From NCBI GenBank assembly GCA_014281115.1, contig JACONQ010000006.1, forward strand, positions 3,348,001-3,412,000: a stretch of 64,000 nucleotides of DNA, given 5' to 3'. The notes below the pieces were generated by a model. The model had not been told where the DNA came from. It worked only from the letters and a program-made list of their open reading frames with translations, and searched no databases. The position numbers were made by a program, and so were the translations under genes. Of the stretch, positions 1 through 64,000 are shown piece by piece (the first letter of the stretch is position 1; each line of letters begins with the position of its first letter). The stretch comes from Laburnicola sp. R22_1 (taxonomy: Eukaryota > Ascomycota > Dothideomycetes > Pleosporales > Didymosphaeriaceae).

Positions 1-169
1 CGGCGGTATGATCGGCATCGAACTTGTGGGTAATAAGGGTATCGTGGTCTGGGATTACAACTGCGGTGGAATGTTTCGAGCGTGGACCGAAGAAAACGGG
101 GAACAGAAATGTCTGATCTTCCGAGAAGACCGTTATGAGAGTGGACCGAAAGATTGGCTAACTATGTGA
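1..169 (+). CDS. 3' end of an unidentified protein gene (partial)
   Basis: The reading frame starting at base 2 is open from the window edge to a TGA at 167-169 and encodes about 55 residues ending GPKDWLTM. The composition (VVWDYNCGGMFRAWTEENG) looks like ordinary coding sequence with balanced charged and aromatic residues. No catalytic motif is visible and I do not recognise the family. The 5' part lies outside the window, so introns and length cannot be judged. Confidence 0.4.
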   Translation, partial: GGMIGIELVGNKGIVVWDYNCGGMFRAWTEENGEQKCLIFREDRYESGPKDWLTM

Positions 170-598
170 TCGTACAGTACCAGGGCAAAAGCCTGAGTAC
201 TGTGGGTTACCCCAGGATAGGCGATATGAAAGTCACATGTACTCAACCTTTTGTCTTACAGCTATAAAGACAACGAAGAGGGGGCTTATCATATACCGCG
301 CGGAAACCTCAGACTTCGCATGAAGTTTGGTGTTGGCAAGCAGTCGACAGGTCGGGCATACTTGAAGTCCGTCAGTTGTTGATTGTGAGAGTGCTTGCCG
401 ATAGGCCCTTGTCGCGCCTTCCCCTAACGCGACCCTCGTGGTCGAAGTTCCTCTTTCTGCTACCGAGAGGTAGCTGCGCTGCAAGCCACTATTTATTCAT
501 CCTCGACCACATGCAGTCACAGTCGCTGCCATCACTTTCGTCTTCTTTACTGCATCTTTCCAAAGCACCACAAGGCCTATACATACTTCGCATACAAT
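170..598. other. intergenic, no supported gene
   Basis: Short overlapping frames occur on both strands, but none has a convincing start, domain or splice pattern. It presumably holds the 3' UTR of the upstream gene and the promoter of the gene at 599. Confidence 0.4.
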
Positions 599-1628
599 AT
601 GAACGGCGACCAAGTCAACCACCCGGATGGAGAGCCTCCCGGGGGCAGTCGCTGGGAGGCTCGTGTCACCCAAGAGACTGGGCTCTTGCCAGGCGTCATC
701 GACCAGTGAGTCTCACGCAACATCACAGCTTGCGCAAAAACAACATCTAGAAACTAACTGTAGAGCCAGATTCCGGAGTTGCATTCTCGCCACCAACCAC
801 ATCCACTACGAACCATTAGGGCGTCTAGTCATCCCCACCTCACTCACAGAGACTCACGCGACGATGGTGGGCACCGCAGAAAGGCGTCCAATACGATTCT
901 CTTCTGTCCGCGAAGAAAGCTTCTTAGAGTTATGGTTCGAGTTCATGTTTACCGGCAGCTGGCGTGACCGCGGCATTCATACCCGTTGGGATAATCCGGA
1001 TCTCGAACTTTTTGACGGCAGGGGGCCTGCAACCTACCAGCTCAGCCTACTGTTTCCCAAGACAAGCTCGCCTCGCGCATACGACCCCACGTGGAGAATC
1101 AAATCCGCAATGATGGCTTCCCTGTTTGCGACTCGTTTCGATGCATTGTATTTGGTGCAGTTCGCCGACATGCTGCTGCACAGCTTGTTTGACCGCGACA
1201 AGCTCAGCCTCACGCCCGCGATGTACCAGTGGGCCGCAGGTTTTGACAAATCCAATACACATCTACTAGAGTGTCTTCATGGCATCATCTTTCAGCATTG
1301 GCGCCAGGTCAATGGCGCGGTGAATACTCAAGATCGGGCCTGGTGTAAGTTCGGCAATGTGGTGCAATTTCTTGCCGGAAAAGGAATAAACATCGCAGTG
1401 GATGGTGAGGTCAACCGGGAAGGCCATCGGCAGGTCGACGGGCAGATCGACGGGCAGGCCAACGAGCAGGTCAACGGGCAGGCCAACAGGCAGGTTCACG
1501 GACACGCCAACGGGATGGTCAACGGGCTGGTCAACGGGCTGGTCAACGGGGTTCACGGTAGCGGGTCGAACAGTGAGTCGAGCAGAGATGCGAGCGCCCA
1601 CGTGAACGGACAGGTGAACGGGGTGTAG
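599..1628 (+). CDS. hypothetical protein with C-terminal VNG/QANG repeat tail
   Basis: ATG at 599 (caatATGAAC). Exon 1 is 599-705, the intron 706-763 (GTGAGT donor, CTAAC close to the TAG acceptor), and exon 2 764-1628. Splicing joins MNGDQVNHPDGE...VIDQ to ARFRSCILATNH, and the frame is kept. The central 150 residues look globular (FELWFEFMFTGSW, LFATRFDALYLVQFADMLLHSLF) and vaguely recall the helical part of fungal BTB proteins, too weakly to name. The last roughly 75 residues are low-complexity, built from 12-bp DNA repeats encoding QVNG, QANG and LVNG units. Function is unknown. An alternative model would start in exon 2 without the intron. Confidence 0.5.
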
Positions 1629-2458
1629 ATGGATTCTACATGGTTTGTGGATTCTACATGGTTTGCCTGGAAGGGGGAGTACAGGCTAGATCAATTTCGC
1701 TATTCGTAATCCCATGTCCAGGAAGGCAGAGTTTCAAGAGCGTGCGTTACTGGGACAGAAGGCTGACTACGTTGCTTTCTACTACAGAATTTCTACAGCC
1801 GAACTTCTCCAACCTTTTGCCGCGACATATATCCCCCAGACAAACGTATCAAAACATCAGCCCACCTACACAGCTCAAATACCCCTCCACACACAACACA
1901 ACCCCAACCTTCCCAGCTCCGCGCAGCCCTCCCACCACCAATCGTCCATCCAACCACCCATCCCACCTCAGTCAGCATCATCGTACATCATCTCTCAAAC
2001 AAACTCCGCATTACACAATCGCGCACACCACCCACAATTACAGTAGTGAATCATCAATCAATCTGCATGAATCAGCATGGTAGAAAAGCGTGATACATTC
2101 CTACCCGTGGACCCTGGGATACCGCACAATCTCACGCTACCTACCTACCTACCTAGAAATTCCAGACATGCAGGATAGAAAAACAAACATCGCAGGGCAG
2201 AAGCGCAAAAACGCCTTGGAAATGCCATACAAGGCGATGGAATCGTGGGACACGCTATTTACCATGTAAACCATTCAACATGGTATCTCGCATATCCTCG
2301 GAGCGAGTGTGACGAGAGAGACAGAGGGAGGGTCAGGGCGGATGAGAGATACCCAGCAAAACAAATGCAAACAAGAAAGGTATCATATTCAATCAAAGCA
2401 AGGAGGGTATTTAAGCTCAAGAACACAAGAATCTCGGATCTCATCTTCAAGGTCGTAC
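1629..2458. other. intergenic, low complexity
   Basis: C-rich/A-rich stretches and a CTAC microsatellite near 2137-2155. Open frames here are proline/threonine/histidine-rich with no domain, and I see no supportable gene. Confidence 0.4.
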
Positions 2459-3875
2459 TTAATCGACGCACTCCACATAGTTACTACCAGCCACACGTTA
2501 GCAAAGTCCACACACATAGTCATCCCACGCAGAGATTCAAAACTCACCTCGGAAATATGCCTTCTCGATCGCCCACCTTGCCCGTCCACCAATCCGTGTC
2601 GTTCTCCGTCTTCTTAAGAATCGTAATGATTTCGCCCTTTTTGAATCCCAGATCGCCCGGCTGATCCGCGTCGAAGGTGAACTTTGCAATCGCCTGCCCG
2701 GGGCTCATACTCTGCTTTTTGAACACGGGTTTCGGCGCAGTCGGCCTGCCGGGCTTTCCTCTGTCGGCGTTGAAGTCGTCGCCGAAGCCCGAGCCGCTGC
2801 GCGACCGGTTCTGGAATGTGTCAAAGGTCTCGTTGGGGTTGGCGCGCGTGGAGAAGGAGCGGTTCAGGCCGCCCGCTGAGGTCGGTTGGCGGTCGTAGAC
2901 GTCGTCTTGCCAGGTGCTGGCGCGCTGTGGGCGGTCGCGGAACGCGTAGTCGTCGTCCGTGGTCGCGGCTGAGGTGCGGTTTGAGCGGACGCCTTCGCCC
3001 ATGGCGGAGCCGCGGCGGCCTTGCCAGACGACGTCCTCGTGCGCGTCGTCGTAGACGGGTATGTCGTTGTACATGGCGTCTCGCGACTCGGCGCCCGCGA
3101 CGCCGGCAAACACTCTCGAGTTCAAAACGCGCATCAGCGGCTCCGCGGCGGGCGGCGGGGTTACCTGGCCGCCCAGCAGTTCTCGAGCTGTCCACCGCCT
3201 GCCGTATAGCTTCTCGTTGGCGTCTCTCCGCTCAATCATGCCGCTACCTTCCAAACTGACGCCCGCGAACAAGCCCTTCGTCTTGCTGTAGCTGAAGATA
3301 CCTGCCACGCTCCGTAGACTCGCTGCGCCGGCTGCTTCCGCATTGCGGCCGACGGGGCCCGCTGCAATCGACACGTTGCCTCCGAATGTGAGCGACCCCG
3401 CCTGCGCAAATGTCTTGACCGCGTTCGCATCGTTGAGAATGAAGACGAAATCCGTAATCTCGAAGCCGATTTGGCCGCCGAAGCCGCCACCGACTGTTCC
3501 GATGGCTGAAGGCGCCGACCACGAGCCGTCGGCCAGACGCGCGACGACGATGCCGGAGCCGAACCGCGCGGTCCCGAGGAAGCCGGCTTTGAAGACGGTA
3601 AGAATAGCGAGACCCTGTGGGTTCGCGTTAGGACTGAGACCGGCGAGGCTGCGGCGGGGTCTGTCTGGGACTCACCTTCGCATTGGCGAGAATCTGCGGC
3701 GGGATGATCTTGTCGGGCCCAAACGACTGCCGCGGGTCTACAAAGGATGCCAGGATCTTGCCCGCCTTCCTGCACTCGCCTGCAAAGCTGTCAGCGACGT
3801 CATTGTGCGTGGTTTCATGGTAAGAGACTCACTCCTCATGGACGAGGGCAGCGGGTTGTTGATGGTGAACGGCAT
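2459..3875 (-). CDS. Ysc84/Lsb3-type protein with C-terminal SH3 domain
   Basis: Four exons on the minus strand: 3875-3833, 3779-3676, 3614-2548 and 2483-2459, with introns of 53, 61 and 64 bp, all GT-AG and frame-consistent. The N-terminal part (MPFTINNPLPSSMRSECRKAG ... GLAILTVFKAGFLGTARFGSG ... GGGFGGQIGFEITDFVFIL) is the lipid-binding SYLF/Ysc84 domain. A disordered S/R/N-rich linker follows. The C-terminus is an SH3 domain (AKFTFDADQPGDLGFKKGEIITILKK ... DWWTGKVGDREGIFP), completed by the tiny last exon giving SNYVECVD. Family knowledge: yeast Lsb3/Ysc84 bind Las17/WASP and actin at cortical endocytic patches. A role in endocytosis here is inferred from homology. The last exon of only 25 bp is easily missed, but it supplies the conserved NYV end of the SH3 fold. 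Confidence 0.92.
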
Positions 3876-4546
3876 CGTGACTGCAGGTCCTGGAGTCGCG
3901 GCGGGAAGAGGGGAGGCAAAGAGTCCTGGAGGTTTGTTTTATGTGGGCGTGATAAACGTACGTGGAGGGGCGGGAAGAAAGGCACCGGAGCCGAGCGCGG
4001 CGGATGACGACCGACTTGGCTGCTGGCTGAGCTGTCAGTCGGACTGGACCTGATGCGACGCGCGGGCTTAGACGTGGGCGCTGATATACGCGTTCTTTTG
4101 CCACAATGTGAATCTATTTGATGGCCGTCATCGTGTGCATGGAAGAGCCTGTGGCAGTGTGGCTGAGTATCCCGCACCATCACACGCCCGATGCCCGATG
4201 CCCTCTCCGAGTCCAACCGCAATTACCTAGGTACCAACGTTCCCCGCCTTCAGATTCCCGCACGGCATAGAACCTTTGATGTACCGACCTAGCAGCTATA
4301 TCCTCGAGATAATATTTCCAAAGAGTGAATAATTTGGCTAGCTTTCATGGTAGAGAGATTGCCGTGGTGTTGAGACAACGTCCACGCTAGCTCCGGCCTA
4401 AAAGTAACCTTGCTTTTCAATCGGGTACCAAACCACACGATCAAGCTGTAGAAATAGAATAGTTTGCTCTTCTCTTGAAGAGGCTGCCTGCTAGCCGGCC
4501 TCTATCGCCGTGTATAGACTGCGCCTTACAGGGAAGGTCGAACGGC
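3876..4546. other. intergenic upstream of the Ysc84 gene
   Basis: Promoter side of the minus-strand Ysc84 gene. No supported coding sequence. The 3' part becomes AT-rich approaching the MITE at 4555. Confidence 0.4.
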
Positions 4547-4554
4547 GGCATTAC

Positions 4555-4862
4555 GGGACTTGATAGCGGCTACCCCTATAAGCAATTGCGGCCACCCCTC
4601 TAAGTTACTATCTTTAACATTAAAATATTTATTAATTTTTAAAGGAAACCAGCTAAAGAAATGCGGTTTATCTTTAAATAAGATTACGCGCTTTTCGCTC
4701 AGGCTATTACTAAAAGATTAAAAAATAACTTTTATTTTTAAAGAGAAAATAGCTTTTAAAGTTAATTCTTTTTAATATTTTTATAAGGCGCAACTATGTA
4801 GGCCCTATTATAGGGTGTTGGTTAGCTGCGGCACCTTAGAGGGGTGGCCGCTATGAAGTCCC
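4555..4862. mobile_element. 308-bp MITE with 8-bp target duplication
   Basis: The ends are imperfect inverted repeats of about 28 bp: left GGGACTTGATAGCGGCTACC, right (reverse complement) GGGACTTCATAGCGGCCACC, continuing CCCTATAAG/CCCTCTAAG. The element is flanked by a perfect 8-bp direct repeat GGCATTAC at 4547-4554 and 4863-4870. The interior is strongly AT-rich (TTTAAA-rich) and non-coding. An 8-bp duplication with TIRs and no coding capacity fits a hAT-derived MITE, although the terminus is GGG rather than CAG. Confidence 0.8.
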
Positions 4863-5005
4863 GGCATTACCCCACTTGTATATTAGAGCTTCCAGACCTC
4901 TTTAGATAAGACGTCATGACCACTTCCCACGAGCATCTCATGCCCTTCATCGTCTTCAATCATCAATATATCTGTTCATTGTGCCTTCCAACCCGCTTCT
5001 AAACT

Positions 5006-6854
5006 ATGTGGCAAGACCGCGCTAGAGCCAAACGCGAAGCTATCCTCGCAGTGATACCACCTGAATGGCGTATCCAGAATGTGCCATCTGTCGAGGAGAA
5101 GAAAGATGTTACAGGAGAGTATATAAGGAGTTTCTTGAGCGACAGAGAGGTGCAGATAACGGAGACGAGCGCAGATGAGATTGTGATGAAGACTACGACG
5201 GGGGAGTGGAAGGCGGAGGAGGTCACGAGGGCGTTTTGTCACAGAGCGGCGCTGGCGCACCAGTTGGTATAGATCATCTCTCAGTAGTACATGCCGGACT
5301 AGCTGATACCACGTGTAGCTCCACTGCCTACACGAAATCTTCTTCGACGCCGCAATTAAATCCGCACAAGCTCTCGATGGCTATTTCGCCGAGCATGGAA
5401 AACCAATCGGTCCCCTGCATGGCCTTCCCATATCATTGAAAGACCAGTTTCACGTCAAAGGTGTTGAGACTACGATGGGATACGTGGGCTGGATCGGGAC
5501 GTTCCAAGGCAAAACGGGCACGGGGAAAGAAAAAGTGCATGAGAGTGAGATGGTGCAGGAGTTGAGGAAGCTGGGCGCCGTGTTGTATTGCAAGACTAGT
5601 GTACCGCATACGCTGATGACGGGCGAGACGACGAATAACATCATTGGGTATACGCTTAATCCGAAGAATCGGAACTTGACTGCGGGTGGCTCAAGTGGTG
5701 GTGAGGGTGCGTTGATTGGGATTAAAGGATGTATGTGCTTGAATAGGCTTTTATGGTTGAGTCTGATGGCTGACCATGGATAGCGCCGGTTGGATTTGGC
5801 ACTGATATTGGCGGCTCGATACGTATTCCGGCTGCTTTTAACGGGCTTTATGGCATACGGCCTTCTACCGGGCGTCTTCCTTACGAGGGCATGGCCAACT
5901 CGATGGACGGACAAAACAGTATTCTCTCTGTTGTCGGCCCCCTGGCTACCACCGCGCCCTCCCTCCGCCTCGTCATCAAAGCAATCCTCTCCCAAGAACC
6001 ATGGCTACACGACCCGCTAGTGCACGAAATCCCCTGGCGAGACGCGCCAGAGAGCGAGATCCTGTCACGAACCAACCCCACAAACGCCACAAAAGAAACC
6101 CCAAGACTATGCTTCGGCGTCATGCGAACCGACGGCCTCGTAACCCCCTCTCCACCCATCCGCCGAGCCATCGACATAGTCGTAAAAGCCATGCGCGCCA
6201 ACGGCCACGAAGTCATCGACTGGACGCCCCCCTCCCACAAACTAGTCGCAGATGCCGCACTCCGAACCTGGGAATTCGACGGCGGCTCCGACATCAAAGC
6301 CGCTTTTGCGCTCTCAGGCGAACCCATGCATCCCCAAGTTGCCAGCTTCGGCAGGCTGCAGAAACAGTACACGGCTTCTGAGATTGCTGGCGTGAACACG
6401 CATTTGCGCGAACTCAAAAGAGAGTATTTGGAATACTGGAATAGCACTGCGAACGTGAGTAAAACGGGGAGGTGTGTGGATGCGGTGATTTGTCCTCTTG
6501 CGCCGTGGCCTGCGGCAAGGAGAGAGAGGTATGATTATTATGGGTATAGCACTTGGGTTAATGCGTTGGATTATACGAGTGTGGTGGTGCCGGTTACGCA
6601 GGTGGATAAGGGGGTTGATGGGGTGGATGTCGGGTATGAGCCGCTGGGTGATAGGGATAGGAAGTGCTATGAGAGCTGTGAGTACACTTGTTGTTGGCGT
6701 GAGCTAGTGAGAGACTATGTAAGCTGACTGAATGGCAGATGATCCGGAAATTTATGATGGTGCGCATGTGAGTTTGCAGTTGGTGGGGAGGAGATTACAG
6801 GAGGAGAAGATGCTGGCCATTGCGGCATATGTGGGCAAAGCTATTGGGAAGTAG
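5006..6854 (+). CDS. amidase (amidase-signature family, acetamidase-like)
   Basis: Four exons: 5006-5266, 5319-5730, 5784-6677 and 6739-6854, with introns of 52, 53 and 61 bp, all frame-checked. The protein has the amidase-signature Ser-cisSer-Lys machinery: Lys in LPISLKDQF, the glycine/serine loop AGGSSGGEGALIG, and the nucleophile loop GTDIGGSIRIPAAF. The C-terminal LVGRRLQEEKMLA motif is typical of fungal acetamidases. Length, about 560 residues, matches the family. The expected reaction is hydrolysis of a small carboxamide to acid plus ammonia, probably cytosolic since no signal peptide is seen. The substrate cannot be told from sequence. The serine codon before PVGFGTDIGG is split by intron 2. 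No pathway partner is adjacent. Confidence 0.92.
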
Positions 6855-7241
6855 GGATGTATACTAAAAAGTATTCGTATGTTAGGTCAGGAGGTCTTAT
6901 CTCAACTGTTAACAACGTTGTCATCTTCAGTTGTGTTTACTGTGTGCCGACTATTGCTTCTCTACAGCTAGCTGGTACATCAAAAATCTTAGTATACTTA
7001 GTCTTCGTATCGCCTATCCTGGGGTAACACATAGCACTTAGACTTGTTCGTTGTGTCCCATGAATATACTTCTAGCCTTAACATAGGCTTATAATTAATA
7101 TAGATGAACGCCCCTTGACTCGATTATCGAGTCACTGACCAGATGGCTAATATGCTCTTTAATGTAAGGATTACTAGTACTATATAAGCTTAGCTCGTCC
7201 TTTTCTCTCTCACTCTGTACAAATGCCTATGTCTTTGGCCT

Positions 7242-7487
7242 CGCACATAGTCTGAGGCGTTTGCTCTGAAGCGCGTGCCGTTATAATCGCCGCAGCTTTC
7301 CCTTGACGTACTAGCGTTGCGCAGAATTTCCCCTTTGCCTGACGTCAGTGCTTACAAAATGGTCTTATCCTGTGCCGTTGGCATTGCACATGGTCTGAGG
7401 CGTTTGCTTTGAAGCGCCGTGACCGACTAGCGTTGCGCGGAATTTCCCCTTTTCCTGACGTCAGTGATCACAAAATGGCTTATCTAC
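7242..7487. repeat. imperfect tandem duplication, each copy with a CRE-type TGACGTCA site
   Basis: Copy A (about 7242-7370) and copy B (about 7385-7487) share GTCTGAGGCGTTTGCT, ACTAGCGTTGCGC, GAATTTCCCC and CTGACGTCAGTG. Copy B lacks roughly 30 bp present in A. Each copy holds the palindrome TGACGTCA (7340-7347 and 7456-7463), the consensus for CREB/ATF-type bZIP proteins. Both copies lie 500-700 bp upstream of the gene at 7962. Confidence 0.65.
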
Positions 7488-7744
7488 GTCTATCGTTGTG
7501 TAGTAAGCGTACCATGTTATCTCTGCAAACACAATTGATTCGTATTCGTTCTACAAGCCTCGACGCGTTTGCAGTACCCGCCTGGCAAGTGAGAGAACTC
7601 GGAGCTTTCACCCTCGAGTCTAGGTCCACGTGCTTTGCTTTGGGCGGTAAAAGCCCAATCAGCAAACAGCAAACTGCTATCTTCGGCCTCGTGGCTTTGC
7701 AAGGTCATTTCACCCTAACCGTATGGTACCCCACTAGCGTCTCC

Positions 7745-7961
7745 CCCTCCATATATAAACACCGCCAGCCCCTCCTTCTTCTTCTCTCTCCATCACTCCA
7801 GCTTGAGCCCCTCAACCCTCAACTTCATCTTCCTCAAGCCTCTATATTACATTTCAATTACATTCCCAAAGCCTCTTCGACACTCCGAGCCATACACTTC
7901 CTACAGGGTAAGTGCATTCTTACATTCCTTCCTCATCATGAATCACTGACACATTTTTTAG
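7745..7961 (+). promoter_or_regulatory. core promoter and 5' UTR intron of the Gfd2-like gene
   Basis: A TATA-like CCATATATAAACACC lies near 7748-7762, followed by a pyrimidine-rich stretch typical of fungal transcription starts. A GTAAGT donor at 7908 and TTTTTAG directly before the ATG at 7962 define a 54-bp intron that ends exactly at the start codon. Confidence 0.55.
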
Positions 7962-9417
7962 ATGGCACCTCCTCCTACCGATCAGCATCGCGCTGCACTC
8001 AGGCGAGTGCGTGAGTTCTTCGAGACGAAGACTCAGGTTGAAGTTCTTCGGTTCTGCCTGGGCTTGGATCCGTGCAACTTCCCCAATGCACCGCCGCTCG
8101 CGAAATCCACCGTCGTCATTTGCCTGGACACGGAGGGCTGGACTGCAGACAGCCTGAAGATCACGGAGGTGGGCTTCTGCAGCTTCGTCTCTGGAGACAT
8201 GCGTGCGGTTCAGCCGGGACCTTGGGGAGAGAACCTCCTCAAGAGGATCTACTTTTACCACGCACGAGTTGCCGAGAACGCGCACCTGGAGAACAGGACG
8301 TATTGTGCTGGTATGTTCCCTTACAACATAAGTCTGACTGACTGTTACTGACAGTGGCACTTTAGGCGACCCCGAGCACAATCGGTTCGGCCGGACTAGG
8401 TTCCTGTCACAGAGCACGACAAAGCAATGCCTGGATGACGCCTTCCAATGGCCGGTCGACGACAACGACCATTCGAAAGGTGTATGTCCCGTTGTCATGC
8501 TTGGCCACGCCTTGGGAGGTGACCTTGGCAAGCTGCAGAACCTTCTGGGTTTTAACCCTGACTCCCACGGTCAACTTGTCAAGCAGGTAGACACCCAGGT
8601 CCTCGTCCGGGAACTCAACTACTGGACCACTCGGAACAACCAAGTCGGACTGCAGCGCCTGGTCACCGACCTCAATTTCGCGTACCGAGACGCTCACACC
8701 GCGAGCAACGATGCCGCCATGACGCTGATCGCAGCCATCCAGCTGGTACTTCCCGAGCAGTACTTCAATGGCAACCTCCCAAAGACCTTGCAGCAGGTTA
8801 TAGATGAAGTGGAGCGGGCAAGCCAATACCAGCCCTTCAACTACGGCACAGAGAAGTACTGCTTCAGATGCGGAAGTTCGGATCACATGCAGAAAGATTC
8901 GAAAGGACTCGAGTGCAAGGCGCCGGTGTTTTGCACTCTCTGCGACAGGGAGGGCCGGAGTGCGAAATACACCCACATGGCTTCGAAGTGCATCTCGTAC
9001 GCACTCGCAAACGGCAACTCGAAGCGGTCAGCAGAGGCGAACGAACGACGCCATGAAGCTGAGCAGGCCGCTGCTCTCGCTGGGACCACTCCTCCCACTT
9101 TCATTCCAGGCGTCATTACCACTCGCGGCGGTTTTCCTCCTCGCGGCACAGTTCGAGGCATTCCCAGCAGTGGTCCTTTCCGTGGAGGTCCTGGTCGTGG
9201 AGGTGCTCGTGCTGGCCCCATCGTCGGGGATCCGAATCAAGCACGCGCTCAGCATCTCGCTCGTGGAAGGCGCCACAATTTCCTTGGCATCAGTGCATCT
9301 GCTGCACGTGGTGATGCTCGCGGTGGCAGGCGAGGTGGTGGTCGTGGTGGCTATCCTGGTAAGTTACTCTAGTCCTAACTTCGCATTATATGAACTAACT
9401 GTTTGCTAGGCCAATAG
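7962..9417 (+). CDS. Gfd2/YDR514C-like DEDD exonuclease-fold protein with zinc knuckle and RGG tail
   Basis: Three exons: 7962-8310, 8366-9358 and 9410-9417 (introns of 55 and 51 bp; the last exon encodes only the end of the last glycine codon, Gln and stop). The N-terminal half resembles the Gfd2/YDR514C-like domain, a DEDD RNase-H/exonuclease fold: VVICLDTEGW carries the first acidic pair, MLGHALGGDLGKLQ a His/Asp segment, and TASNDAAMT the position of the last acidic motif. Next comes a Cys/His cluster, CFRCGSSDHMQKDSKGLEC, then PVFCTLCDREGR, which look like zinc knuckles. The C-terminus is RGG-rich (TRGGFPPRGTVRG, GGRRGGGRGG). An RNA- or DNA-binding role is inferred. Catalytic competence is uncertain because the third motif is not canonical. 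Confidence 0.8.
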
Positions 9418-9471
9418 TGGGTCCAGGGTAGACTTGACCCTTGTATGATGGATGGGTGGATTTGGATTTCT

Positions 9472-9577
9472 AGATGGTTTTGCGATTGGTTTCTTGTGGA
9501 TTAGACAGTTTTGTGATAAATTTCTTGTGACTTCAGACGGTTTTGCGATTGATTTCTTGTGGCTTCAGATGCTTTGG
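9472..9577. repeat. 31-32 bp minisatellite, about 3.3 copies, in the 3' flank
   Basis: Units at 9472-9502, 9503-9534 and 9535-9566 plus a partial copy share AGA(T/C)(G/A)GTTTTG and (G/A)TTTCTTGTG(G/A). They sit just downstream of the stop at 9417, probably in the 3' UTR. No coding potential. Confidence 0.6.
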
Positions 9578-9759
9578 TAGTCGATTTTCCTATTTTATTT
9601 TTGATACCCAGATTTTTTTGTATAGATGTGTTGAACTGAATACATCTTTTTTTACTTGAGATGATATATGCTTTACCTTGAATAGTGATTTGAACTTTAA
9701 ATATCTAACATATCCTGGTATTACTCTAGGTACTAGACAACTGTCGTAATAAAGCATAA

Positions 9760-10150
9760 ACACATAGCCAGACTAAACACAATCCTCCTTATAAGTCCTT
9801 CATACCTCCACATTACCCCATCCCCCACCCTACTCCCTCATCACTCTATCCTAAAACCCCATCCATCCTGCTATTACTCAGGGTTCAAAACAATCGCCAT
9901 GCGGAAAGATGATAATATACCCAGACTAAGCACAAACCACCTTGTAAGTCTACATGCCTTCACCTCACCCCACCCCCCAGCCCAGCCCACTCCCTCCTCA
10001 TTCCTCCTCCAAAAACCCCTCCATCCTGCTACTACTCACGGTCCAGCACAACCTCCGTAGTGAAGGACAATCACCTACCCAGACCAAACACAGATCTCCC
10101 CATAAACCCCTCACCTCAAAACCCCCTCCATCCACGGATAAACAAAAGAA
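9760..10150. repeat. three diverged copies of about 150 bp reaching into the end of the Ayg1-like gene
   Basis: Copies begin near 9765, 9915 and 10077 with CCAGACTAA(A/G)CACAA or CCAGACCAAACACAGA. Each contains a C-rich tract followed by AAAACCCC and CCATCC(T/A). The third copy covers the last codons of the minus-strand gene ending at 10111. Pattern and spacing are visible by eye, but the divergence is considerable. Confidence 0.5.
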
Positions 10151-11319
10151 TTCGCCTCAGGATACCCCATATGCGCCCTCCCCCTTACCAACCTCACCTC
10201 CTTAACCCCCCCAAACTCAACCAGCAACAAACTATCCTCAACAGGCATGCACCCATCCTCCACCCCATTAACCACCAACAACCTGCAACTCTCCCTCCCC
10301 TCCCCGACTACAGCCACCCCCGCCCCCTTCCCAGAAACAAGACTAAACTCATCCTGACACTTGGCCTTCATCTCCTCGAACGAAGCGTACCCATACTTGC
10401 GCGTGTACGCCCGCTCAAGCCCAAACGGGTACTCGTGCCGATGCACCTGCGAAAGCCACTCCGCCCCAATATAGTGGTGCGTTCCCGCGCCGTGGCCGAT
10501 GCAGCCGCGCAGACGAGAAGCGTACGTGTGCGCGAGCCGTATGGCGTAGTATCCCCCTGCGCTCAGGCCCCAAGCTACGACTTTGTTCTCGTCGAGGTCG
10601 TCTGCGTCCCGTATCCAGTCCAAGATCGACTCGAATAGGCGATCTGGACTCAGGGGGTCGCGCCGATCAGCGGGACAATCGACCGTTGTGCCGGGGATGT
10701 CGCATATGAGAGTCGCCCAGCCGCGGGCAAGATGCTCGGATGTGCGCTCCGTGTTGTCGGGTCTGTGGCCGTCGAGGCCTGTGATGAGGAGGATGGTAGG
10801 GAAGGGCCCGGGGCCGGGGGGTTTGCGCACGTAGAGAGGGATGGTGGCGCCGTCGGTGCTGGTTGCGTGGTTGTGTGGGATGATTGCTTCTTTGATGGGG
10901 ATGGTCCAGAGACTGGCACCCTGGAGGTACGTCGTTTTCTGCTCTTCGAACGCGGTCTTCTTGAGATCTGTATCGATGTAGGGAAAGCGCGCGAGGCGGT
11001 ATACAGCATTCGCTCTGAGATACAGTGTTTTGGCTTCTTCTATCGCGCCCTCGTCCTCTTTGGCCTTCGCTTGCTTAGCTAGCTCCCGCGCTGTGGGCAA
11101 GAATGCATTCGTGTAGTCGTCTGAGTATGGATCGTTTATATCCTCTGCAATGAGGTGTTTGAAGATGGGGGCAAAATCCTCGAACTTTCCGTCGTGGAAA
11201 GGGTATACGCTCCTTTGGCAGGGGAATATCCAGCGCATTTCCCAGAGGTTTTTGATGCTGCCCTCATGGCCGTAGTCTTTGAGGAAGAGGTCGCCGAGGA
11301 TCCAGCTTCCGTTCGGCAT
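10111..11319 (-). CDS. Ayg1/FrsA-like alpha/beta hydrolase
   Basis: Single exon, about 402 residues, starting MPNGSWILGDLFLKDYGHEGSIKNLWEMRW. This matches the start of the Ayg1/Yg1 polyketide-shortening hydrolases (PWILGD...GSIK.LWE..W). An in-frame upstream start exists but would add an unusual N-terminus. The catalytic set is visible: nucleophile in WGLSAGGYYA, acid in VVNGVEDGCMP and histidine in GRAHMGYPEA. A TILLITGLDGHR segment forms the oxyanion region. In aspergilli Ayg1 trims a heptaketide in DHN-melanin synthesis. Here no PKS is nearby, so the substrate is only inferred. The 3' end overlaps a triplicated 150-bp repeat, and the last coding segment is C/G skewed. Confidence 0.82.
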   Translation of the reverse strand: MPNGSWILGDLFLKDYGHEGSIKNLWEMRWIFPCQRSVYPFHDGKFEDFAPIFKHLIAEDINDPYSDDYTNAFLPTARELAKQAKAKEDEGAIEEAKTLYLRANAVYRLARFPYIDTDLKKTAFEEQKTTYLQGASLWTIPIKEAIIPHNHATSTDGATIPLYVRKPPGPGPFPTILLITGLDGHRPDNTERTSEHLARGWATLICDIPGTTVDCPADRRDPLSPDRLFESILDWIRDADDLDENKVVAWGLSAGGYYAIRLAHTYASRLRGCIGHGAGTHHYIGAEWLSQVHRHEYPFGLERAYTRKYGYASFEEMKAKCQDEFSLVSGKGAGVAVVGEGRESCRLLVVNGVEDGCMPVEDSLLLVEFGGVKEVRLVRGRAHMGYPEANSFVYPWMEGVLR

Positions 11320-11642
11320 GGTGGATGGTATTGCCGAGGACGTGTCTGAAGGGATGGATTGGAAGTGAAGCTTGGGACGAAGCGATAGTGCTGAACAGAT
11401 GATTAGCCTGTGTTTATGTGGCATGCTGCGATGGTATATGTATTATGTGCGCACTTGCGGGGCCGACTGTGGACCCTTTCACGATGAGCCAGCGGACAGG
11501 CCGGGTCCCCGCAGTGTGCATTTTGACAGTGCTGACATATGCGGGTGCATTGCACCGTTTGTTAGATCGATTTCGAACCGCGATGAGTCAAATATTTGCG
11601 TCGAAGAACGCGTTACTATTTTCGTAAAGAATACCCGGGAGC

Positions 11643-13250
11643 TCAAGGAGCATCCTCTTCCTCCTCTGGCTTCTTCTCTGCATACCGTCTAAGCACATCG
11701 CCCAACTTTGCTCGCCCCTCCCTATGTTCAAATACCTGCGCATGATCACAAGTAGGCCACCAGATCGTCTCAAGCCCGCTACCTTTCCATGCTTTCTCTT
11801 TCCAGGCACCGCCGTCTTCACTCTTCATATCTACGCCTTCGATGTACCTCCCCACTGTTTCATTGTCCACTATTAGGTCCCTACCACCCAAGGAAACAGT
11901 CACGTCTCTTCTTCCGAGTTCCTCTTTCCATAGAATGTTCTGCGGCCAGAAGAAGTGGCGAGCTAGCGTATGTGACACCATCTTGTCGGTAGACGCAAAG
12001 TAGTACAATTGGCGTTCGTTTGCACGGCGTGGTGGACGTGCTGTGAAGTTGTATGCTACGTCCGGTAGGTGGAGCAAAAATGTCACTGGATCGATGAATA
12101 GCATGGGTCCTATCTTCGCAGCTGTCGAAGGGTTTTGTAGGAGGTGCCTGGCAACCACCGAGCCGTACGAGTGGCTGGCCAACACAACTTTATCGAATCC
12201 GTGACGATCGAGGATCATGTTGATTTGTCGACAGATCTCGTCACGGTCGAGGATGGGTCTTGTGATGCGGAAACTGATGGGCATGAGCTCTATTGCTAAT
12301 ATGCCAATCTCGCCGTCCTCTGGGCTATTCGGATCGTCCCCGTTTATCTCGGTAAAAAACCGCGCATAGGGATAGAGGCCGATACCGATGCCGTGAATGA
12401 AGAGGATGGGTAGGCGCGTTTTGGACGTATGCGGGCGGTACCAGTAGGACAGGTCTGGTGCGGGGGAAACTTGTCGGGTGAGGAGGGACGCGAGGCGCAG
12501 TGGAAAGATGGATAACACGGAGCGGATGTGTGTGCGGTATAGAAGGAAACCGCGGCAGCGCAGGTAAGCTGCCGTGAGGGTGTCTACCATGAAAACAATC
12601 TGCTGGTATTAGCCCAATGTCGCACCCCCAGACCAAAGACAACTTACCAAATACCACAACACCGGCCGATGCAGCATATGCACCTTATCGACCGTCAACC
12701 GCAGACACTTGGCCGGCCCCCGCCCCGGCTCAATCGGCCGCCCAAGCAACGTCTGTATCCCATCAACGTACTCGTCCAACTCTCTTTCTTGCTCCTGCTT
12801 CTTCGCCAACTCATCCTCATTCTCGGCCTCGTCTCGGCCCTCCACCTTCTTCTCATCGTCTCCCATGTACATGAGAGCCCATCGATAGAAGTCCTTCACA
12901 TTCTCCCTCCGCACCTCCCAGCTCCGCGCCCCCAGAAACCACCGGCTGACAAAGCCCTCGGGCTCAGGTATCCTCTCCCAGCACTTCCAAAACAGCGCTT
13001 TCCTCTCCTCTCTATCGAGGGGCGGTGGATGGGGCGCGGCGGCCTGCAGCGCACGCTTGCGCGGCAGGTACACGAGCAGCCAGAAGGCGGTTTCGAGGAC
13101 GGCCCAGGCGAGGAGGAACTTGGTGAAGCCGTGAGAGGGCGGCTCGGCGATGCTGAGGCTGCAGTAGAAGACGCTGAGCGGGGTGATGGCGCGGAAGAGG
13201 AGGATGCAGATGCGGATCAAGATGTACGAGGGATTGCTGTTTGCGATCAT
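11643..13250 (-). CDS. membrane-anchored alpha/beta hydrolase (lipase-like)
   Basis: Two exons, 13250-12648 and 12599-11643, with a 48-bp intron in phase 0 (WYL / IVFMVDTL). The N-terminus has two hydrophobic stretches (ILIRICILLFRAITPLSVFYCSL and FLLAWAVLETAFWLLVYL), suggesting membrane anchoring. A charged region follows (DEKKVEGRDEAENEDELAKKQEQE). The C-terminal hydrolase domain shows the oxyanion HG segment LFIHGIGIGLYPY, the nucleophile elbow ASHSYGSVVA, an acidic candidate in GGRDLIVDNE and the histidine in WPTCDHAQVFEH. About 520 residues. I judge it a fungal alpha/beta hydrolase of the AB_hydrolase_1 type; the substrate is unknown. It lies in the same orientation as the Ayg1-like gene, 323 bp upstream of that gene's start. 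Confidence 0.82.
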
Positions 13251-13980
13251 TGCGGCGGCGGGTTCGACGAAAGCCGCCCGTGGGGTGTGGCAGGTAGGAA
13301 TGTTGGCGATGATTTCAGCCTGGTTCCATGTTGGTCGTCAAAAGGGTGCAGGAAAGGCAGGCCATTTATAGAAGGTAGCTGTCAGCTGTGTCCGAGGCGA
13401 CAGTTTCATCGTCCCATTGATTACCGATAAGATGCTTTAGCGAGAGGCTGCGTCATCCCCAACAGGGTCATGGTGTGCCTCAACAACCCAATTCCCTACA
13501 GGTTCGAGTCCGTTTCTTGGTTGCCTTGCTCATAGTCATGCTGGTTTGCAACTCAATTTGCAATTCAAGAGGTCATCCAAACCTAATTCTCCACTTTACC
13601 ATTCATTAGCAAGCCAGCTCAACGTCCGAATCATGCAAATGGAACCATCACGGTGTGTGGCAACAAGAATGGACATGGTAGGCTATGAGTAGGTATAGTC
13701 GTGTTACGCCAGGATATACAGTGCCATTGCAGGCTACAGCAGAGAAGAAAAGTGGAGACCTTCCCAGGTAATTTTCAGTGCAGGCTGCGGTAGTCGTCTA
13801 TCGTGTCTCCTAGGACACCAACTGTGCTAATGAAGCTCCACCTTTTTGTCGTCATCGATAATGTACCATGTGAACATCAGGCGACGCGCAAGCAACCAAC
13901 GTTTACGGAGGCTGGACGGTGGCTGGACCGAAAGGTACTTGGGTACATGTGAAGATAGTATGCTTAGTCATCATGCGAGC
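13251..13980. other. intergenic between hydrolase gene and pogo element
   Basis: No coding frame with support on either strand and no repeat recognised. It is the promoter side of the minus-strand hydrolase. Confidence 0.4.
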
Positions 13981-13982
13981 TA

Positions 13983-15781
13983 ACGTGTTCGATCACTCAT
14001 CCGCGCACCCCACCAAAATCGCGACGCGTCTTCCTACAATTGCTCTTCAACAACGCAATAAAATAGGTAGTAAATAGATTTATTAAGTGCGCGCTATCTA
14101 GTAGTACACTAAGTCCTTGTATGACCTTATTTGTGGCACTTACTACAGGTTAGCGGTGCTCAAGGCCTACTTAGCTGCCCCGCCTGCTCTACCTGCTAGA
14201 GCACCCTTTCGGCCTCTGCAGCAAGCAATTAACCTTCCTCTACCTGCATAGCTCCTCCACAGGCTATATACTGTCGGCGCTGCTGCTCTTTACACTGCCG
14301 CCGCTAAATAGCCTGTTAGAGCTTCCTATTCTCCTCTGTAAGGATCGTTGCTAAATTCATCGCAAGTTAACACCCTTTAATAAGCTGGCGGATAGCCTAG
14401 GTAGTAGGGCTCTGCAAAGGCTGACTAAGGCGGTCCTAGATAAATTAAGCCTGCTGCTCTAGCTGAGCAGTAGTATGCGGCGTCTCTAACGTCCATGCAA
14501 CCTCAGCGTTGGCCGCTGCCCCTGGCGGAGACGGCGTCCTAACCACTGTCAGCGACGACAAGACGCGTTCTGGACAGGCTGGGACTAGCCCTGTCGCCCG
14601 AAAGCCAGCCTGGATATTCTGCTCTGACAAGACTGTCTCTCTGATGCCTAGGTATATCTGTAAGAAGTCCTGCTTGTCAATGTGGAAGACGTGTTGTCGC
14701 GCAAGCTCGGACACTTGGTGGCCGTACGCAACCTTAAGAGGCGAGAAGCAGCCAACATCGAGCGGCTGGAGCAGGTGCGACGTATGAGAGGGCATACAGA
14801 GCGTAATAATCTTGTTCTCTGCGCAGTACTTATCGAACTCAGCCGTTGCGTGGCTGCCGTGGCCGTCAAGGATGAGTAGTCGGTAGGCCCCTATCGTACG
14901 GGCTTCAGTATGTCGGTGGAAGTGCTTTACCCACTCGAAGCCTAGGTCGTCCGTAGTCCAGCCGTTGTCGCTAACAGCGATAGTCCAATCAGGTGGTAGG
15001 CCTTGATACCAGCTAGCTTGGTGGAGCTTCCCTTGCAGGATCACAAAGGGTGGGATAGACTAGCCAGACGCGTTGATACACTCAATCGTCGTTACCCACT
15101 CGCGATCACCTGGCTGTATAGTCGCCGCACGGCCGACTGTCTCAGAGCTTGTAACAACTTTTGACGTCGCAGCGATACCTATCAAGAAGCCAGTCTCGTC
15201 AAAGTTGTAGATATCTGTATCGAGGATGCCGTATGACTGGCGCGTCTCCTCTACGAGCTTGAACCACGCGCGGATCGCGACAGGGTCTTCAGATCTTGCG
15301 CGCTGTGAGTGGAACTTGCGATTCCACTTAGTCTGGAGCTCTGCCTGGCGCTTGACAAAGCGCGACACCCACTTCTCGCCGACTGATTGTGGAGGTGGCT
15401 CTTGGCCCCGCGCGGCGAGCAGATTGTCTGCCATTCGTCGTACGTTGATAATATGGGGCGGAAATCCGCGTCGGTCGAGGTCTAGGATCCACTCTACTAG
15501 GGATTGCTCCTCAGTAGGGTGTAGCTTTCGTTTCTGAACGTTGGCGATAGCTTGAGGGCGAGCACCTCTGGTACGGTCGCGGATAGTCGTTTCAGGGACA
15601 TTATATAGTCGCGCAGCCTAGCGGCGACTCTTAACCTGCTTATTCTGAATCGCCTGCATTGAGAGACTAAGTCTCCCTTCTTTTTGAGCCTGCTGGACGT
15701 GCTGGGGGAGCGGCATTGCGAGAGTTGTGAGAGGACGCGTCGCGATTTTGGTGGGGTGCGCGGATGAGTGATCGAACACGT
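13983..15781 (-). mobile_element. pogo/Fot1-like DNA transposon, 1,799 bp
   Basis: The element is bounded by perfect 48-bp inverted repeats beginning ACGTGTTCGATCACTCATCC and is flanked by TA on both sides (13981-13982 and 15782-15783), the Tc1/mariner/pogo target duplication. It contains one transposase frame on the minus strand, broken by stops. The TIR core (ACGTGTT then CACCCCACCAA) is related to that of the element at 48507-52250. Confidence 0.92.
14445..15716 (-). pseudogene. pogo-type transposase (DDE_1), broken by RIP-like stops
   Basis: The frame starts MPLPQHVQQAQKEGRLSLSM at 15716. It carries the N-terminal helix-turn-helix (RLYNVPETTIRDR), the Tc5-type HTH (VRRMADNLLAARG...VGEKWVSRFVKRQ), and the DDE catalytic part: YNFDETGFLIG, LLILDGHGSHATAEFDKYC and MPSHTSHLLQPLDVGCFSPLK. 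In-frame TAG stops occur near 15620 (after VKSRR) and near 15060 (after INASG, where relatives have Trp). Downstream of 14445 the frame continues to about 14100 with repeated TAG codons and a degraded Cys/His knuckle (CSKCHK.GHTRT.C). TAG at former CAG or TGG fits CpA-to-TpA RIP. It is not expected to make active transposase. Confidence 0.88.
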
Positions 15782-15888
15782 TAGTGTTCCGCCAGCAATT
15801 CTAGGAGCTCGACACGAAGCTTCTCCAAACTTCGTCCACGTTGCCATTGCACGCATATCATGTCATTTCCAAGCAGGACAGCTCGGTC

Positions 15889-16326
15889 ATGAGATCCACT
15901 TCTCGCCTTCTACGCATTTCGCACCTGCGACAGCATTTCCGAACCCGCACGCCAGCCCTCAATCGCTGCCGCAGCAGTACTCCCTACCGAACAATGGCGA
16001 CCGAACGCACGACAAACGCGCCAACGCCGACGACCAGCGGGGACGCGAATCAAGACGAACAATCCGCGAACCAGCCGTTGCCCTTACCCGAACCACCGGC
16101 CGACAGCAAAGCAACCGAACTCGACGTGGGCAGCAGCAAGGCGGTCAAGCTCAACCACCTGGGGCCCATGGTTGTCAATCGCGACGGCACACTGAGCCTC
16201 ATCGCGAACTGGGAGCAGATGACGGACATTGAGCGACAAAATACCCTGCGGATACTGGGTAAGCGGAATCAACTGCGCATGGAGACGCTGAAGGCCGCCG
16301 ACGACGCGAAACCTACGACGGACTGA
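15889..16326 (+). CDS. small conserved-type protein with mitochondrial presequence
   Basis: Single exon, 145 residues, ATG at 15889. The first 34 residues (MRSTSRLLRISHLRQHFRTR ...) are rich in Arg, Ser and Leu and lack acids, a classic mitochondrial targeting sequence. A disordered N/T/P-rich stretch follows. The C-terminal block LGPMVVNRDGTLSLIANW, then MTDIERQNTLRILGKRNQLR, looks conserved: I recall similar short fungal mitochondrial proteins but cannot name a function. The start codon is only 107 bp from the end of the pogo element at 15781, so the native promoter has probably been displaced or modified. Confidence 0.72.
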   Translation: MRSTSRLLRISHLRQHFRTRTPALNRCRSSTPYRTMATERTTNAPTPTTSGDANQDEQSANQPLPLPEPPADSKATELDVGSSKAVKLNHLGPMVVNRDGTLSLIANWEQMTDIERQNTLRILGKRNQLRMETLKAADDAKPTTD

Positions 16327-16543
16327 GCTGAGTGCACAGAGTGCATTTGTATGTAGAGTAGGTCACAATGGAAACAGCTGATGGAATGACAACTTGGTGG
16401 TACAGAGTCGACGGTGACGTCAAGCGCCCGCGTGCTCAAATCTTCAACTGTTCAGCCCTCACACTGAGCGGCAAACACGATGTATCTCCATATTCTTGCT
16501 CCCCTCTTTCGTTATTGCTTCTACGATATCCGCTTCCGTCGCC

Positions 16544-17240
16544 ATGGCTTCCCCCAAGGCCGATTCCGTCACCGAAGACCAGAATTCCAAAGAGCAAATC
16601 CCCAAAGATCAAGATTCCCAAGACCAAATCCCCAAAGACCTTCCCAATGAAGATCAACTCAAAGAAGCTGCTGCCGCCGCCGAAAACGCCATAGCTGCCC
16701 AAGGCATGGCCAACAAGCTCAAGGACATGGCGGCGACCGTTACCGATCCAACAAAACGCGAAAAAATGCTCAAGGACGCGTACAACAAGGAGATGCAAGC
16801 GCATGGAAGCAGCAAGAAGGCGGGCATGCTGCAGAGCGGTGCCTTCCAAGGGACCATAGGTGGCGCCGGTATTGGTGGTGCCGTCAGCGCAGGAGTTGGC
16901 ATACTTGTCGGCACGGTGGTCGGAGGAGCGACGGCGATACCTGCGACGGGGCTGGGTGCTTTGGTGGGCACCGGGGTAGGCGCGATACATGGGCCGTTCA
17001 TAAAGCTGGGTTCACTTGCAACAGGCGGTGGGAAAGGGGAAGACAAGAAAGACGGTGCGAAAGAAGGTAAACAAGCAGTAGAGCAGGTCTCGCCAGGCTG
17101 CCGATGCATTGGCCGAGCAGAGGGAAAAGCAGGGATTGGACAGCGAACCAGCGGGAGATAAAGACAATGCCGCAAAATCGGACAAGAAGAAGCCCCGGAA
17201 GATCGAGGTACGATCTGGAGGCCAGTCGCAGCAGTCATAG
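16544..17240 (+). CDS. glycine-zipper hydrophobic protein, apparently frameshifted near its C-terminus
   Basis: ATG at 16544 in a good context (gccATGG). The protein begins MASPKADSVTEDQNSKEQ with charged K/D/Q repeats, then TDPTKREKMLKDAYNKEM. A glycine-zipper hydrophobic region follows (GTIGGAGIGGAVSAGVGILV ... GLGALVGTGVGAIHGPF). The first frame stops at 17161 after an odd Cys/Arg end. In the next frame a natural-looking tail runs from about 17095 (AADALAEQREKQGLDSEP ... KKKPRKIEVRSGGQSQQS) to a TAG at 17240. No GT-AG intron joins the two frames, but one extra base in GTCTCGCCAGGC near 17090 would explain the shift. It may be a sequencing error or a real lesion. Glycine-zipper proteins insert in membranes; function here is unknown. 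Confidence 0.6.
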
Positions 17241-17714
17241 GACGTCCCGTCCAGACCAACACCCTTTTCTTCACTTGTCGACAAGTGGCGGTTCATCCAT
17301 ACTTGACTGGTCTTACAAGAGCTAAGACACAGCGTGTACCGTTCGTTGTACAGCACCGTGAACATGATGCGAAGGATCATCGGCGTTCAGGAGGCTGGAT
17401 TGCATCCTTTGATCGGATGTAATTGCATTATTCTCTAGCATCTTTAGCGATCAGCTCAGCATTAATATTTCGAAATATGCTTGTGTTTTTGCTCAGATAC
17501 TTTGTGCAACCTCGTTGAATCAGTTATTCTTCTTCTCAACCGTTCCTCGGTCAACTGCGCCAGCAGAATCAACGCGTCTGCCTCCCGTCACTCTCTAGTT
17601 GCTTTTCGAGAAATTGAGGACACACACTATATCGACCTCTAGCTCTGCGTTGGCCTGTCCTGTGCGGATTCCATCATCCTCTCGCTTGGTTGCTGTTTCG
17701 ATGTTCTACCGTAG
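17241..17714. other. intergenic left of the pogo/hAT nest
   Basis: No supported gene. The short frame at 17599-17811 runs into the transposon TIR and is not credible. Confidence 0.4.
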
Positions 17715-17797
17715 CTTGGCAGCCCGTGCAACACGTCAGCTCATGCAACACCCCGCAATGCAGCGCACCAACTTTGACGCGCCGCATCTCTACCAAT

Positions 17798-19663
17798 ATG
17801 GATCTAATTAAGGCTGCGATAGCAGCTATTAAATCGCAGGAACTAGGAGAAAACTTTTTATACAAATAAGTTGCTAGAGATTATAGTGTTGTTATTTCTA
17901 CACTAACGCGCTAGCATTAACGCGTTACACAGACGCGTACAGATAGGATAGAAAAACAACACAATCTTAACAGCTATTAAGAGGCAGAGCTTCTATAATA
18001 TATTAAACACCTTACTAAACGTGGCCTTCCTTCTATATAGTAGATACTACAAAGCTTTGCTTCTACTATTACTTAAAAGAAGATCTCTTTATTATAGGTT
18101 AATCGCTTTGTATATCGCTACGCTAAATCCTTAATATTATAATAGACAACTAGTATTAATAGGAATTGCTATAAAGCTAATTCTCCTACTAAATATAAGC
18201 TCTACTTTAAGCTTCTATAGCATAAGAATAAGTAGTACTTAATTAAGGCCTAGGATACCTATAATATAGACAAGAAAGGCTTCCTACTTAGCATTACCTT
18301 TTACTTAAAGAGGATCTTTAATAGGCCTCTATATTAGAGCAAGACTATAAGGCAAGCTATTTAGGATAGCAACTATGCATAGATATCGCTTATCGCCTGT
18401 ATTTGCGCTAATAGTTCTGTCCTAGACCTAGCTCTTATCGATTAGACTGCCTCTATAAATATACAATTAAGCTAGGTTAAGAATATTAATTTTTAGCGCT
18501 ATTAGACCTTTATTATAGTGTTAGATTCTAGCTAGTTAAATAATTAGATTAGTCTTATATAGCTATAGTAAGTGTTTAATTACCTTATAAAGGCCAAAGC
18601 TAGACAATTATATTAACTATTAATTATAGATAGCTATAGATCCTATATTACTATAGAGTTTATTAACTTTTATAATTGTAATAGAATTTTACTAGCTATC
18701 TATCTACTTTATTTAACGTATACACTATAGTCTCTTAATATCTATATCTTTAAGTCTCTATTAATAGTATATTTAAATTAGATATTAGCCTTTATAAACA
18801 ATAGCTAGGGGCTTAGCTTAATTGCTAAGAGAGACTTCTTTATATTATTCTAGGATGTCTAGATTAATACTATAAGGTCGCTATTAATACTCCGCGCCTT
18901 TAAGGCTACTAGTATCTTTTTTACTAAATCTAGCAACTATTCTTAAGAGATTTAATTAAGAATTAGATTAGGCTAAGCTATCTAAGCAGTAATTACAAAA
19001 GAGCTCTACCTTAGTATTTAGTGCTTTAGATTAGAGAAAGATTAATTAGCTGCTAAAGGCTTATGCGAATATAGGGGATAGTAATAGAGCCAAGAAGCTA
19101 AGTTAAACTATACACTATATCTCTATATAAGCTTAGCTTATAGAGCATAAAAATAAAGGCCTATAAAAGGCTCTAGCAACTTAAAAGAAGCGCTTAAAGC
19201 AAGGCAGACCTCTGCCTTTTAATTAGCTAGATAAGTATTATAGTAGAGCTATTTTCTAGTTACCTTATAGCGTATAACAGGCGTGCGATTGTTAACACTA
19301 GAAAGATATTAAGGAGTAGCAATTTACAGCTTTAAAAAAGGGAGCGAGTAGAGGCTTATTAGGCTAGCCAGCAGCTTAAGAAAAGGCTTCTCTAGGAGAG
19401 GCGCGTTACGTAGGCAGCAGCCAGAGAGGCGCGCACAAAGGAGAGAGCTGATTAGGCTGCTAAGCGACGCCTCTAGTAGCAGGCTCGCAAGACCTAACAA
19501 CAACTCCAGAAACGTCTTAAAATTGCTAAAAAGGGAAGTTAGAAAGGCTTTAAGACTACTTCTATAGCTACAAAAAGACAGAGCTCTACGCTAGCACCTA
19601 TAGGCGTTAACGAAGCTGCATTAGCTGCGTTAACTCCATTAACACGCAGAGGCCGAATTATCT
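17798..19663 (+). pseudogene. pogo-type transposase relic, heavily RIP-mutated
   Basis: From ATG at 17798 the frame reads recognisably like a Fot/pogo transposase despite many TAG/TAA stops: an N-terminal YTKVARDYSV-like HTH, DTYNIDKKGF where active copies have a Asp-Glu-x-GF motif, LLIIDSYRSYITIEFINF where LLI(V/L)DGHxSH is expected, then PL-rich and coiled C-terminal parts with KKR-rich residues. CpA-to-TpA change explains most stops. The sequence is non-functional. Confidence 0.8.
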
Positions 19664-20048
19664 AAACACTAATTAGATATTAATAATCTAAGTAGCTAGC
19701 AATTATCTATAGGCCTACAAGAGCTCAAATCTAGAAAATCTTATAAGAATATTGTTTGTGGGCGTCTCTATAGCCTCATGCTGCTAGCCGAGCGATCATG
19801 TTGGGGTGTTGCATGAGCTGACGTGTTGCATGCAGAGCTGGCAACAATCGAACCAATCACAACCGATCCCAATATCGGCTATTGCCGATATATTGGCAAT
19901 CACGATTAGCAATATTGGTGCACAGACCAAGCTCAACTTCAATATTTAAACATCTATATTTTTCTATATACAAAGCCTGTCTTAGTTTCGCCTCGTACGG
20001 CTACTTATCCTAGACACCTCGTAAAGGTTCAGGCCTAGGGTCTAGGTA

Positions 20049-20103
20049 CTGTGGACACCCCCCACAGCTGGGTATAGGCAGTTGCTGTAGACATCCCCTA
20101 CAG
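20049..20103. other. two tandem short hairpins near the left hAT end
   Basis: CTGTGG...CCACAG (20049-20067) and CTGTAG...CTACAG (20085-20103) are successive, related stem-loops of 6-bp stems, downstream of the DUF3716-like gene's stop. They may be 3' UTR or subterminal structure; role unknown. Confidence 0.4.
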
Positions 20104-20143
20104 CTAAGAGTGTAGAAATAAAAAAAGCTATATCGTACGTACC

Positions 20144-20772
20144 TTATGCTAAAACAATAGCATTATGGGGCCCAGCCCCAGGCATATCGTCGTCGTCATT
20201 CTCAATCAACAACGGCCGTGCTGCCGACCCATCCCTATCAGGCCCACGAGGAGCCAGGCGCAGAGGTCCACCATTAGGAGCATCATCACCCCCATCTCGT
20301 ACGGAGCAGCGTGCTGCGTGGTCTCTCCACTTGCAGTTGGCACATGCCCCGCCAAAGTGTCCGGCTACCCGGCGGCACTCTGGGAATGGTCGTGGGCCTG
20401 GTACAGCAGTATGGCAGCTGCTGCATTCGGTTGCCACTCCCACACCACGAGATTGTATGAGGATGGCGTTGATGTACGAAGGACGATGCGAGCCTATTTG
20501 ATTGAGTCGTACGCTGCCTCGTACGATCTCCACATCCTGCCCTGGAAGGGCTAAGACTGCTCGTCCTTGCGGACTATGCACATATGGGGCCAACTGCTGC
20601 CCTCCAACACGGAGAATAGGGTTCGCATTCGTACCTGCGAGCTGGGCGGCAACGACGGCGGCGTTGTAGATGACAAGAGCCCTATATAATAGTTAGTCTA
20701 GTACGATAATGAAAGGGGATAGCTGAACAAGTGGCCTGTAGTTGAACATGTAGCAATTGTACAAACTTACAT
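20144..20772 (-). CDS. DUF3716-like cysteine-rich protein carried by the hAT element
   Basis: The start codon is split by an intron: AT at 20772-20771, an intron at 20770-20682 (GTAAGT...ATATAG, 89 bp), then G at 20681. This gives ATGGCTCTTGTC and an uninterrupted 179-residue frame to TAA at 20144. The N-terminus MALVIYNAAVVAAQLAG is alanine-rich. The centre holds a Cys cluster, ECSSCHTAVPGPRPFPECRR, then GHFGGACANCKWRDHAARCS, which matches the pattern of fungal DUF3716 zinc-binding domains (CxxC...GPFxxC...GGxCxNC...RCS). The tail is acidic (LLIENDDDDMPGAG). I infer a nucleic-acid- or protein-binding accessory factor of the transposon. Function is not known for the family. Confidence 0.72.
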
Positions 20773-20824
20773 GGTTGTTGTTGTTGTTGTTGTTACTGTT
20801 GCTGCTGCTGCTGCTGCTGCTGCT
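20773..20824. repeat. GTT/GCT trinucleotide tract in the 5' UTR of the hAT passenger gene
   Basis: Seven GTT units followed by ACTGTT and eight GCT units sit immediately 5' (minus-strand sense: CAGCAG...AACAAC) of the split start codon. Confidence 0.75.
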
Positions 20825-21071
20825 ATTGAGAAGTTAGCTTCGTACAAAGTAAAGGTGGTGTTTTAGCAGGCTGAACAAACTGCTGCTTAGGCTCGTACGA
20901 AAGAAATTGATGTGGTAGTACTTACAACGTGTGTGTGTGTTTAGTAAAGGTGAAGAACCTGCGCAGTTGCCTTTTGACGTCGCTGCCGGCGGGCTTGGCA
21001 CGCCAAGCCCTGCTTGAGGAAGTAACGATATAGTACTAAAACAACAAAGTTTTGGCTCGTACGATAACATA

Positions 21072-23101
21072 CTATTGAAAGTTATCTATAAGCAAGTCTC
21101 CTCTCTTCCAATCCCGCCCACATTCAAGCTGCTCAAGTATAGCAGCCGTTGTTGAAGTTTTGTCCCATGAAACCGTACGACGGCCACCTGAGAAGATTCG
21201 CTCTGGCTTATCACTCATAGATGGTATTGAGAGAACCTCAATTGCCCAAGAGTATAGCTGCGGCCATCGCTGCTTCTGTGTATCCTGCAACCACCACTCA
21301 ATAGCTGAAATTTTAGTATTGTACGAGACTGCTTCATTACAGTAGTTCTCAAATTCATCCTGACTCTGAGGCCGGCTGTGTTTTTCTCTTAGGTTCTGAT
21401 GAAGCTGCTCAAATCTATTGATTGGCTGCTGTTCTGCTTGGTTTGGCACAAGCATAGTATCGTACGAGGAAGAGGTAATACAGTTCTCCCGACGATACTT
21501 CTCCCAAAGAGCAGTAACCCGAAGGGTGTAACTTGTGTCTTTAACCCAGGTCGTACGAGCCTCTGGGTTTAGAATTCGAGCAACTGCGTAGTATGGCGTT
21601 TGGTCAAGCTTTGATATATAGTAATCAAGCTTTGCTTTTGAGTTCTCTACACGAGATTTGAGTTGCTTTAGAGTTTTCTGTTTAAGTTAGTATACTAGAA
21701 TAACCCTTATCGTACGACGTACTAGTGATAGCGCGAAATGCGCTTCAATAATCTCTACCACTTCAAGAACTCGTTCAATTGTTGATTGTTGACCTTCAAG
21801 CCATAGGCTCGCACTGTTGAAAACACCAAGAAAGTTGGCTATCGTACGAAGAAGAGTAATGTCTGAGTTGCTCAAGTCATCTCTTTTGTCAAGCGTTCCT
21901 TGGGTAATATGCTGTTCAGTGTAGTTTCGTACAGCATTAAGAACAAGTGGTTCAAGCGTAGTCTGAAGCATTCGATACCAGCTATTCCATCTCGTACGAT
22001 TGTCAAGCGGAATTGACTTTCCAGCAGCTGCTTTAAACTCGTTCATACGCTGTGGTGAAGCACGTATGTGCACAACGATATTATGGACCTTCCCCATAAC
22101 GCCCATTTTCGTACGAATATTTGTAGCTCTTTCCTTTTCACGCTTCTCATCTAGCTCTTCATCTCTTGCCTCCTCTTCATCGTACAAGCCTATCTCATTC
22201 TCTTCGTTGTTACTTAAGAATAGAAAGGCCTGTACAGTTAGGTTTAGGATATGACCCATACATCGAAGCCGTGAGTGTGTCTGAATCCAGTTTATGTTCT
22301 TTTCAGATGTGAGGTAACTGGCTATCGTACGACATAGTGTGTCGTTTGTAGTTGAGTCATCACCAATAATAACACCAATCTTATCCTCAATTCCATACTC
22401 TTTAAGGACTGGAAGCAGAGCATCCCATTGACTTTGACCACTATGGCCTCGTACGATGCGTAACGCAATAAGAATATTGCGAAAGGAGTCCTGAGCATCA
22501 ACAAAGCTAGCACAGACTCCAAGCAATAGATCGTGACTAGGGGACGTCCAGATGTCAAGCGCAAGGTGGATACGTGTTCGGGACGACTGAAGGCGTTTTC
22601 GTACGATGTCTTTTGCTTGATAAAACCAGGAGGAAACATTCTTTTTGAGTGTATTGTGAGATGTTGGCATAAAGACTAGGCCTTGAGGGTTCAACGCCTG
22701 GACGAAGGCATGGAATTCTGGCCATTCTACACATGAGAATGGAAGCCGTCGTACGATAACCAAGTTAAGAAGCGTTTCGTCAACAACCTCCTGTTTAACC
22801 GTACGCTGAAGGATCTCTTGGTCAAGGTTATCTTTATCGCCAAGCTGGAGGAGGAGCTTCGCGTATAATGAATCCACGGTGTCGGCTGCTATCGTACGAA
22901 TAGCCGAAGTTGTTGTAGGGATTCGAATATTATGAGTTGAACTAAGATGATTTCTCATATTCGTTGTGTTCTGAGCAACGAACTGGCAATGCTTGCACCA
23001 TATCCATTTTGCTTTAGGCTTCTCCTCCTTTTCTTCTACTGTTGGCGTACGACAGTGCGCATGGATAGGAGATGTCTTTCGTGATTTCTTTGTTGAAGGA
23101 A
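21072..23101 (-). CDS. hAT transposase with BED-type zinc finger
   Basis: Two visible exons: about 23101-21723 and 21677-21072, joined in phase 0 by a 45-bp intron (GTACGT donor, TACTAAC branch, CAG). The N-terminus has a BED finger (WIWCKHCQF ... NMRNHLSSTHN). The catalytic core shows LALDIWTSPSHD (first Asp), GVIIGDDSTTNDTLCRTI (second Asp), the RCMGHILNL CxxH motif, and AIEWWLQ (Glu). The C-terminus is the hAT dimerisation domain (WPQLYSWAIEVLSIPSMSDK, PERIFSGGRR). No ATG precedes the BED finger in frame. A further 5' exon is likely, with acceptor TTTCAG at 23104-23102, but I could not define it. The open frame, conserved triad and lack of stops suggest a potentially active enzyme. Confidence 0.88.
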
Positions 23102-23215
23102 CTGAAAGAGTAGACAAGTGTTGGCAGTAGCTCTCCCCAAGTAGCTAGCGTTGTTACAGGGGTTCTACCCCTAGCCTTGCCTCCTTGTTTGGCCAGTGTT
23201 TGACAGGGGGTCTGC

Positions 23216-23244
23216 CCTATCCTCACCTCCACGGTGAGGATAGG
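23216..23244. other. perfect 12-bp stem hairpin upstream of the transposase
   Basis: CCTATCCTCACC, loop TCCAC, then GGTGAGGATAGG. It lies in the hAT right arm, in the region without TCGTACGA copies. It could be a subterminal recognition structure or a 5' UTR hairpin. Confidence 0.5.
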
Positions 23245-23624
23245 ACAACAACTTACAACCAAAATCTTTGACTATCTATTTATTACTGTTTACCGTGTAT
23301 ACACGACCCGACGTGGAACCAACAACAAGGCTTCGCTTTCTTCGGCTAATAGAGACATTTTACTTGTTAATTTCTATCGTACAAAGCAAAATGAAGCAAA
23401 ATTTGCAATGCCAAGCTTTTTTAAACCAATATTGGCAATATAGGCGATATCGGTTGAACCGATATCGATTGGTTGCTGATTGGTTCGCATTTTATTGTTG
23501 CCAGCACTGGTTGCATGAGCTGACGTGTTGCACGGGCTGCCAAGATGCCGTGCCTCACGGACCATATAAACATGTCGCTATTGCGACGCTTTCAAAGCTG
23601 AAACACTTATACAACACGATCACA

Positions 23625-25317
23625 ATGCCTTCAGTCTCCGCCATACTGGCTGCCACTGGTGCAGTGCTGGCTGTTATATACGTGGCGCTTCAGTTACACC
23701 TACGCGTCACGGGGGACCCACGGGAGCCGCCCGCAGTCGAGACCAATATCCCCTATATTACGCCTGCAATTGGTCTTTCGAAGCACACATATTTTGCTTA
23801 CCTAAGGTACGTTGCTCATGCGCCAGCTAGATTTTGCTTCCAAAGCAGTGTTAACAACCGACAGAAAGCGATACACGAAGCTGCCAATATTCACACTACG
23901 ACTCCCGGGGCAAAGAATCTACGTGATCAACGACCCCCAGCTAATCAGTTCTGTGCAACGCCAGTACAAAATCCTCAGTTTCCAGGCCGTTGAAGATAAT
24001 ATCTCTCACAGAATCTTGCGTCTCAGTCCGACCGCTAAGGATATCCAAAAGCGCGAATCTGACGCGTGGCGCAATGGACCCTCTCATATCCCCAGCCCGG
24101 GACATGCACAATTCAAATCGCTTGCTCCTGGGAAGCAGCTAGATCAGATGAATCAGACAATGCTCAAATCTTTGGAAGAGAGCATACACGAGTGGTTACC
24201 CAAGGATTCGGACGCGCGTAAAGTTAGGTTGTTTGAGTGGGTGAAAGAGGTCATCATCATCCCTACCACCCAAGGCGTTTATGGAGCTGCAAACCCGTAT
24301 CGCGACAGTGCTGTGCGCAAGAACTACTGGTCTGTCTCAACGCCTCCCAAGTATTGTAATAATGTACTGATGTTAGATAGGACCTTTTTCAAGGGTATAC
24401 CGACTATGATCAAGGGGGGAAGCTGGTTTGTCAAAGACAGTGTCGCAGCCGGCGACTTCCTAACACGTACTTTCGAAAGATTCTACCAGCAGGGCTTTCA
24501 CAGCCAGAGTCCCGGACTTACTCAAAGTATCCATAAATACTATACCGAGCTCGGCTTTCCATCTCGGGATATCTCAAATGTTACCGCAGGTTCCGGCGTC
24601 GCGATTCTCGGGAACACTATACCAGCTGCATTCTGGTTCACCATCCATCTCTTTTCGGACCGCAAAGTGCTCGAGGCTTGCCGAGAGGAAGTCCTCGCAC
24701 AAGTTGTACATTCCAAAGATGAGTATGGCAACCCTGTTCGAACTGTAGATATCACCGCATTGAAGCTCTCGTGCCCGTTGCTGCACTCGGCCTTCAAAGA
24801 AGTACTCCGTCTCGAAGCTATAGGAACCGGTGTTCGTGGCGTTGCAGAAGATCATTTGCTGGATGGCAAATACCTTCTTCGTAAAGATGCGCTCATCTTC
24901 ATGCCTTTGGTATCTCAGCATTTCGATCACGAGCGCTGGGGCGCTGACGCAGAGGAGTATTGCTACGACCGCTTTACCGACAAGACTCGCCCACGAGTCA
25001 ACAACGTCTCTTTCCGTTCCTTTGGCGGTGGCACTACCCTTTGTCCAGGGCGTCACTTTGTCACAACGGAGCTGCTTGCATTTGCGGCCATGCTGCTGTT
25101 GAGATTCGAGATTGTGCCCCAGAATGGACAATGGGTTGTCCCGACCGCGTTGAACGCTGAAATGACGACCAATATTCCTGCGCCGGATTTCGATGTCGAT
25201 GTTGAGATCCGAAGGAGAACGGTTGACGAGGGAGTCAAGTGGGTATGGAAATTGAGCGAGAGCGAGCATGCAGTCATGCTTGGAGACCAAGATGAACATG
25301 GCAACGAGGAAGCATGA
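23625..25317 (+). CDS. cytochrome P450 (CYP7/CYP8-like)
   Basis: ATG at 23625; exon 1 is 23625-23806, intron 1 23807-23864, then exon 2. A second, in-frame 51-bp intron at 24330-24380 (GTCTGT...GATAG) is likely, since removing it gives the smoother KNYWTFFKGIPTMI; without it the frame stays open. The N-terminus has a membrane anchor (SAILAATGAVLAVIYVALQL). The ExxR helix is KEVLRLEA and the heme-binding loop is FGGGTTLCPGRHF with its Cys ligand. NPYRDSAV and the loop sequence recall fungal P450s related to sterol 7-alpha-hydroxylase/prostacyclin synthase. An ER-bound monooxygenase is expected; substrate unknown. The start lies 81 bp from the end of the pogo/hAT nest, and CATATAAAC at about 23563 could serve as TATA. 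Confidence 0.9.
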
Positions 25318-25518
25318 TCATCCATACACAGGGCCATGCGTCGCACTGGTGGCCTCGATCTAACGAGCTGGGTGACCCCGCGGAACCGGCTTGAAATCGG
25401 ACGTAGAGTTTCGAGAGAACGCTAATCTCAATACGACGCTATCTACTGCTAGTACCGAGCCGCGTCGTTTCCCCACCACGGTGCCTGTTTCCACCATTTG
25501 CTTGTCTGCGTGTCGTAG

Positions 25519-26354
25519 GGTTTGGCTACATTGGAGCCCGAAGCTGCAAATGGCTCTACAGGATCAACGTCATCGGACAACCTAGCTTGGCACCGGTGCA
25601 GATGAAAGAGTACATTTACTACTCTCCGCAGATCGGGAAGCATAACAACACATACAGCAATGGATTCAGCATCCAGACAATGCCCGTCTCGAGCGCCATC
25701 ATGACACCACTGAACCACGACCAGATCATCCACGACGGCAAAATCAAACTGACTGGCTGGGCTTTTAGCGGCAGCGGATGGCCCGAACGCGTCGAGGTCA
25801 GTGGCGACGGAGGAAGCATATGGTATGAGGTGCCGTTCGATAAGCTGAGCAAGAAGTATTACTACGCTTGGCGCGTGTGGGAGTACAAGATGCCGGTCGA
25901 TGCCGAAGGCTGGCTCGAGTTCTGCGTCCGAACCTGGGATAATGCTCTGAATGCAAGTCTCCTCGCTCATTTCTGTTGTATCCTGTTCGGCATACTGACT
26001 CCCTTTGTAGACGCAACCGACCTATGTGCGGAGTGCATGGTATGCAAGCCTCCCCCGCATCTCTACGCCTTCGCTAACCGTGTAGGAACTGGGATCTCCA
26101 TGTCACATCGTCGTGCCAGTAAGAGCCTCAAGGCATTCCTGGTCGTTATACAAGTGCGCTAATAGCCTGACAGCCGCATCAAGATTTATAGCATGAACAG
26201 AACTAAACCTGCCACTGCGAAGCGGCTGAAACAGTGCGAAGAGCATGGTATACCCATGGCGCCGATTACTCACCCTCTAGAATTCGATGTTGGAACCGAG
26301 GAAGAGTACCTTCGCAACATGGAGTTGAGGCAGGGCCGCGATCCGGAGGAGTAG
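25519..26354 (+). pseudogene. truncated sulfite-oxidase-type molybdoenzyme (C-terminal dimerisation domain)
   Basis: The frame opening at 25519 gives GYIGARSCKWLYRINVIGQP, MKEYIYYSPQIGKH and then the Mo-co dimerisation fold (IHDGKIKLTGWAFSGSGWPE, VEVSGDGGSIWYEVPFDK, WEYKMPVDAEGWLEFCVRTW). Introns at 25953-26010 (GC-AG), 26040-26085 and 26119-26173 keep the frame to a TAG at 26354. The molybdopterin-binding N-terminal domain expected in the family (roughly 250 residues, with its essential Cys) is absent. The 200 bp between the P450 stop and 25519 show no recognisable part of it. The preserved splice sites suggest a fairly recent truncation. Confidence 0.72.
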
Positions 26355-27457
26355 GTTCGGTGGGGAAGATCACACCTCACGTAGCTGAGAGAATCGGCAA
26401 AGTCACGAAATATCAATCTGCAGAGCTCCGTAACTACTACTACCAAAGGAAAAAAAATGCCTTCCATACCCCGCCTAGAATATTCCTCGCACCACTCCCA
26501 TGTCCCTTCCATCGGCAATATCCTACCCCAGCCCCAACCTACTCACCCCACTTTACCCGACGCTTCCCATGCCACCCACATCTACCTCCCAGTACCTACC
26601 CATTCCCACCCCAACCCACAAACCCCCCAAACACGCTTCTAGAACAAAAGTAGCCGCAGGTCGCCGCCTCGGTACGTGCCGCCCGTGTTTTCGGCTAATG
26701 TCCATCTGCGACATCGGATGGCGCAAACCCGCTTTTTCATGCAGCCTGTGCTGCCTGCCTGCTTTACCTTACCCCAGGTTTGCCGCTCTTTTACCCCAGA
26801 TTTGCGTCCCGGCGCGGGGAGGAAGGAGCCGCGGAGCGTTTAGAATGGCGATGGCTGGGAGGGATGACGCTGGTGGGGGATGATGGCGCGGGTACGGTGG
26901 TGAGGCTGGGGTTGGGATTGGGGTCGCGGCTCTTTTGGGAGGTGTAATGCGGCTGATGGGGTGGAGATGAGATGCCTGGTGTTGGGTATGGTTATGGGGT
27001 GGTGTGGTTACAGGTATCGTCACGGTTGTGTGTTCTGCTAATGTACGGAGAGTTTGTTCTGGGTAAAAGATGGGTGGGTGGTCTTGTGTTGGGAGCCATA
27101 TTCTTTTATCTGTTCTTTGTTTTCGCGTTTTGCAGGTTTTTGGATCTTGTAAAGCTTTCGAAGTGGAAGATTTCTCTAATGGATCTTGGACGTAATATTG
27201 GGATGATGCGTGCTCTTGGGTTAGAGGGACACAAGAAGTGTACGTCTTGTCCTCTGGGTTTGGGAAGAATGGATCTATTTTGTGAGGGCTTACGGAGGGA
27301 AGAGTTCCAGTCAAGGACTTCAAGGTATGGGATCTATACTTCTTTGAATTGAACGTCGCTGAAAGACCACAGGCCATGCCCCATCATCGCCCAAAGAGCA
27401 CGCACCGCCGAAAAGTCAGATTTCCACATACTTCTCGGACCACCAGACGGACTATAT
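26355..27457. other. intergenic, low complexity
   Basis: Contains a minus-strand 202-codon frame (26769-27377) that is rich in Pro/Thr/His with no domain and unlikely to be a gene, and strand-skewed T/G-rich sequence. Nothing else supported. Confidence 0.35.
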
Positions 27458-28331
27458 ATGCTGGACGGAACTCCACACCACTATCAGCAACAAGCTGGAG
27501 AACTCTCGTCTTCGACACAAACATTTCGCCTGCCTACCTGGAGAGCACCTCGAAGAAATCACTTCCCCACCTCAGCGCGACTTACAACATTACTCCTCTA
27601 CATCATCCTCGCGCTGCTCTTATCCACAGCGACCTCTACATCGCCACCCACCTTCTTAAGACCGCACATCCACCTCCAACCCCGACAAGCCATCCCCGAC
27701 AAATCCGGAAACACAGGCAACAACCCCGCACCCATCAGCCCCGCCACACCGTCCCGCCCACTCACAACCTTCACTACAACCACTACAACCACTACCATAG
27801 GTACTTCTCCCCCCACACCAACCCCACCATCACCCACCCCCACCCCCGACAACCTCCCCATAACCAGCAACCCCCACCCCTGCCCCCACCACCCTAGCCG
27901 GCATAATAACCAGCGTAACCCTCACCCTCCTCCTCCTCATGCTGCTCCTCACCCTGCTCCTCCTCCGCCTCCGGCAGCCCAAGATTTCAGAAATCCCCGG
28001 CAGACAATCACACCTCGGATCGTTTCTGCGGCACCGGATTTTCAACTCGCCATTGCCGGGGGAGGAGCGCGCGGGGTCGAGGGCGGAGTCGGAGCGCACG
28101 CTAAGGGATGAAGAAGGCGTGTATGGTGCGGGTGGGGGGGTGAGGAAGGAGGAGATTGGGAGGCCGAGGCCTGTGGGGTGGGAGGTTGGGGTTGGGGGGT
28201 TGTTGGGGGTGCCGGGGAAGGTGGGAGGGGGAGGTGAGAGGGAGGGAGTTGGGGGGCCGAAGAGGCCGGTTAGTGCGGAGCCGTTGGGGAGGTTGAGTGG
28301 GATGGGGATGGGGATGGGATATTTGAGGTGA
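27458..28331 (+). CDS. putative S/T/P-rich single-pass membrane protein
   Basis: Exon 1 is 27458-27800, the intron 27801-27867 (GTACTT...ACCAG), and exon 2 27868-28331. Splicing is needed: it joins an S/T/P-rich ectodomain (FTTTTTTTTI) to ATPTPAPTTLAGIITSV and a long leucine-rich membrane helix (TLTLLLLMLLLTLLLLRLR). A basic/serine cytoplasmic tail (HLGSFLRHRIF) and a glycine-rich end follow. Exon 1 also has an early hydrophobic stretch (LTTLLLYIILALLLSTATS) that could be a signal, but it lies about 40 residues in, so the true start may be elsewhere. The layout resembles fungal Wsc/Mid2-like surface sensors without a recognisable domain. The model is tentative. Confidence 0.4.
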
Positions 28332-28682
28332 GAGGACAGGGTTAATGGGCGGCTTGGAGAGGGTGTGTGGGATTGAATACTATAGTTCGGTGCCATAGAG
28401 ATGGGTTGTTTGTATTAGTAGTCAGGCTTCCTCTCTTACGGAGTGACAGTGTGAGCTCGTTCCAGGTATTAACGATCTGGTCGAATGGGGAAAACCTGTG
28501 TAAGATAGCTGTAAGACAAAAGCATGAATATATCTTGCTTTCGTACTGCATATATTGGGGTTACATGGTAATCACACCTTTTCATAAGGCTGTAGATCAA
28601 GGACTGATTATTTGCTATTAGACTATAGACACAATATGCAACTGACCATCCACCAGAAAGCTCAAACCAACCATCGAACCCA

Positions 28683-30139
28683 CTAGCCTCGCGCGCCGTT
28701 ATACGCAACGAGGTTGGCCGAACCCCTGGCATCAGTGACGCGGCCCGGGATGGCCAACTGCAGCACGCGCGCCTTGACAGCAGCAGCGCTCATCGGGCCC
28801 TCAAGAGCACGAAGGTAGGACACCAGACCAGCAACGTGCGGCGAAGCCATCGACGTACCGGTCAAACTTGCTACGGCCGTGTCGGAGGTGAAGTACGCGG
28901 AGGGAATATCAGTTCCGGGAGCAAAGATATCGACTGCGGAACCGTAGTTGGAGGCGCCACGGCCAGCATATCGGGCATCGTCTTTCTGGAGGTTGGCAAC
29001 GGTGAGGGCTTCGGGTACGCGAGCAGGTGACCGGTTTGAGGCTAGCATGTCCTCATTGCCGGCTGCGACTACGCACAGAACGCCTTCGGACCAGGCGGCG
29101 GTGACGGCGGAGTCGATAGCAACGCTACCGGGGCCTCCGAGGGACATGTTGATAACAGCCGTGTTGGTGCGACGCTTCGAGACAATATCGTTGACGGCCC
29201 AGTTGATGCCTGCAATGACTGCGGAAACGGTGCCCCTGTCGCCCTCGAATACCTTGACTGCAACGGTGGTTGCTTTCTTAGCCACACCGTAGGTGGAACC
29301 CACCATGGTGCCCGCTACGTGACTAGAGAGGAGTTAGCATGGGCGAAGGACAAGAGTTGAAGTACATTTGGCCTTCGAGATGCCCATCCCGGGATAATAT
29401 ACGGCATCTTGTCCTGGTACTGTACCGAGAGATGTGTATAGAAGTTGGGGAAGCTTACGTGCCATGGCCTGCGTTGTCCGTGTTGACGTTGTTGACGGCG
29501 TTGAATCCCCAAACAGCTCGGCCGCCAAAATCTCTATGAGTGATACGGACACCGGTGTCGATAACGTAGTTGAATTGGCCCTCTCCTGCGCTGGAGTCGT
29601 AAAGGTAGTCCGTACCGTTGTTGGCGGGTGAAGAAATGTGAGCAAGGCCCCAGTTTGAAGGGGCTCGCTCTGCAGGGAATTAGCATGGGAAAACAGCTCA
29701 GCAGCATAGATACGTACGGGTGACCAAGTCCATCGTTTTCATGATGCTGTCCTCCTCAACATTGAGTACCTGTGAATTGATGAGCATCTGCCACAAAAAT
29801 TGATGCCTGGTGCGGTACCTCAGGTAAGTTTTTCAGCTCTTCGATGGTTGCCGCATCGAAAGAACCAGCGTAGCCCTTGAAGCCGCCAAAGGCATACTCG
29901 CGTTCAATCCCTTTGGTCTCTTCCTCCGCAGTATCACGGCGGGCAATGTTGCGAGCATGGATGTCGCGCACTTGAACCATATGAGATGCAACGGTTGCGA
30001 CGTCGGCATCAGGCTTAAGTGTGATGATCCATTTTCCAGGCACTGACTCCCCAGCAACGGCAGGATTGACAGGCGCAGCTTGCGCTAGGAACGGAGCTGC
30101 TGCCGCTGCGAGAGCGAAAAATCGGAGAAGGGAGTTCAT
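28683..30139 (-). CDS. secreted subtilisin-like serine protease (S8, proteinase K type)
   Basis: Four exons: 30139-29819, 29769-29718, 29669-29459 and 29322-28683 (introns of 49, 48 and 136 bp, frame-checked). A signal peptide (MNSLLRFFALAAAAAPFLAQA) is followed by an I9-type propeptide (GKWIITLKPDADVATVASHM ... YAGSFDAATIEELKNLPEV). The mature domain begins around APSNWGLAHISS. The catalytic triad is visible: Asp in YVIDTGVRITHRDF, His in GHGTHVAGT (split by intron 3), Ser in GTSMASPHVAG. INMSLGGPGS and VVAAGNED provide the oxyanion/substrate-cleft signature. Length of about 400 residues is normal. Role: extracellular protein degradation, nutritional or virulence-associated; no local regulator is seen. 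Confidence 0.95.
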
Positions 30140-31979
30140 GATGGATGAGCGAGCGGTGGAGGACTAGCAACGGATGCACAGTCAAGGGGATCCTTATATT
30201 TATATTCGGGCAGAGCTACAACGAGTGACGTCTTCGGTTCATTGTTCAAGGCGAGCCTGTGCTCCATCTCGGTCAATGCTTTGCAGGAGCAACAAGCATC
30301 TCTGATCGTTTCTTAGTCAGTAATCTTCCAAAATCGCGCTGATTCGTGCCCAAAAATGAGGCCAAGCAATCGATAGGACTATCTGGCATCGCCAATGTCT
30401 GTTGCGGGAGTCGGTATTGGAGCATAAACGGAATATTTCCAAACAACGCGACGAGTAGGGCGGAATATCCCCAGATACCGGGAGGAATAGGGCACGACTA
30501 GTATGATTGGAGAAGGTTAAAGTAATAAGCCGAATTAGCCCCGAAGGTGTGCATTTTACCGTCCGTAGTCGCAGCGTAGCATAAAGCTTTTCGGCCGCGC
30601 ATGGATACACTGGCGACAAATGTACCGAATGGTGGCCACGGACCGTAGCAGGCTTGACAGGTCTTGAGTGTAGGTCTTGGCTTCCCGATTTCGAGAAGCC
30701 AAGGCATAGCATCCTGGTGCGCCTCTTCCGACAGCAAATACACCTTCCAGAATGGGTCTCGGTACCGATATACATGCCTTCATGATAGCACCTGATGAGG
30801 CGCCACTGTTTGACGGTATAGTGATTGTTGGTCAGATACCAGCTGTTTCCGTTGTTTCGTCCGTGTGCGGTGCCGCCACATCGCAACGCATCTATTGGAG
30901 CTAAGTTGAATTCAAAAAATAAATTCTCTTGAGCTTTATATACTCGGCTCCTAAAAGTTCGGCTTCCATTCCTCGCGAGGAAGGCCGCAGTAGGCGTATG
31001 TGGGAAGAGTTGGATGCCGGCGGTTGTGCTTGTAGGAGGATCGATCGTCGAGAAGCGAGAGGGAAACAAATCATCGTGATTCAGGCTGTTCAAGTATGCA
31101 GCAAGAAGTGTAGTCCTCCACAGTCGAGAACATGTCAAGCGCTGCGCTCGCCGATATCGGTGTAGAAACCGTACTCGGTCCCCCAAAGTCACTCCGTATT
31201 TTTTCCGAATAAGGAACGTGCGTACCTAGAAGGGCTGGATAGTGTTCTTTTGTGATGCCGCAGTTGATAGTGAATAGTCGCGCTGAGTACGCGATTCGTA
31301 GATGCCTCGGCATCTTTCCGATGAGAATGTTAATCTTCTGCGCATGACATTGTTGCGGATTTGTATGCACTAGATAAGCTAGCGTGTTCTTGGTCCGCAA
31401 CTGGATAACGCCATCCCGGGTCTCTACCCCTCTCTCGTGTTCTCCTTCTACTACAGTGCTAGGACAGAATTATAACAAGGCTGGGTATACTTGGACGTTT
31501 GTACAACAGCGGGAGGTGAGTGTTCACGCCTGTACGAAGGGAGCAATAACACCGAAAACAGTGTTGACAGGCACAGAACAAGATACGAGTACGTCCGACC
31601 TTCGTATTACCTATCCAGAGGAAATACGGCTATCAGACTTTTGTGATAGTACTGTAGATGCACTGGAAACGCTCCAGCTACTAGATTCGCACAATCTCAG
31701 TCCTTTGAAAGGCCGATTGCGATTTCGTAGATTTCGTAGGGAGTATTTTCTTAAATATTATGGACCATATTGTGTTTGAGTCTCGAGCTGGCCGAGGGAG
31801 TTCACGGCAGGCACGAGGATGAAGAGTTGCACCTTCTCACCCCGTCGAGCGCTGCTACCCAAACTGAAACCATGCCATTGTACACAGTCAACCTCCAGCA
31901 CAAGCTCTTCCTCTCCCCACTTCGCATTACTTCCACAACATTTCATCCCAAGGTATCTCTCGTTATCCTTACCCCCACC
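30140..31979. other. intergenic, no supported gene
   Basis: Long frames exist on the minus strand (30317-31192) and plus strand (31384-31779), but they lack ATG starts near a plausible N-terminus, domains and coding-like composition. Mostly unique sequence with no repeat recognised. Confidence 0.35.
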
Positions 31980-32970
31980 ATGCCCAACATCCTAGCCTCC
32001 ATCTCCCTCTACGGCTGGCGCGAAACATTCCGTTCGCTCCGCAACCGCGAAATTCCCCTCCGCTACGAACCGGCCCAACCTCGCAACGACTACGTGCTTA
32101 TCCGGCGGCGCGACAGCCAAGGACAACCGACTCCCGCAGCCAGTTACCGGGCCCTCGGCGCGCATCATGAGAATCTGGCAGCAAACACTTATAAGAGGGT
32201 TCATGATGGAAAGGAGCCTTCTCAGAATGAGGAGGAGGAGCTTATGCTAGGGAAGAAGAGCGTAGTGAGTGATGGTAGACATAGTCGGAAGCTGACGCGA
32301 AGGGAGAGGGAGAAGAGGGATAGAGAGTCTAGGGAGAGTCGTGTATGGGCCTGCTGCTTGGGCTCTCTACCCTCGTTTCGTTTCATTTTCATGGTTGGCT
32401 TGCATGGCTGAACAGTGAGGGCAGGGCGATGCACCAGCGGACGAAGAGACAAGACCGAGAGGTGGTAGTCACTCGACACAGCTCTCCAAACCAGCCAAGG
32501 TCAAAACAAAGATCAAAAAGGAGCTGGTCCGCCGGTCCACGGTTCGTTCGAATGAAATTGCTCTTATGGGCGACTCAGCAGGATCTTCGGATGCTGTCAA
32601 CCAGCGCTCAAGGGGAAAGAGACACGCACCCGGACCGAAAGATGCACCACAAAGGAGCGCAATACTACAGCCTGGAATGAGTGCACGGGATTCTCAGAAA
32701 TTTGTCTTTGGTGAAGATAGCGCTATGCCGGAAGATTCAGATGCAGAGGAGAAAGACGAGGCTGCCGCGCAGGGTGCGGCATCAGACGGACCAGTTCACA
32801 GGGCGCAATCGAGCCAGAGTGCTAGTGGACTCGGAAGCCCTGAGCATGCGCATTTGGTTGAAGATATGGAGACGCACGGAGGTCGAGAAGTGCGCACGGC
32901 ACAGGCGCCGGACATGGAGCGAGAGGCTGTGGGGAGGTTCAGGGTGCAGCGAAGGGAAGATTGGCAGTGA
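31980..32970 (+). CDS. hypothetical basic, disordered protein
   Basis: ATG at 31980 in a strong context (cccaccATGCCC). Exon 1 is 31980-32342, the intron 32343-32424 (GTATGG...GGCAG) and exon 2 32425-32970, giving 302 residues in one frame. It begins MPNILASISLYGWRETFRSL and has a basic run KLTRREREKRDRESRESR. The second exon is rich in R, S, D, E and Q (KVKTKIKKELVRRSTVR, PEDSDAEEKDEAAAQG). No domain is recognised. The charged disordered composition would fit a nuclear or RNA-associated protein, but this is a guess. The intron is supported by the change of frame and by loss of a stop. Confidence 0.45.
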
Positions 32971-33582
32971 AGTTGAAGACGGGAAGGGAGAGGACAAGGC
33001 AAGGATGCTCTGCGGTGATGGAGCAAGAGATGGGGTGTAAAGAGATGACTGTCGATACCGGGTCCTTGGATAGGGGACATGCGCTGGACGAGAGAGGTCG
33101 TTCTCGTTATACATTCGTGTCATGGCCACAATATCTCCTCTTCGTTCGTACATGTTGATGCACTGGACTGCGTGGTTCCAGCAAAGCGTTGATGCTCGCC
33201 ATGGTGCCTCCAGGGGTCCCCCGTGAAGAGCTTCACCCGCGACTGGGGGAGCCGCACTATAGGCAGTGTCGATGACATGGGGGAGAAGCAGCCATCATGC
33301 CTCCATGATCCGCTTACACCACCAAAGCGCCAACGTCGATGGTGATGCATGGCACGAACCCCGCCGTCCCCCACGCCCAGCCCAAACCGGCAAGCGGCTC
33401 ACCACATGTGATGCACCCACGGCCCCGGGATGCCGCAGTCCTCGGCCGCACACACCCGCGCACCTTCTCCAAGCCGCGACAGCGCCCAACTGTCGCTGCT
33501 TGCCCCCAGTGGACCGCGTCTCAATGTAGCCCGCACGCGCGCCTCTGCTTCGACAAAACCCGCGCGACGCCCATCGCCCGCA
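32971..33582. other. intergenic, promoter of the GT31-like gene
   Basis: GC-rich upstream region. Overlapping frames are shadows without domains. Confidence 0.35.
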
Positions 33583-35157
33583 ATGCCGCTGTTTACGCCC
33601 TCGCGCGCCGTCCTCGTCCTCGTCTCCGTCCTCCTCGTCACCTTCCTGTGGACATTTGGGCTGTCGCACCGCTATGCGACGCCTTCGCTGCCCGTTATCA
33701 GCCATGGCCGGCCGCAGGAGCAGCCGCTGGGGGGACATGCGGGCCCGGACTCGCTGCGAGGGACGCCCGGCGGGGGAGAGGGCACGGCGGATGCTGGGAC
33801 GCTTGCAGGCAGCAAAGAAGAGGGCCAATCTGCAACGTGGGAGACAGAAGCTGTGTCTGGCGCGGCCGTGTCGCCCTCGTCCGAGGACGTCGGCCCTGAA
33901 AAGAGCTGCAAAGACGCGCGTGGTGCGGCCCACGTCATGCTCGTTGTGCGCACGAGCAAAGCCGAAATGCACAAGACGCTGCCTCCGCACCTCGTGACGC
34001 TGCTTTCATGCGCGGCCGACTTCGCCATCTTCAGCGACTATGCGGGCAGCATCGACGGCGTCCCCGTGTACGATGCGCTCGACGCCATCGCGAATACGAC
34101 GCGGGCAAAGCACGACGAGTTCCGCGAGTACGACAAGCTCCAGGCGGACGCGGCCTACCAGCCCAGCGTAGAAGCGACAAAAGCGCTGGACAAATGGAAG
34201 TTCCTCCCCATGGTGCACAAAACAGCTATGAAGAGTCCACGCCACAGATTCTACGTCTTCATCGAACCCGACACGAGCCTGAGCTGGACGAATCTACTCC
34301 AGTGGCTTGACCGGCTCGACTACCGGATCCCATACTACAGCGGCGTACCAGCCGTCATCCAGGACAGGGCGTACGCGCAAGCCGGATCCGGGATATTGCT
34401 TTCCCAAGCCACGCTCCAGCAGTACGCGAACATGTACGAAGAGCGCTACGCAACCGAGTGGGAAACCCGTGTTGGAACGTCGTGCTGCGGCGACCTCGTC
34501 CTCGCGACAGCGATGCAGCAATCGCGCGTCGAGTTCTACGCCTCCCTCCCGCTGCTGCAGCCCGAGACGCCCAGCACCCTAGCCTGGACGCGAAAACACT
34601 GGTGCTCCCCCGTCGTCTCGTGGTATCGCATGTCTGCCGCGGAGAACGACGTCTTCAGCGAGACGCACAGAGAATGGACGCGCAAACATGGCTGGGCAGC
34701 GCCGTACGTGCACCGCAATGCGTTCCTTGACTTTGTGAGCCCGCATCTCGCAGATAGGATGGAAGACTGGGACAATGTGTCGTCGGACACACTTATTAAA
34801 GGGGAGCCTGGCACTCGGGAAATCTTGACGAAACAAGTCGCAGACCAGCACCCGAAGAGAGACGAGTCAGACGCGCCGAAGCTCAAACGCGAAGCCCCCA
34901 CTGGCGTCCCGACAGCCGCCGACAGCGTTTCAAACTGCCAATCCGTCTGCCAAGATATGTCCGATTGTCTGCAGTGGAAATACACTGCCAGAGGCGACGG
35001 TGAGTGCCATCTCGGCACAACGCTTCGCTTGGGGCAGAAAGTCGAGTCGCAGAAAGACGGGGACAAGTGGACCAGCGGGTGGATGGTAGAGCGTGTGCGG
35101 GGCGTGACGGAGGAGTGGGGGAGGTGTGAGGATGTGGAGTGGAAGTTTGATCAGTAG
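33583..35157 (+). CDS. GT31-like type II membrane glycosyltransferase with PAN-like C-terminus
   Basis: Single exon, 524 residues. I start at MPLFTPSRAVLVLVSVLL because it places one transmembrane helix (about residues 9-27) right after a short basic cytosolic tail, the type II topology of Golgi transferases. The stem is low-complexity (GGEGTADAGTLAGS). The catalytic domain has HVMLVVRTSKAEMHKTLPPH, DFAIFSDYAG, DKWKFLPMVHKT, YVFIEPDTSLSW (acidic ExD in place of DxD, as in fungal GT31/DUF604 proteins) and CCGDLVLA. A PAN/apple-like Cys pattern ends the protein (NCQSVCQDMSDCLQWKY ... GECHLGT). Probable role: glycan extension in the Golgi; donor and acceptor unknown. Confidence 0.82.
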   Translation: MPLFTPSRAVLVLVSVLLVTFLWTFGLSHRYATPSLPVISHGRPQEQPLGGHAGPDSLRGTPGGGEGTADAGTLAGSKEEGQSATWETEAVSGAAVSPSSEDVGPEKSCKDARGAAHVMLVVRTSKAEMHKTLPPHLVTLLSCAADFAIFSDYAGSIDGVPVYDALDAIANTTRAKHDEFREYDKLQADAAYQPSVEATKALDKWKFLPMVHKTAMKSPRHRFYVFIEPDTSLSWTNLLQWLDRLDYRIPYYSGVPAVIQDRAYAQAGSGILLSQATLQQYANMYEERYATEWETRVGTSCCGDLVLATAMQQSRVEFYASLPLLQPETPSTLAWTRKHWCSPVVSWYRMSAAENDVFSETHREWTRKHGWAAPYVHRNAFLDFVSPHLADRMEDWDNVSSDTLIKGEPGTREILTKQVADQHPKRDESDAPKLKREAPTGVPTAADSVSNCQSVCQDMSDCLQWKYTARGDGECHLGTTLRLGQKVESQKDGDKWTSGWMVERVRGVTEEWGRCEDVEWKFDQ

Positions 35158-35701
35158 GATGGGTTGTGGAAGGTTTTTTTCTTCTTTTTTTTTCTTGTGT
35201 GTGGTTGCGTTGGGGTTTTTTGATTGGGTGGGTAAGATAAGTCGGCGTGTCCTTGTTGTGTGTGTGTTTTAGCGGGTTGGTTTGGTGTATTACTATGGTA
35301 TTGCTTGCTTGCAAGGTTATGAAGTGTGGCGCGCGCCAAGACCGCCAAGCTCGCTTAGGCTTGCTTAGCTGTTCGAACGCACGCTTTTTTGTGATCACCT
35401 TTTTGTGCTCTTTTTGTTTACTAAGCAGGGGGCTCTGCCTTTTTTAGTCATATTATTTAAGATGAAAGCCTTTGTCGTTCTACCCCTAGGTAGTTAATTT
35501 AACGCCACATGAAGTGTGGTGAGGTTTAGCTTTGTCTTGTGCTTTTATGAGTGTTGTGCGGGTGACCCGGTGTTCATGTCCATGTAATGTGCTAATCAGA
35601 CTTTGCATAGATTTTTGCCAAGGCGACCCAGGTTTCCAGAACAAATATCTCACAAAGGCAATCCATCGACTAGCTAGGTAGAGTCAGAACAGTTCAGCAC
35701 T
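35158..35701. other. intergenic, T-rich
   Basis: T-rich 3' flank of the GT31-like gene with poly-T and GTGT tracts (35170-35290). No gene seen. Confidence 0.35.
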
Positions 35702-36226
35702 TCAGATTGCTTTACACATGCTCGACCATGTACGGAGATCTTGGATTGTATTTGGGTGGTTGAACATGAACTTCATCAGTGTCGACTTCCCAGAGCCTAG
35801 CTTTCCAGCTATTTGAAAAATAACGTCCTCTTGGGACAACCAAGTACGTAGAAGCGTCCGGCATCTAGCCATGCCGTTAGAATCGTCAGAGTCGTCGTCA
35901 GAGTCGTCGTCAGAGTCGTCGCCAGAGCCGTCATTAGCGTCATCCTGGAGGAGCCAACGGAAGTTCGATGATGGGCTTTGTCGATGGCGTCAAAGCGTCG
36001 GTGGACATCAGGATGTTCCAAGATCACGCAAGATGTACGGCTGGGCGATAGCTTCTTTCACTGCTTGTGAAATTCGCAGGACTTTTTGAACCTCTTCTAG
36101 AACCTCTTGGCTGAACGTCGAGATGGAGGGCAATCCACGCAGTTCTTTAAATTTTTTGGGTAGAGCCCGTATGGCATCCGATTGGGTGCTAGACTTTGCT
36201 GCAAGAGATATTAGACGGTCCCTCAT
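35702..36226 (-). pseudogene. NLR (NACHT-type) relic with intact P-loop
   Basis: Read on the minus strand, the pieces are: a helical N-terminal segment (FSQEVLEEVQKVLRISQAVK); after a frameshift, HPDVHRRFDAIDKAHHRT; after a second shift, FRWLLQDDANDG, an Asp/Ser repeat, TLLRTWLSQEDVIFQIAGKL and GSGKSTLMKFMFNHPNT, ending WSSMCKAI and a stop at 35704-35702. The order (RFDxIxxAHxxTFxWLL, then GKxGSGKST) is that of fungal STAND/NLR proteins just before and at the Walker A motif. Everything after the P-loop is missing and two one-base frame changes break the rest. NLRs of this type act in heterokaryon incompatibility or immunity. This copy is dead. Confidence 0.75.
35880..35935. repeat. 9-bp microsatellite encoding Asp/Ser in the NLR relic
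   Basis: Tandem GTCGTCAGA units give (D-D-S-D)n in the minus-strand frame between the AHxxTFxWLL and P-loop segments, an unusual acidic insertion. Confidence 0.7.
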
Positions 36227-36536
36227 AGTGTGGGCAAATCTTGTATACGAAAATCATTTCGCATTGAAAATCAGTCTGATAAAGGTTACCGCATTAAAAT
36301 ACGCCTGTCACCCGTTGAAAAGTTGAAATTTTGACAAAATCGTTTTAAACAACCCCTATTGCGCGCTACTGTGGACATGGGAGTGCCGACCATGTAAGGG
36401 TGTCACTAGGGCACCTAATAAATAAATAGTAATAAATTAAATTACTATTTACTTTTATTTTATAAACCCCTACGAATCTGTAAGGAGTAATACGGCTACT
36501 TTTAGGCGCTAAAGCGCTAGAAGTGCCTTATAAACT

Positions 36537-36604
36537 ATATCTACTATCTTTAAAGATAGTAGATATTACTCTATATCCTAGTAGATATATATATATATAT
36601 ATAT
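36537..36604. repeat. perfect 30-bp palindrome plus (AT)n microsatellite
   Basis: 36537-36566 is self-complementary (ATATCTACTATCTTT and its inverse). An (AT)n run follows at about 36586-36604. The surrounding 36.35-36.6 kb is AT-rich with GGCGCTAAAGCGC-type small inverted repeats, possibly a decayed repeat. Confidence 0.65.
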
Positions 36605-36626
36605 TAACTTTACTACTTGGCATGCT

Positions 36627-37693
36627 CTACCTAACAGCAAGCATAGCCACAGTTGCAACTCCAACTAACCACCCCCAAACACCCCTCTCAACAACCCGTC
36701 CAGCGCTCTCCCTATCCCCATTCAACAAATTTCCAAGCAGCGTACTTGTGGAGTTCCCGCTCCCAGACGCGGGCCGGAGCTTGCACCGGCGCTTGCTGCC
36801 TCGACCCCTGCACCTACGCCTCTGCCCCGTATCCTCACTCCCCGCAACCACCCGCTCGTTGATCCACGGCTCGTCCAGCAGCTCCGACGCCGCGGCCGGC
36901 GCGGCGTTGTCTGTCGTATTGAATAGCAGCCGCATGGTGCCATCACCCGAGTCGATTTCGGGGGGAAGCTCCACAGTGGCGCCGTCATCGCGGGCAGTGC
37001 TGGGGATGAGTTGATGGTCAAGACTGGTGCCGAGGCGGGTGGTGCCCGAAGCGGAGGTTAGGTTGGTGGTCATGGTGCAGAGAGCTTCGGGGCCGGAACA
37101 GCGGTCGGCGTCGAAGAAGAGAAGGGCGTAGCTACCTGGGAGGCGGGCGGAGGTGCCCACGCGGGCGGCGAGGACGGATTTTTCGGTGCCTGCTAAGAGT
37201 TATATTGGGAGTGAAGGGTGGACCGATATAATGCGCAATGAGAAAACAGGGTATTAGAAACTAGGTGCAAAGGGAGGATTGATGAAAGGGTTCCATCTAT
37301 AAGAACGAGACCCGTGCGTAAGAGTCCCTATCTAAGGGACCGGTACTTAAAGGCCTTTACAAAAAATATTGGTGCATAAAAGGCGGGGCATAAGATACAA
37401 GTACACTGGAGAGAAACGTGCATGAATAACGAAACTGCACGATAAAGGTACAGTAGCCAGGAGACCAAGGAGAATAATAATTATGGAACAGCACAAATAA
37501 AAATCTGAGAAGCAGAATGCAACATTAGAGGGGAGAAGTGCATAGGAGAATCATCGTAACAGGAGAGAGGAAGGACCTTACCCTCGTTAACAGTGAAGAA
37601 GTCGACAGTAAGGTTGTTCATAGAAGGCTCCATTGCCGCGTGCGCTAGACCGACCAGCGGTATCAATACGACAAGGCTCATTGTAAAGTGCAT
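36627..37693 (-). CDS. secreted, putatively GPI-anchored protein of unknown function
   Basis: Exon 1 is 37693-37582 (MHFTMSLVVLIPLVGLAHAA signal peptide, then MEPSMNNLTVDFFTVNEG), with a 392-bp intron at 37581-37190, unusually long for this window. Exon 2 is 37189-36627 (GTEKSVLAARVGTSARLPGS ... ALLFFDADRCSGPEALCTM). Codon phase 1 matches on both sides. It has several N-glycosylation sites (NLT, NTT, NST), a basic stretch RRRCRGRGSKRRCK, and a hydrophobic C-terminal end (WGWLVGVATVAMLAVR) preceded by small residues, as for a GPI signal. No enzyme motif is seen. Small-exon alternatives inside the long intron cannot be excluded. Confidence 0.55.
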
Positions 37694-38536
37694 TTTGGTA
37701 AGATAACTAAAAGAAGAGAAAGAATGAAGAGGTAGGCAATCAACGAACAAGATGTTGAGAAATAATTGAAATGATCGGGAATGTGGAGTTAAGGCAAATA
37801 TGCTCTTAAAGGAAGAGTGGCCTTTGTGGATTCTCGCCCGGCCCCCGTTATGTCCTGCTACCTCAATCGTTACAACCAACATGTTTTTGTTGGTGGAGGG
37901 GCCGAAATTCTTTTTTTCGGGCGATATGTACCAAGACCTCCTGCTACCTCAGTCAACCTCACCATCCTCACTGACTCAATGCCCTTTAATGCATGTGACC
38001 GCATGAGCCAAATTCTCTAGTTGAGACAGATATGCTTACGAGAACTTGAAGTTTGAACCGCATGATGCGCAGACTTTGGAAACTCGAAGGCGCATCGACG
38101 TTAGGCCTGAATCCCAAGGCTAACTTACCTAAACAGGAAGAATGCTGGAACAAGTTCACGGAGAAACAGGTGAACAAAGTCATGGTTGTTCCGTCTGCCA
38201 AGTGCACACCACTGCCTGCTACATGTCGGATCGCCTTCGGACCTTTATTACCCCGTGGGTTGGGGCTACAAGCGAGGTCACGCTCGCCAAGGAAGTTTCG
38301 TCATGACTCTTGCCACGTGCATGATTGTGACGCAAGGCTTGGCATGGGGGAGTACCGTGCTCACTCAACCAATCGTAGTACAAGGAAGTATAACGTCTAC
38401 TCGGCCCCATGCGGCTGATAGTCAGTTTTTCTTCGGAACAGGAGCACAGCGTTTCATGCAGTAAAATCGGAGATCGGAGATTGCAAGGGGCCGAGCACAG
38501 GTGCTGCTTACCTAAGGTAGTAATGAGTTCTTCGGC
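37694..38536. other. intergenic, no supported gene
   Basis: Short frames only. Contains the promoter of the secreted-protein gene and unique sequence up to the satellite. Confidence 0.35.
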
Positions 38537-39047
38537 CAGTTTCACGGCGCTATAGGAAACCGCACAATGTTCACAATGATGCTCCGACCTCACCCGTACC
38601 GTATACGCAACTCTATCATCATGCTGTGATGCTTGGCAATGAAAGAGACGGATTCTTCGACCTTTTGCACCTGTTTCACGGCGCTATAGGAAACCGCACA
38701 ATGTTCACGACGATGCTCCAACCTCACCCGTACCGTATACGCAACTCTATCATCATGCTGTGATGCTTGGCAATGAAAGAGACGGATTCTTCGACCTTTT
38801 GCACCTGTTTTACGGCGCTATAGGAAACCGCACGATGCTCACGACGATGCTCCGACCTTACTCGTACGCAACTCTATCATCATGCTGTGACGCTTGGCAA
38901 TAAAAGAGACGGATTCTTCGACCTTTTGCACCTGTTTCACGGCGCTATAGGAAACTGCACAATGCTCACGACGATGCTCCGACCTTACTCGTACGCAACT
39001 CTATCATCATGCTGTGACGCTTGGCAATAAAAGAGACGGATTCTTGG
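38537..39047. repeat. tandem satellite, four copies of 134/134/127/~116 bp
   Basis: Copies start at 38537, 38671, 38805 and 38932. Each begins C(T/A)GTTTCACGGCGCTATAGG and contains GCAACTCTATCATCATGCTG and AAGAGACGGATTCTTCG. Copies 3 and 4 share an internal deletion (loss of the ACCGTATAC segment). The array ends about 290 bp upstream of the repeat-precursor gene. Confidence 0.92.
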
Positions 39048-39099
39048 CTGTTGAACCTCGACCTGCAGTTGGGGCAGGCACAGATTGGGGGCACGCGGG

Positions 39100-39336
39100 C
39101 TTGTATAAAGAGGAGACTCATCGCCGGCCATGAGAAAGCATCACAGCTACATTCACTCGCCTTCTCTCCTATACCTCTTCGCATCTCCTCTTTCGCTCAA
39201 TCTGCCGGTCAGATCAGCCTCTCTCACTTTCACTTCAATCGGGTCCGCCTCGCTCACTTTCTATCTTATCCGGCCTTTCCTTTTCGAATAACTTTCCACT
39301 TCCAACCTTTTAATACAATCAACGAAAACATTCAAA
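39100..39336 (+). promoter_or_regulatory. proximal promoter and 5' UTR of the repeat precursor
   Basis: A TATA-like TATAAAG lies at 39104-39110, followed by pyrimidine-rich CTCTCACTTTC and CCTTTCC tracts and an A-rich ACAATCAACGAAAACATTCAAA leader directly before the ATG at 39337, a good fungal translation context. Confidence 0.5.
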
Positions 39337-41196
39337 ATGCGCGCCTCTACCGTCGCTGCCATCCTCGCCTTCACGGCTGGCATGACTTTTGCCGCTCCCG
39401 TCGCCGCTCCCCAGCGCGGCCGTGGTCGCCGGATTGGCGATGCCCTCGAGGGTGTCTCCAACGGTGCTGGAATCGTCGCTGATGGCATCTTAATCAACGA
39501 TGCACTTAGTTCCGACCAGCCTGCTAAGCGCGAACCTCAGCGTGGTCGTGGACGCCGGATTGGCGATGCCCTCGAGGGTGTCTCCAACGGTGCTGGAATC
39601 GTCGCTGATGGCATCTTAATCAACGATGCACTTAGTTCCGACCAGCCTGCTAAGCGCGAACCTCAGCGTGGTCGTGGACGCCGGATTGGCGATGCCCTCG
39701 AGGGTGTCTCCAACGGTGCTGGAATCGTCGCTGATGGCATCTTAATCAACGATGCACTTAGTTCCGACCAGCCTGCTAAGCGCGAACCTCAGCGTGGTCG
39801 TGGACGCCCGATTGGCGATGCCATCGAGGGTGTCTCCAACGGCGCTGGAATTGTCGCTGATGGCATCTTAATTAACGACGCGCTCAATCCTGCTAAGCGC
39901 GAAGCTCGTGGACGCCGCATTGGGGATGCCATCGAGGGTGTCTCCAACGGCGCTGGAATTGTTGCTGATGGCATCTTAATCAACGACGCGCTCAATCCTG
40001 CTAAGCGCGAAGCTCGTGGACGCCGCATTGGGGATGCCATCGAGGGTGTCTCCAATGGCGCTGGAATTGTTGCTGATGGCATCTTAATCAACGACGCGCT
40101 CAATCCTGCTAAGCGCGAAGCTCGTGGACGCCGCATTGGCGATGCCATCGAGGGTGTCTCCAACGGCGCTGGAATTGTTGCTGATGGCATCTTAATCAAC
40201 GACGCGCTCAATCCTGCTAAGCGCGAAGCTCGTGGACGCCGCATTGGGGATGCCATCGAGGGTGTCTCCAATGGCGCTGGAATTGTTGCTGATGGCATCT
40301 TAATCAACGACGCGCTCAATCCTGCTAAGCGCGAAGCTCGTGGACGCCGCATTGGCGATGCCATCGAGGGTGTCTCCAACGGCGCTGGAATTGTTGCTGA
40401 TGGCATCTTAATCAACGACGCGCTCAATCCTGCTAAGCGCGAAGCTGAACCTCAGCGTGGTCGTGGACGCCGCATTGGCGATGCCCTCGAGGATGCCTCT
40501 AACGGCGCCAGCATCATTTCCGACGCTGTTCTTATCAACGACGCTATTAACGCTCCTGAGAAGCGTGAAGCCCAGCGTGGTCGCGGTCGCCGCATTGGCG
40601 ATGCCCTCGAGGGTGCCGCCAACGGCGCCGGCATCATTTCCGACGCTATTCTTATCAACGACGCTATTAACGCTCCTGAGAAGCGTGAAGCCCAGCGTGG
40701 TCGCGGTCGCCGCATTGGTGATGCCCTCGAGGGCACTGCAGATGCTGTTGGAGTGGTTTCAGACGGCCTGCTCATTAACGATATTATTAACGCTCCCGAG
40801 AAGCGTGAAGCCCAGCGTGGTCGCGGTCGCCGCATTGGTGATGCCCTTGAGGGCACTGCAGATGCTGTTGGAGTGGTTTCAGACGGCCTGCTCATTAACG
40901 ATATTATTAACGCTCCCGAGAAGCGTGAAGCCCAGCGTGGTCGCGGTCGCCGCATTGGTGATGCCCTTGAGGGCACTGCAGATGCTGTTGGAGTGGTTTC
41001 AGACGGCCTGCTCATCAACGATATTATTAACGCTCCCGAGAAGCGTGAAGCCCAGCGTGGTCTCAGTGGCTGCATTAGTGTTGCCCTTGAGGGCACTGCA
41101 GACGCTCCCGAGGAGTGTGAAGCTCGTATTGGAATTCCCGGGGCTTCAAACGACCGGCTCATTAACGACGTTGTTAACGCTCCCGAGAAGCGTTGA
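39337..41196 (+). CDS. secreted kexin-processed repeat precursor (KEP/RiPP-like), 15 units
   Basis: Single exon, 619 residues. A signal peptide (MRASTVAAILAFTAGMTFA) is followed by 15 units, each closed by Lys-Arg. Unit ends (residue): 65, 107, 149, 188, then five 36-residue units to 368, then 410, 450, 490, 530, 570 and 619. The unit theme is RGRGRRIGDALEG, then SNGAGIVADGILINDAL, with a spacer and KR. After KR comes EP, EA or EAEP, like the Glu-Ala/Glu-Pro spacers removed by a Ste13-type dipeptidyl peptidase after Kex2 in yeast alpha-factor. Expected products are 32-40-residue peptides with a cationic N-terminus and an amphipathic body; internal GRR sites might be cut too. Unit 15 is degenerate and contains two Cys. 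No UstY-type modifying enzyme is adjacent. Role (signal, surface-active, antimicrobial) is unknown. Confidence 0.9.
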   Translation: MRASTVAAILAFTAGMTFAAPVAAPQRGRGRRIGDALEGVSNGAGIVADGILINDALSSDQPAKREPQRGRGRRIGDALEGVSNGAGIVADGILINDALSSDQPAKREPQRGRGRRIGDALEGVSNGAGIVADGILINDALSSDQPAKREPQRGRGRPIGDAIEGVSNGAGIVADGILINDALNPAKREARGRRIGDAIEGVSNGAGIVADGILINDALNPAKREARGRRIGDAIEGVSNGAGIVADGILINDALNPAKREARGRRIGDAIEGVSNGAGIVADGILINDALNPAKREARGRRIGDAIEGVSNGAGIVADGILINDALNPAKREARGRRIGDAIEGVSNGAGIVADGILINDALNPAKREAEPQRGRGRRIGDALEDASNGASIISDAVLINDAINAPEKREAQRGRGRRIGDALEGAANGAGIISDAILINDAINAPEKREAQRGRGRRIGDALEGTADAVGVVSDGLLINDIINAPEKREAQRGRGRRIGDALEGTADAVGVVSDGLLINDIINAPEKREAQRGRGRRIGDALEGTADAVGVVSDGLLINDIINAPEKREAQRGLSGCISVALEGTADAPEECEARIGIPGASNDRLINDVVNAPEKR

Positions 41197-41820
41197 ACCC
41201 TAGCGTGGACGCTGCCGACCCCGTCGGCCTCCTCTCCGACGCCATAGATATATATCTGTTAGCAATCCATTTGTATTTTTAGTAATCTTCTGTGCAGCCA
41301 GCAGTCATTGTTTTGTGCTCGCGTCTCAAGCGGTGGGCTACCCATTGTTCTGGGCTACCTCGAACACGTTGCCTCAAAAGCACCTATTACAGCTACCATG
41401 ACTTAGCAGCCCCTAGTGATTAGAATAGTCTGGTATGATATAGCATGGAGGTTAAGCCATAACATGTTCGGAAAGCACGCGGGCCAGCCCGCAGTAGGTC
41501 CATCATCCAAGTAAAGTAAAAGTTCACCCCCTTACTTTATGGCTGACGAGAACCCTTTACTTTGTTTGGCCGCTCAACGCGACACCTTTACTTTACTTGG
41601 CATTGCTTGGTAACATTTCCCAATTTGGAATCTTTGATACATTTATGAGAGAATACCAGTTTGAAACCTCAACTTCCTTTCCACATGATCCAACGCTATC
41701 CAAAAACAGCCCTAGAGATGCATCCAAGCTAGAAGGTGAAAAGTAAAAACTATATATAGTGTATACTTCACGGCAAAGATAAAAATAACAGGTTACAGCG
41801 CAGATAAACCAAAAACTGCA
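41197..41820. other. 3' flank of the repeat precursor, no gene seen
   Basis: Contains paired, partly inverse CTTTACTTT / AAAGTAAAAG motifs around 41510-41600 but no coding frame of note. Confidence 0.35.
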
Positions 41821-41828
41821 TCCACGTC

Positions 41829-41994
41829 CAGCGTAGCCAACGTACCGTAGCGGAGTATGGCCGCAAGTACGGCCGAAGCGTGCACGGTTTATAGAGTGCG
41901 CTTTTTACCTTAAAACTAACTAATATAGCAGTAGTGCACGCTTCGGCTGTACTTGCGGGTGTACTCCGTCCGCTACAGTACGTTGGCTACGCTG
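41829..41994. mobile_element. 166-bp foldback MITE of hAT type
   Basis: The two arms, each about 60 bp (starting CAGCGTAGCCAACGTAC), are inverted copies ending GCCGAAGCGTGCAC. The loop is about 45 bp, AT-rich. A perfect 8-bp target duplication TCCACGTC flanks it (41821-41828 and 41995-42002). The CAG terminus and 8-bp duplication indicate a hAT-mobilised element. Its TIR differs from that of the full-length hAT at 19833-23509. Confidence 0.9.
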
Positions 41995-42237
41995 TCCACG
42001 TCCGTCCAAAACCCACATCATCAGAAAATTGGCAAACGCAACGAACGACTCACAGGACTCCATCGAAGCATCTTGATGAACATCACCAAATCCCTCGAAG
42101 ATCCGCGCAAACTAACACGTCGTGAAAGAGAAACCCAGTCCTTACCTATCCATACCACATCATATCATATCATATCATCCATCCTCCCAAGCGCCACGCA
42201 ACGACTAACCCGACTACAGCAACTATGCACACGTCAG

Positions 42238-45200
42238 TCATCGTCCACTCCACCCCGCTCCGAAAAAAGCAATACAAAACAACGTACCCGGAACCGCGAG
42301 CAGCGCATACCCCCCATTGCGAGTAGGCCACCTGGGAACCTCTCCGACATCATGCCCATGTGCAGAGGCCAATGCAAGAAGCTCGCCAGGTTTGTTCTCC
42401 ACAGTGTCATCTTCCCCGTCTCCCGCATTCGTTCTCGGTACAGTCATCTCTGCGGGGGAAGGCTCGTTGGCTTCTGAAGTTGGCGTAGAGGGAGAGTCGG
42501 CGATGGCTTTTGGAACCGATGCGCTTGCGTTCAGGACTTGGTGGCGTTTTGCCTTTCTTCGAGGTCCTCCAGAAGCTGTAGGATTTCGGCCTTGTTGTCA
42601 AAGTCCCAGAATTCGATGACTGCTCCGTAGTGAGAGAGATCGAGGGCTGGGTATTCCGTCCTGGTAGATATACTGCACGGTTGGCGGCAATTCTTTGTTG
42701 CAAATGTCACGTCGGCCGTTTTTCATTCCTATCCCCGGGCCATCTTCGAAATTAACCACAATACGGAGATCACATTCCCCAATATAGGTCTATCGCCCCC
42801 AAACGTTACCAATGCCAGCCGCGGGTTCTGGGCCTTTCTTAGAAGTAGTGCAAGTGTATGGCCAACGGCCCTGACGTGGGATCTTGCCGAAGATGTGATT
42901 TTGTGGTTGTGGCTGTATGTCACAAGTACGCGAAGCCATAATTTTTCGAAGTTCGTAGGGACGAAGCGTTCTAACATGAGCCGAATACAAGCAATGCCGT
43001 CGTGGAGTTCTTCCGTCTCCGCACCGCATGCCAAGGCATGCAATACTATTTCTAGCAACAATCGATCGCTGACCCCGTCATTGAATAGAGTCGGCTCTTG
43101 CTGTAACCGAAACATCAAGTATTTGAATCTACTAAGACGGGCTATTACGTGAAGAGGTGACGAGATACCTTTAATATTGAGCGTGTTCACCTGGTCCTTG
43201 ACTGTCTTGGACGATAGTATAAACAGTACGGTTGCAGAATCGGTGTAGCGGGAGTACCAGGCCCAGGTAAATGGTTTGGTTTCCTCACCGTTTTGAACTC
43301 TATCCAGAAATTCCTTCTCAAATGTTGTGAATATGGAGGATGGTCCTCGGTCAAAATCTCGCCAGCGCCGTACTTGCAAACGCACAGCAGCGTCAACAAG
43401 AGGAGAATACGGTCCCCAATCCAAGGCGACGCGACGCTTCGAAGCGGGCATACTTGCAAGAAGAAGGTGAGCAAGTAGGTCCTGGGTTATTAAACCCGGG
43501 AGCATTGCAGTCATTTGTCTGTATGCCGTTGTCTGTAGAAATTCCGAGATCGAACGGTGCGCAAGTACAATTTTCGAACCATAGGCTTGGGACCGGACCT
43601 CGAGTAAACCTCTACAACAACCTCTGATGAACCTTTCGTGTTGACCTGCTAGACTCTCGTGAACTACTATTCCTTCTTCTGCTCCTTCTGCTATTTCTTC
43701 TTCTGGCTTTGCGTAGATTTCCCTTACCAGAACCTTTATTGTCAATCCCAGGCTCTAGTTCCCCCAGAAAAGAACAGCACCACAACGGTAGCGGCGCATT
43801 ATCGAAAGGTGCAAGCTCGGAAACTAAGAGGAGTATACGATATACGGTGGCGCAGACTGTAGAAGGAATCGTATCAAAACGGTGTTGAAGCAATGGGACA
43901 AGTTCAGTTGGCAGTGATTGTAGCTCGCGTTCCAATACAGAAAGTCCTTCACTATCTTTAAGACAGGCCCAGATAGATTTCACTACCAAGGTCACCCACA
44001 AGAAGATGCCATCAGAGCAGTCCACAATCTTCGTTATAACACGTTCCTTAGCATTTGCATCTTCTATGCCGCTGAGCATCTGATGGACGTAACGTACCAT
44101 ATCCCCACAAGTCACGCCCTAGAGACAAATTCTGTTTTAAGGTGGAAAAGCGTTGTTGAGCACCAGATATTCTCAACTTAATACACAAAGCTTAATTCTG
44201 TCCAAGGAGGCTGAAATCCAGTCATTAAGCAAACCGACCAAATGCCTATAATCGTGCTAATGGGAATCTTAATATTCGTCAAGAGCGTCAATAAAAAAGC
44301 AGAATCGATGATTTTTAGAGATCTCCTAATGTTTGATCATAGTAGAGAACACGTCCAAGATTTCCTTATCCCAGAAGCTAATATCGTGTGTGTCCTAAAA
44401 GCACAGGCGCTATTAGGAGCGAAACCCCTGCCACTAAGTAGGGAATAGGATAGGAATTAGATCAGGGCAATTTTTCAATGCGTCATAAAGTAAGCACCGC
44501 ATGAGGCCGGCAAATGACTTCTGGGACTTTGATCCAGCATTCTAAAAGAAGAAGCTGGCGAAAACTAACTCCTTGTCACCTTGCGCGATATTAGTTCTTA
44601 TTACATAATAACGAAGTAAGATAGTAACGGTGAGAGATGGGATGACTTGGTCAAGATAACTTACCTGCCCAGGCCTGTAGCAATTTCTTCGTCGTCAAAT
44701 GGCTGGCAAGATACTGCATCAAAGTAGATCTACCCGATCCGATCTTGCCGGCAATGTCAAATATACCTCGTCCTGAGCGTAGCTATGTAGTGAAATTCTC
44801 TCTGGCCATCGATGGGCACTGTTCGACTCCGAGGCCGTCTTCGAGGACCTAGCGAAAAGTTTTCACATGCGCGCTGGCAATCTCCCCCAATCGTTAATCC
44901 ATGTTAGGGAAATAAAGACCTTTCCAGATACAATATTAGGCAATAGCGTCGATGGTTCCTTCGGAAAAGCCAAGAAGTTTCTTTAGTTGTTCTTGCGCAT
45001 GAGGCGAGATGGAGTTTAGATTGACTCCTCGACGAAGATCTTCGATGTGCTTACACATACTGTTGAGCATGCATGTATCTGTCTGGGCCTTTCTTTGGAC
45101 TTTAATAAGCCTACTCTTTATCTTGGAACTATTTAGGTTAGTACTAGTGACTGCTTTATTGGTAGATCTCCTAGTGGTACCTTGACAAATCACTCAGCTG

Positions 45201-45605
45201 CAGCTCGAACTGTTTTCGGCAGTTATCGAAAGTCTTCTCCAAAGCCGCTTTCTCATATGCGCATCTCTATGACTTCCATGCAGCCCATGCACTCTGCCAC
45301 TTAGAGTTCGGATTCTGCGGCGTTAACTGCTCCATCATGTTTAGAATTTGCTCTGATACTTCTTGACACTCTTTGGCTAGTCTTCCCAGTGCTTTCTCTT
45401 CTACAGTTGCCAGCTTGAGCTCTTCAGAAGAGCACTTTAAGGAGATCTCCCGCATTTCGCTGACGACAGCGTTCAAGCTCTGGTCGCTATTGGTAAGGCC
45501 GGAGGATGAGCGGCGTATCTGGTTGGCGGTTCCGATGAGTTTCGCTCCGAAGTCTATGAATTGAACGATACTGTTGGCGAGGCTGAGTGCTGTTAAGGGC
45601 TCCAT
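42238..45605 (-). pseudogene. fungal NLR (NACHT/STAND) pseudogene
   Basis: The N-terminus at 45605 reads MEPLTALSLANSIVQFIDFG and continues with a helical domain (AKLIGTANQIRRSSSGLTN), as in many fungal NLRs. After stops come HIEDLRRGVNLNSISPHAQE, LYFPNMD, then a stop, RLGEIASAHVKTF and VLEDG. The P-loop GKIGSGRSTLMQYLASH (about 44.75 kb) has Arg where the Walker Lys is expected. Further down: VDCSDGIFLWVTLVVKSIWA (about 44.0 kb) and VLERELQSLPTELVPLLQHR, typical of the region after NACHT, then a helical C-terminal part (43745-42729) and a tail ending in a hydrophobic segment (YALLAVPGTLFCIAFFGAG, to 42238). Multiple stops and frame changes make it inactive. Confidence 0.78.
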
Positions 45606-46548
45606 GACGAAGCAATATGGTAACTGTGTAGCTCAGTCGTACTAGGAGCAAGAGCCACAGTCCCCGAACGGCCACCAACCCTTTCTCATTGCTTTACTTG
45701 GTTCACTGCGTTCTTTAGCAACCTCATAACTTTCCCTAATGGCGTTATACCGTGTACCGAACGTGGGCGAAGTCTTGGTCTCGATAAGAGCAAGAGCCTG
45801 CCGCCAGGCAGGAGCGCGATAGAGATAACCAGGAGGTGCGGGAGGCCTTCATTTTGCCCCAGCAAGGTTCGAACGGCCCCTCCACGTCCTGCGTGCCTCT
45901 TCGCTGATGTCTAGCATGGTATATCAGCGTACGACCAACCCCTCTCTCACCATTCACTCACCATCCCAACCCAGCACCTCCCCCTCACACCATACTCACA
46001 CAGCAGGCAACCCTCCACTCACCGCGCTGCACCCATTCGCACCCAACCGACGCGCAAGCAGGAGGCTGCACGAGCAAACCATAGCAGCAACCTTGTGAAC
46101 CACAGGTGTCGCAAACACGACGATCGTCCACGGATCGACTGGAGGAGAAGAGACGAAGCAGCGAACAGAGGAGGATATCGTGTCTGGTCGTAATCGGTGT
46201 TGCGCACAGAAGAGATTTTCAGGCCTGGTCGTAGTTGCCCAAGATAGCAGGATGGCAACAACAATGACAAATGCGACACGCGAGGCAGGAGCGACAGGAT
46301 CATGACGCCGTTGGAATTGTAGATTCGTGAAGAGGAAAAACCGCTTATGACAAGCGAGGGTATTTCTAGAAGAGAAGTGGAGAAAGTGCACCTCCAGGTG
46401 CGGAAATACAACAGGCGCCTGCGCTCGCCTTGTCCTACGGCACTCTCGCATGCCGCCTCTATATCCATGGATGCTGCGCCTGCCATGCATATGCCACAAA
46501 AATATGTCCTTTATTTACGCGTCATAGCTCATAGCACTAGGTAGTGCA
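45606..46548. other. intergenic, no supported gene
   Basis: A 167-codon minus-strand frame (45996-46499) lacks any domain and overlaps other frames. No repeats recognised. Confidence 0.35.
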
Positions 46549-47417
46549 TCATGCCGGTGAGATAAGCCCCGTATTCTGCTTCTTCGTACACCGCGCGTCA
46601 TCCGCATCCTGACTTATCGCTCTCCGTTTTGCTTTCTCGCCAATAGCGCCTCCGGGGTGGTTCTTCTTGAAGACGTCCTTTGTGTCGTCTGCGTGCATTG
46701 CTTGGGCTAGAGTGAGCATGAGCATGTCTCCCACGGCGATGGCCACGGTTGTGGAGGTCGTCGGCGCGCACACGCCAAACGAAGCCTCTTCTAGCTCGTG
46801 TATTGGCGCAGGGAGTAGTATGCCGTCAGGCCTTCCGTGTAGTAGCGGACAGTCCGCTGGGCGTGTCTGGGATGTGATGGCTAGTACGGGTAGGGAAGGA
46901 GATAGGTGGTCAAGAACGGCCATGAGCTCGGCGGTCTTGCCAGAGTACGAGATGAACAGGATCGCGTCATTCTAGGATGGTCAGCACACTGTATGATAGC
47001 AATTGGGGTCGGTGAAGCGTATACCGGCCGAATGTCGCCCAGGTCGCCGTGAAGGGCCTCTGATGGGTGGAGGAACGCGCACGCGATGCCGAGACTCTTC
47101 ATGCTCGCGACCGTCTTCTTCCCCACGAGGCCACTCTTGCCCACGCCGCAGACGAGCAGCTTGCCGCCCGCCTCATTGACGCTCTTTATGCACTCCACTG
47201 CCTGCAGGAGGCCCTCCCGCGTAATGGGGTCTGACTGGTATAGTATGGTGACTTGGGAGAGGGCGGTGGCAGCGGTGGAGAGGACGTGGACGGCGCGCGA
47301 TAGAAGGCTTGCAGCCTCTGGATCGTCGACGGTTATAGGCGGCGTGAGGGCTTCGGAGCCTGTGCGCCTTCTCATCATGGCCGCAGGTTGTGGCGGCATC
47401 TGGATGTTGAGCTCCAT
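46549..47417 (-). CDS. SIS-domain sugar-phosphate isomerase (KpsF/GutQ-like)
   Basis: Two exons, 47417-47025 and 46971-46549, with a 53-bp intron in phase 0 (DIRP / NDAILFISYSGKTAEL). The start is MELNIQMPPQPAAMM; a longer frame upstream has no ATG. The SIS fold is clear: GKLLVCGVGKSGLVGKKTVA, SLGIACAFLHPSEALHGDLG, ISYSGKTAELM, LPVLAITSQ, and the distal TTSTTVAIAVGDMLMLTLA and HPGGAIG motifs. These match D-arabinose-5-phosphate isomerase-like proteins without CBS domains, which is how the fungal members usually look. About 271 residues. Expected cytosolic activity on a phosphosugar; exact substrate in fungi is not established. Confidence 0.9.
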
Positions 47418-48506
47418 TGTGAGGGGCTGGTGTGCTGGTATGCACAGTATCTCAAAGGACACAATTTACAAAGAAGGCCGGAAATTAGTCAAGTATAAGG
47501 TCTCGAACCGGGGTGTCTGTTCGTCGTCGGAAAGGGTCGGGAAGGGTGAGGAGCACGAGCTTCAACGTGGTCCCAGGATGACGAGGGTTAGATTGGAATT
47601 GACACGAGGAGCGGGCGCGTTGGGACAACATATTAATAATTTGGCTAGACGCATGGTGTTGGTGAAGGTCGGGGTTCTAGTCTTCTTCAAGATGAAGTGG
47701 AGAGTTACCCCGGCGAGATCTGCGATAAAGAAATGGCGAAATCGCCCTAGCGCATCGCGTGCTAACCTCAAGCAGCCGCCGGTGAATTCACCATTCCACG
47801 CATCCAGACGTTGGCGCACGTTTTGTGCCGTTAAGCTTCTCACTATGCGGTCCCTCGATCGCTGCGCAACATCAACCATGCATCCATCTACGCGGCCTGA
47901 AGCGCGGGTGAGGCTGATGAGGCTGGCAGTTTCGCGTTCCAGGTTCTGTGCCATCGTTGCCACCGTCGTTTCTTCAATTCTTATTTGTGTCATGTTTCGC
48001 TGGCTTCTAACAACTGCAGCATGCGCTCCGACACCTTTCTGGGCAGATTCGACATGTCCAGAACTTCACAACCATCTCTTCCTGTTCATTAAGTTGATAC
48101 CGTTAGACCGGCCGCCATCCGAGCCCGAGCCCGAGCCCGAGCCCGAACGTTACGTAGTCGACAATCATCCGCGGCCGATGGCTGCCGTTCGTACAAGAAT
48201 TGACGACCGTGGCAACGTGCGCATATGCAGGGACTCGGCGCAGTTCGTTGTCCTGCATTTGACTCTCCGCTGTCGTGTCGATTCCGAGCCAGGATCTAGA
48301 CCAGGCAGGCAACAGTTATTCTTTCGCCCTGGTGGACGATCTGTAACCACCCATATGGTTTGGATATTGGTATAAATAGACCTCTGCGCCAGTGCACTTG
48401 CACACAATACCTTCACCAGCAAGTAGACACAAGCATCAACAATCAACGTTAGCCACAGGCCTACTATATTTTGCAATGCCTCTAGAACATATCAACAATA
48501 GTCATA
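47418..48506. other. intergenic, with a GAGCCC hexamer repeat
   Basis: Contains five tandem GAGCCC units at about 48119-48150. A minus-strand frame at 47562-47993 begins with ATG (MTQIRIEETTVATMAQNLER), but I cannot assign it; it may be a gene remnant. TATA-like TATAAATAG occurs near 48372. Confidence 0.35.
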
Positions 48507-49373
48507 ACGTGTTTACAAGCGAGCTGCGAACCCCACCAACTTTCTACGACGCGTCACCTATTAACTACAATGGCTCAACCAACACTTATTCGATTGCCCT
48601 ATAACGAAGCAGATGTCTCCCTAGCTATCTTAGCTATTAATCAGAATCAGATCCAGAGCGTTAATCGCGCTGCAGCGACGTTTAACGTTTCTGAAAGCAC
48701 GCTTCGCAGCCGACGCGCTGGAACTACTGCGCGACGCGATTGTGAGCCTAAATCAAAGAAGCTTACCAAGCTAGAAGAGGAGGTTATTATTGAGCATATA
48801 CTTGACCTAGATTCGCGAGGATTTGCGCCTACTCTAGGTGCTGTACGAGATATGGCGAATAAGCTACTCGCTAAGCGTAGCGCAGGCCACGTTGGCCAGC
48901 AGTGGCCTAGAAACTTTGTCAAGCGAACAGACAGCCTCACAACGCGATTTAATCGAGCCTACAATCGACAGCGAGCCCTCTGCGAGGACCCGACAGCTAT
49001 ACAGGCCTGGTTTGAGCTAGTAGCACGTACAAAGGCCACCTACGGTATCTGCGATGAGGACACCTTCAACTTCGACGAGACTGGCTTTCTAATGGGCAAG
49101 ATATCCTCCCAGCTAGTCGTTACAGGCTTAGAGAGACGTGGTTAGCCAAAAGCGATCCAGCCAGGCAATCGTGAGTGGGTGACGACGATTCACAGAATTA
49201 ACGCTGCTAGGTAGGCAATCCCGCCCTTCGTCATCTTCGCTGGCAAGTACCACCTCTCAGCCTAGTACGAGGGCGACGATATACCAGGTGACTAGACTAT
49301 TAGTCTTAGCGACAATGGGTGGACTACGAACGAGCTTGGTGTTGCCTGGCTACAGCACTTTATTAAGCATATA

Positions 49374-51281
49374 AGTCGGGTGGGGTAGTTTCCGACACCG
49401 GATAGTTTCCGACAGCCCCGCAATCGCGCTCCCCCACCATGCACGCTGACCGAAAAATAATTCTTACAACCTCAATTCTTTATCAATTTCAATTTTTCCT
49501 TTTGCATCGTTTTCTCTAACTTCAAATAGCTAGTTACACAGAAGGAGATGTCTAGAGCGCACTTGCAGACCTCAAATCTAGGGTCGCTTTAGCCACTACT
49601 GCTACTCAATATAGGGTACCACGCAACACTCTTCGCGGCCGCTTTAATGGTGCCTAACCCCACCTATATGCCTATAATAGTGCACAGCGGCTTTTAGTTA
49701 TTTAAGAAGAGTATCTAGAGCGCTGGATTCTCTGTTAAGAAGCCCTTAGTTACGCGCCAACCTATGCGCAAGTGCGAGCTATCGCAACAGCCGTTCTTAA
49801 GCGAGAGGGTGACCACAAGAACCTGGGGAAGGAGTGGACTAGTCAATTCATAAGACGCCGCCCAGCTATCAAGTCAAAGTTGGGCCGCCGGACTAGCTGG
49901 GAACGCATAAATGCGGCCACTCCTGAAAGTATTAGGCAAATATTCGACCTGTACGAGACCGTGACCTGGATTCCCCCCTGACACAGGTACAACGCCAACA
50001 AGGGCGGTATCATAGAGGGCTAGGGAGTTAATGGGCTTGTTATAGGCTCCTTGTAAGAGAACCCTAATACTATACCAGTTAAGACAATAAATGCCCGTAC
50101 TTAGACCTCTGTAGTAGAGTGTATCTCTACGCTTGGCGTTGTTCTTAAACCTTTGGTTATCTTTAAGGCTAAGAGCATCTAGGAGCAATAGTTTAAGAAG
50201 GAGTTTTTGACTTAATATCCTCGCTAGCATATTACCTTCTCGCAAAATGGGTGGATAAGTAATAATATTGCTGTCAAGTGGCTGGAGAAGGTGTTCTTGC
50301 CCTAGACTGAGCCTAACGATCCGTCCAAGACACGGTTGCTTATTGTTGATAGCTATAGCAGTTATACCTTAGACGAATTTATGACTGCATGCTATATAAA
50401 TAATGTCTACTTGCTCTTTATCCCTGCCTATACTTTACATATACTCTAGCCTTTAGATCTTAGTTGTTTCTCTAGCCTAAAGGTGGCGTATTAGCGCTTT
50501 GTTGGCGAGTATAGGGCTAAGACAGATGTAACGAAGCTTAGGAAGGCTAAGTTTCTTAAATTTTATGTAGAAGCGTGTAAAATTAGCCTTTAAGAGCAGT
50601 GTGTCCAATCTGGGTGGAAAGCAACAGGGCTGTACCCTAAGAACGTGAGGAAGCCCTTAGGTTCTCGCTAGGTGGTGGTGCGCGAACAGCCGTCAACACC
50701 ACCCTCTTCTACTAAGGATATTAGGACGCTAAAATGTGGCAGCGATGTTATAAAGCTATTTTCTAAAAAGAGCTTCTTACCAACTACACAACAATGTGTT
50801 CGGCTTACCGCTAAGGCATTTGACCGTACCTTAATGGAGGTCACCACAAAAAATTATGAGATTGCTTCCTTGCGCGAGCAGGTTAATTAAGCAAATCCGC
50901 TAAAACGCCGCAAAGTTGCAATTGATCCAAACAAACGCTTTGCAAGTCTTGCAGAAGTTCTCTTGCAGGCTAATTAGGTGCCCTTTTAATGTGTTCGCAA
51001 AGTGAGAAACGCATTGCAGAAGGTTATTATTGTAGAGGAGGAAAGTAGCTCTGAAGAGGAAGTGGAGCAGCTATTGGTTTGACGTTCAGCGCGAGAACGA
51101 CAACTAACACAACAATATATTGATTGTGATTTAAGCATAGATAAAGAAAGCGATTAAATACTTCGAATACGATTTTTTTATATTTTTACAAATCTATTTG
51201 ATAAAGTTGTTAGCATATTCGCAACCCAAGTGGTGGCAGCGGCGAAATTTTGCGGGGTGCCGGAAACTACCCCACCCGACT
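49374..51281 (+). mobile_element. nested pogo-like element, 1,908 bp
   Basis: TIRs AGTCGGGTGGGGTAGTTTCC(G)(A/G)CACC at both ends (25 of 26 matching), TA duplicated at 49372-49373 and 51282-51283. Insertion is inside the transposase gene of the outer element. Removing element plus one TA restores the outer reading frame, which fixes the boundaries to the base. Confidence 0.93.
49530..51082 (+). pseudogene. transposase relic of the nested pogo element
   Basis: Recognisable blocks on the plus strand: YRVPRNTLRGRFNGA, YAQVRAIATAVLKREGDHKN, LGKEWTSQFIRRRPAIKSKL, ITFSQNGWISNNIAVKWLEK, LLIVDSYSSYTLDEFMTACY, AYTLHIL.PLDLSCFS, then ATGLYPKNVRKPL. A C-terminal helix-rich piece (QQCVRLTAKAFDRTLMEVTT) and acidic tail (VEEESSSEEEVEQLL) follow. 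Interrupted by many TAG/TAA codons and lacking an intact DDE set, so non-functional. More diverged from the outer transposase than the two other pogo copies are from each other. Confidence 0.8.
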
Positions 51282-52446
51282 TAGTAGAGCGTAGAGTAGG
51301 CGCGCGTCAGCTCCTAATACTCGACGGCCATGAGAGCCACAACTCGCTCGAATTCCAGGAGATCTGCAGGGAGAACAAGATCTATACCCTATGCATGCCA
51401 CCACATTCGTCACACCTCCTACAGCCACTTGACGTGGGCTGTTTCTCGCCATTAAAGCGGGCGTACGGGCGCCAGGTCGAGGGCCTAATACGCGACCATA
51501 TCAACCATATCACCAAGCTTGAGTTCCTACCAGCCTTCCGCGCCGCCTACGACCAGTCAATTACAAAGGAGAATATCTGCGCAAGCTTTCGAGGCGCTGG
51601 GCTAGTCCCACACGATCCAGAGGCGGTAATATCAAAGCTTGATGTGAAGCTTTGTACGCCGTCGCCAGCAGCCCTACTAGAGGCCCTATGGGAGTCTGCA
51701 ACACCAAGCAACGCGTGCGAGCTAGGCGCTTAGTCAACTCTAGTTCGTGAGCGGATCCAAAGGCATCAAGGATCCTCTCCTATATCAGTTATCCAGTCGC
51801 TTGATCGGCTTACAAGAGGGGCTAAGAGAATGGCGCATTCAATGGTGCTTATGCGCGATAAGATAGCTAGTCTACAGAGAGCAAATGAGGCAGCCACAAC
51901 GCGTAAACAGCGCAAAAAGAAGCGGATCCAGAAGCGAGGCACCCTATCAAAGGCAGAGGGAGAGGAAATTATTGCTCAAAAGGCTGTTGAGCAGCAACTA
52001 GAGGGAGAAACACGGTATAGCCAGGCGCGGTTAGGTGCGAGCCGGCAGGCTTCAGCGCGCTGCACGCGCTGCAGGGAGCCTGGGCACAACTCACGTACGT
52101 GCAAGAAGGCTTCTCTAGATACTGCTTGATTTAGGATAGCTATTATATTGATAGAATATTAATGCGTTGTGAATTTATACGCTGCAAAAGGCTAAGAGAC
52201 TTGGTGGGGTGCGCCGCTCGCTTATATGCGCCGCTCACTTATAAACACGTTACCCATTCCATAGTCTAAAGATATGCGTTGGGGGCCGCGATGCAGGTGG
52301 GTAACAAGGCCTAGCGAGGACGGGGCACCCCCGCTAGCGTTACCGTTACCCACGGTGCCTCTTCCTCTTCGTCCGTGCTGCCATCACATCCACCACGGTC
52401 TCTCTCCACAGTGCAGTGCACATTGCTCAGCAAGCCATTAGGAGTC

Positions 52447-53366
52447 ATGCTCCAAAATGCTGGAAGTCACGACCCCACGATCGACTGGCCGTACATTCAC
52501 AAGTGAGAGCAAGCCACCAACTACACTCCATACCCACGGCTGACTCACCACAGAACTGAACAACAGATCAAGGCTCTCTACCATGATTGCAGTTCTATAA
52601 GAACTAAGATCCTAGAGCTCTGCGACGTCGCAGACAAACTAGGCCGCGATCACCTTCGGGAAGCAGTATCGGGCTGGACGGCAGCTTCCCACGACACGCA
52701 CCAGAAGCAGAAGCATATAGCAGCGCAGATCAACCCTTTAGAACAGGACGAGGACCGGAGCGCAGAAGCAGCAATGAAGCTTGATCGCGAGGTGCGCGAG
52801 CACTGGGCTGTCTATGCGGGTTCCCAGTGTCGGGCCTTTTGCGACCGCGTGAGCTGCGCATTGTTGTCGTCGAGGCCCTCTGGGAGAACGCGCATCATAT
52901 AATTACAAACTGGAACATCAAGATCCTCGGTACCAAACCTGCGAATCCTGTCGCGCTCGTTGAATCATGGAGTGGGCGTGACATGGGACATTGCTTTGAA
53001 GAGCGATTTGTTGGGCCGGACATGCAGCGCGACATTCTGGACGCGTGGTGGCGCATGTCGGTTTTCGAGATCAAGTCTTTTAATCTCATTCCCAAGTTGC
53101 TCAGTGAGGAATTTTGGGGTGCCAGCGTGAAAGAGAAGGTGCGCCATGTTGAGGTATTTATGGGTTATCGCGACGTGCCCGCGGATCTCAGGCAGGGTGT
53201 TCGGACGTTGACGTTGGAGCCGCAGATCCAAACAGCAACTAAAAATGCTGACTTGGGTGCTGAACTGGAGTATCTTTTTCATCTAAGCCGCATTACGACC
53301 ATCACGTTGTCGATTTCGAAAAGAGCCCCGAAGAAGTTGACATTTCCGGTGGGGAAAAATCAATGA
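52447..53366 (+). pseudogene. unidentified gene with an apparent 1-bp frameshift
   Basis: Exon 1 52447-52502 (MLQNAGSHDPTIDWPYIHK), intron 52503-52553 (GTGAGA...CACAG), then TEQQIKALYHDCSSIRTKIL and a helical charged stretch ending EHWAVYAGSQ. Around 52825 the coding signal moves to another frame (VSGLLRPRELRIVVVEALWE, ILDAWWRMSVFEIKSFNLIP) with no splice pair that would join them. One missing base at CCCAGTGTCGG would. The LLPRELR-type start of the second part recalls the many small Pleosporales proteins with a domain beginning LPxELRxxVY, but I cannot name a function. It lies directly downstream of a transposon nest. Confidence 0.5.
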
Positions 53367-54187
53367 AGCGGTGGAGGTAAGTCATGTTCATAGAGAGCCA
53401 CGCCTAGGCACCGTGCCAACTGATCCCATAGGCATTCGATGACGCGTATCACGAAGCAGCAGAGAGTCTCAATAACCTCAGATCCTGGCCGCTAGTTCCT
53501 AGAAGTCGTATTTGTTGATGGTAGACACCCCAGCGGGTAAGCATTTCCCTGGGTACAGCGAAAGTCGACCGGCATGCGGGTCGACCGGACTCGCCGTTCG
53601 CAGCACCGGGTCTCTGAACACGCCAACATTTTGCAATTGCGTTGTACCAAATGTATACAGAGCGAACGCAGAGATAGTAGGCCTGTGGATTGCACTTGGG
53701 AGGATGTTCTGCTTGTCTCAGTGTTCACTGCGCTGTTGCGATTGACCATTACTGGAGTTCTAGCTAGGCAGACGCCTACAGTACGTAGGTATCCTCCACC
53801 CCTACTCATGAACTTGACGCGCGGCGCGCATGTAGAACAACTACTCGAAGAAAGATGGTAGTTTCCAGAGTGAAGAATAATAAGTCGTGCCTTTACTGCG
53901 AGCAGTGACCAAGGCAGTGAGTGATTCTGATTGCAGACATCTAGATTTGGGACTGTTTGCAGAGTACTATTTATTTATAAGCGGAATGTTCAGCCTTCTT
54001 TTGGGGGCGGGAGCGTCCAGAGTCCACCAGAAGTGAATTGTGGGGCGCAGTATAAACGGACCAATGGTGGGCAAATACCGAAGCGGGCGCAAAGGTGCCC
54101 CTGCCTAAATATGTAGGCAGCGCGCCCCTCGTGCGCCTCTGAACCCTCCAGCTTCTTACGCTCCTTTCAACATCGCACTCGTTGACA
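53367..54187. other. intergenic, no supported gene
   Basis: Only short frames. Contains the promoter of the GT32 gene. Confidence 0.35.
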
Positions 54188-55250
54188 ATGTCTGCGCTCG
54201 CTTCCTGTTCCCCTAATGCTGCGTTTTCGCGCCGCTATCTCCTCGTCGGATGCTTGGTAGCCTTCTCCTTTTTCCTACTGTCTACACACCTCTACCAGAT
54301 ACATAATGAGACGTTGCTGTTCACTCCGTACCATGGTGAGTCTGCTCTGCGCGCCGTTCCGCTCGGTTTTGCGATAGCCTGCTAACTCGCGAACAGCTTC
54401 ATGTACGTCCTTCGACCGCATTCACAACAAGACCTTCCCTCGCAGGATATGGCAAAGCTGGAAGGACGACGCGGAGGCACCGACCGAACGAACCGCCGGC
54501 CTGTCGCACGAATGGCGAACCGTGAACCCCGAATATCGCTACGAGCGCATCACCGACGCAAATGCGGACGCTTACGTGCTCGACAACTTCCCGACAGTCG
54601 TCTCAGACCTCTTCACTAGCATCAAGACGGTCGTCATGAAAGCAGACTACCTGCGCTACCTGCTCCTGCTCAAAGAGGGTGGCGTGTGGGCAGACATCGA
54701 CGTCAAGGCGCGAAAGCCCGTGTCGACATGGATACCCGAGGAGTATAAGGACAAGGTTAACGTTATCATCGGTGTTGAGCGCGACCACAACAAGGACAGG
54801 ATCTGGCCCGACCAGCCGTACTCGATCCAACTGGCCCAATTCGTCATGATGGCAAAGCCGGGACACCCTATTATCGAGGAGCTCGTACACCTGACCGAGA
54901 AGAACCTGCGGACCATACTTAAGAACAAGAAGCCCGGCGAGGAGGCCTCCTTCCCCGATATCATGGGTACGACCGGCCCGTGGCTCTTCACCAAGATCTT
55001 CATGAACTACTTTACCAAAGTGACTGGAGTGGCACACAACGGCGACGAGATGGCACTGATGGAGAAGCCCATGCTGATTGGCGACGTGTTGGTCATGCCC
55101 AAGATTTCCTTCGGGTCTCTCGGCGACGTCTCGGACGATCACCCTGACGTTTTGACTAAGCATTTCTTCATCGGATCGTGGCTCTGCAAAGAGGGCAAGA
55201 TGATCGACGGCTCGCCCGTGGACCCCAAAGCTTGCGAAAACACCAAGTAG
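54188..55250 (+). CDS. OCH1-like GT32 glycosyltransferase
   Basis: Exon 1 54188-54335, intron 54336-54396 (GTGAGT, GCTAAC branch, AACAG), exon 2 54397-55250. About 333 residues. Type II membrane protein: a helix at about residues 17-33 (YLLVGCLVAFSFFLLST). The luminal domain starts IHNKTFPRRIWQSWKDD, with VMKADYLRYLLLLKEGGVWA and the DxD sugar-nucleotide motif in ADIDVKARK, both hallmarks of the glycosyltransferase DXD-sugar-binding (Gly_transf_sug) family that includes yeast Och1 and Sur1. Expected Golgi mannosyltransferase activity. The C-terminal HHEW-type segment of Och1 is less obvious, so it may be a paralogue and not the core Och1. Confidence 0.88.
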
Positions 55251-55694
55251 CGACAACGATGACATCCGCACCTGTATTACTTTCCTAGCGCGGCGTTTTT
55301 CGTGCATGGATATTGGAGTTTACGCTGGGCGTTTGGAAATAGGTGATTTGACGGAACATTACATTTCTGGAGGGACATACGGCATAGGGCATAGAAGAAA
55401 GGGCTACCCTGCCCATATTCAGATTCGGCTTCACTGATCTACGTAATTGGTAGTTTGTTCTTTGCGCATCAGGATACCAATCTAGCATTGAAAGCATAAT
55501 TTGGTGGGACGCTATGCGTTGCCACACTTGGAACTTCTAGAACCACTCTCATGACTTGTGCTTTTGTTTCTAATGTCTCTATTTCTGCCCTATCGGACTT
55601 ATAGAAGACGGATTGCCCTACCCTCTCTTCTGATAGGCTAAATACAGCAAAACGCCTCCCAATGCTGTTAGCAAAACCCCAGGGTATCATATAT
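55251..55694. other. convergent 3' intergenic region
   Basis: Lies between the GT32 stop and the TFB3 stop; 3' UTRs of both genes, no further gene seen. Confidence 0.4.
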
Positions 55695-56823
55695 TTAAAA
55701 GACATCGCTCATATCCACATCCTTGCCTCCCGCCGCAACCGTAGCAGCCGACTGTGTCCCCATCGCCGCACCTCCCGAAGCCACATTCTCTTTCGCTACC
55801 ATCTCATCCTCGATGAAAACGCCCATGCCGCCAAAAGCATCGCGTAACGCCCTGCTATAATACTCGCGCGAATCGTACCCATTGGCATAAAGGTAAGGAT
55901 CGCTCTTGACCGCGAAGAAATCATGGTCGTACTCGTCTTTCAAAATATAGTACTGCGGCTCCACACTCCAGCCGTCAAACGCATCGAACGCCTTCTCTGG
56001 CTCCGGTGCTTTTCGTTTCTTAAGACCGCGGAACATGAAGCCCGTGTCTATCTGTGATGCATCCTGGCCCGCGGGATCGGGCGTGCTGCCTGCCGAAGCT
56101 GCAGTTTGGATTTTACGCTGGGTACCGCCTTTTTTGAGGATGACGCGTGAGGTATCGGAGTGGAGAGAGGGATCTGGTTCCGCGACGCGCCGGGGCGCAT
56201 TTGTATTGTTGAGCTCTGCTTTCTGCGCGTCTTCGAAGAGGTGTAGGCGGCGTTCTGTGTCTTGGACGTTTATTTTGAGGATGAGGTTCCAGGTTATTTC
56301 TTCGACTTCTTCGAGGTAGCTGTTGTAGTCTTGGAGAGTCTCGAAGTCGGCTTCTTCTTTGTTCATGCTGGGGGAGGAGTTAGCTACAGTTGCGGTGTTA
56401 GAATGAGCGCGTATGTAGTACTCACGCCTTGGCGACGCGCCGCCGAATGTCGACCTCTCTCTCGACTTTCAGATCCTCGAATGTCTGGCCCCGGAACTTG
56501 GCTTTCCGTAGCGTCTTCTTGCAGCCTGCGATGGGGCACGGGGCAGGGCCATGCGAGAAGATGCGGTCAACGCACGACTCGCACATCTTGTGGTAGCACT
56601 CTGGGTTCACCAGGAAGCGCATGTTGGGATTGAGGTAGCGCGACGATTTGCATACTGGGCAAATGTCTGGGGTAGAGTCAGCGGCGGCGCGCGTGGGCTT
56701 GGAGGCAGCCTGAGACTGATGTAGAGAGAGACTGTGGAGGGAGTGGGAGAGAGGTGACGCACCGCCGTCTTCGCTGGGGCGCTTGGTGGACGCGCCGGGC
56801 GCGCGGGCGGCCGTCTTTGACAT
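55695..56823 (-). CDS. TFB3: TFIIH subunit TFB3 / MAT1 homologue
   Basis: Exon 1 56823-56426, intron 56425-56368 (58 bp), exon 2 56367-55695; 356 residues. After a disordered N-terminus the RING finger reads DICPVCKSSRYLNPNMRFLV, CYHKMCESCVDRIF and CPIAGCKKTLRKAKFRGQTF, the C3HC4 form specific to MAT1/Tfb3. The MAT1 coiled-coil domain follows (REVDIRRRVAKAMNKEEADF, LQDYNSYLEEVEEITWNLIL). The C-terminal part (FDGWSVEPQYYILKDEYDHD) is variable. MAT1/Tfb3 assembles the CDK-activating kinase (Kin28/CDK7-cyclin H) and links it to core TFIIH in transcription initiation and repair, in the nucleus. Divergently transcribed from the URI1 homologue. Confident identification. Confidence 0.95.
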
Positions 56824-57152
56824 GGTGGTTGTTGTGGTGCGTGGAGTTGGAGCTGTCGAGGGCGAGGCGAATGAGTAGGAGGTCGGATTGATTACTAAGA
56901 GCGCATCTGCTCGAGGTATAGTGTGCAGATGACCTTGTCTATTGACTGTATTTGTGTACTTGGTGAGTCTAATATGTGTAGAGGTGGATTTACGATTACA
57001 TGTTTGTCTAAAGGTGAGCTCTTTGAGCAAGCAAGAGCATTCCGGACAGCTGCAGGGGTACTAGCGCGTGCCAAGATTTCTTTTTCTTTTCTTCCGCGCC
57101 CTCGCACAAATCCTTCTGTTACTTCCCTCTTCCTCCGCCACCACGCGCCAAC
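56824..57152. promoter_or_regulatory. bidirectional promoter between TFB3 and URI1 homologues
   Basis: 329 bp separate the two divergent start codons. Pyrimidine-rich tracts precede each ATG (TTTCTTTTTCTTTTC near 57080). Both genes are general transcription/assembly factors, so co-expression is plausible but not shown. Confidence 0.55.
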
Positions 57153-58949
57153 ATGGCAACCTCCGCGCAGCAGACCATGGAGAACGTCGAGAGTCGACGG
57201 TTACAGCTTGAGGACACGGTTGCCAAGTTCAGGAAGGCCCTGGACCACTGGTCGACATGGGAGCTGGAGTACGAGATGCTCAAAGAGGAGCTGCAAGGCG
57301 CCGACTCTCCCTCGGCATCGCAGATGATTGAGATAGGCCGCGACATGGGCGGCAAGCTCGTCACTGAGAAGGAAGTCGAGGAGCTTCTCGGCAAAGCGCC
57401 GCAAACGCAACGTACTGCTAACCAGGTCATTGACATGATAGGCAGGCGCATTGACTATGTTCGGCAGAATCGCACGAGCGTTGAGAAGCAGCTTGACAGA
57501 GCTGAGAAACAACTTGATGCAGTCTCGTTATTAGCTGATCCTGGGCTGGAGACGGAGGAGGGGTTGCCGATGATGGATATTGAGGAAGAGCTGGATGAGG
57601 ATGACAAGGTCATTTCGAGTTCGGTGTCGCAGCCTGGGAAGGCTGCTCCGGAGCTCATTGAGGTGCTACGGAAAGCTGGTCTGCATAAGACTGAGCAGAA
57701 AGACTCCAAGGATGACCATGAATCGGACGAAGAGACTACCTCCTCTGCCACCCCTGCATCCGCCGCATCATCCGTCTCTGCATCCAAACTCATATCCGGC
57801 CCGGCAAAATCCTCTGAACAGTCGTCGACACCTAAACCCATTGCAGAGGGCAAGGCGAAAGCTAGCGGTGCACCAAAGAAATCAGTATCATTTGCGAACG
57901 AGGTGCAAGTCGAGACCTTTGAGAAGCCCAAGACTTTCCAGGATGATGTGATCAACTGGAACCTGAAGCCCGGTGCGAAGGTCTATGAGCTCGATGACGA
58001 GGCCGAAGTCGTAGGCAAAGCTGTTGTTCCTGATACCGATACACCGGAAGAGGCGGCACTGCGGAGGGAAATGCTCCAATACGGTCTGTCAGAAGTCAAT
58101 AATATAGTCGCTGAGCTTGATTTGGAAGATGACCAGGAGTCGGACGAAGATGTGGACGTATATGAGGACGAAGACTACGATGTAGACAGTGACGAAGAGG
58201 AAGATGAATTTGGTAGGAGCACTCGCCGTGTTCTGACAGAGGACTACATGCAACAGATGCGGGATCTGGAGAAGAAGCTCAATGCTCGTATGGTGGAGAA
58301 TTTTGGACCTCGCTCTGATCTTTTGGACAAGGCCGACGATATCCGGACGCTCCGGGTCCGCAAGGACGATGAGTTTGAGCAGTCGATGTCTACTTCGATG
58401 GACTCGCCCACTGAATATGGTCCACCTAAAAAGGGCGTACGATTCGCGGATGATATTTCAGACGCGCCGCAAGCTGCAGAACAACCTGCTGTGCCTATCA
58501 TGTTGCCACCCACGATATCCGACACGATAGTCGAGCGTGCGACATCGGTACCACAACCACCCACAGCACCTTCAAAGCCAGCCAAAGTCTCCCGTTTCAA
58601 GAGCGTCCGTGCCTCTGCAGACGGCGCCCATTCAATGCTGCCTACCCCTACCGTTCCCGAGCCGCCTCCTGTCCCAAAGGGTCCCTCCGATCGCGTGCTC
58701 GCCAGCAGTATCACTGAACATACTCCTCACCCTTCCAAGCCCCAAGCACCGGATGAGTTGGACCCTGTCGTCCACAGTCGCGAAATCCAGACCGAGTACC
58801 ACAGGCTGCGGAACAAGATGGTCCAGCAACAAGGCGGATTTCGACCGACCGAAGAAGACGAAGAGGACCCGTTGGTCGAGGAGCGGGACGGTAAGATGAA
58901 GAAAGTAAGTCGCTTCAAAGCTGCGAGGCTGAAAGCGGAGGGTTTGTAG
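57153..58949 (+). CDS. URI1/BUD27-type unconventional prefoldin
   Basis: Single exon, 598 residues. The N-terminal prefoldin-alpha-like coiled coils (RRLQLEDTVAKFRKALDHWS, YEMLKEELQ ... VTEKEVEELLGKAPQT, RIDYVRQNRTSVEKQLDRAE) flank the beta-hairpin region. A long acidic linker (DQESDEDVDVYEDEDYDVDS) and repeated KKSVSFANEVQVETF and KKGVRFADDISDA motifs follow. The C-terminal DUF3835-like segment contains SREIQTEYHRLRNKMVQQQG, GGFRPTEEDEEDP and KVSRFKAARLK. This arrangement is that of fungal Bud27/URI, which helps assemble RNA polymerases through Rpb5 and links to TOR signalling. The two RF(A/K)-type short motifs may be PP1-docking (KGVRF, KSVSF), as in human URI; that is inference. Confidence 0.9.
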   Translation: MATSAQQTMENVESRRLQLEDTVAKFRKALDHWSTWELEYEMLKEELQGADSPSASQMIEIGRDMGGKLVTEKEVEELLGKAPQTQRTANQVIDMIGRRIDYVRQNRTSVEKQLDRAEKQLDAVSLLADPGLETEEGLPMMDIEEELDEDDKVISSSVSQPGKAAPELIEVLRKAGLHKTEQKDSKDDHESDEETTSSATPASAASSVSASKLISGPAKSSEQSSTPKPIAEGKAKASGAPKKSVSFANEVQVETFEKPKTFQDDVINWNLKPGAKVYELDDEAEVVGKAVVPDTDTPEEAALRREMLQYGLSEVNNIVAELDLEDDQESDEDVDVYEDEDYDVDSDEEEDEFGRSTRRVLTEDYMQQMRDLEKKLNARMVENFGPRSDLLDKADDIRTLRVRKDDEFEQSMSTSMDSPTEYGPPKKGVRFADDISDAPQAAEQPAVPIMLPPTISDTIVERATSVPQPPTAPSKPAKVSRFKSVRASADGAHSMLPTPTVPEPPPVPKGPSDRVLASSITEHTPHPSKPQAPDELDPVVHSREIQTEYHRLRNKMVQQQGGFRPTEEDEEDPLVEERDGKMKKVSRFKAARLKAEGL

Positions 58950-59570
58950 CTCCTTATTGTATTTGGGAGGCGAGCATACGCTCCATCGTCTCTTTTTCTC
59001 TCCCCACATGAGTGATGTTATCAATATGGAACCCATGCCCGTGAGAGATACCACTCATGTATCTGACTCACATTTTATGTGTTCCTAGATCGAATCTATT
59101 GGGCTCTCTGACGTGGCTTGCTTGGCAAATTTTTGCAAGTCTCGATTTGAATATCTCTGTACATTTTGAATATACATGGACAAAATCGTGTTTTGTGGTT
59201 CTGGTCGCCTTTGGTCCTTCGTCGCGTGAAACATTAGATCACAATGTGAATATATCAATTCTGCTTGCGCCTTTATCTGAGCCATATTTACTACCTTGCA
59301 ATTTCAAAAGTAGCATCCACTGTCTACCACAGTAGGTTTCGGAAAGATCGACGGATGGCGGGGGCGGGGCAAGGATGACGGAAATTTTGGCAGCCGCGTA
59401 AAGTTGTTCCGTTCCGGTCTCGCCTTCAATTCAACGCCCGCTCAAGAGCTCCCCGCTTCATACTTAAGGCCCTACTTACGCATACGCATAGAACGACAAT
59501 CTCTAGTTGACATTGATACCCGCCTGTCCAGCGCTCGCCAGCGCCCGATGCGCCGGACAGCCTCCGAATC
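58950..59570. other. intergenic between URI1 and ataxin-10 homologues
   Basis: AT-richer 3' flank of URI1 and promoter of the next gene. No coding frame supported. Confidence 0.4.
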
Positions 59571-62500
59571 ATGGACAACGATGCGGCGGAGGCAAAGCCC
59601 TCCGCTAAGCTGTACCTCACGCGACTGAGGCTTGCACTCATGCCCTTCACGGTCCACTTCCAGAGCCCGGGCTATATCAAAGATGAGATGATGCGCAAGC
59701 TAGACCGAGATATAGTGAAGCAGACGCTCGAGCTCTCGCGGCGCAGCTTTGAGCTTCGGTATGCTCCTCCTGATATACTCACTAGAGTTGACTGCTGACA
59801 ATATCAGCGACGAGCTCGGTCTTGCCGAGATATTCTGGGACGACCTAGCCGGCGTCTTGAAAGCCGCTATTCCCTTGCTCGAACGACGCTGTTTTGCGGC
59901 ACCTGATCCTGCCACACCCGAGTATGAAGGCCTCTCCGGCCCGCTGATCGCCTCGTATTCGCCTAGTCTTCTGAAAGATCTCGAGCGCTTAAACCAACTT
60001 GTCTGTATTGCGCGCAATGTGCTGGCTGTTGGGGAGAAGGTACAGGATCTAGCGGCAGGGCGGCTGTTCGATAAAGATATATTCGCCCTGATCAATGTCT
60101 GCGTGCGGGTTACTGCGCGAGGCTACGATGGCGAGGCAGGAACACAGGACGAGGATAAGTGGCAGAGCGTTATCAACGCTTGTAAGATATCCAAGAAAGA
60201 CAAAAGGCATGGCAGCTGACAAGTTGGCAGACAAGAAGCTCCTCATCACATGCCTGCAGTTTCTCAACAACCTCATCGCGCGGAACGAGCAGCGCAAGCT
60301 GATGCTTTGGATCGAGCTCTTCGATAGCCATCTGGATAGCGAGCTGCCCAACTTTGCGGACATGAAATCGAAAATGGATATCTTGTGGCAACTGGAGAAG
60401 AATCCCGAGCTCACCGAGGAGCCTGCGCCTAGCGCCCCGCCACACGTATCTCGTGGACCCGATGCGTTCAAGATCCCACAACAGCCAGCTTCGTCGCCGT
60501 TCTTGCTGTATATCGGAGAGATTGGGGTCGAAGTCAAGAAGGCTCTTTTACAGCGGGGCGAAAAGGCTGGTGCGAATGAGATTGCTGCCGAGTGCAGGCG
60601 GCGGTGGCAGACGATGACCGAGGAGGAGAAGAATGTCAGTGTTTACCCCTTTCAAAAGCGGCACTTCTGACCCTTCTAGAAATGGAACATGCTCTATGCC
60701 GACGTAGTGGCCCGATATCGCGACGAGATCACGCAGTCGAGCGCATATAAGAAGGTGCTGGAGCAGCAGGCCAAGAATGAAGAAAGCGTGCAGGCGCTCG
60801 CACAGAGCATCAACCAGCTACAGGTCGAGGTGGATAGAATGCGATCGTCCATTGCTGCCTCCAACGGCGAAGCGCCAGAGACGCCCGAGGAACAAAAGGA
60901 GCGCTCGGTGCGAGCGCAGTCCATATACAATCCGAGCTTGAATCGGTCGTTCCCGGCAGGTGAGGTCGATTTTCGCGTCACTTATCCGCCTGCATTCGGT
61001 GCCGATATTCTGCAAAGTGGCAAAGAGGATCTGCTGAAGCGCCTGGAGCCTGATCCCGATCGTCCCGCAGCGCTGACCAGCGACGTAGCCTCTCCCACCT
61101 CGCCCCCGCCAGAGGACGACGACAACGACGACGACTATGACGATGCCGGCGACGAGGGCCATGGCCTGCTTACCGACGTTCCCCTGATTCTGGGGCCTAC
61201 CGAGATTGAAGTGCTACCAATGATTATCATGGGTGGGATTGTTGAGCCCAGTGAGGGGCAGCCAGGCTACCACTCAGATCCGACGCACTTTACCAGCATT
61301 CGAAGCATGCATAGCGTCAGATGCCATCTCTTGCTCGCTCAGGACAACGGCCGGAATCTACTGCGGGAGCTCCTCATCTTTGTTGCGGCTTGGGATCTGC
61401 GTGAAGAGGAGCTCTACTTCAAGTTCATGGTCAAGATTATGGAAGCAATTCTTGCCAACGGACTGCTTCCATTCGCCTACCACGCTTTCCGCGAGTCTGA
61501 GTAAGTATTTCCCCAAACTATCATGGATATCGGCTCATAGACGCAGTAGGTCAAAAGACATCATTTCCCCCGCTCAGGCTGTCATCATGAAGCTTCTTAC
61601 CAATATCTTCCGCGCGCGCCAGGCTCGAACTCCGGTCAAGGCCGCGCTGAAAAGCGGGTCCACGCCCGTCGATCAGGGAGACGCACATATGGTTAACTTC
61701 TTGCTGACCGAGTTTCGCCGCCATATCATCCCGCAAACCTGCGCGCTTATCTTTCTTCAGGGCCAGATCCGGGCGGGGCATGCACAACCAGAGGATTTTC
61801 CACTTAATCTGTGGGACATGGAACGCATGTATGAAGGCGTGTATCAGTATCTGGAGTTCTTTGCCATATTGACTGAACATGAGACATGGAAGTCGATGCT
61901 CAGTAACTGGGAGGTGGCTAATGAGCTAGTTACTCTCCTGAAAGAGCTTGATGCTGCCATACCCAAAGGCCAAATAGCGATCCCTCCGCTAACAACCGCG
62001 GCCCGGAATTCGGCATCTGCGCCATCATCTTCGTCGTCCCCTGCACCGCCACCTGCTGAGTCTGAGCCCGAGCCACAGCCAGTCGCTGTTGAGCGACCAT
62101 ACGATACATCTGCAAATGCTGCAGCACCTGAAGGCTATATGCCTTCGCCTCGACCGTATATCGATGAAGCGCAGGATGAGCCTTCAGAGTTCGAGTGGAG
62201 AAACTTGAAAAAGCTAGCCGTTCTTGTCCTGAGTTCACTCGTGTGGAAGAACAGGCAGGTACAAGACCAGATCCGGCCGCTCGGTGGCATTGAAGCCGTG
62301 CTAAACTGCTGCTCATATGACGAGCACAATCCGTATATCCGCGAACATGCTATCATGTGCCTCCGTTTCCTCATGGAAGGCAACAAAGAGAACCAAGACC
62401 ACATCCGCGCCCTCGAACGTTACGAAAAGGAGAAGCAAGGACCCAGTGCCGTCGAGCCTCCTCAGGCCCCTGCAAACAAGCCACCCGTGAGCGTGCGTGT

Positions 62501-62783
62501 ACCTGACGAAGTTCTTGACCAACAAGGCTACGAAACATATATGGACGCCAAGGGTCAAGTCATGCTGCGCAAGCGCGAAGCAAAACCTCCTGTAGTGAGC
62601 AATACGGGAAAAGGCAAGGCCAAACTGGAGACGAGGGACCCGAAGGATCTTGAGCAACTGGTGCAGCAGGTTATGCGTGAGTTACCTGCACGAGTGCAGG
62701 GCGTCAAGCATGATGCCGAGCAGGCGGCTGCACTGGCGAAACTGGACAAGGAGTTTGATGGACCTTGTTCCGGGAAGAGCTGA
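59571..62783 (+). CDS. ataxin-10 / CTR86 homologue with an HMG-box-like segment
   Basis: Five exons: 59571-59758, 59808-60181, 60231-60634, 60680-61500 and 61547-62783 (introns of 45-49 bp, all frame-checked), about 1,007 residues. The C-terminal ataxin-10 domain is clear: FEWRNLKKLAVLVLSSLVWK, QDQIRPLGGIEAVLNCCSYD, NPYIREHAIMCLRFLMEGNK and ENQDHIRAL. The rest is armadillo-like helices (ELLIFVAAWDLREEELYFKF, MVNFLLTEFRRHIIPQTCAL). Residues around 300-360 read PFLLYIGEIGVEVKKALL, GANEIAAECRRRWQTMTEEE and KNKWNMLYADVVARY, resembling an HMG box, followed by a coiled coil (EESVQALAQSINQLQVEVDR). Fungal homologues are called copper transport protein 86, but the direct function is unclear. Ataxin-10 is linked to cytokinesis in mammals. 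Confidence 0.88.
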
Positions 62784-63548
62784 AATCTTCCAAGCACTGA
62801 TACACTTTTATTTGAGTAACTTTGTGCTAATAGCGTATTATGGGACAGAATGTCGCCGCGAGATGCCTAGCGCCCGCCGGCACGTCGACCGCTCCATACC
62901 GTTGGCCACTTCGAACCCCCAGATCATTGATCTACAACGGGATTGGTACAGGCGGCTGACGGAGGCGAGTGAGGAAGAAGCGAATGCTATAGCTTCTGAG
63001 GTACGGTCTCAGTTGGAAGCTTACGACACGCTGTTTGTTGGAGATACATAGGGCGGGACGCGATTGGCCAGGTACCACTGCTGGCTCAGGCGATGGAAGC
63101 CTCGAGAAGTGGAGATTCAACGTACGATGCAGATTGACAGCAGGAATTAGGAAGCGATGAATCTTCGGAGAGCATCGGACGATGCCCGATTATTGTTCAT
63201 GGGTTCAGTGGTAGACATAAAAGTACCTCATCCTCTGATCTCTATGCTTTGATTCATGTAGCGATTATTCTCTGTGTGCTGAATTCATGTGCCGATCTTA
63301 AACATATTTTACGACCCATGAGTATAACAACCAAGAAAACAAACTCACACTACTAATACTCGCAAGTATTGTGCAAGCAATTCGAGGCCATGGATCCGGA
63401 TTGTTATTCGCGCGTGTGGAACAACAAACTTGTTCCACAACTACCCTATATCAACGCACCTGTTCATTCTCCTCTCTCAAGCTCCCCAGTCGAACCACTA
63501 CAATTCTAAACTTAAACTACACCTAGATACCAACATGGCCAACTGTAG
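62784..63548. other. intergenic with a possible coding remnant
   Basis: A plus-strand frame ending at a TAG at 63049-63051 (RRHVDRSIPLATSNPQIIDL, DWYRRLTEASEEEANAIASE) looks coding but has no start or domain. It may be a relic exon or belong to an unrecognised gene. The rest holds nothing supported. Confidence 0.35.
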
Positions 63549-64000
63549 TACTGGTCGCGGCAACAGCAGCGGCTCCAACCGCCCTCCCTCCCCACCACCT
63601 CCCACGCACGCGTTTCACCTCCTCCTCCTCCACCTCCCCCTCCGCGCCCGCCCACCCAATTCGACATCCAAATCGAGCAAATCTTTCAACGCATAACATC
63701 CCTTTCCAACTTAATCGAGACCTTAATAGCTGAGTCGCAAGATGCGTTGCAGACTGTCGTTGACAGACTCGAGTCGAACCTTGTGTCTAGGATAGAAGAG
63801 TTAGAGCAAGGGGTAAATCGGTTGGAGCTTCAGATTCTGAATGTAAGGACTGGGGTTGAGGAGACAAGGAAGAAGGTTTTGGATGTGGAGAAGTTGGTTT
63901 TAAGGGTGGAGGCGGGTGTGTTGAGGGGGGGGATTGAGCGGGCGAGGGGAGAGATTGAGGCGTTGAGGGTGGAAGAGGAGGGGGATAGGGGGCATGAGGC
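63549..64000 (+). CDS. coiled-coil protein, partial (runs off the window)
   Basis: From 63549 one frame is open to the end of the window. It has a polyproline tract (PPPPPPPPPRPPTQFDI) and then a long heptad-rich region (IEQIFQRITSLSNLIETLIA, LQTVVDRLESNLVSRIEELE, NRLELQILNVRTGVEETRKK). The nearest ATG (63535) is in a different frame and a TAG closes this frame at 63546-63548, so the true start must lie across an intron or a frameshift in the CTC/CCT repeats. No family is identified. A structural or scaffold role is suggested only by the coiled coil. Confidence 0.35.

Follow-up and report, generated by a model that had tools for sequence, protein, structure and literature searches.

The stretch of DNA analysed here (64 kb, referred to as the window) contains a hAT transposon in which the palindromic octamer TCGTACGA recurs approximately every 130–150 bases, across both coding and non-coding parts (Table 1). 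The element is delimited by the terminal inverted repeats (TIRs) CAGAGCTGGCAACAAT and ATTGTTGCCAGCACTG, which are short, as is typical of hAT elements, and by a target site duplication of the 8 bp expected for this superfamily. These borders are independently confirmed by a copy elsewhere in the genome (C5), which is flanked by its own 8-bp duplication, TAGAAGGT. The transposase has a C-terminal hAT dimerisation domain (PF05699, E 1.1e-10 in Pfam), and a CxxC...HxxxxH pattern is visible at its N-terminus, where the zinc-finger match in Pfam is sub-threshold only; PF02892 is present in a few of the relatives listed. The reading frame of the transposase is broken by insertion of a solo LTR, which has near-identical copies elsewhere in the genome, several of them paired about 5.7 kb apart. 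With the LTR removed, the right-most site of the array lies about 120 bp from the neighbouring site.

Table 1. Features of the hAT transposon and sites of its octamer array, in window coordinates
Feature	Position	Strand	Remarks
hAT transposon carrying the TCGTACGA array	19833..23509 (3677 bp)	.	TIRs, 8-bp duplication, second copy on C5
Left target site duplication GTTGCATG	19825..19832	.
Left TIR and subterminal repeats ATATTGG, CCGATA	19833..19925	.
DUF3716 (PF12511) ORF	20144..20692	-	six conserved cysteines; candidate array reader
hAT transposase, last exon	21072..21677	-	PF05699 dimerisation domain
Transposase intron, 45 nt	21678..21722	-	octamer inside; inferred from sequence (GTACGT donor, TACTAAC branch site)
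hAT transposase, first long exon (present reading)	21723..23144	-	part above ~23119 is LTR sequence
Solo LTR in hAT, ~206 bp	about 23119..23324	.	outside array; near-identical copies elsewhere; 5-bp duplication ACAAG
Right TIR and subterminal repeats CGATATC, CCAATA	23418..23509	.
Right target site duplication GTTGCATG	23510..23517	.
One-mismatch site TCGTACGG	19993..20000	.	left-most of array
One-mismatch site TCGTACGT	20133..20140	.
One-mismatch site TCGTACGG	20297..20304	.
One-mismatch site at 20507, exact octamer at 20519	20507..20526	.
One-mismatch site TAGTACGA	20699..20706	.
One-mismatch site TCGTACAA	20840..20847	.
Exact octamer	20893..20900	.
Exact octamer	21057..21064	.	directly past transposase stop
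One-mismatch site CCGTACGA	21173..21180	.	Arg-Thr codons
One-mismatch site TTGTACGA	21319..21326	.
Exact octamer	21460..21467	.	Ser-Tyr frame
Exact octamer	21551..21558	.	Arg-Thr frame
Exact octamer	21710..21717	.	within transposase intron; Arg-Thr read-through in 14/50 unspliced relatives
Exact octamer	21842..21849	.	Arg-Thr frame
Exact octamer	21992..21999	.	Arg-Thr frame
Exact octamer	22109..22116	.	Arg-Thr frame
One-mismatch site TCGTACAA	22180..22187	.
Exact octamer	22325..22332	.	Arg-Thr frame
Exact octamer	22449..22456	.	Val-Arg frame
Exact octamer	22599..22606	.	Val-Arg frame
Exact octamer	22749..22756	.	Val-Arg frame
Exact octamer	22892..22899	.	Arg-Thr frame
One-mismatch site GCGTACGA	23045..23052	.
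One-mismatch site TCGTACAA	23377..23384	.	right-most, past LTR insertion

The octamer array and its codon choice

All 14 exact octamers of the window fall inside the hAT, together with 11 one-mismatch copies, in agreement with the counts of the preliminary description, whose spacings were also correct. Shuffled versions of the window contained a mean of 0.78 exact octamers and a maximum of 3 (none of 100 reached 14), and the element's own dinucleotides predict 0.03. Spacing over 24 sites is regular, the largest gap not exceeding 210 bp, and none of 20,000 random placements was equally regular. The array extends from 19993 to 23384 and is not restricted to the element ends, which have separate repeats of their own, and sites also occur within about 160 bp of both ends. 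No tandem array over the octamer sites was found in the hAT.

The whole genome (63.9 Mb) contains 1190 octamers, or 18.6 per Mb (against 985 for the backwards-read control), so that the word is about 200-fold rarer there than in the hAT, with about 4 per kb. It follows that the octamer is not equally dense elsewhere in the host genome, and general abundance is ruled out as the cause of the array. The hAT has five copies, of which C1 retains all 14 of its aligned octamers and C6 all 12, and the RIP-mutated C5 and C13 retain 10 and 4 of 14, respectively. The unmutated copies are 99% identical, so that conservation beyond codons is not demonstrable from copies alone, and the intron and codon evidence was used instead. 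RIP in this genome hits TCA/TCG and destroys the octamer, whose cytosines are altered in mutated copies about as often as other TCG cytosines or slightly more often; the CpGs of the motif are lost no less often than others (at locus L068, for example, 19/44 kept against 87/138). The array gives no protection from RIP, and both RIP avoidance and a RIP origin of the array are ruled out by these rates.

Ten of the 14 exact octamers lie in coding exons. The transposase encodes Arg-Thr as CGTACG in 9 of 10 pairs and Val-Arg as GTACGA in all four, against 2/59 and 4/74 in the window ORFs and 2/35 and 1/32 in other TE loci (Fisher 6e-7 and 8e-5). Codon bias is ruled out as the source of the array by these controls. 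The two codon frames reported earlier, Arg-Thr and Val-Arg, are indeed crossed by the sites, and a third, Ser-Tyr, can be added at 21460. The octamer previously assigned to an intron donor region is wholly inside the 45-nt intron (21722-21678). In unspliced database relatives, Arg-Thr is present at the offset of this octamer (codon +2) in 14 of 50 read-through tails, and the remaining offsets as far as codon 13 account for five in total; the 36 tails lacking it at the intron offset count against the reading that we favour below. The motif dipeptides are more conserved in relatives than other dipeptides, both in 16 close (0.70 vs 0.50) and in 17 far relatives (0.44 vs 0.27). Scans of viral and prokaryotic contigs found no hAT relatives, so the support from other genomes consists of proteins only. 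The codon choice and the intron octamer support the earlier proposal of a DNA-level constraint running across protein frames, intron and non-coding arms and, as judged from the sequence, this constraint acts on the DNA.

The same word in unrelated elements, and DUF3716

High octamer density is also seen in two other elements of the same genome, a pogo-type transposon present in 13 copies and a copia-type retroelement. The density of CGTACG is 6.05/kb in the hAT, 3.23/kb in pogo and 5.91/kb in copia, against 0.49/kb in the background (226,588 bases). Within this genome the word is shared by three mutually unrelated families of TE, and the idea that the array is peculiar to this hAT family alone was not borne out. 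In the 25 other hAT loci examined the octamer density is not raised. The hAT sites are regularly spaced, as is one of the four pogo site sets; none of the four copia site sets is. Copia is also rich in CGCACG (34 vs 2.9 expected), and between two of its copies octamer-type sites are only slightly better retained (CGTACG 8/15, GTACGA 15/24) than other CpG hexamers (293/655). Exact octamer pairs 77-231 bp apart were found in the hAT, pogo and copia families, in gene repeats that we take to be of WD40 type, and in one isolated place; the WD40-type pairs (examined at L065) appear to be internal gene repeats, with Ser-Tyr-Asp codons, and were rejected as comparable arrays.

Both the hAT and copia carry DUF3716 genes. 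A profile search of the genome retrieved DUF3716 in 15 places, nine of them stop-free, and all nine are accounted for, four in hAT copies and five at a distance of about 3.6-3.7 kb from the octamer pair of copia. This pair has no DUF3716 match in three of its eight places (C2, C23 and C26), and none was found by the genome search in the pogo family. Two heavily mutated DUF3716 loci (L070 and L071; GC 0.31 and 0.32) have no array, with 0 and 2 GTACGA, and are too decayed to judge, so they were counted neither for nor against. Each of the six cysteines is conserved in 51 or more of the 55 aligned sequences, and their spacing in the window protein is CX2CX12CX10CX2CX8C, a pattern that we consider reminiscent of fungal Zn2Cys6 clusters. 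One relative also contains a GCR1_C domain, and no enzymatic domain was detected by Pfam. The DUF3716 model gave no PDB match in sequence or fold searches, so DNA binding is a prediction only. Of the two binders suggested in the preliminary description, the DUF3716-like protein is a plausible candidate reader, by its co-occurrence and cysteine pattern, whereas the putative BED finger of the transposase is an unlikely one, since the word is dense in pogo and copia, with unrelated proteins, and the hAT ends have separate repeats.

Possible readers of the octamer

From the computed excess, codon choice, intron site, occurrence in three TE families and co-occurrence with DUF3716 in two, we infer a binding protein and a role in anti-silencing or open chromatin. 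Our tentative reading is that TCGTACGA (core CGTACGA) is a putative double-stranded DNA binding site serving as an anti-silencing self-mark of these transposons, with DUF3716 as candidate reader; the shared tag would mark these elements, perhaps to escape silencing. A high density of sites would be kept over the whole element length, coding sequence included. The palindrome would be bound by a dimer of a sequence-specific protein, for which the six-cysteine DUF3716 protein of the TEs is the most likely candidate; this protein would coat the element roughly once per nucleosome length, which may counteract silencing or hold the chromatin open. The pogo family, having the sites and no detected DUF3716, would be a hitch-hiker. 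Points that weigh against this reading are the missing DUF3716 in pogo and at three places of the copia pair, the irregular spacing and only slightly better retention of the copia sites, the richness of copia in CGCACG, the failure of the array to protect from RIP, and its mostly coding, non-tandem layout, unlike that of VANC arrays. More tentative still is the general form of this proposal, in which unrelated fungal mobile elements of both class I and class II would recognise themselves by a common code. This code would be a palindromic octamer embedded in their genes by codon choice and, in the hAT, approximately nucleosome-spaced, with the TE-borne DUF3716 as the putative shared reader that shields its carriers from silencing and pogo exploiting the code alone.

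The sites could also be read by a host DNA-binding protein (a transcription, chromatin-boundary or remodelling factor), having been acquired independently by the TEs for expression or open chromatin, with DUF3716 unrelated. The sharing of one word by three TE superfamilies, including a pogo family without DUF3716, agrees with this, but we consider it rather unlikely, given the distribution of exact octamer pairs described above, the finding of stop-free DUF3716 only in hAT copies or near the copia pair, and the passage of sites through coding sequence, which is unusual for promoter-type control. It is improbable that the putative BED finger of the transposase binds the octamer along the element, as an enlarged form of hAT subterminal repeats. 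Other hAT families of this genome do have their own over-represented words, and several BED domains act at the left end of Hermes (PMC10368747), but in seven of the eight position-listed loci most of those words are grouped into two clusters, separated by about 2.4-3.2 kb (one cluster in the eighth), the pattern expected of end repeats, which this hAT has separately; moreover, the octamer is found both in pogo, whose transposase is a different one, and in the copia-type retroelement.

Equally improbable is an RNA-level element, UCGUACGA in transcripts, bound by an RNA-binding protein or self-paired. Most sites are in probable transcripts and lone half-sites in the three elements lean to one strand, taken relative to the coding strand (GTACGA 17, TCGTAC 9), but this lean is weak and partly a consequence of the Val-Arg codons, sites are also found in the intron and near both element ends, and a perfect palindrome fits a dimeric DNA binder. 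Target immunity, where bound sites prevent self-insertion, would agree with hAT gaps that never exceed 210 bp, but it would hardly account for the sharing of the word with a retroelement and with a transposon of another kind, and this hAT copy does contain an LTR insertion; we regard it as very improbable. Least credible is an origin of the array as a side effect of codon bias, of base composition or of mutation, for instance by RIP: the exonic position of most exact sites speaks for it, but the dinucleotide expectation falls far below the 14 observed, non-coding and intronic sites exist, the codon choice is absent from window ORFs and other TE loci, and RIP would destroy the octamer.

Relation to known systems

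The occurrence of the word in pogo and copia, the DNA-level codon and intron constraint and the DUF3716 co-occurrence are new here. Judged by title, no transposon paper on TCGTACGA was found, and nothing relevant on CGTACG in fungal transposons, judged by titles and the start of abstracts. If true, the self-mark reading would mean sequence-specific TE self-marking in fungi, carry the concept of anti-silencing arrays beyond a plant superfamily into three unrelated classes of TE, and provide a function for DUF3716, a domain almost absent from the full-text literature under DUF3716/PF12511. The array is also a case in which the choice of codons within genes is steered by a signal at the DNA level, and its motif is exact and testable.

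A palindromic octamer running through coding DNA is also seen in the HIP1 of cyanobacteria, which is highly iterated genome-wide, whereas TCGTACGA is concentrated in a few TE families. The literature on fungal TE anti-silencing, RIP and motifs includes the TE-encoded TET/JBP dioxygenases, likewise an accessory gene of transposons not related to each other, for which a role against methylation-based silencing has been proposed (PMC12730594); DUF3716 is a different protein without a detected enzymatic domain, and the abstract of that study mentions no motif array. Short repeated words are also present in the hAT elements Hermes and Kat1, where subterminal repeats bound by BED fingers sit near the ends (PMC10368747, PMC4763223), whereas the present array spans the whole element, is separate from its end repeats and is found in non-hAT TEs as well.

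On the best reading, the array would work like the VANC anti-silencing arrays of the Arabidopsis VANDALs, which are Mutator-like elements; the likeness is one of working only, and no homology of the proteins is claimed. In VANDAL elements, VANC motif density sets targeting, the VANC6 motif is also present in the unrelated TE AT9TSD1, and other TEs rarely contain the VANC21 motif (PMC5735166). In both systems a short, dense word marks the TE, is far denser in target TEs than elsewhere, recurs in an unrelated TE and is read by a TE-borne accessory protein, which here is a candidate reader only. The VANC motifs have a single orientation and lie mostly in non-coding tandem repeats, whereas the word described here is palindromic, mostly coding and non-tandem, quasi-regular in the hAT, and common to hAT, pogo and copia-type elements.

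The octamer array and the copies of its hAT carrier

All 14 exact occurrences of the palindrome TCGTACGA in the 64-kb window fall inside one hAT transposon, where 11 one-mismatch sites lie alongside them. When both kinds were pooled and those at most 20 bp apart merged, the resulting 24 sites were separated by gaps of 53–210 bp with a CV of 0.243, a regularity equalled by 0 of 20,000 random placements; the exact sites alone (n = 14) gave P = 0.022.

Five copies of this hAT were found in the genome (63.9 Mb, 26 contigs), in the window and on contigs C1, C5, C6 and C13. The C5 copy has its own target duplication, differing from that of the window copy, the C1 match lacks the left end, and the C6 and C13 copies are fragmented, with pieces kilobases apart. 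RIP-type mutations are present in the C5 and C13 copies. Since in-frame stops occur upstream of the intron in C1 (1), C5 (8), C6 (1) and C13 (17), and the window copy is interrupted by a solo LTR, all five copies look damaged. The insertion target is a 17-bp tandem repeat, GTTGCATGAGCTGACGT, and the direct repeat flanking the element therefore appears longer than the 8-bp duplication.

Features of the hAT element, its surroundings and a related copia-type ORF (window positions unless a locus is named)
Feature	Position	Strand	Remark
hAT transposon	19833-23509		TIRs and 8-bp target duplication
17-bp tandem repeat (insertion target)	19808-19832 and 23510-23534		
DUF3716 ORF of the hAT	20144-20692		
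Transposase intron (inferred)	21722-21678	minus	45 nt; holds one octamer
Solo LTR inserted in the hAT	about 23119-23324		~206 bp
AT-rich stretch adjoining the hAT	about 17800-19800		resembles a decayed transposon with RIP mutations (impression from inspecting the sequence)
Long tandem arrays	38539-41105		units of 108 to 240 bp; perhaps within repeat-protein genes
DUF3716 ORF of the copia-type locus	L067 5643-5939	minus	antisense, downstream of the long ORF

Codon choice, the intron and mutated copies

The transposase, encoded on the minus strand, shows a constraint at the DNA level: nine of ten Arg-Thr pairs are written as CGTACG and all four Val-Arg pairs as GTACGA. The corresponding counts are 2/59 and 4/74 in ORFs of 200 aa or more elsewhere in the window, and 2/35 and 1/32 in ORFs of at least 150 aa from other transposable element loci after removal of near-duplicates. 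This DNA evidence comes from one genome; the relatives from other genomes, including Talaromyces, Histoplasma, Blastomyces and Usnea, are protein sequences only. These relatives, the RIP-type mutation and the intron form are together taken to indicate a filamentous ascomycete. A fixed pattern allowed 50 of the 120 relatives listed (276 found in all) to be read as unspliced tails, and in 14 of these 50 protein sequences, counted irrespective of kinship, Arg-Thr stands exactly two codons past the donor codon, with five occurrences in all at the remaining offsets up to codon 13. These 14 tails are 43–78% identical to the query. The other 36 tails, several of them more than 60% identical (e.g. P0005-P0009 and P0012), lack Arg-Thr at this offset, so the intron site is common, not universal. 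Arg-Thr also heads the over-represented dipeptides in each of three sets of hAT relatives (16, 19 and 61 sequences), and the motif dipeptides are more conserved than other dipeptides in 33 relatives; constraint on the protein may play a part in both.

Motif CpGs in RIPed copies disappear no more slowly than other CpGs, and thus nothing protects them in dead copies. RIP-type mutation in this genome (L006, L008, L068) targets TCA and TCG first, then CCA and CCG, with GCA, GCG and ACG far less affected.

Other carriers of the octamer

The octamer recurs in a pogo-type transposon (L066, DDE_1; 13 copies, 98–100% identity), with 5 exact sites and 16 GTACGA/TCGTAC in 2.5 kb, and in a copia-type retroelement (L067, RVT_2; ends undelimited), with 11 exact sites and 58 GTACGA/TCGTAC in 6.6 kb. 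Densities were compared with a background of 226,588 bases, drawn from loci bearing LTRs, from other hAT loci and from the remainder of the window. Other pogo families are numerous, 13 of 114 matches belonging to the L066 family and the rest being 39–44% identical to it; in the part of C1 for which octamers were listed, the matched stretches of all six matches lack the octamer (compared by eye). The pogo GTACGA/TCGTAC sites are regularly spaced (n = 11, CV 0.31, P = 0.001). The exact, one-mismatch and CGTACG sets of pogo are indistinguishable from random (P = 0.72, 0.29 and 0.13), as are all four copia site sets (lowest P = 0.075). Because CGCACG is likewise abundant in the copia element, the word of this element may be broader than the octamer; between two compared copies its sites are kept only slightly better than other CpG hexamers.

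Exact octamer pairs 77–231 bp apart belong to the hAT, pogo or copia families, to one isolated place, or to repeats that we take to be WD40-type (G000:C3:80154-81295, C12:4358717-4358976 and others). In these repeats the pairs have a 126-bp spacing and would encode Ser-Tyr-Asp, and the near-identity of the units suggests recent internal duplication.

The 25 other hAT loci that were read (L040-L064; 3.5–3.9 kb per locus, not in every case covering a whole element, and with several belonging to one family) never carry more than one octamer each. Over-represented words of their own were seen by family (L045, L046, L061, L062, L042, L044, L060, L040), for example AGTCAGTC, ACTGACTG, ATCAAGTC and CAAGCAAG. 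In the eight loci other than L046 where word positions were compared, they form mainly two clusters in seven and one cluster in one; these words are apparently classic subterminal repeats that differ by family.

DUF3716 and a possible reader of the array

DUF3716 is an accessory gene common to two classes of element, the hAT and the copia-type retroelement. The L067 protein is related to that of the hAT (37% identical), and DNA similarity of L067 to two other copia loci extends across the ORF. A profile search of the genome found 15 places, the domain being stop-free in nine: four hAT copies and five copia-type ORFs, each of the latter 3.6–3.7 kb from the same octamer pair (full locus read for C4). 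The six with stops comprise the mutated C5 hAT, the mutated copia loci L068 and L069, L070, which is too decayed to judge, and two further places. Of the eight places bearing the copia octamer pair, three gave no DUF3716 match in the same search. An alignment of 55 sequences shows six cysteines, each present in 51 or more of them, and one relative, the Blastomyces protein P0297, combines DUF3716 with a GCR1_C domain. AlphaFold models residues 21–130 with confidence, and a PDB search with this model returned no match.

Going beyond the sequence pattern, we infer as the most economical reading that TCGTACGA would be a palindromic tag read by a dimeric DNA-binding protein. Because the tag runs evenly through coding sequence, such a reader would be more likely to coat the element or act on its chromatin than to control a promoter or recognise the ends. 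In fungi, unrelated transposons carry accessory genes proposed to counter methylation (PMC12730594). The closest working model for the array is VANC on the VANDAL elements of Arabidopsis, where targeting is set by motif density and the motif can occur in an unrelated transposable element (PMC5735166).
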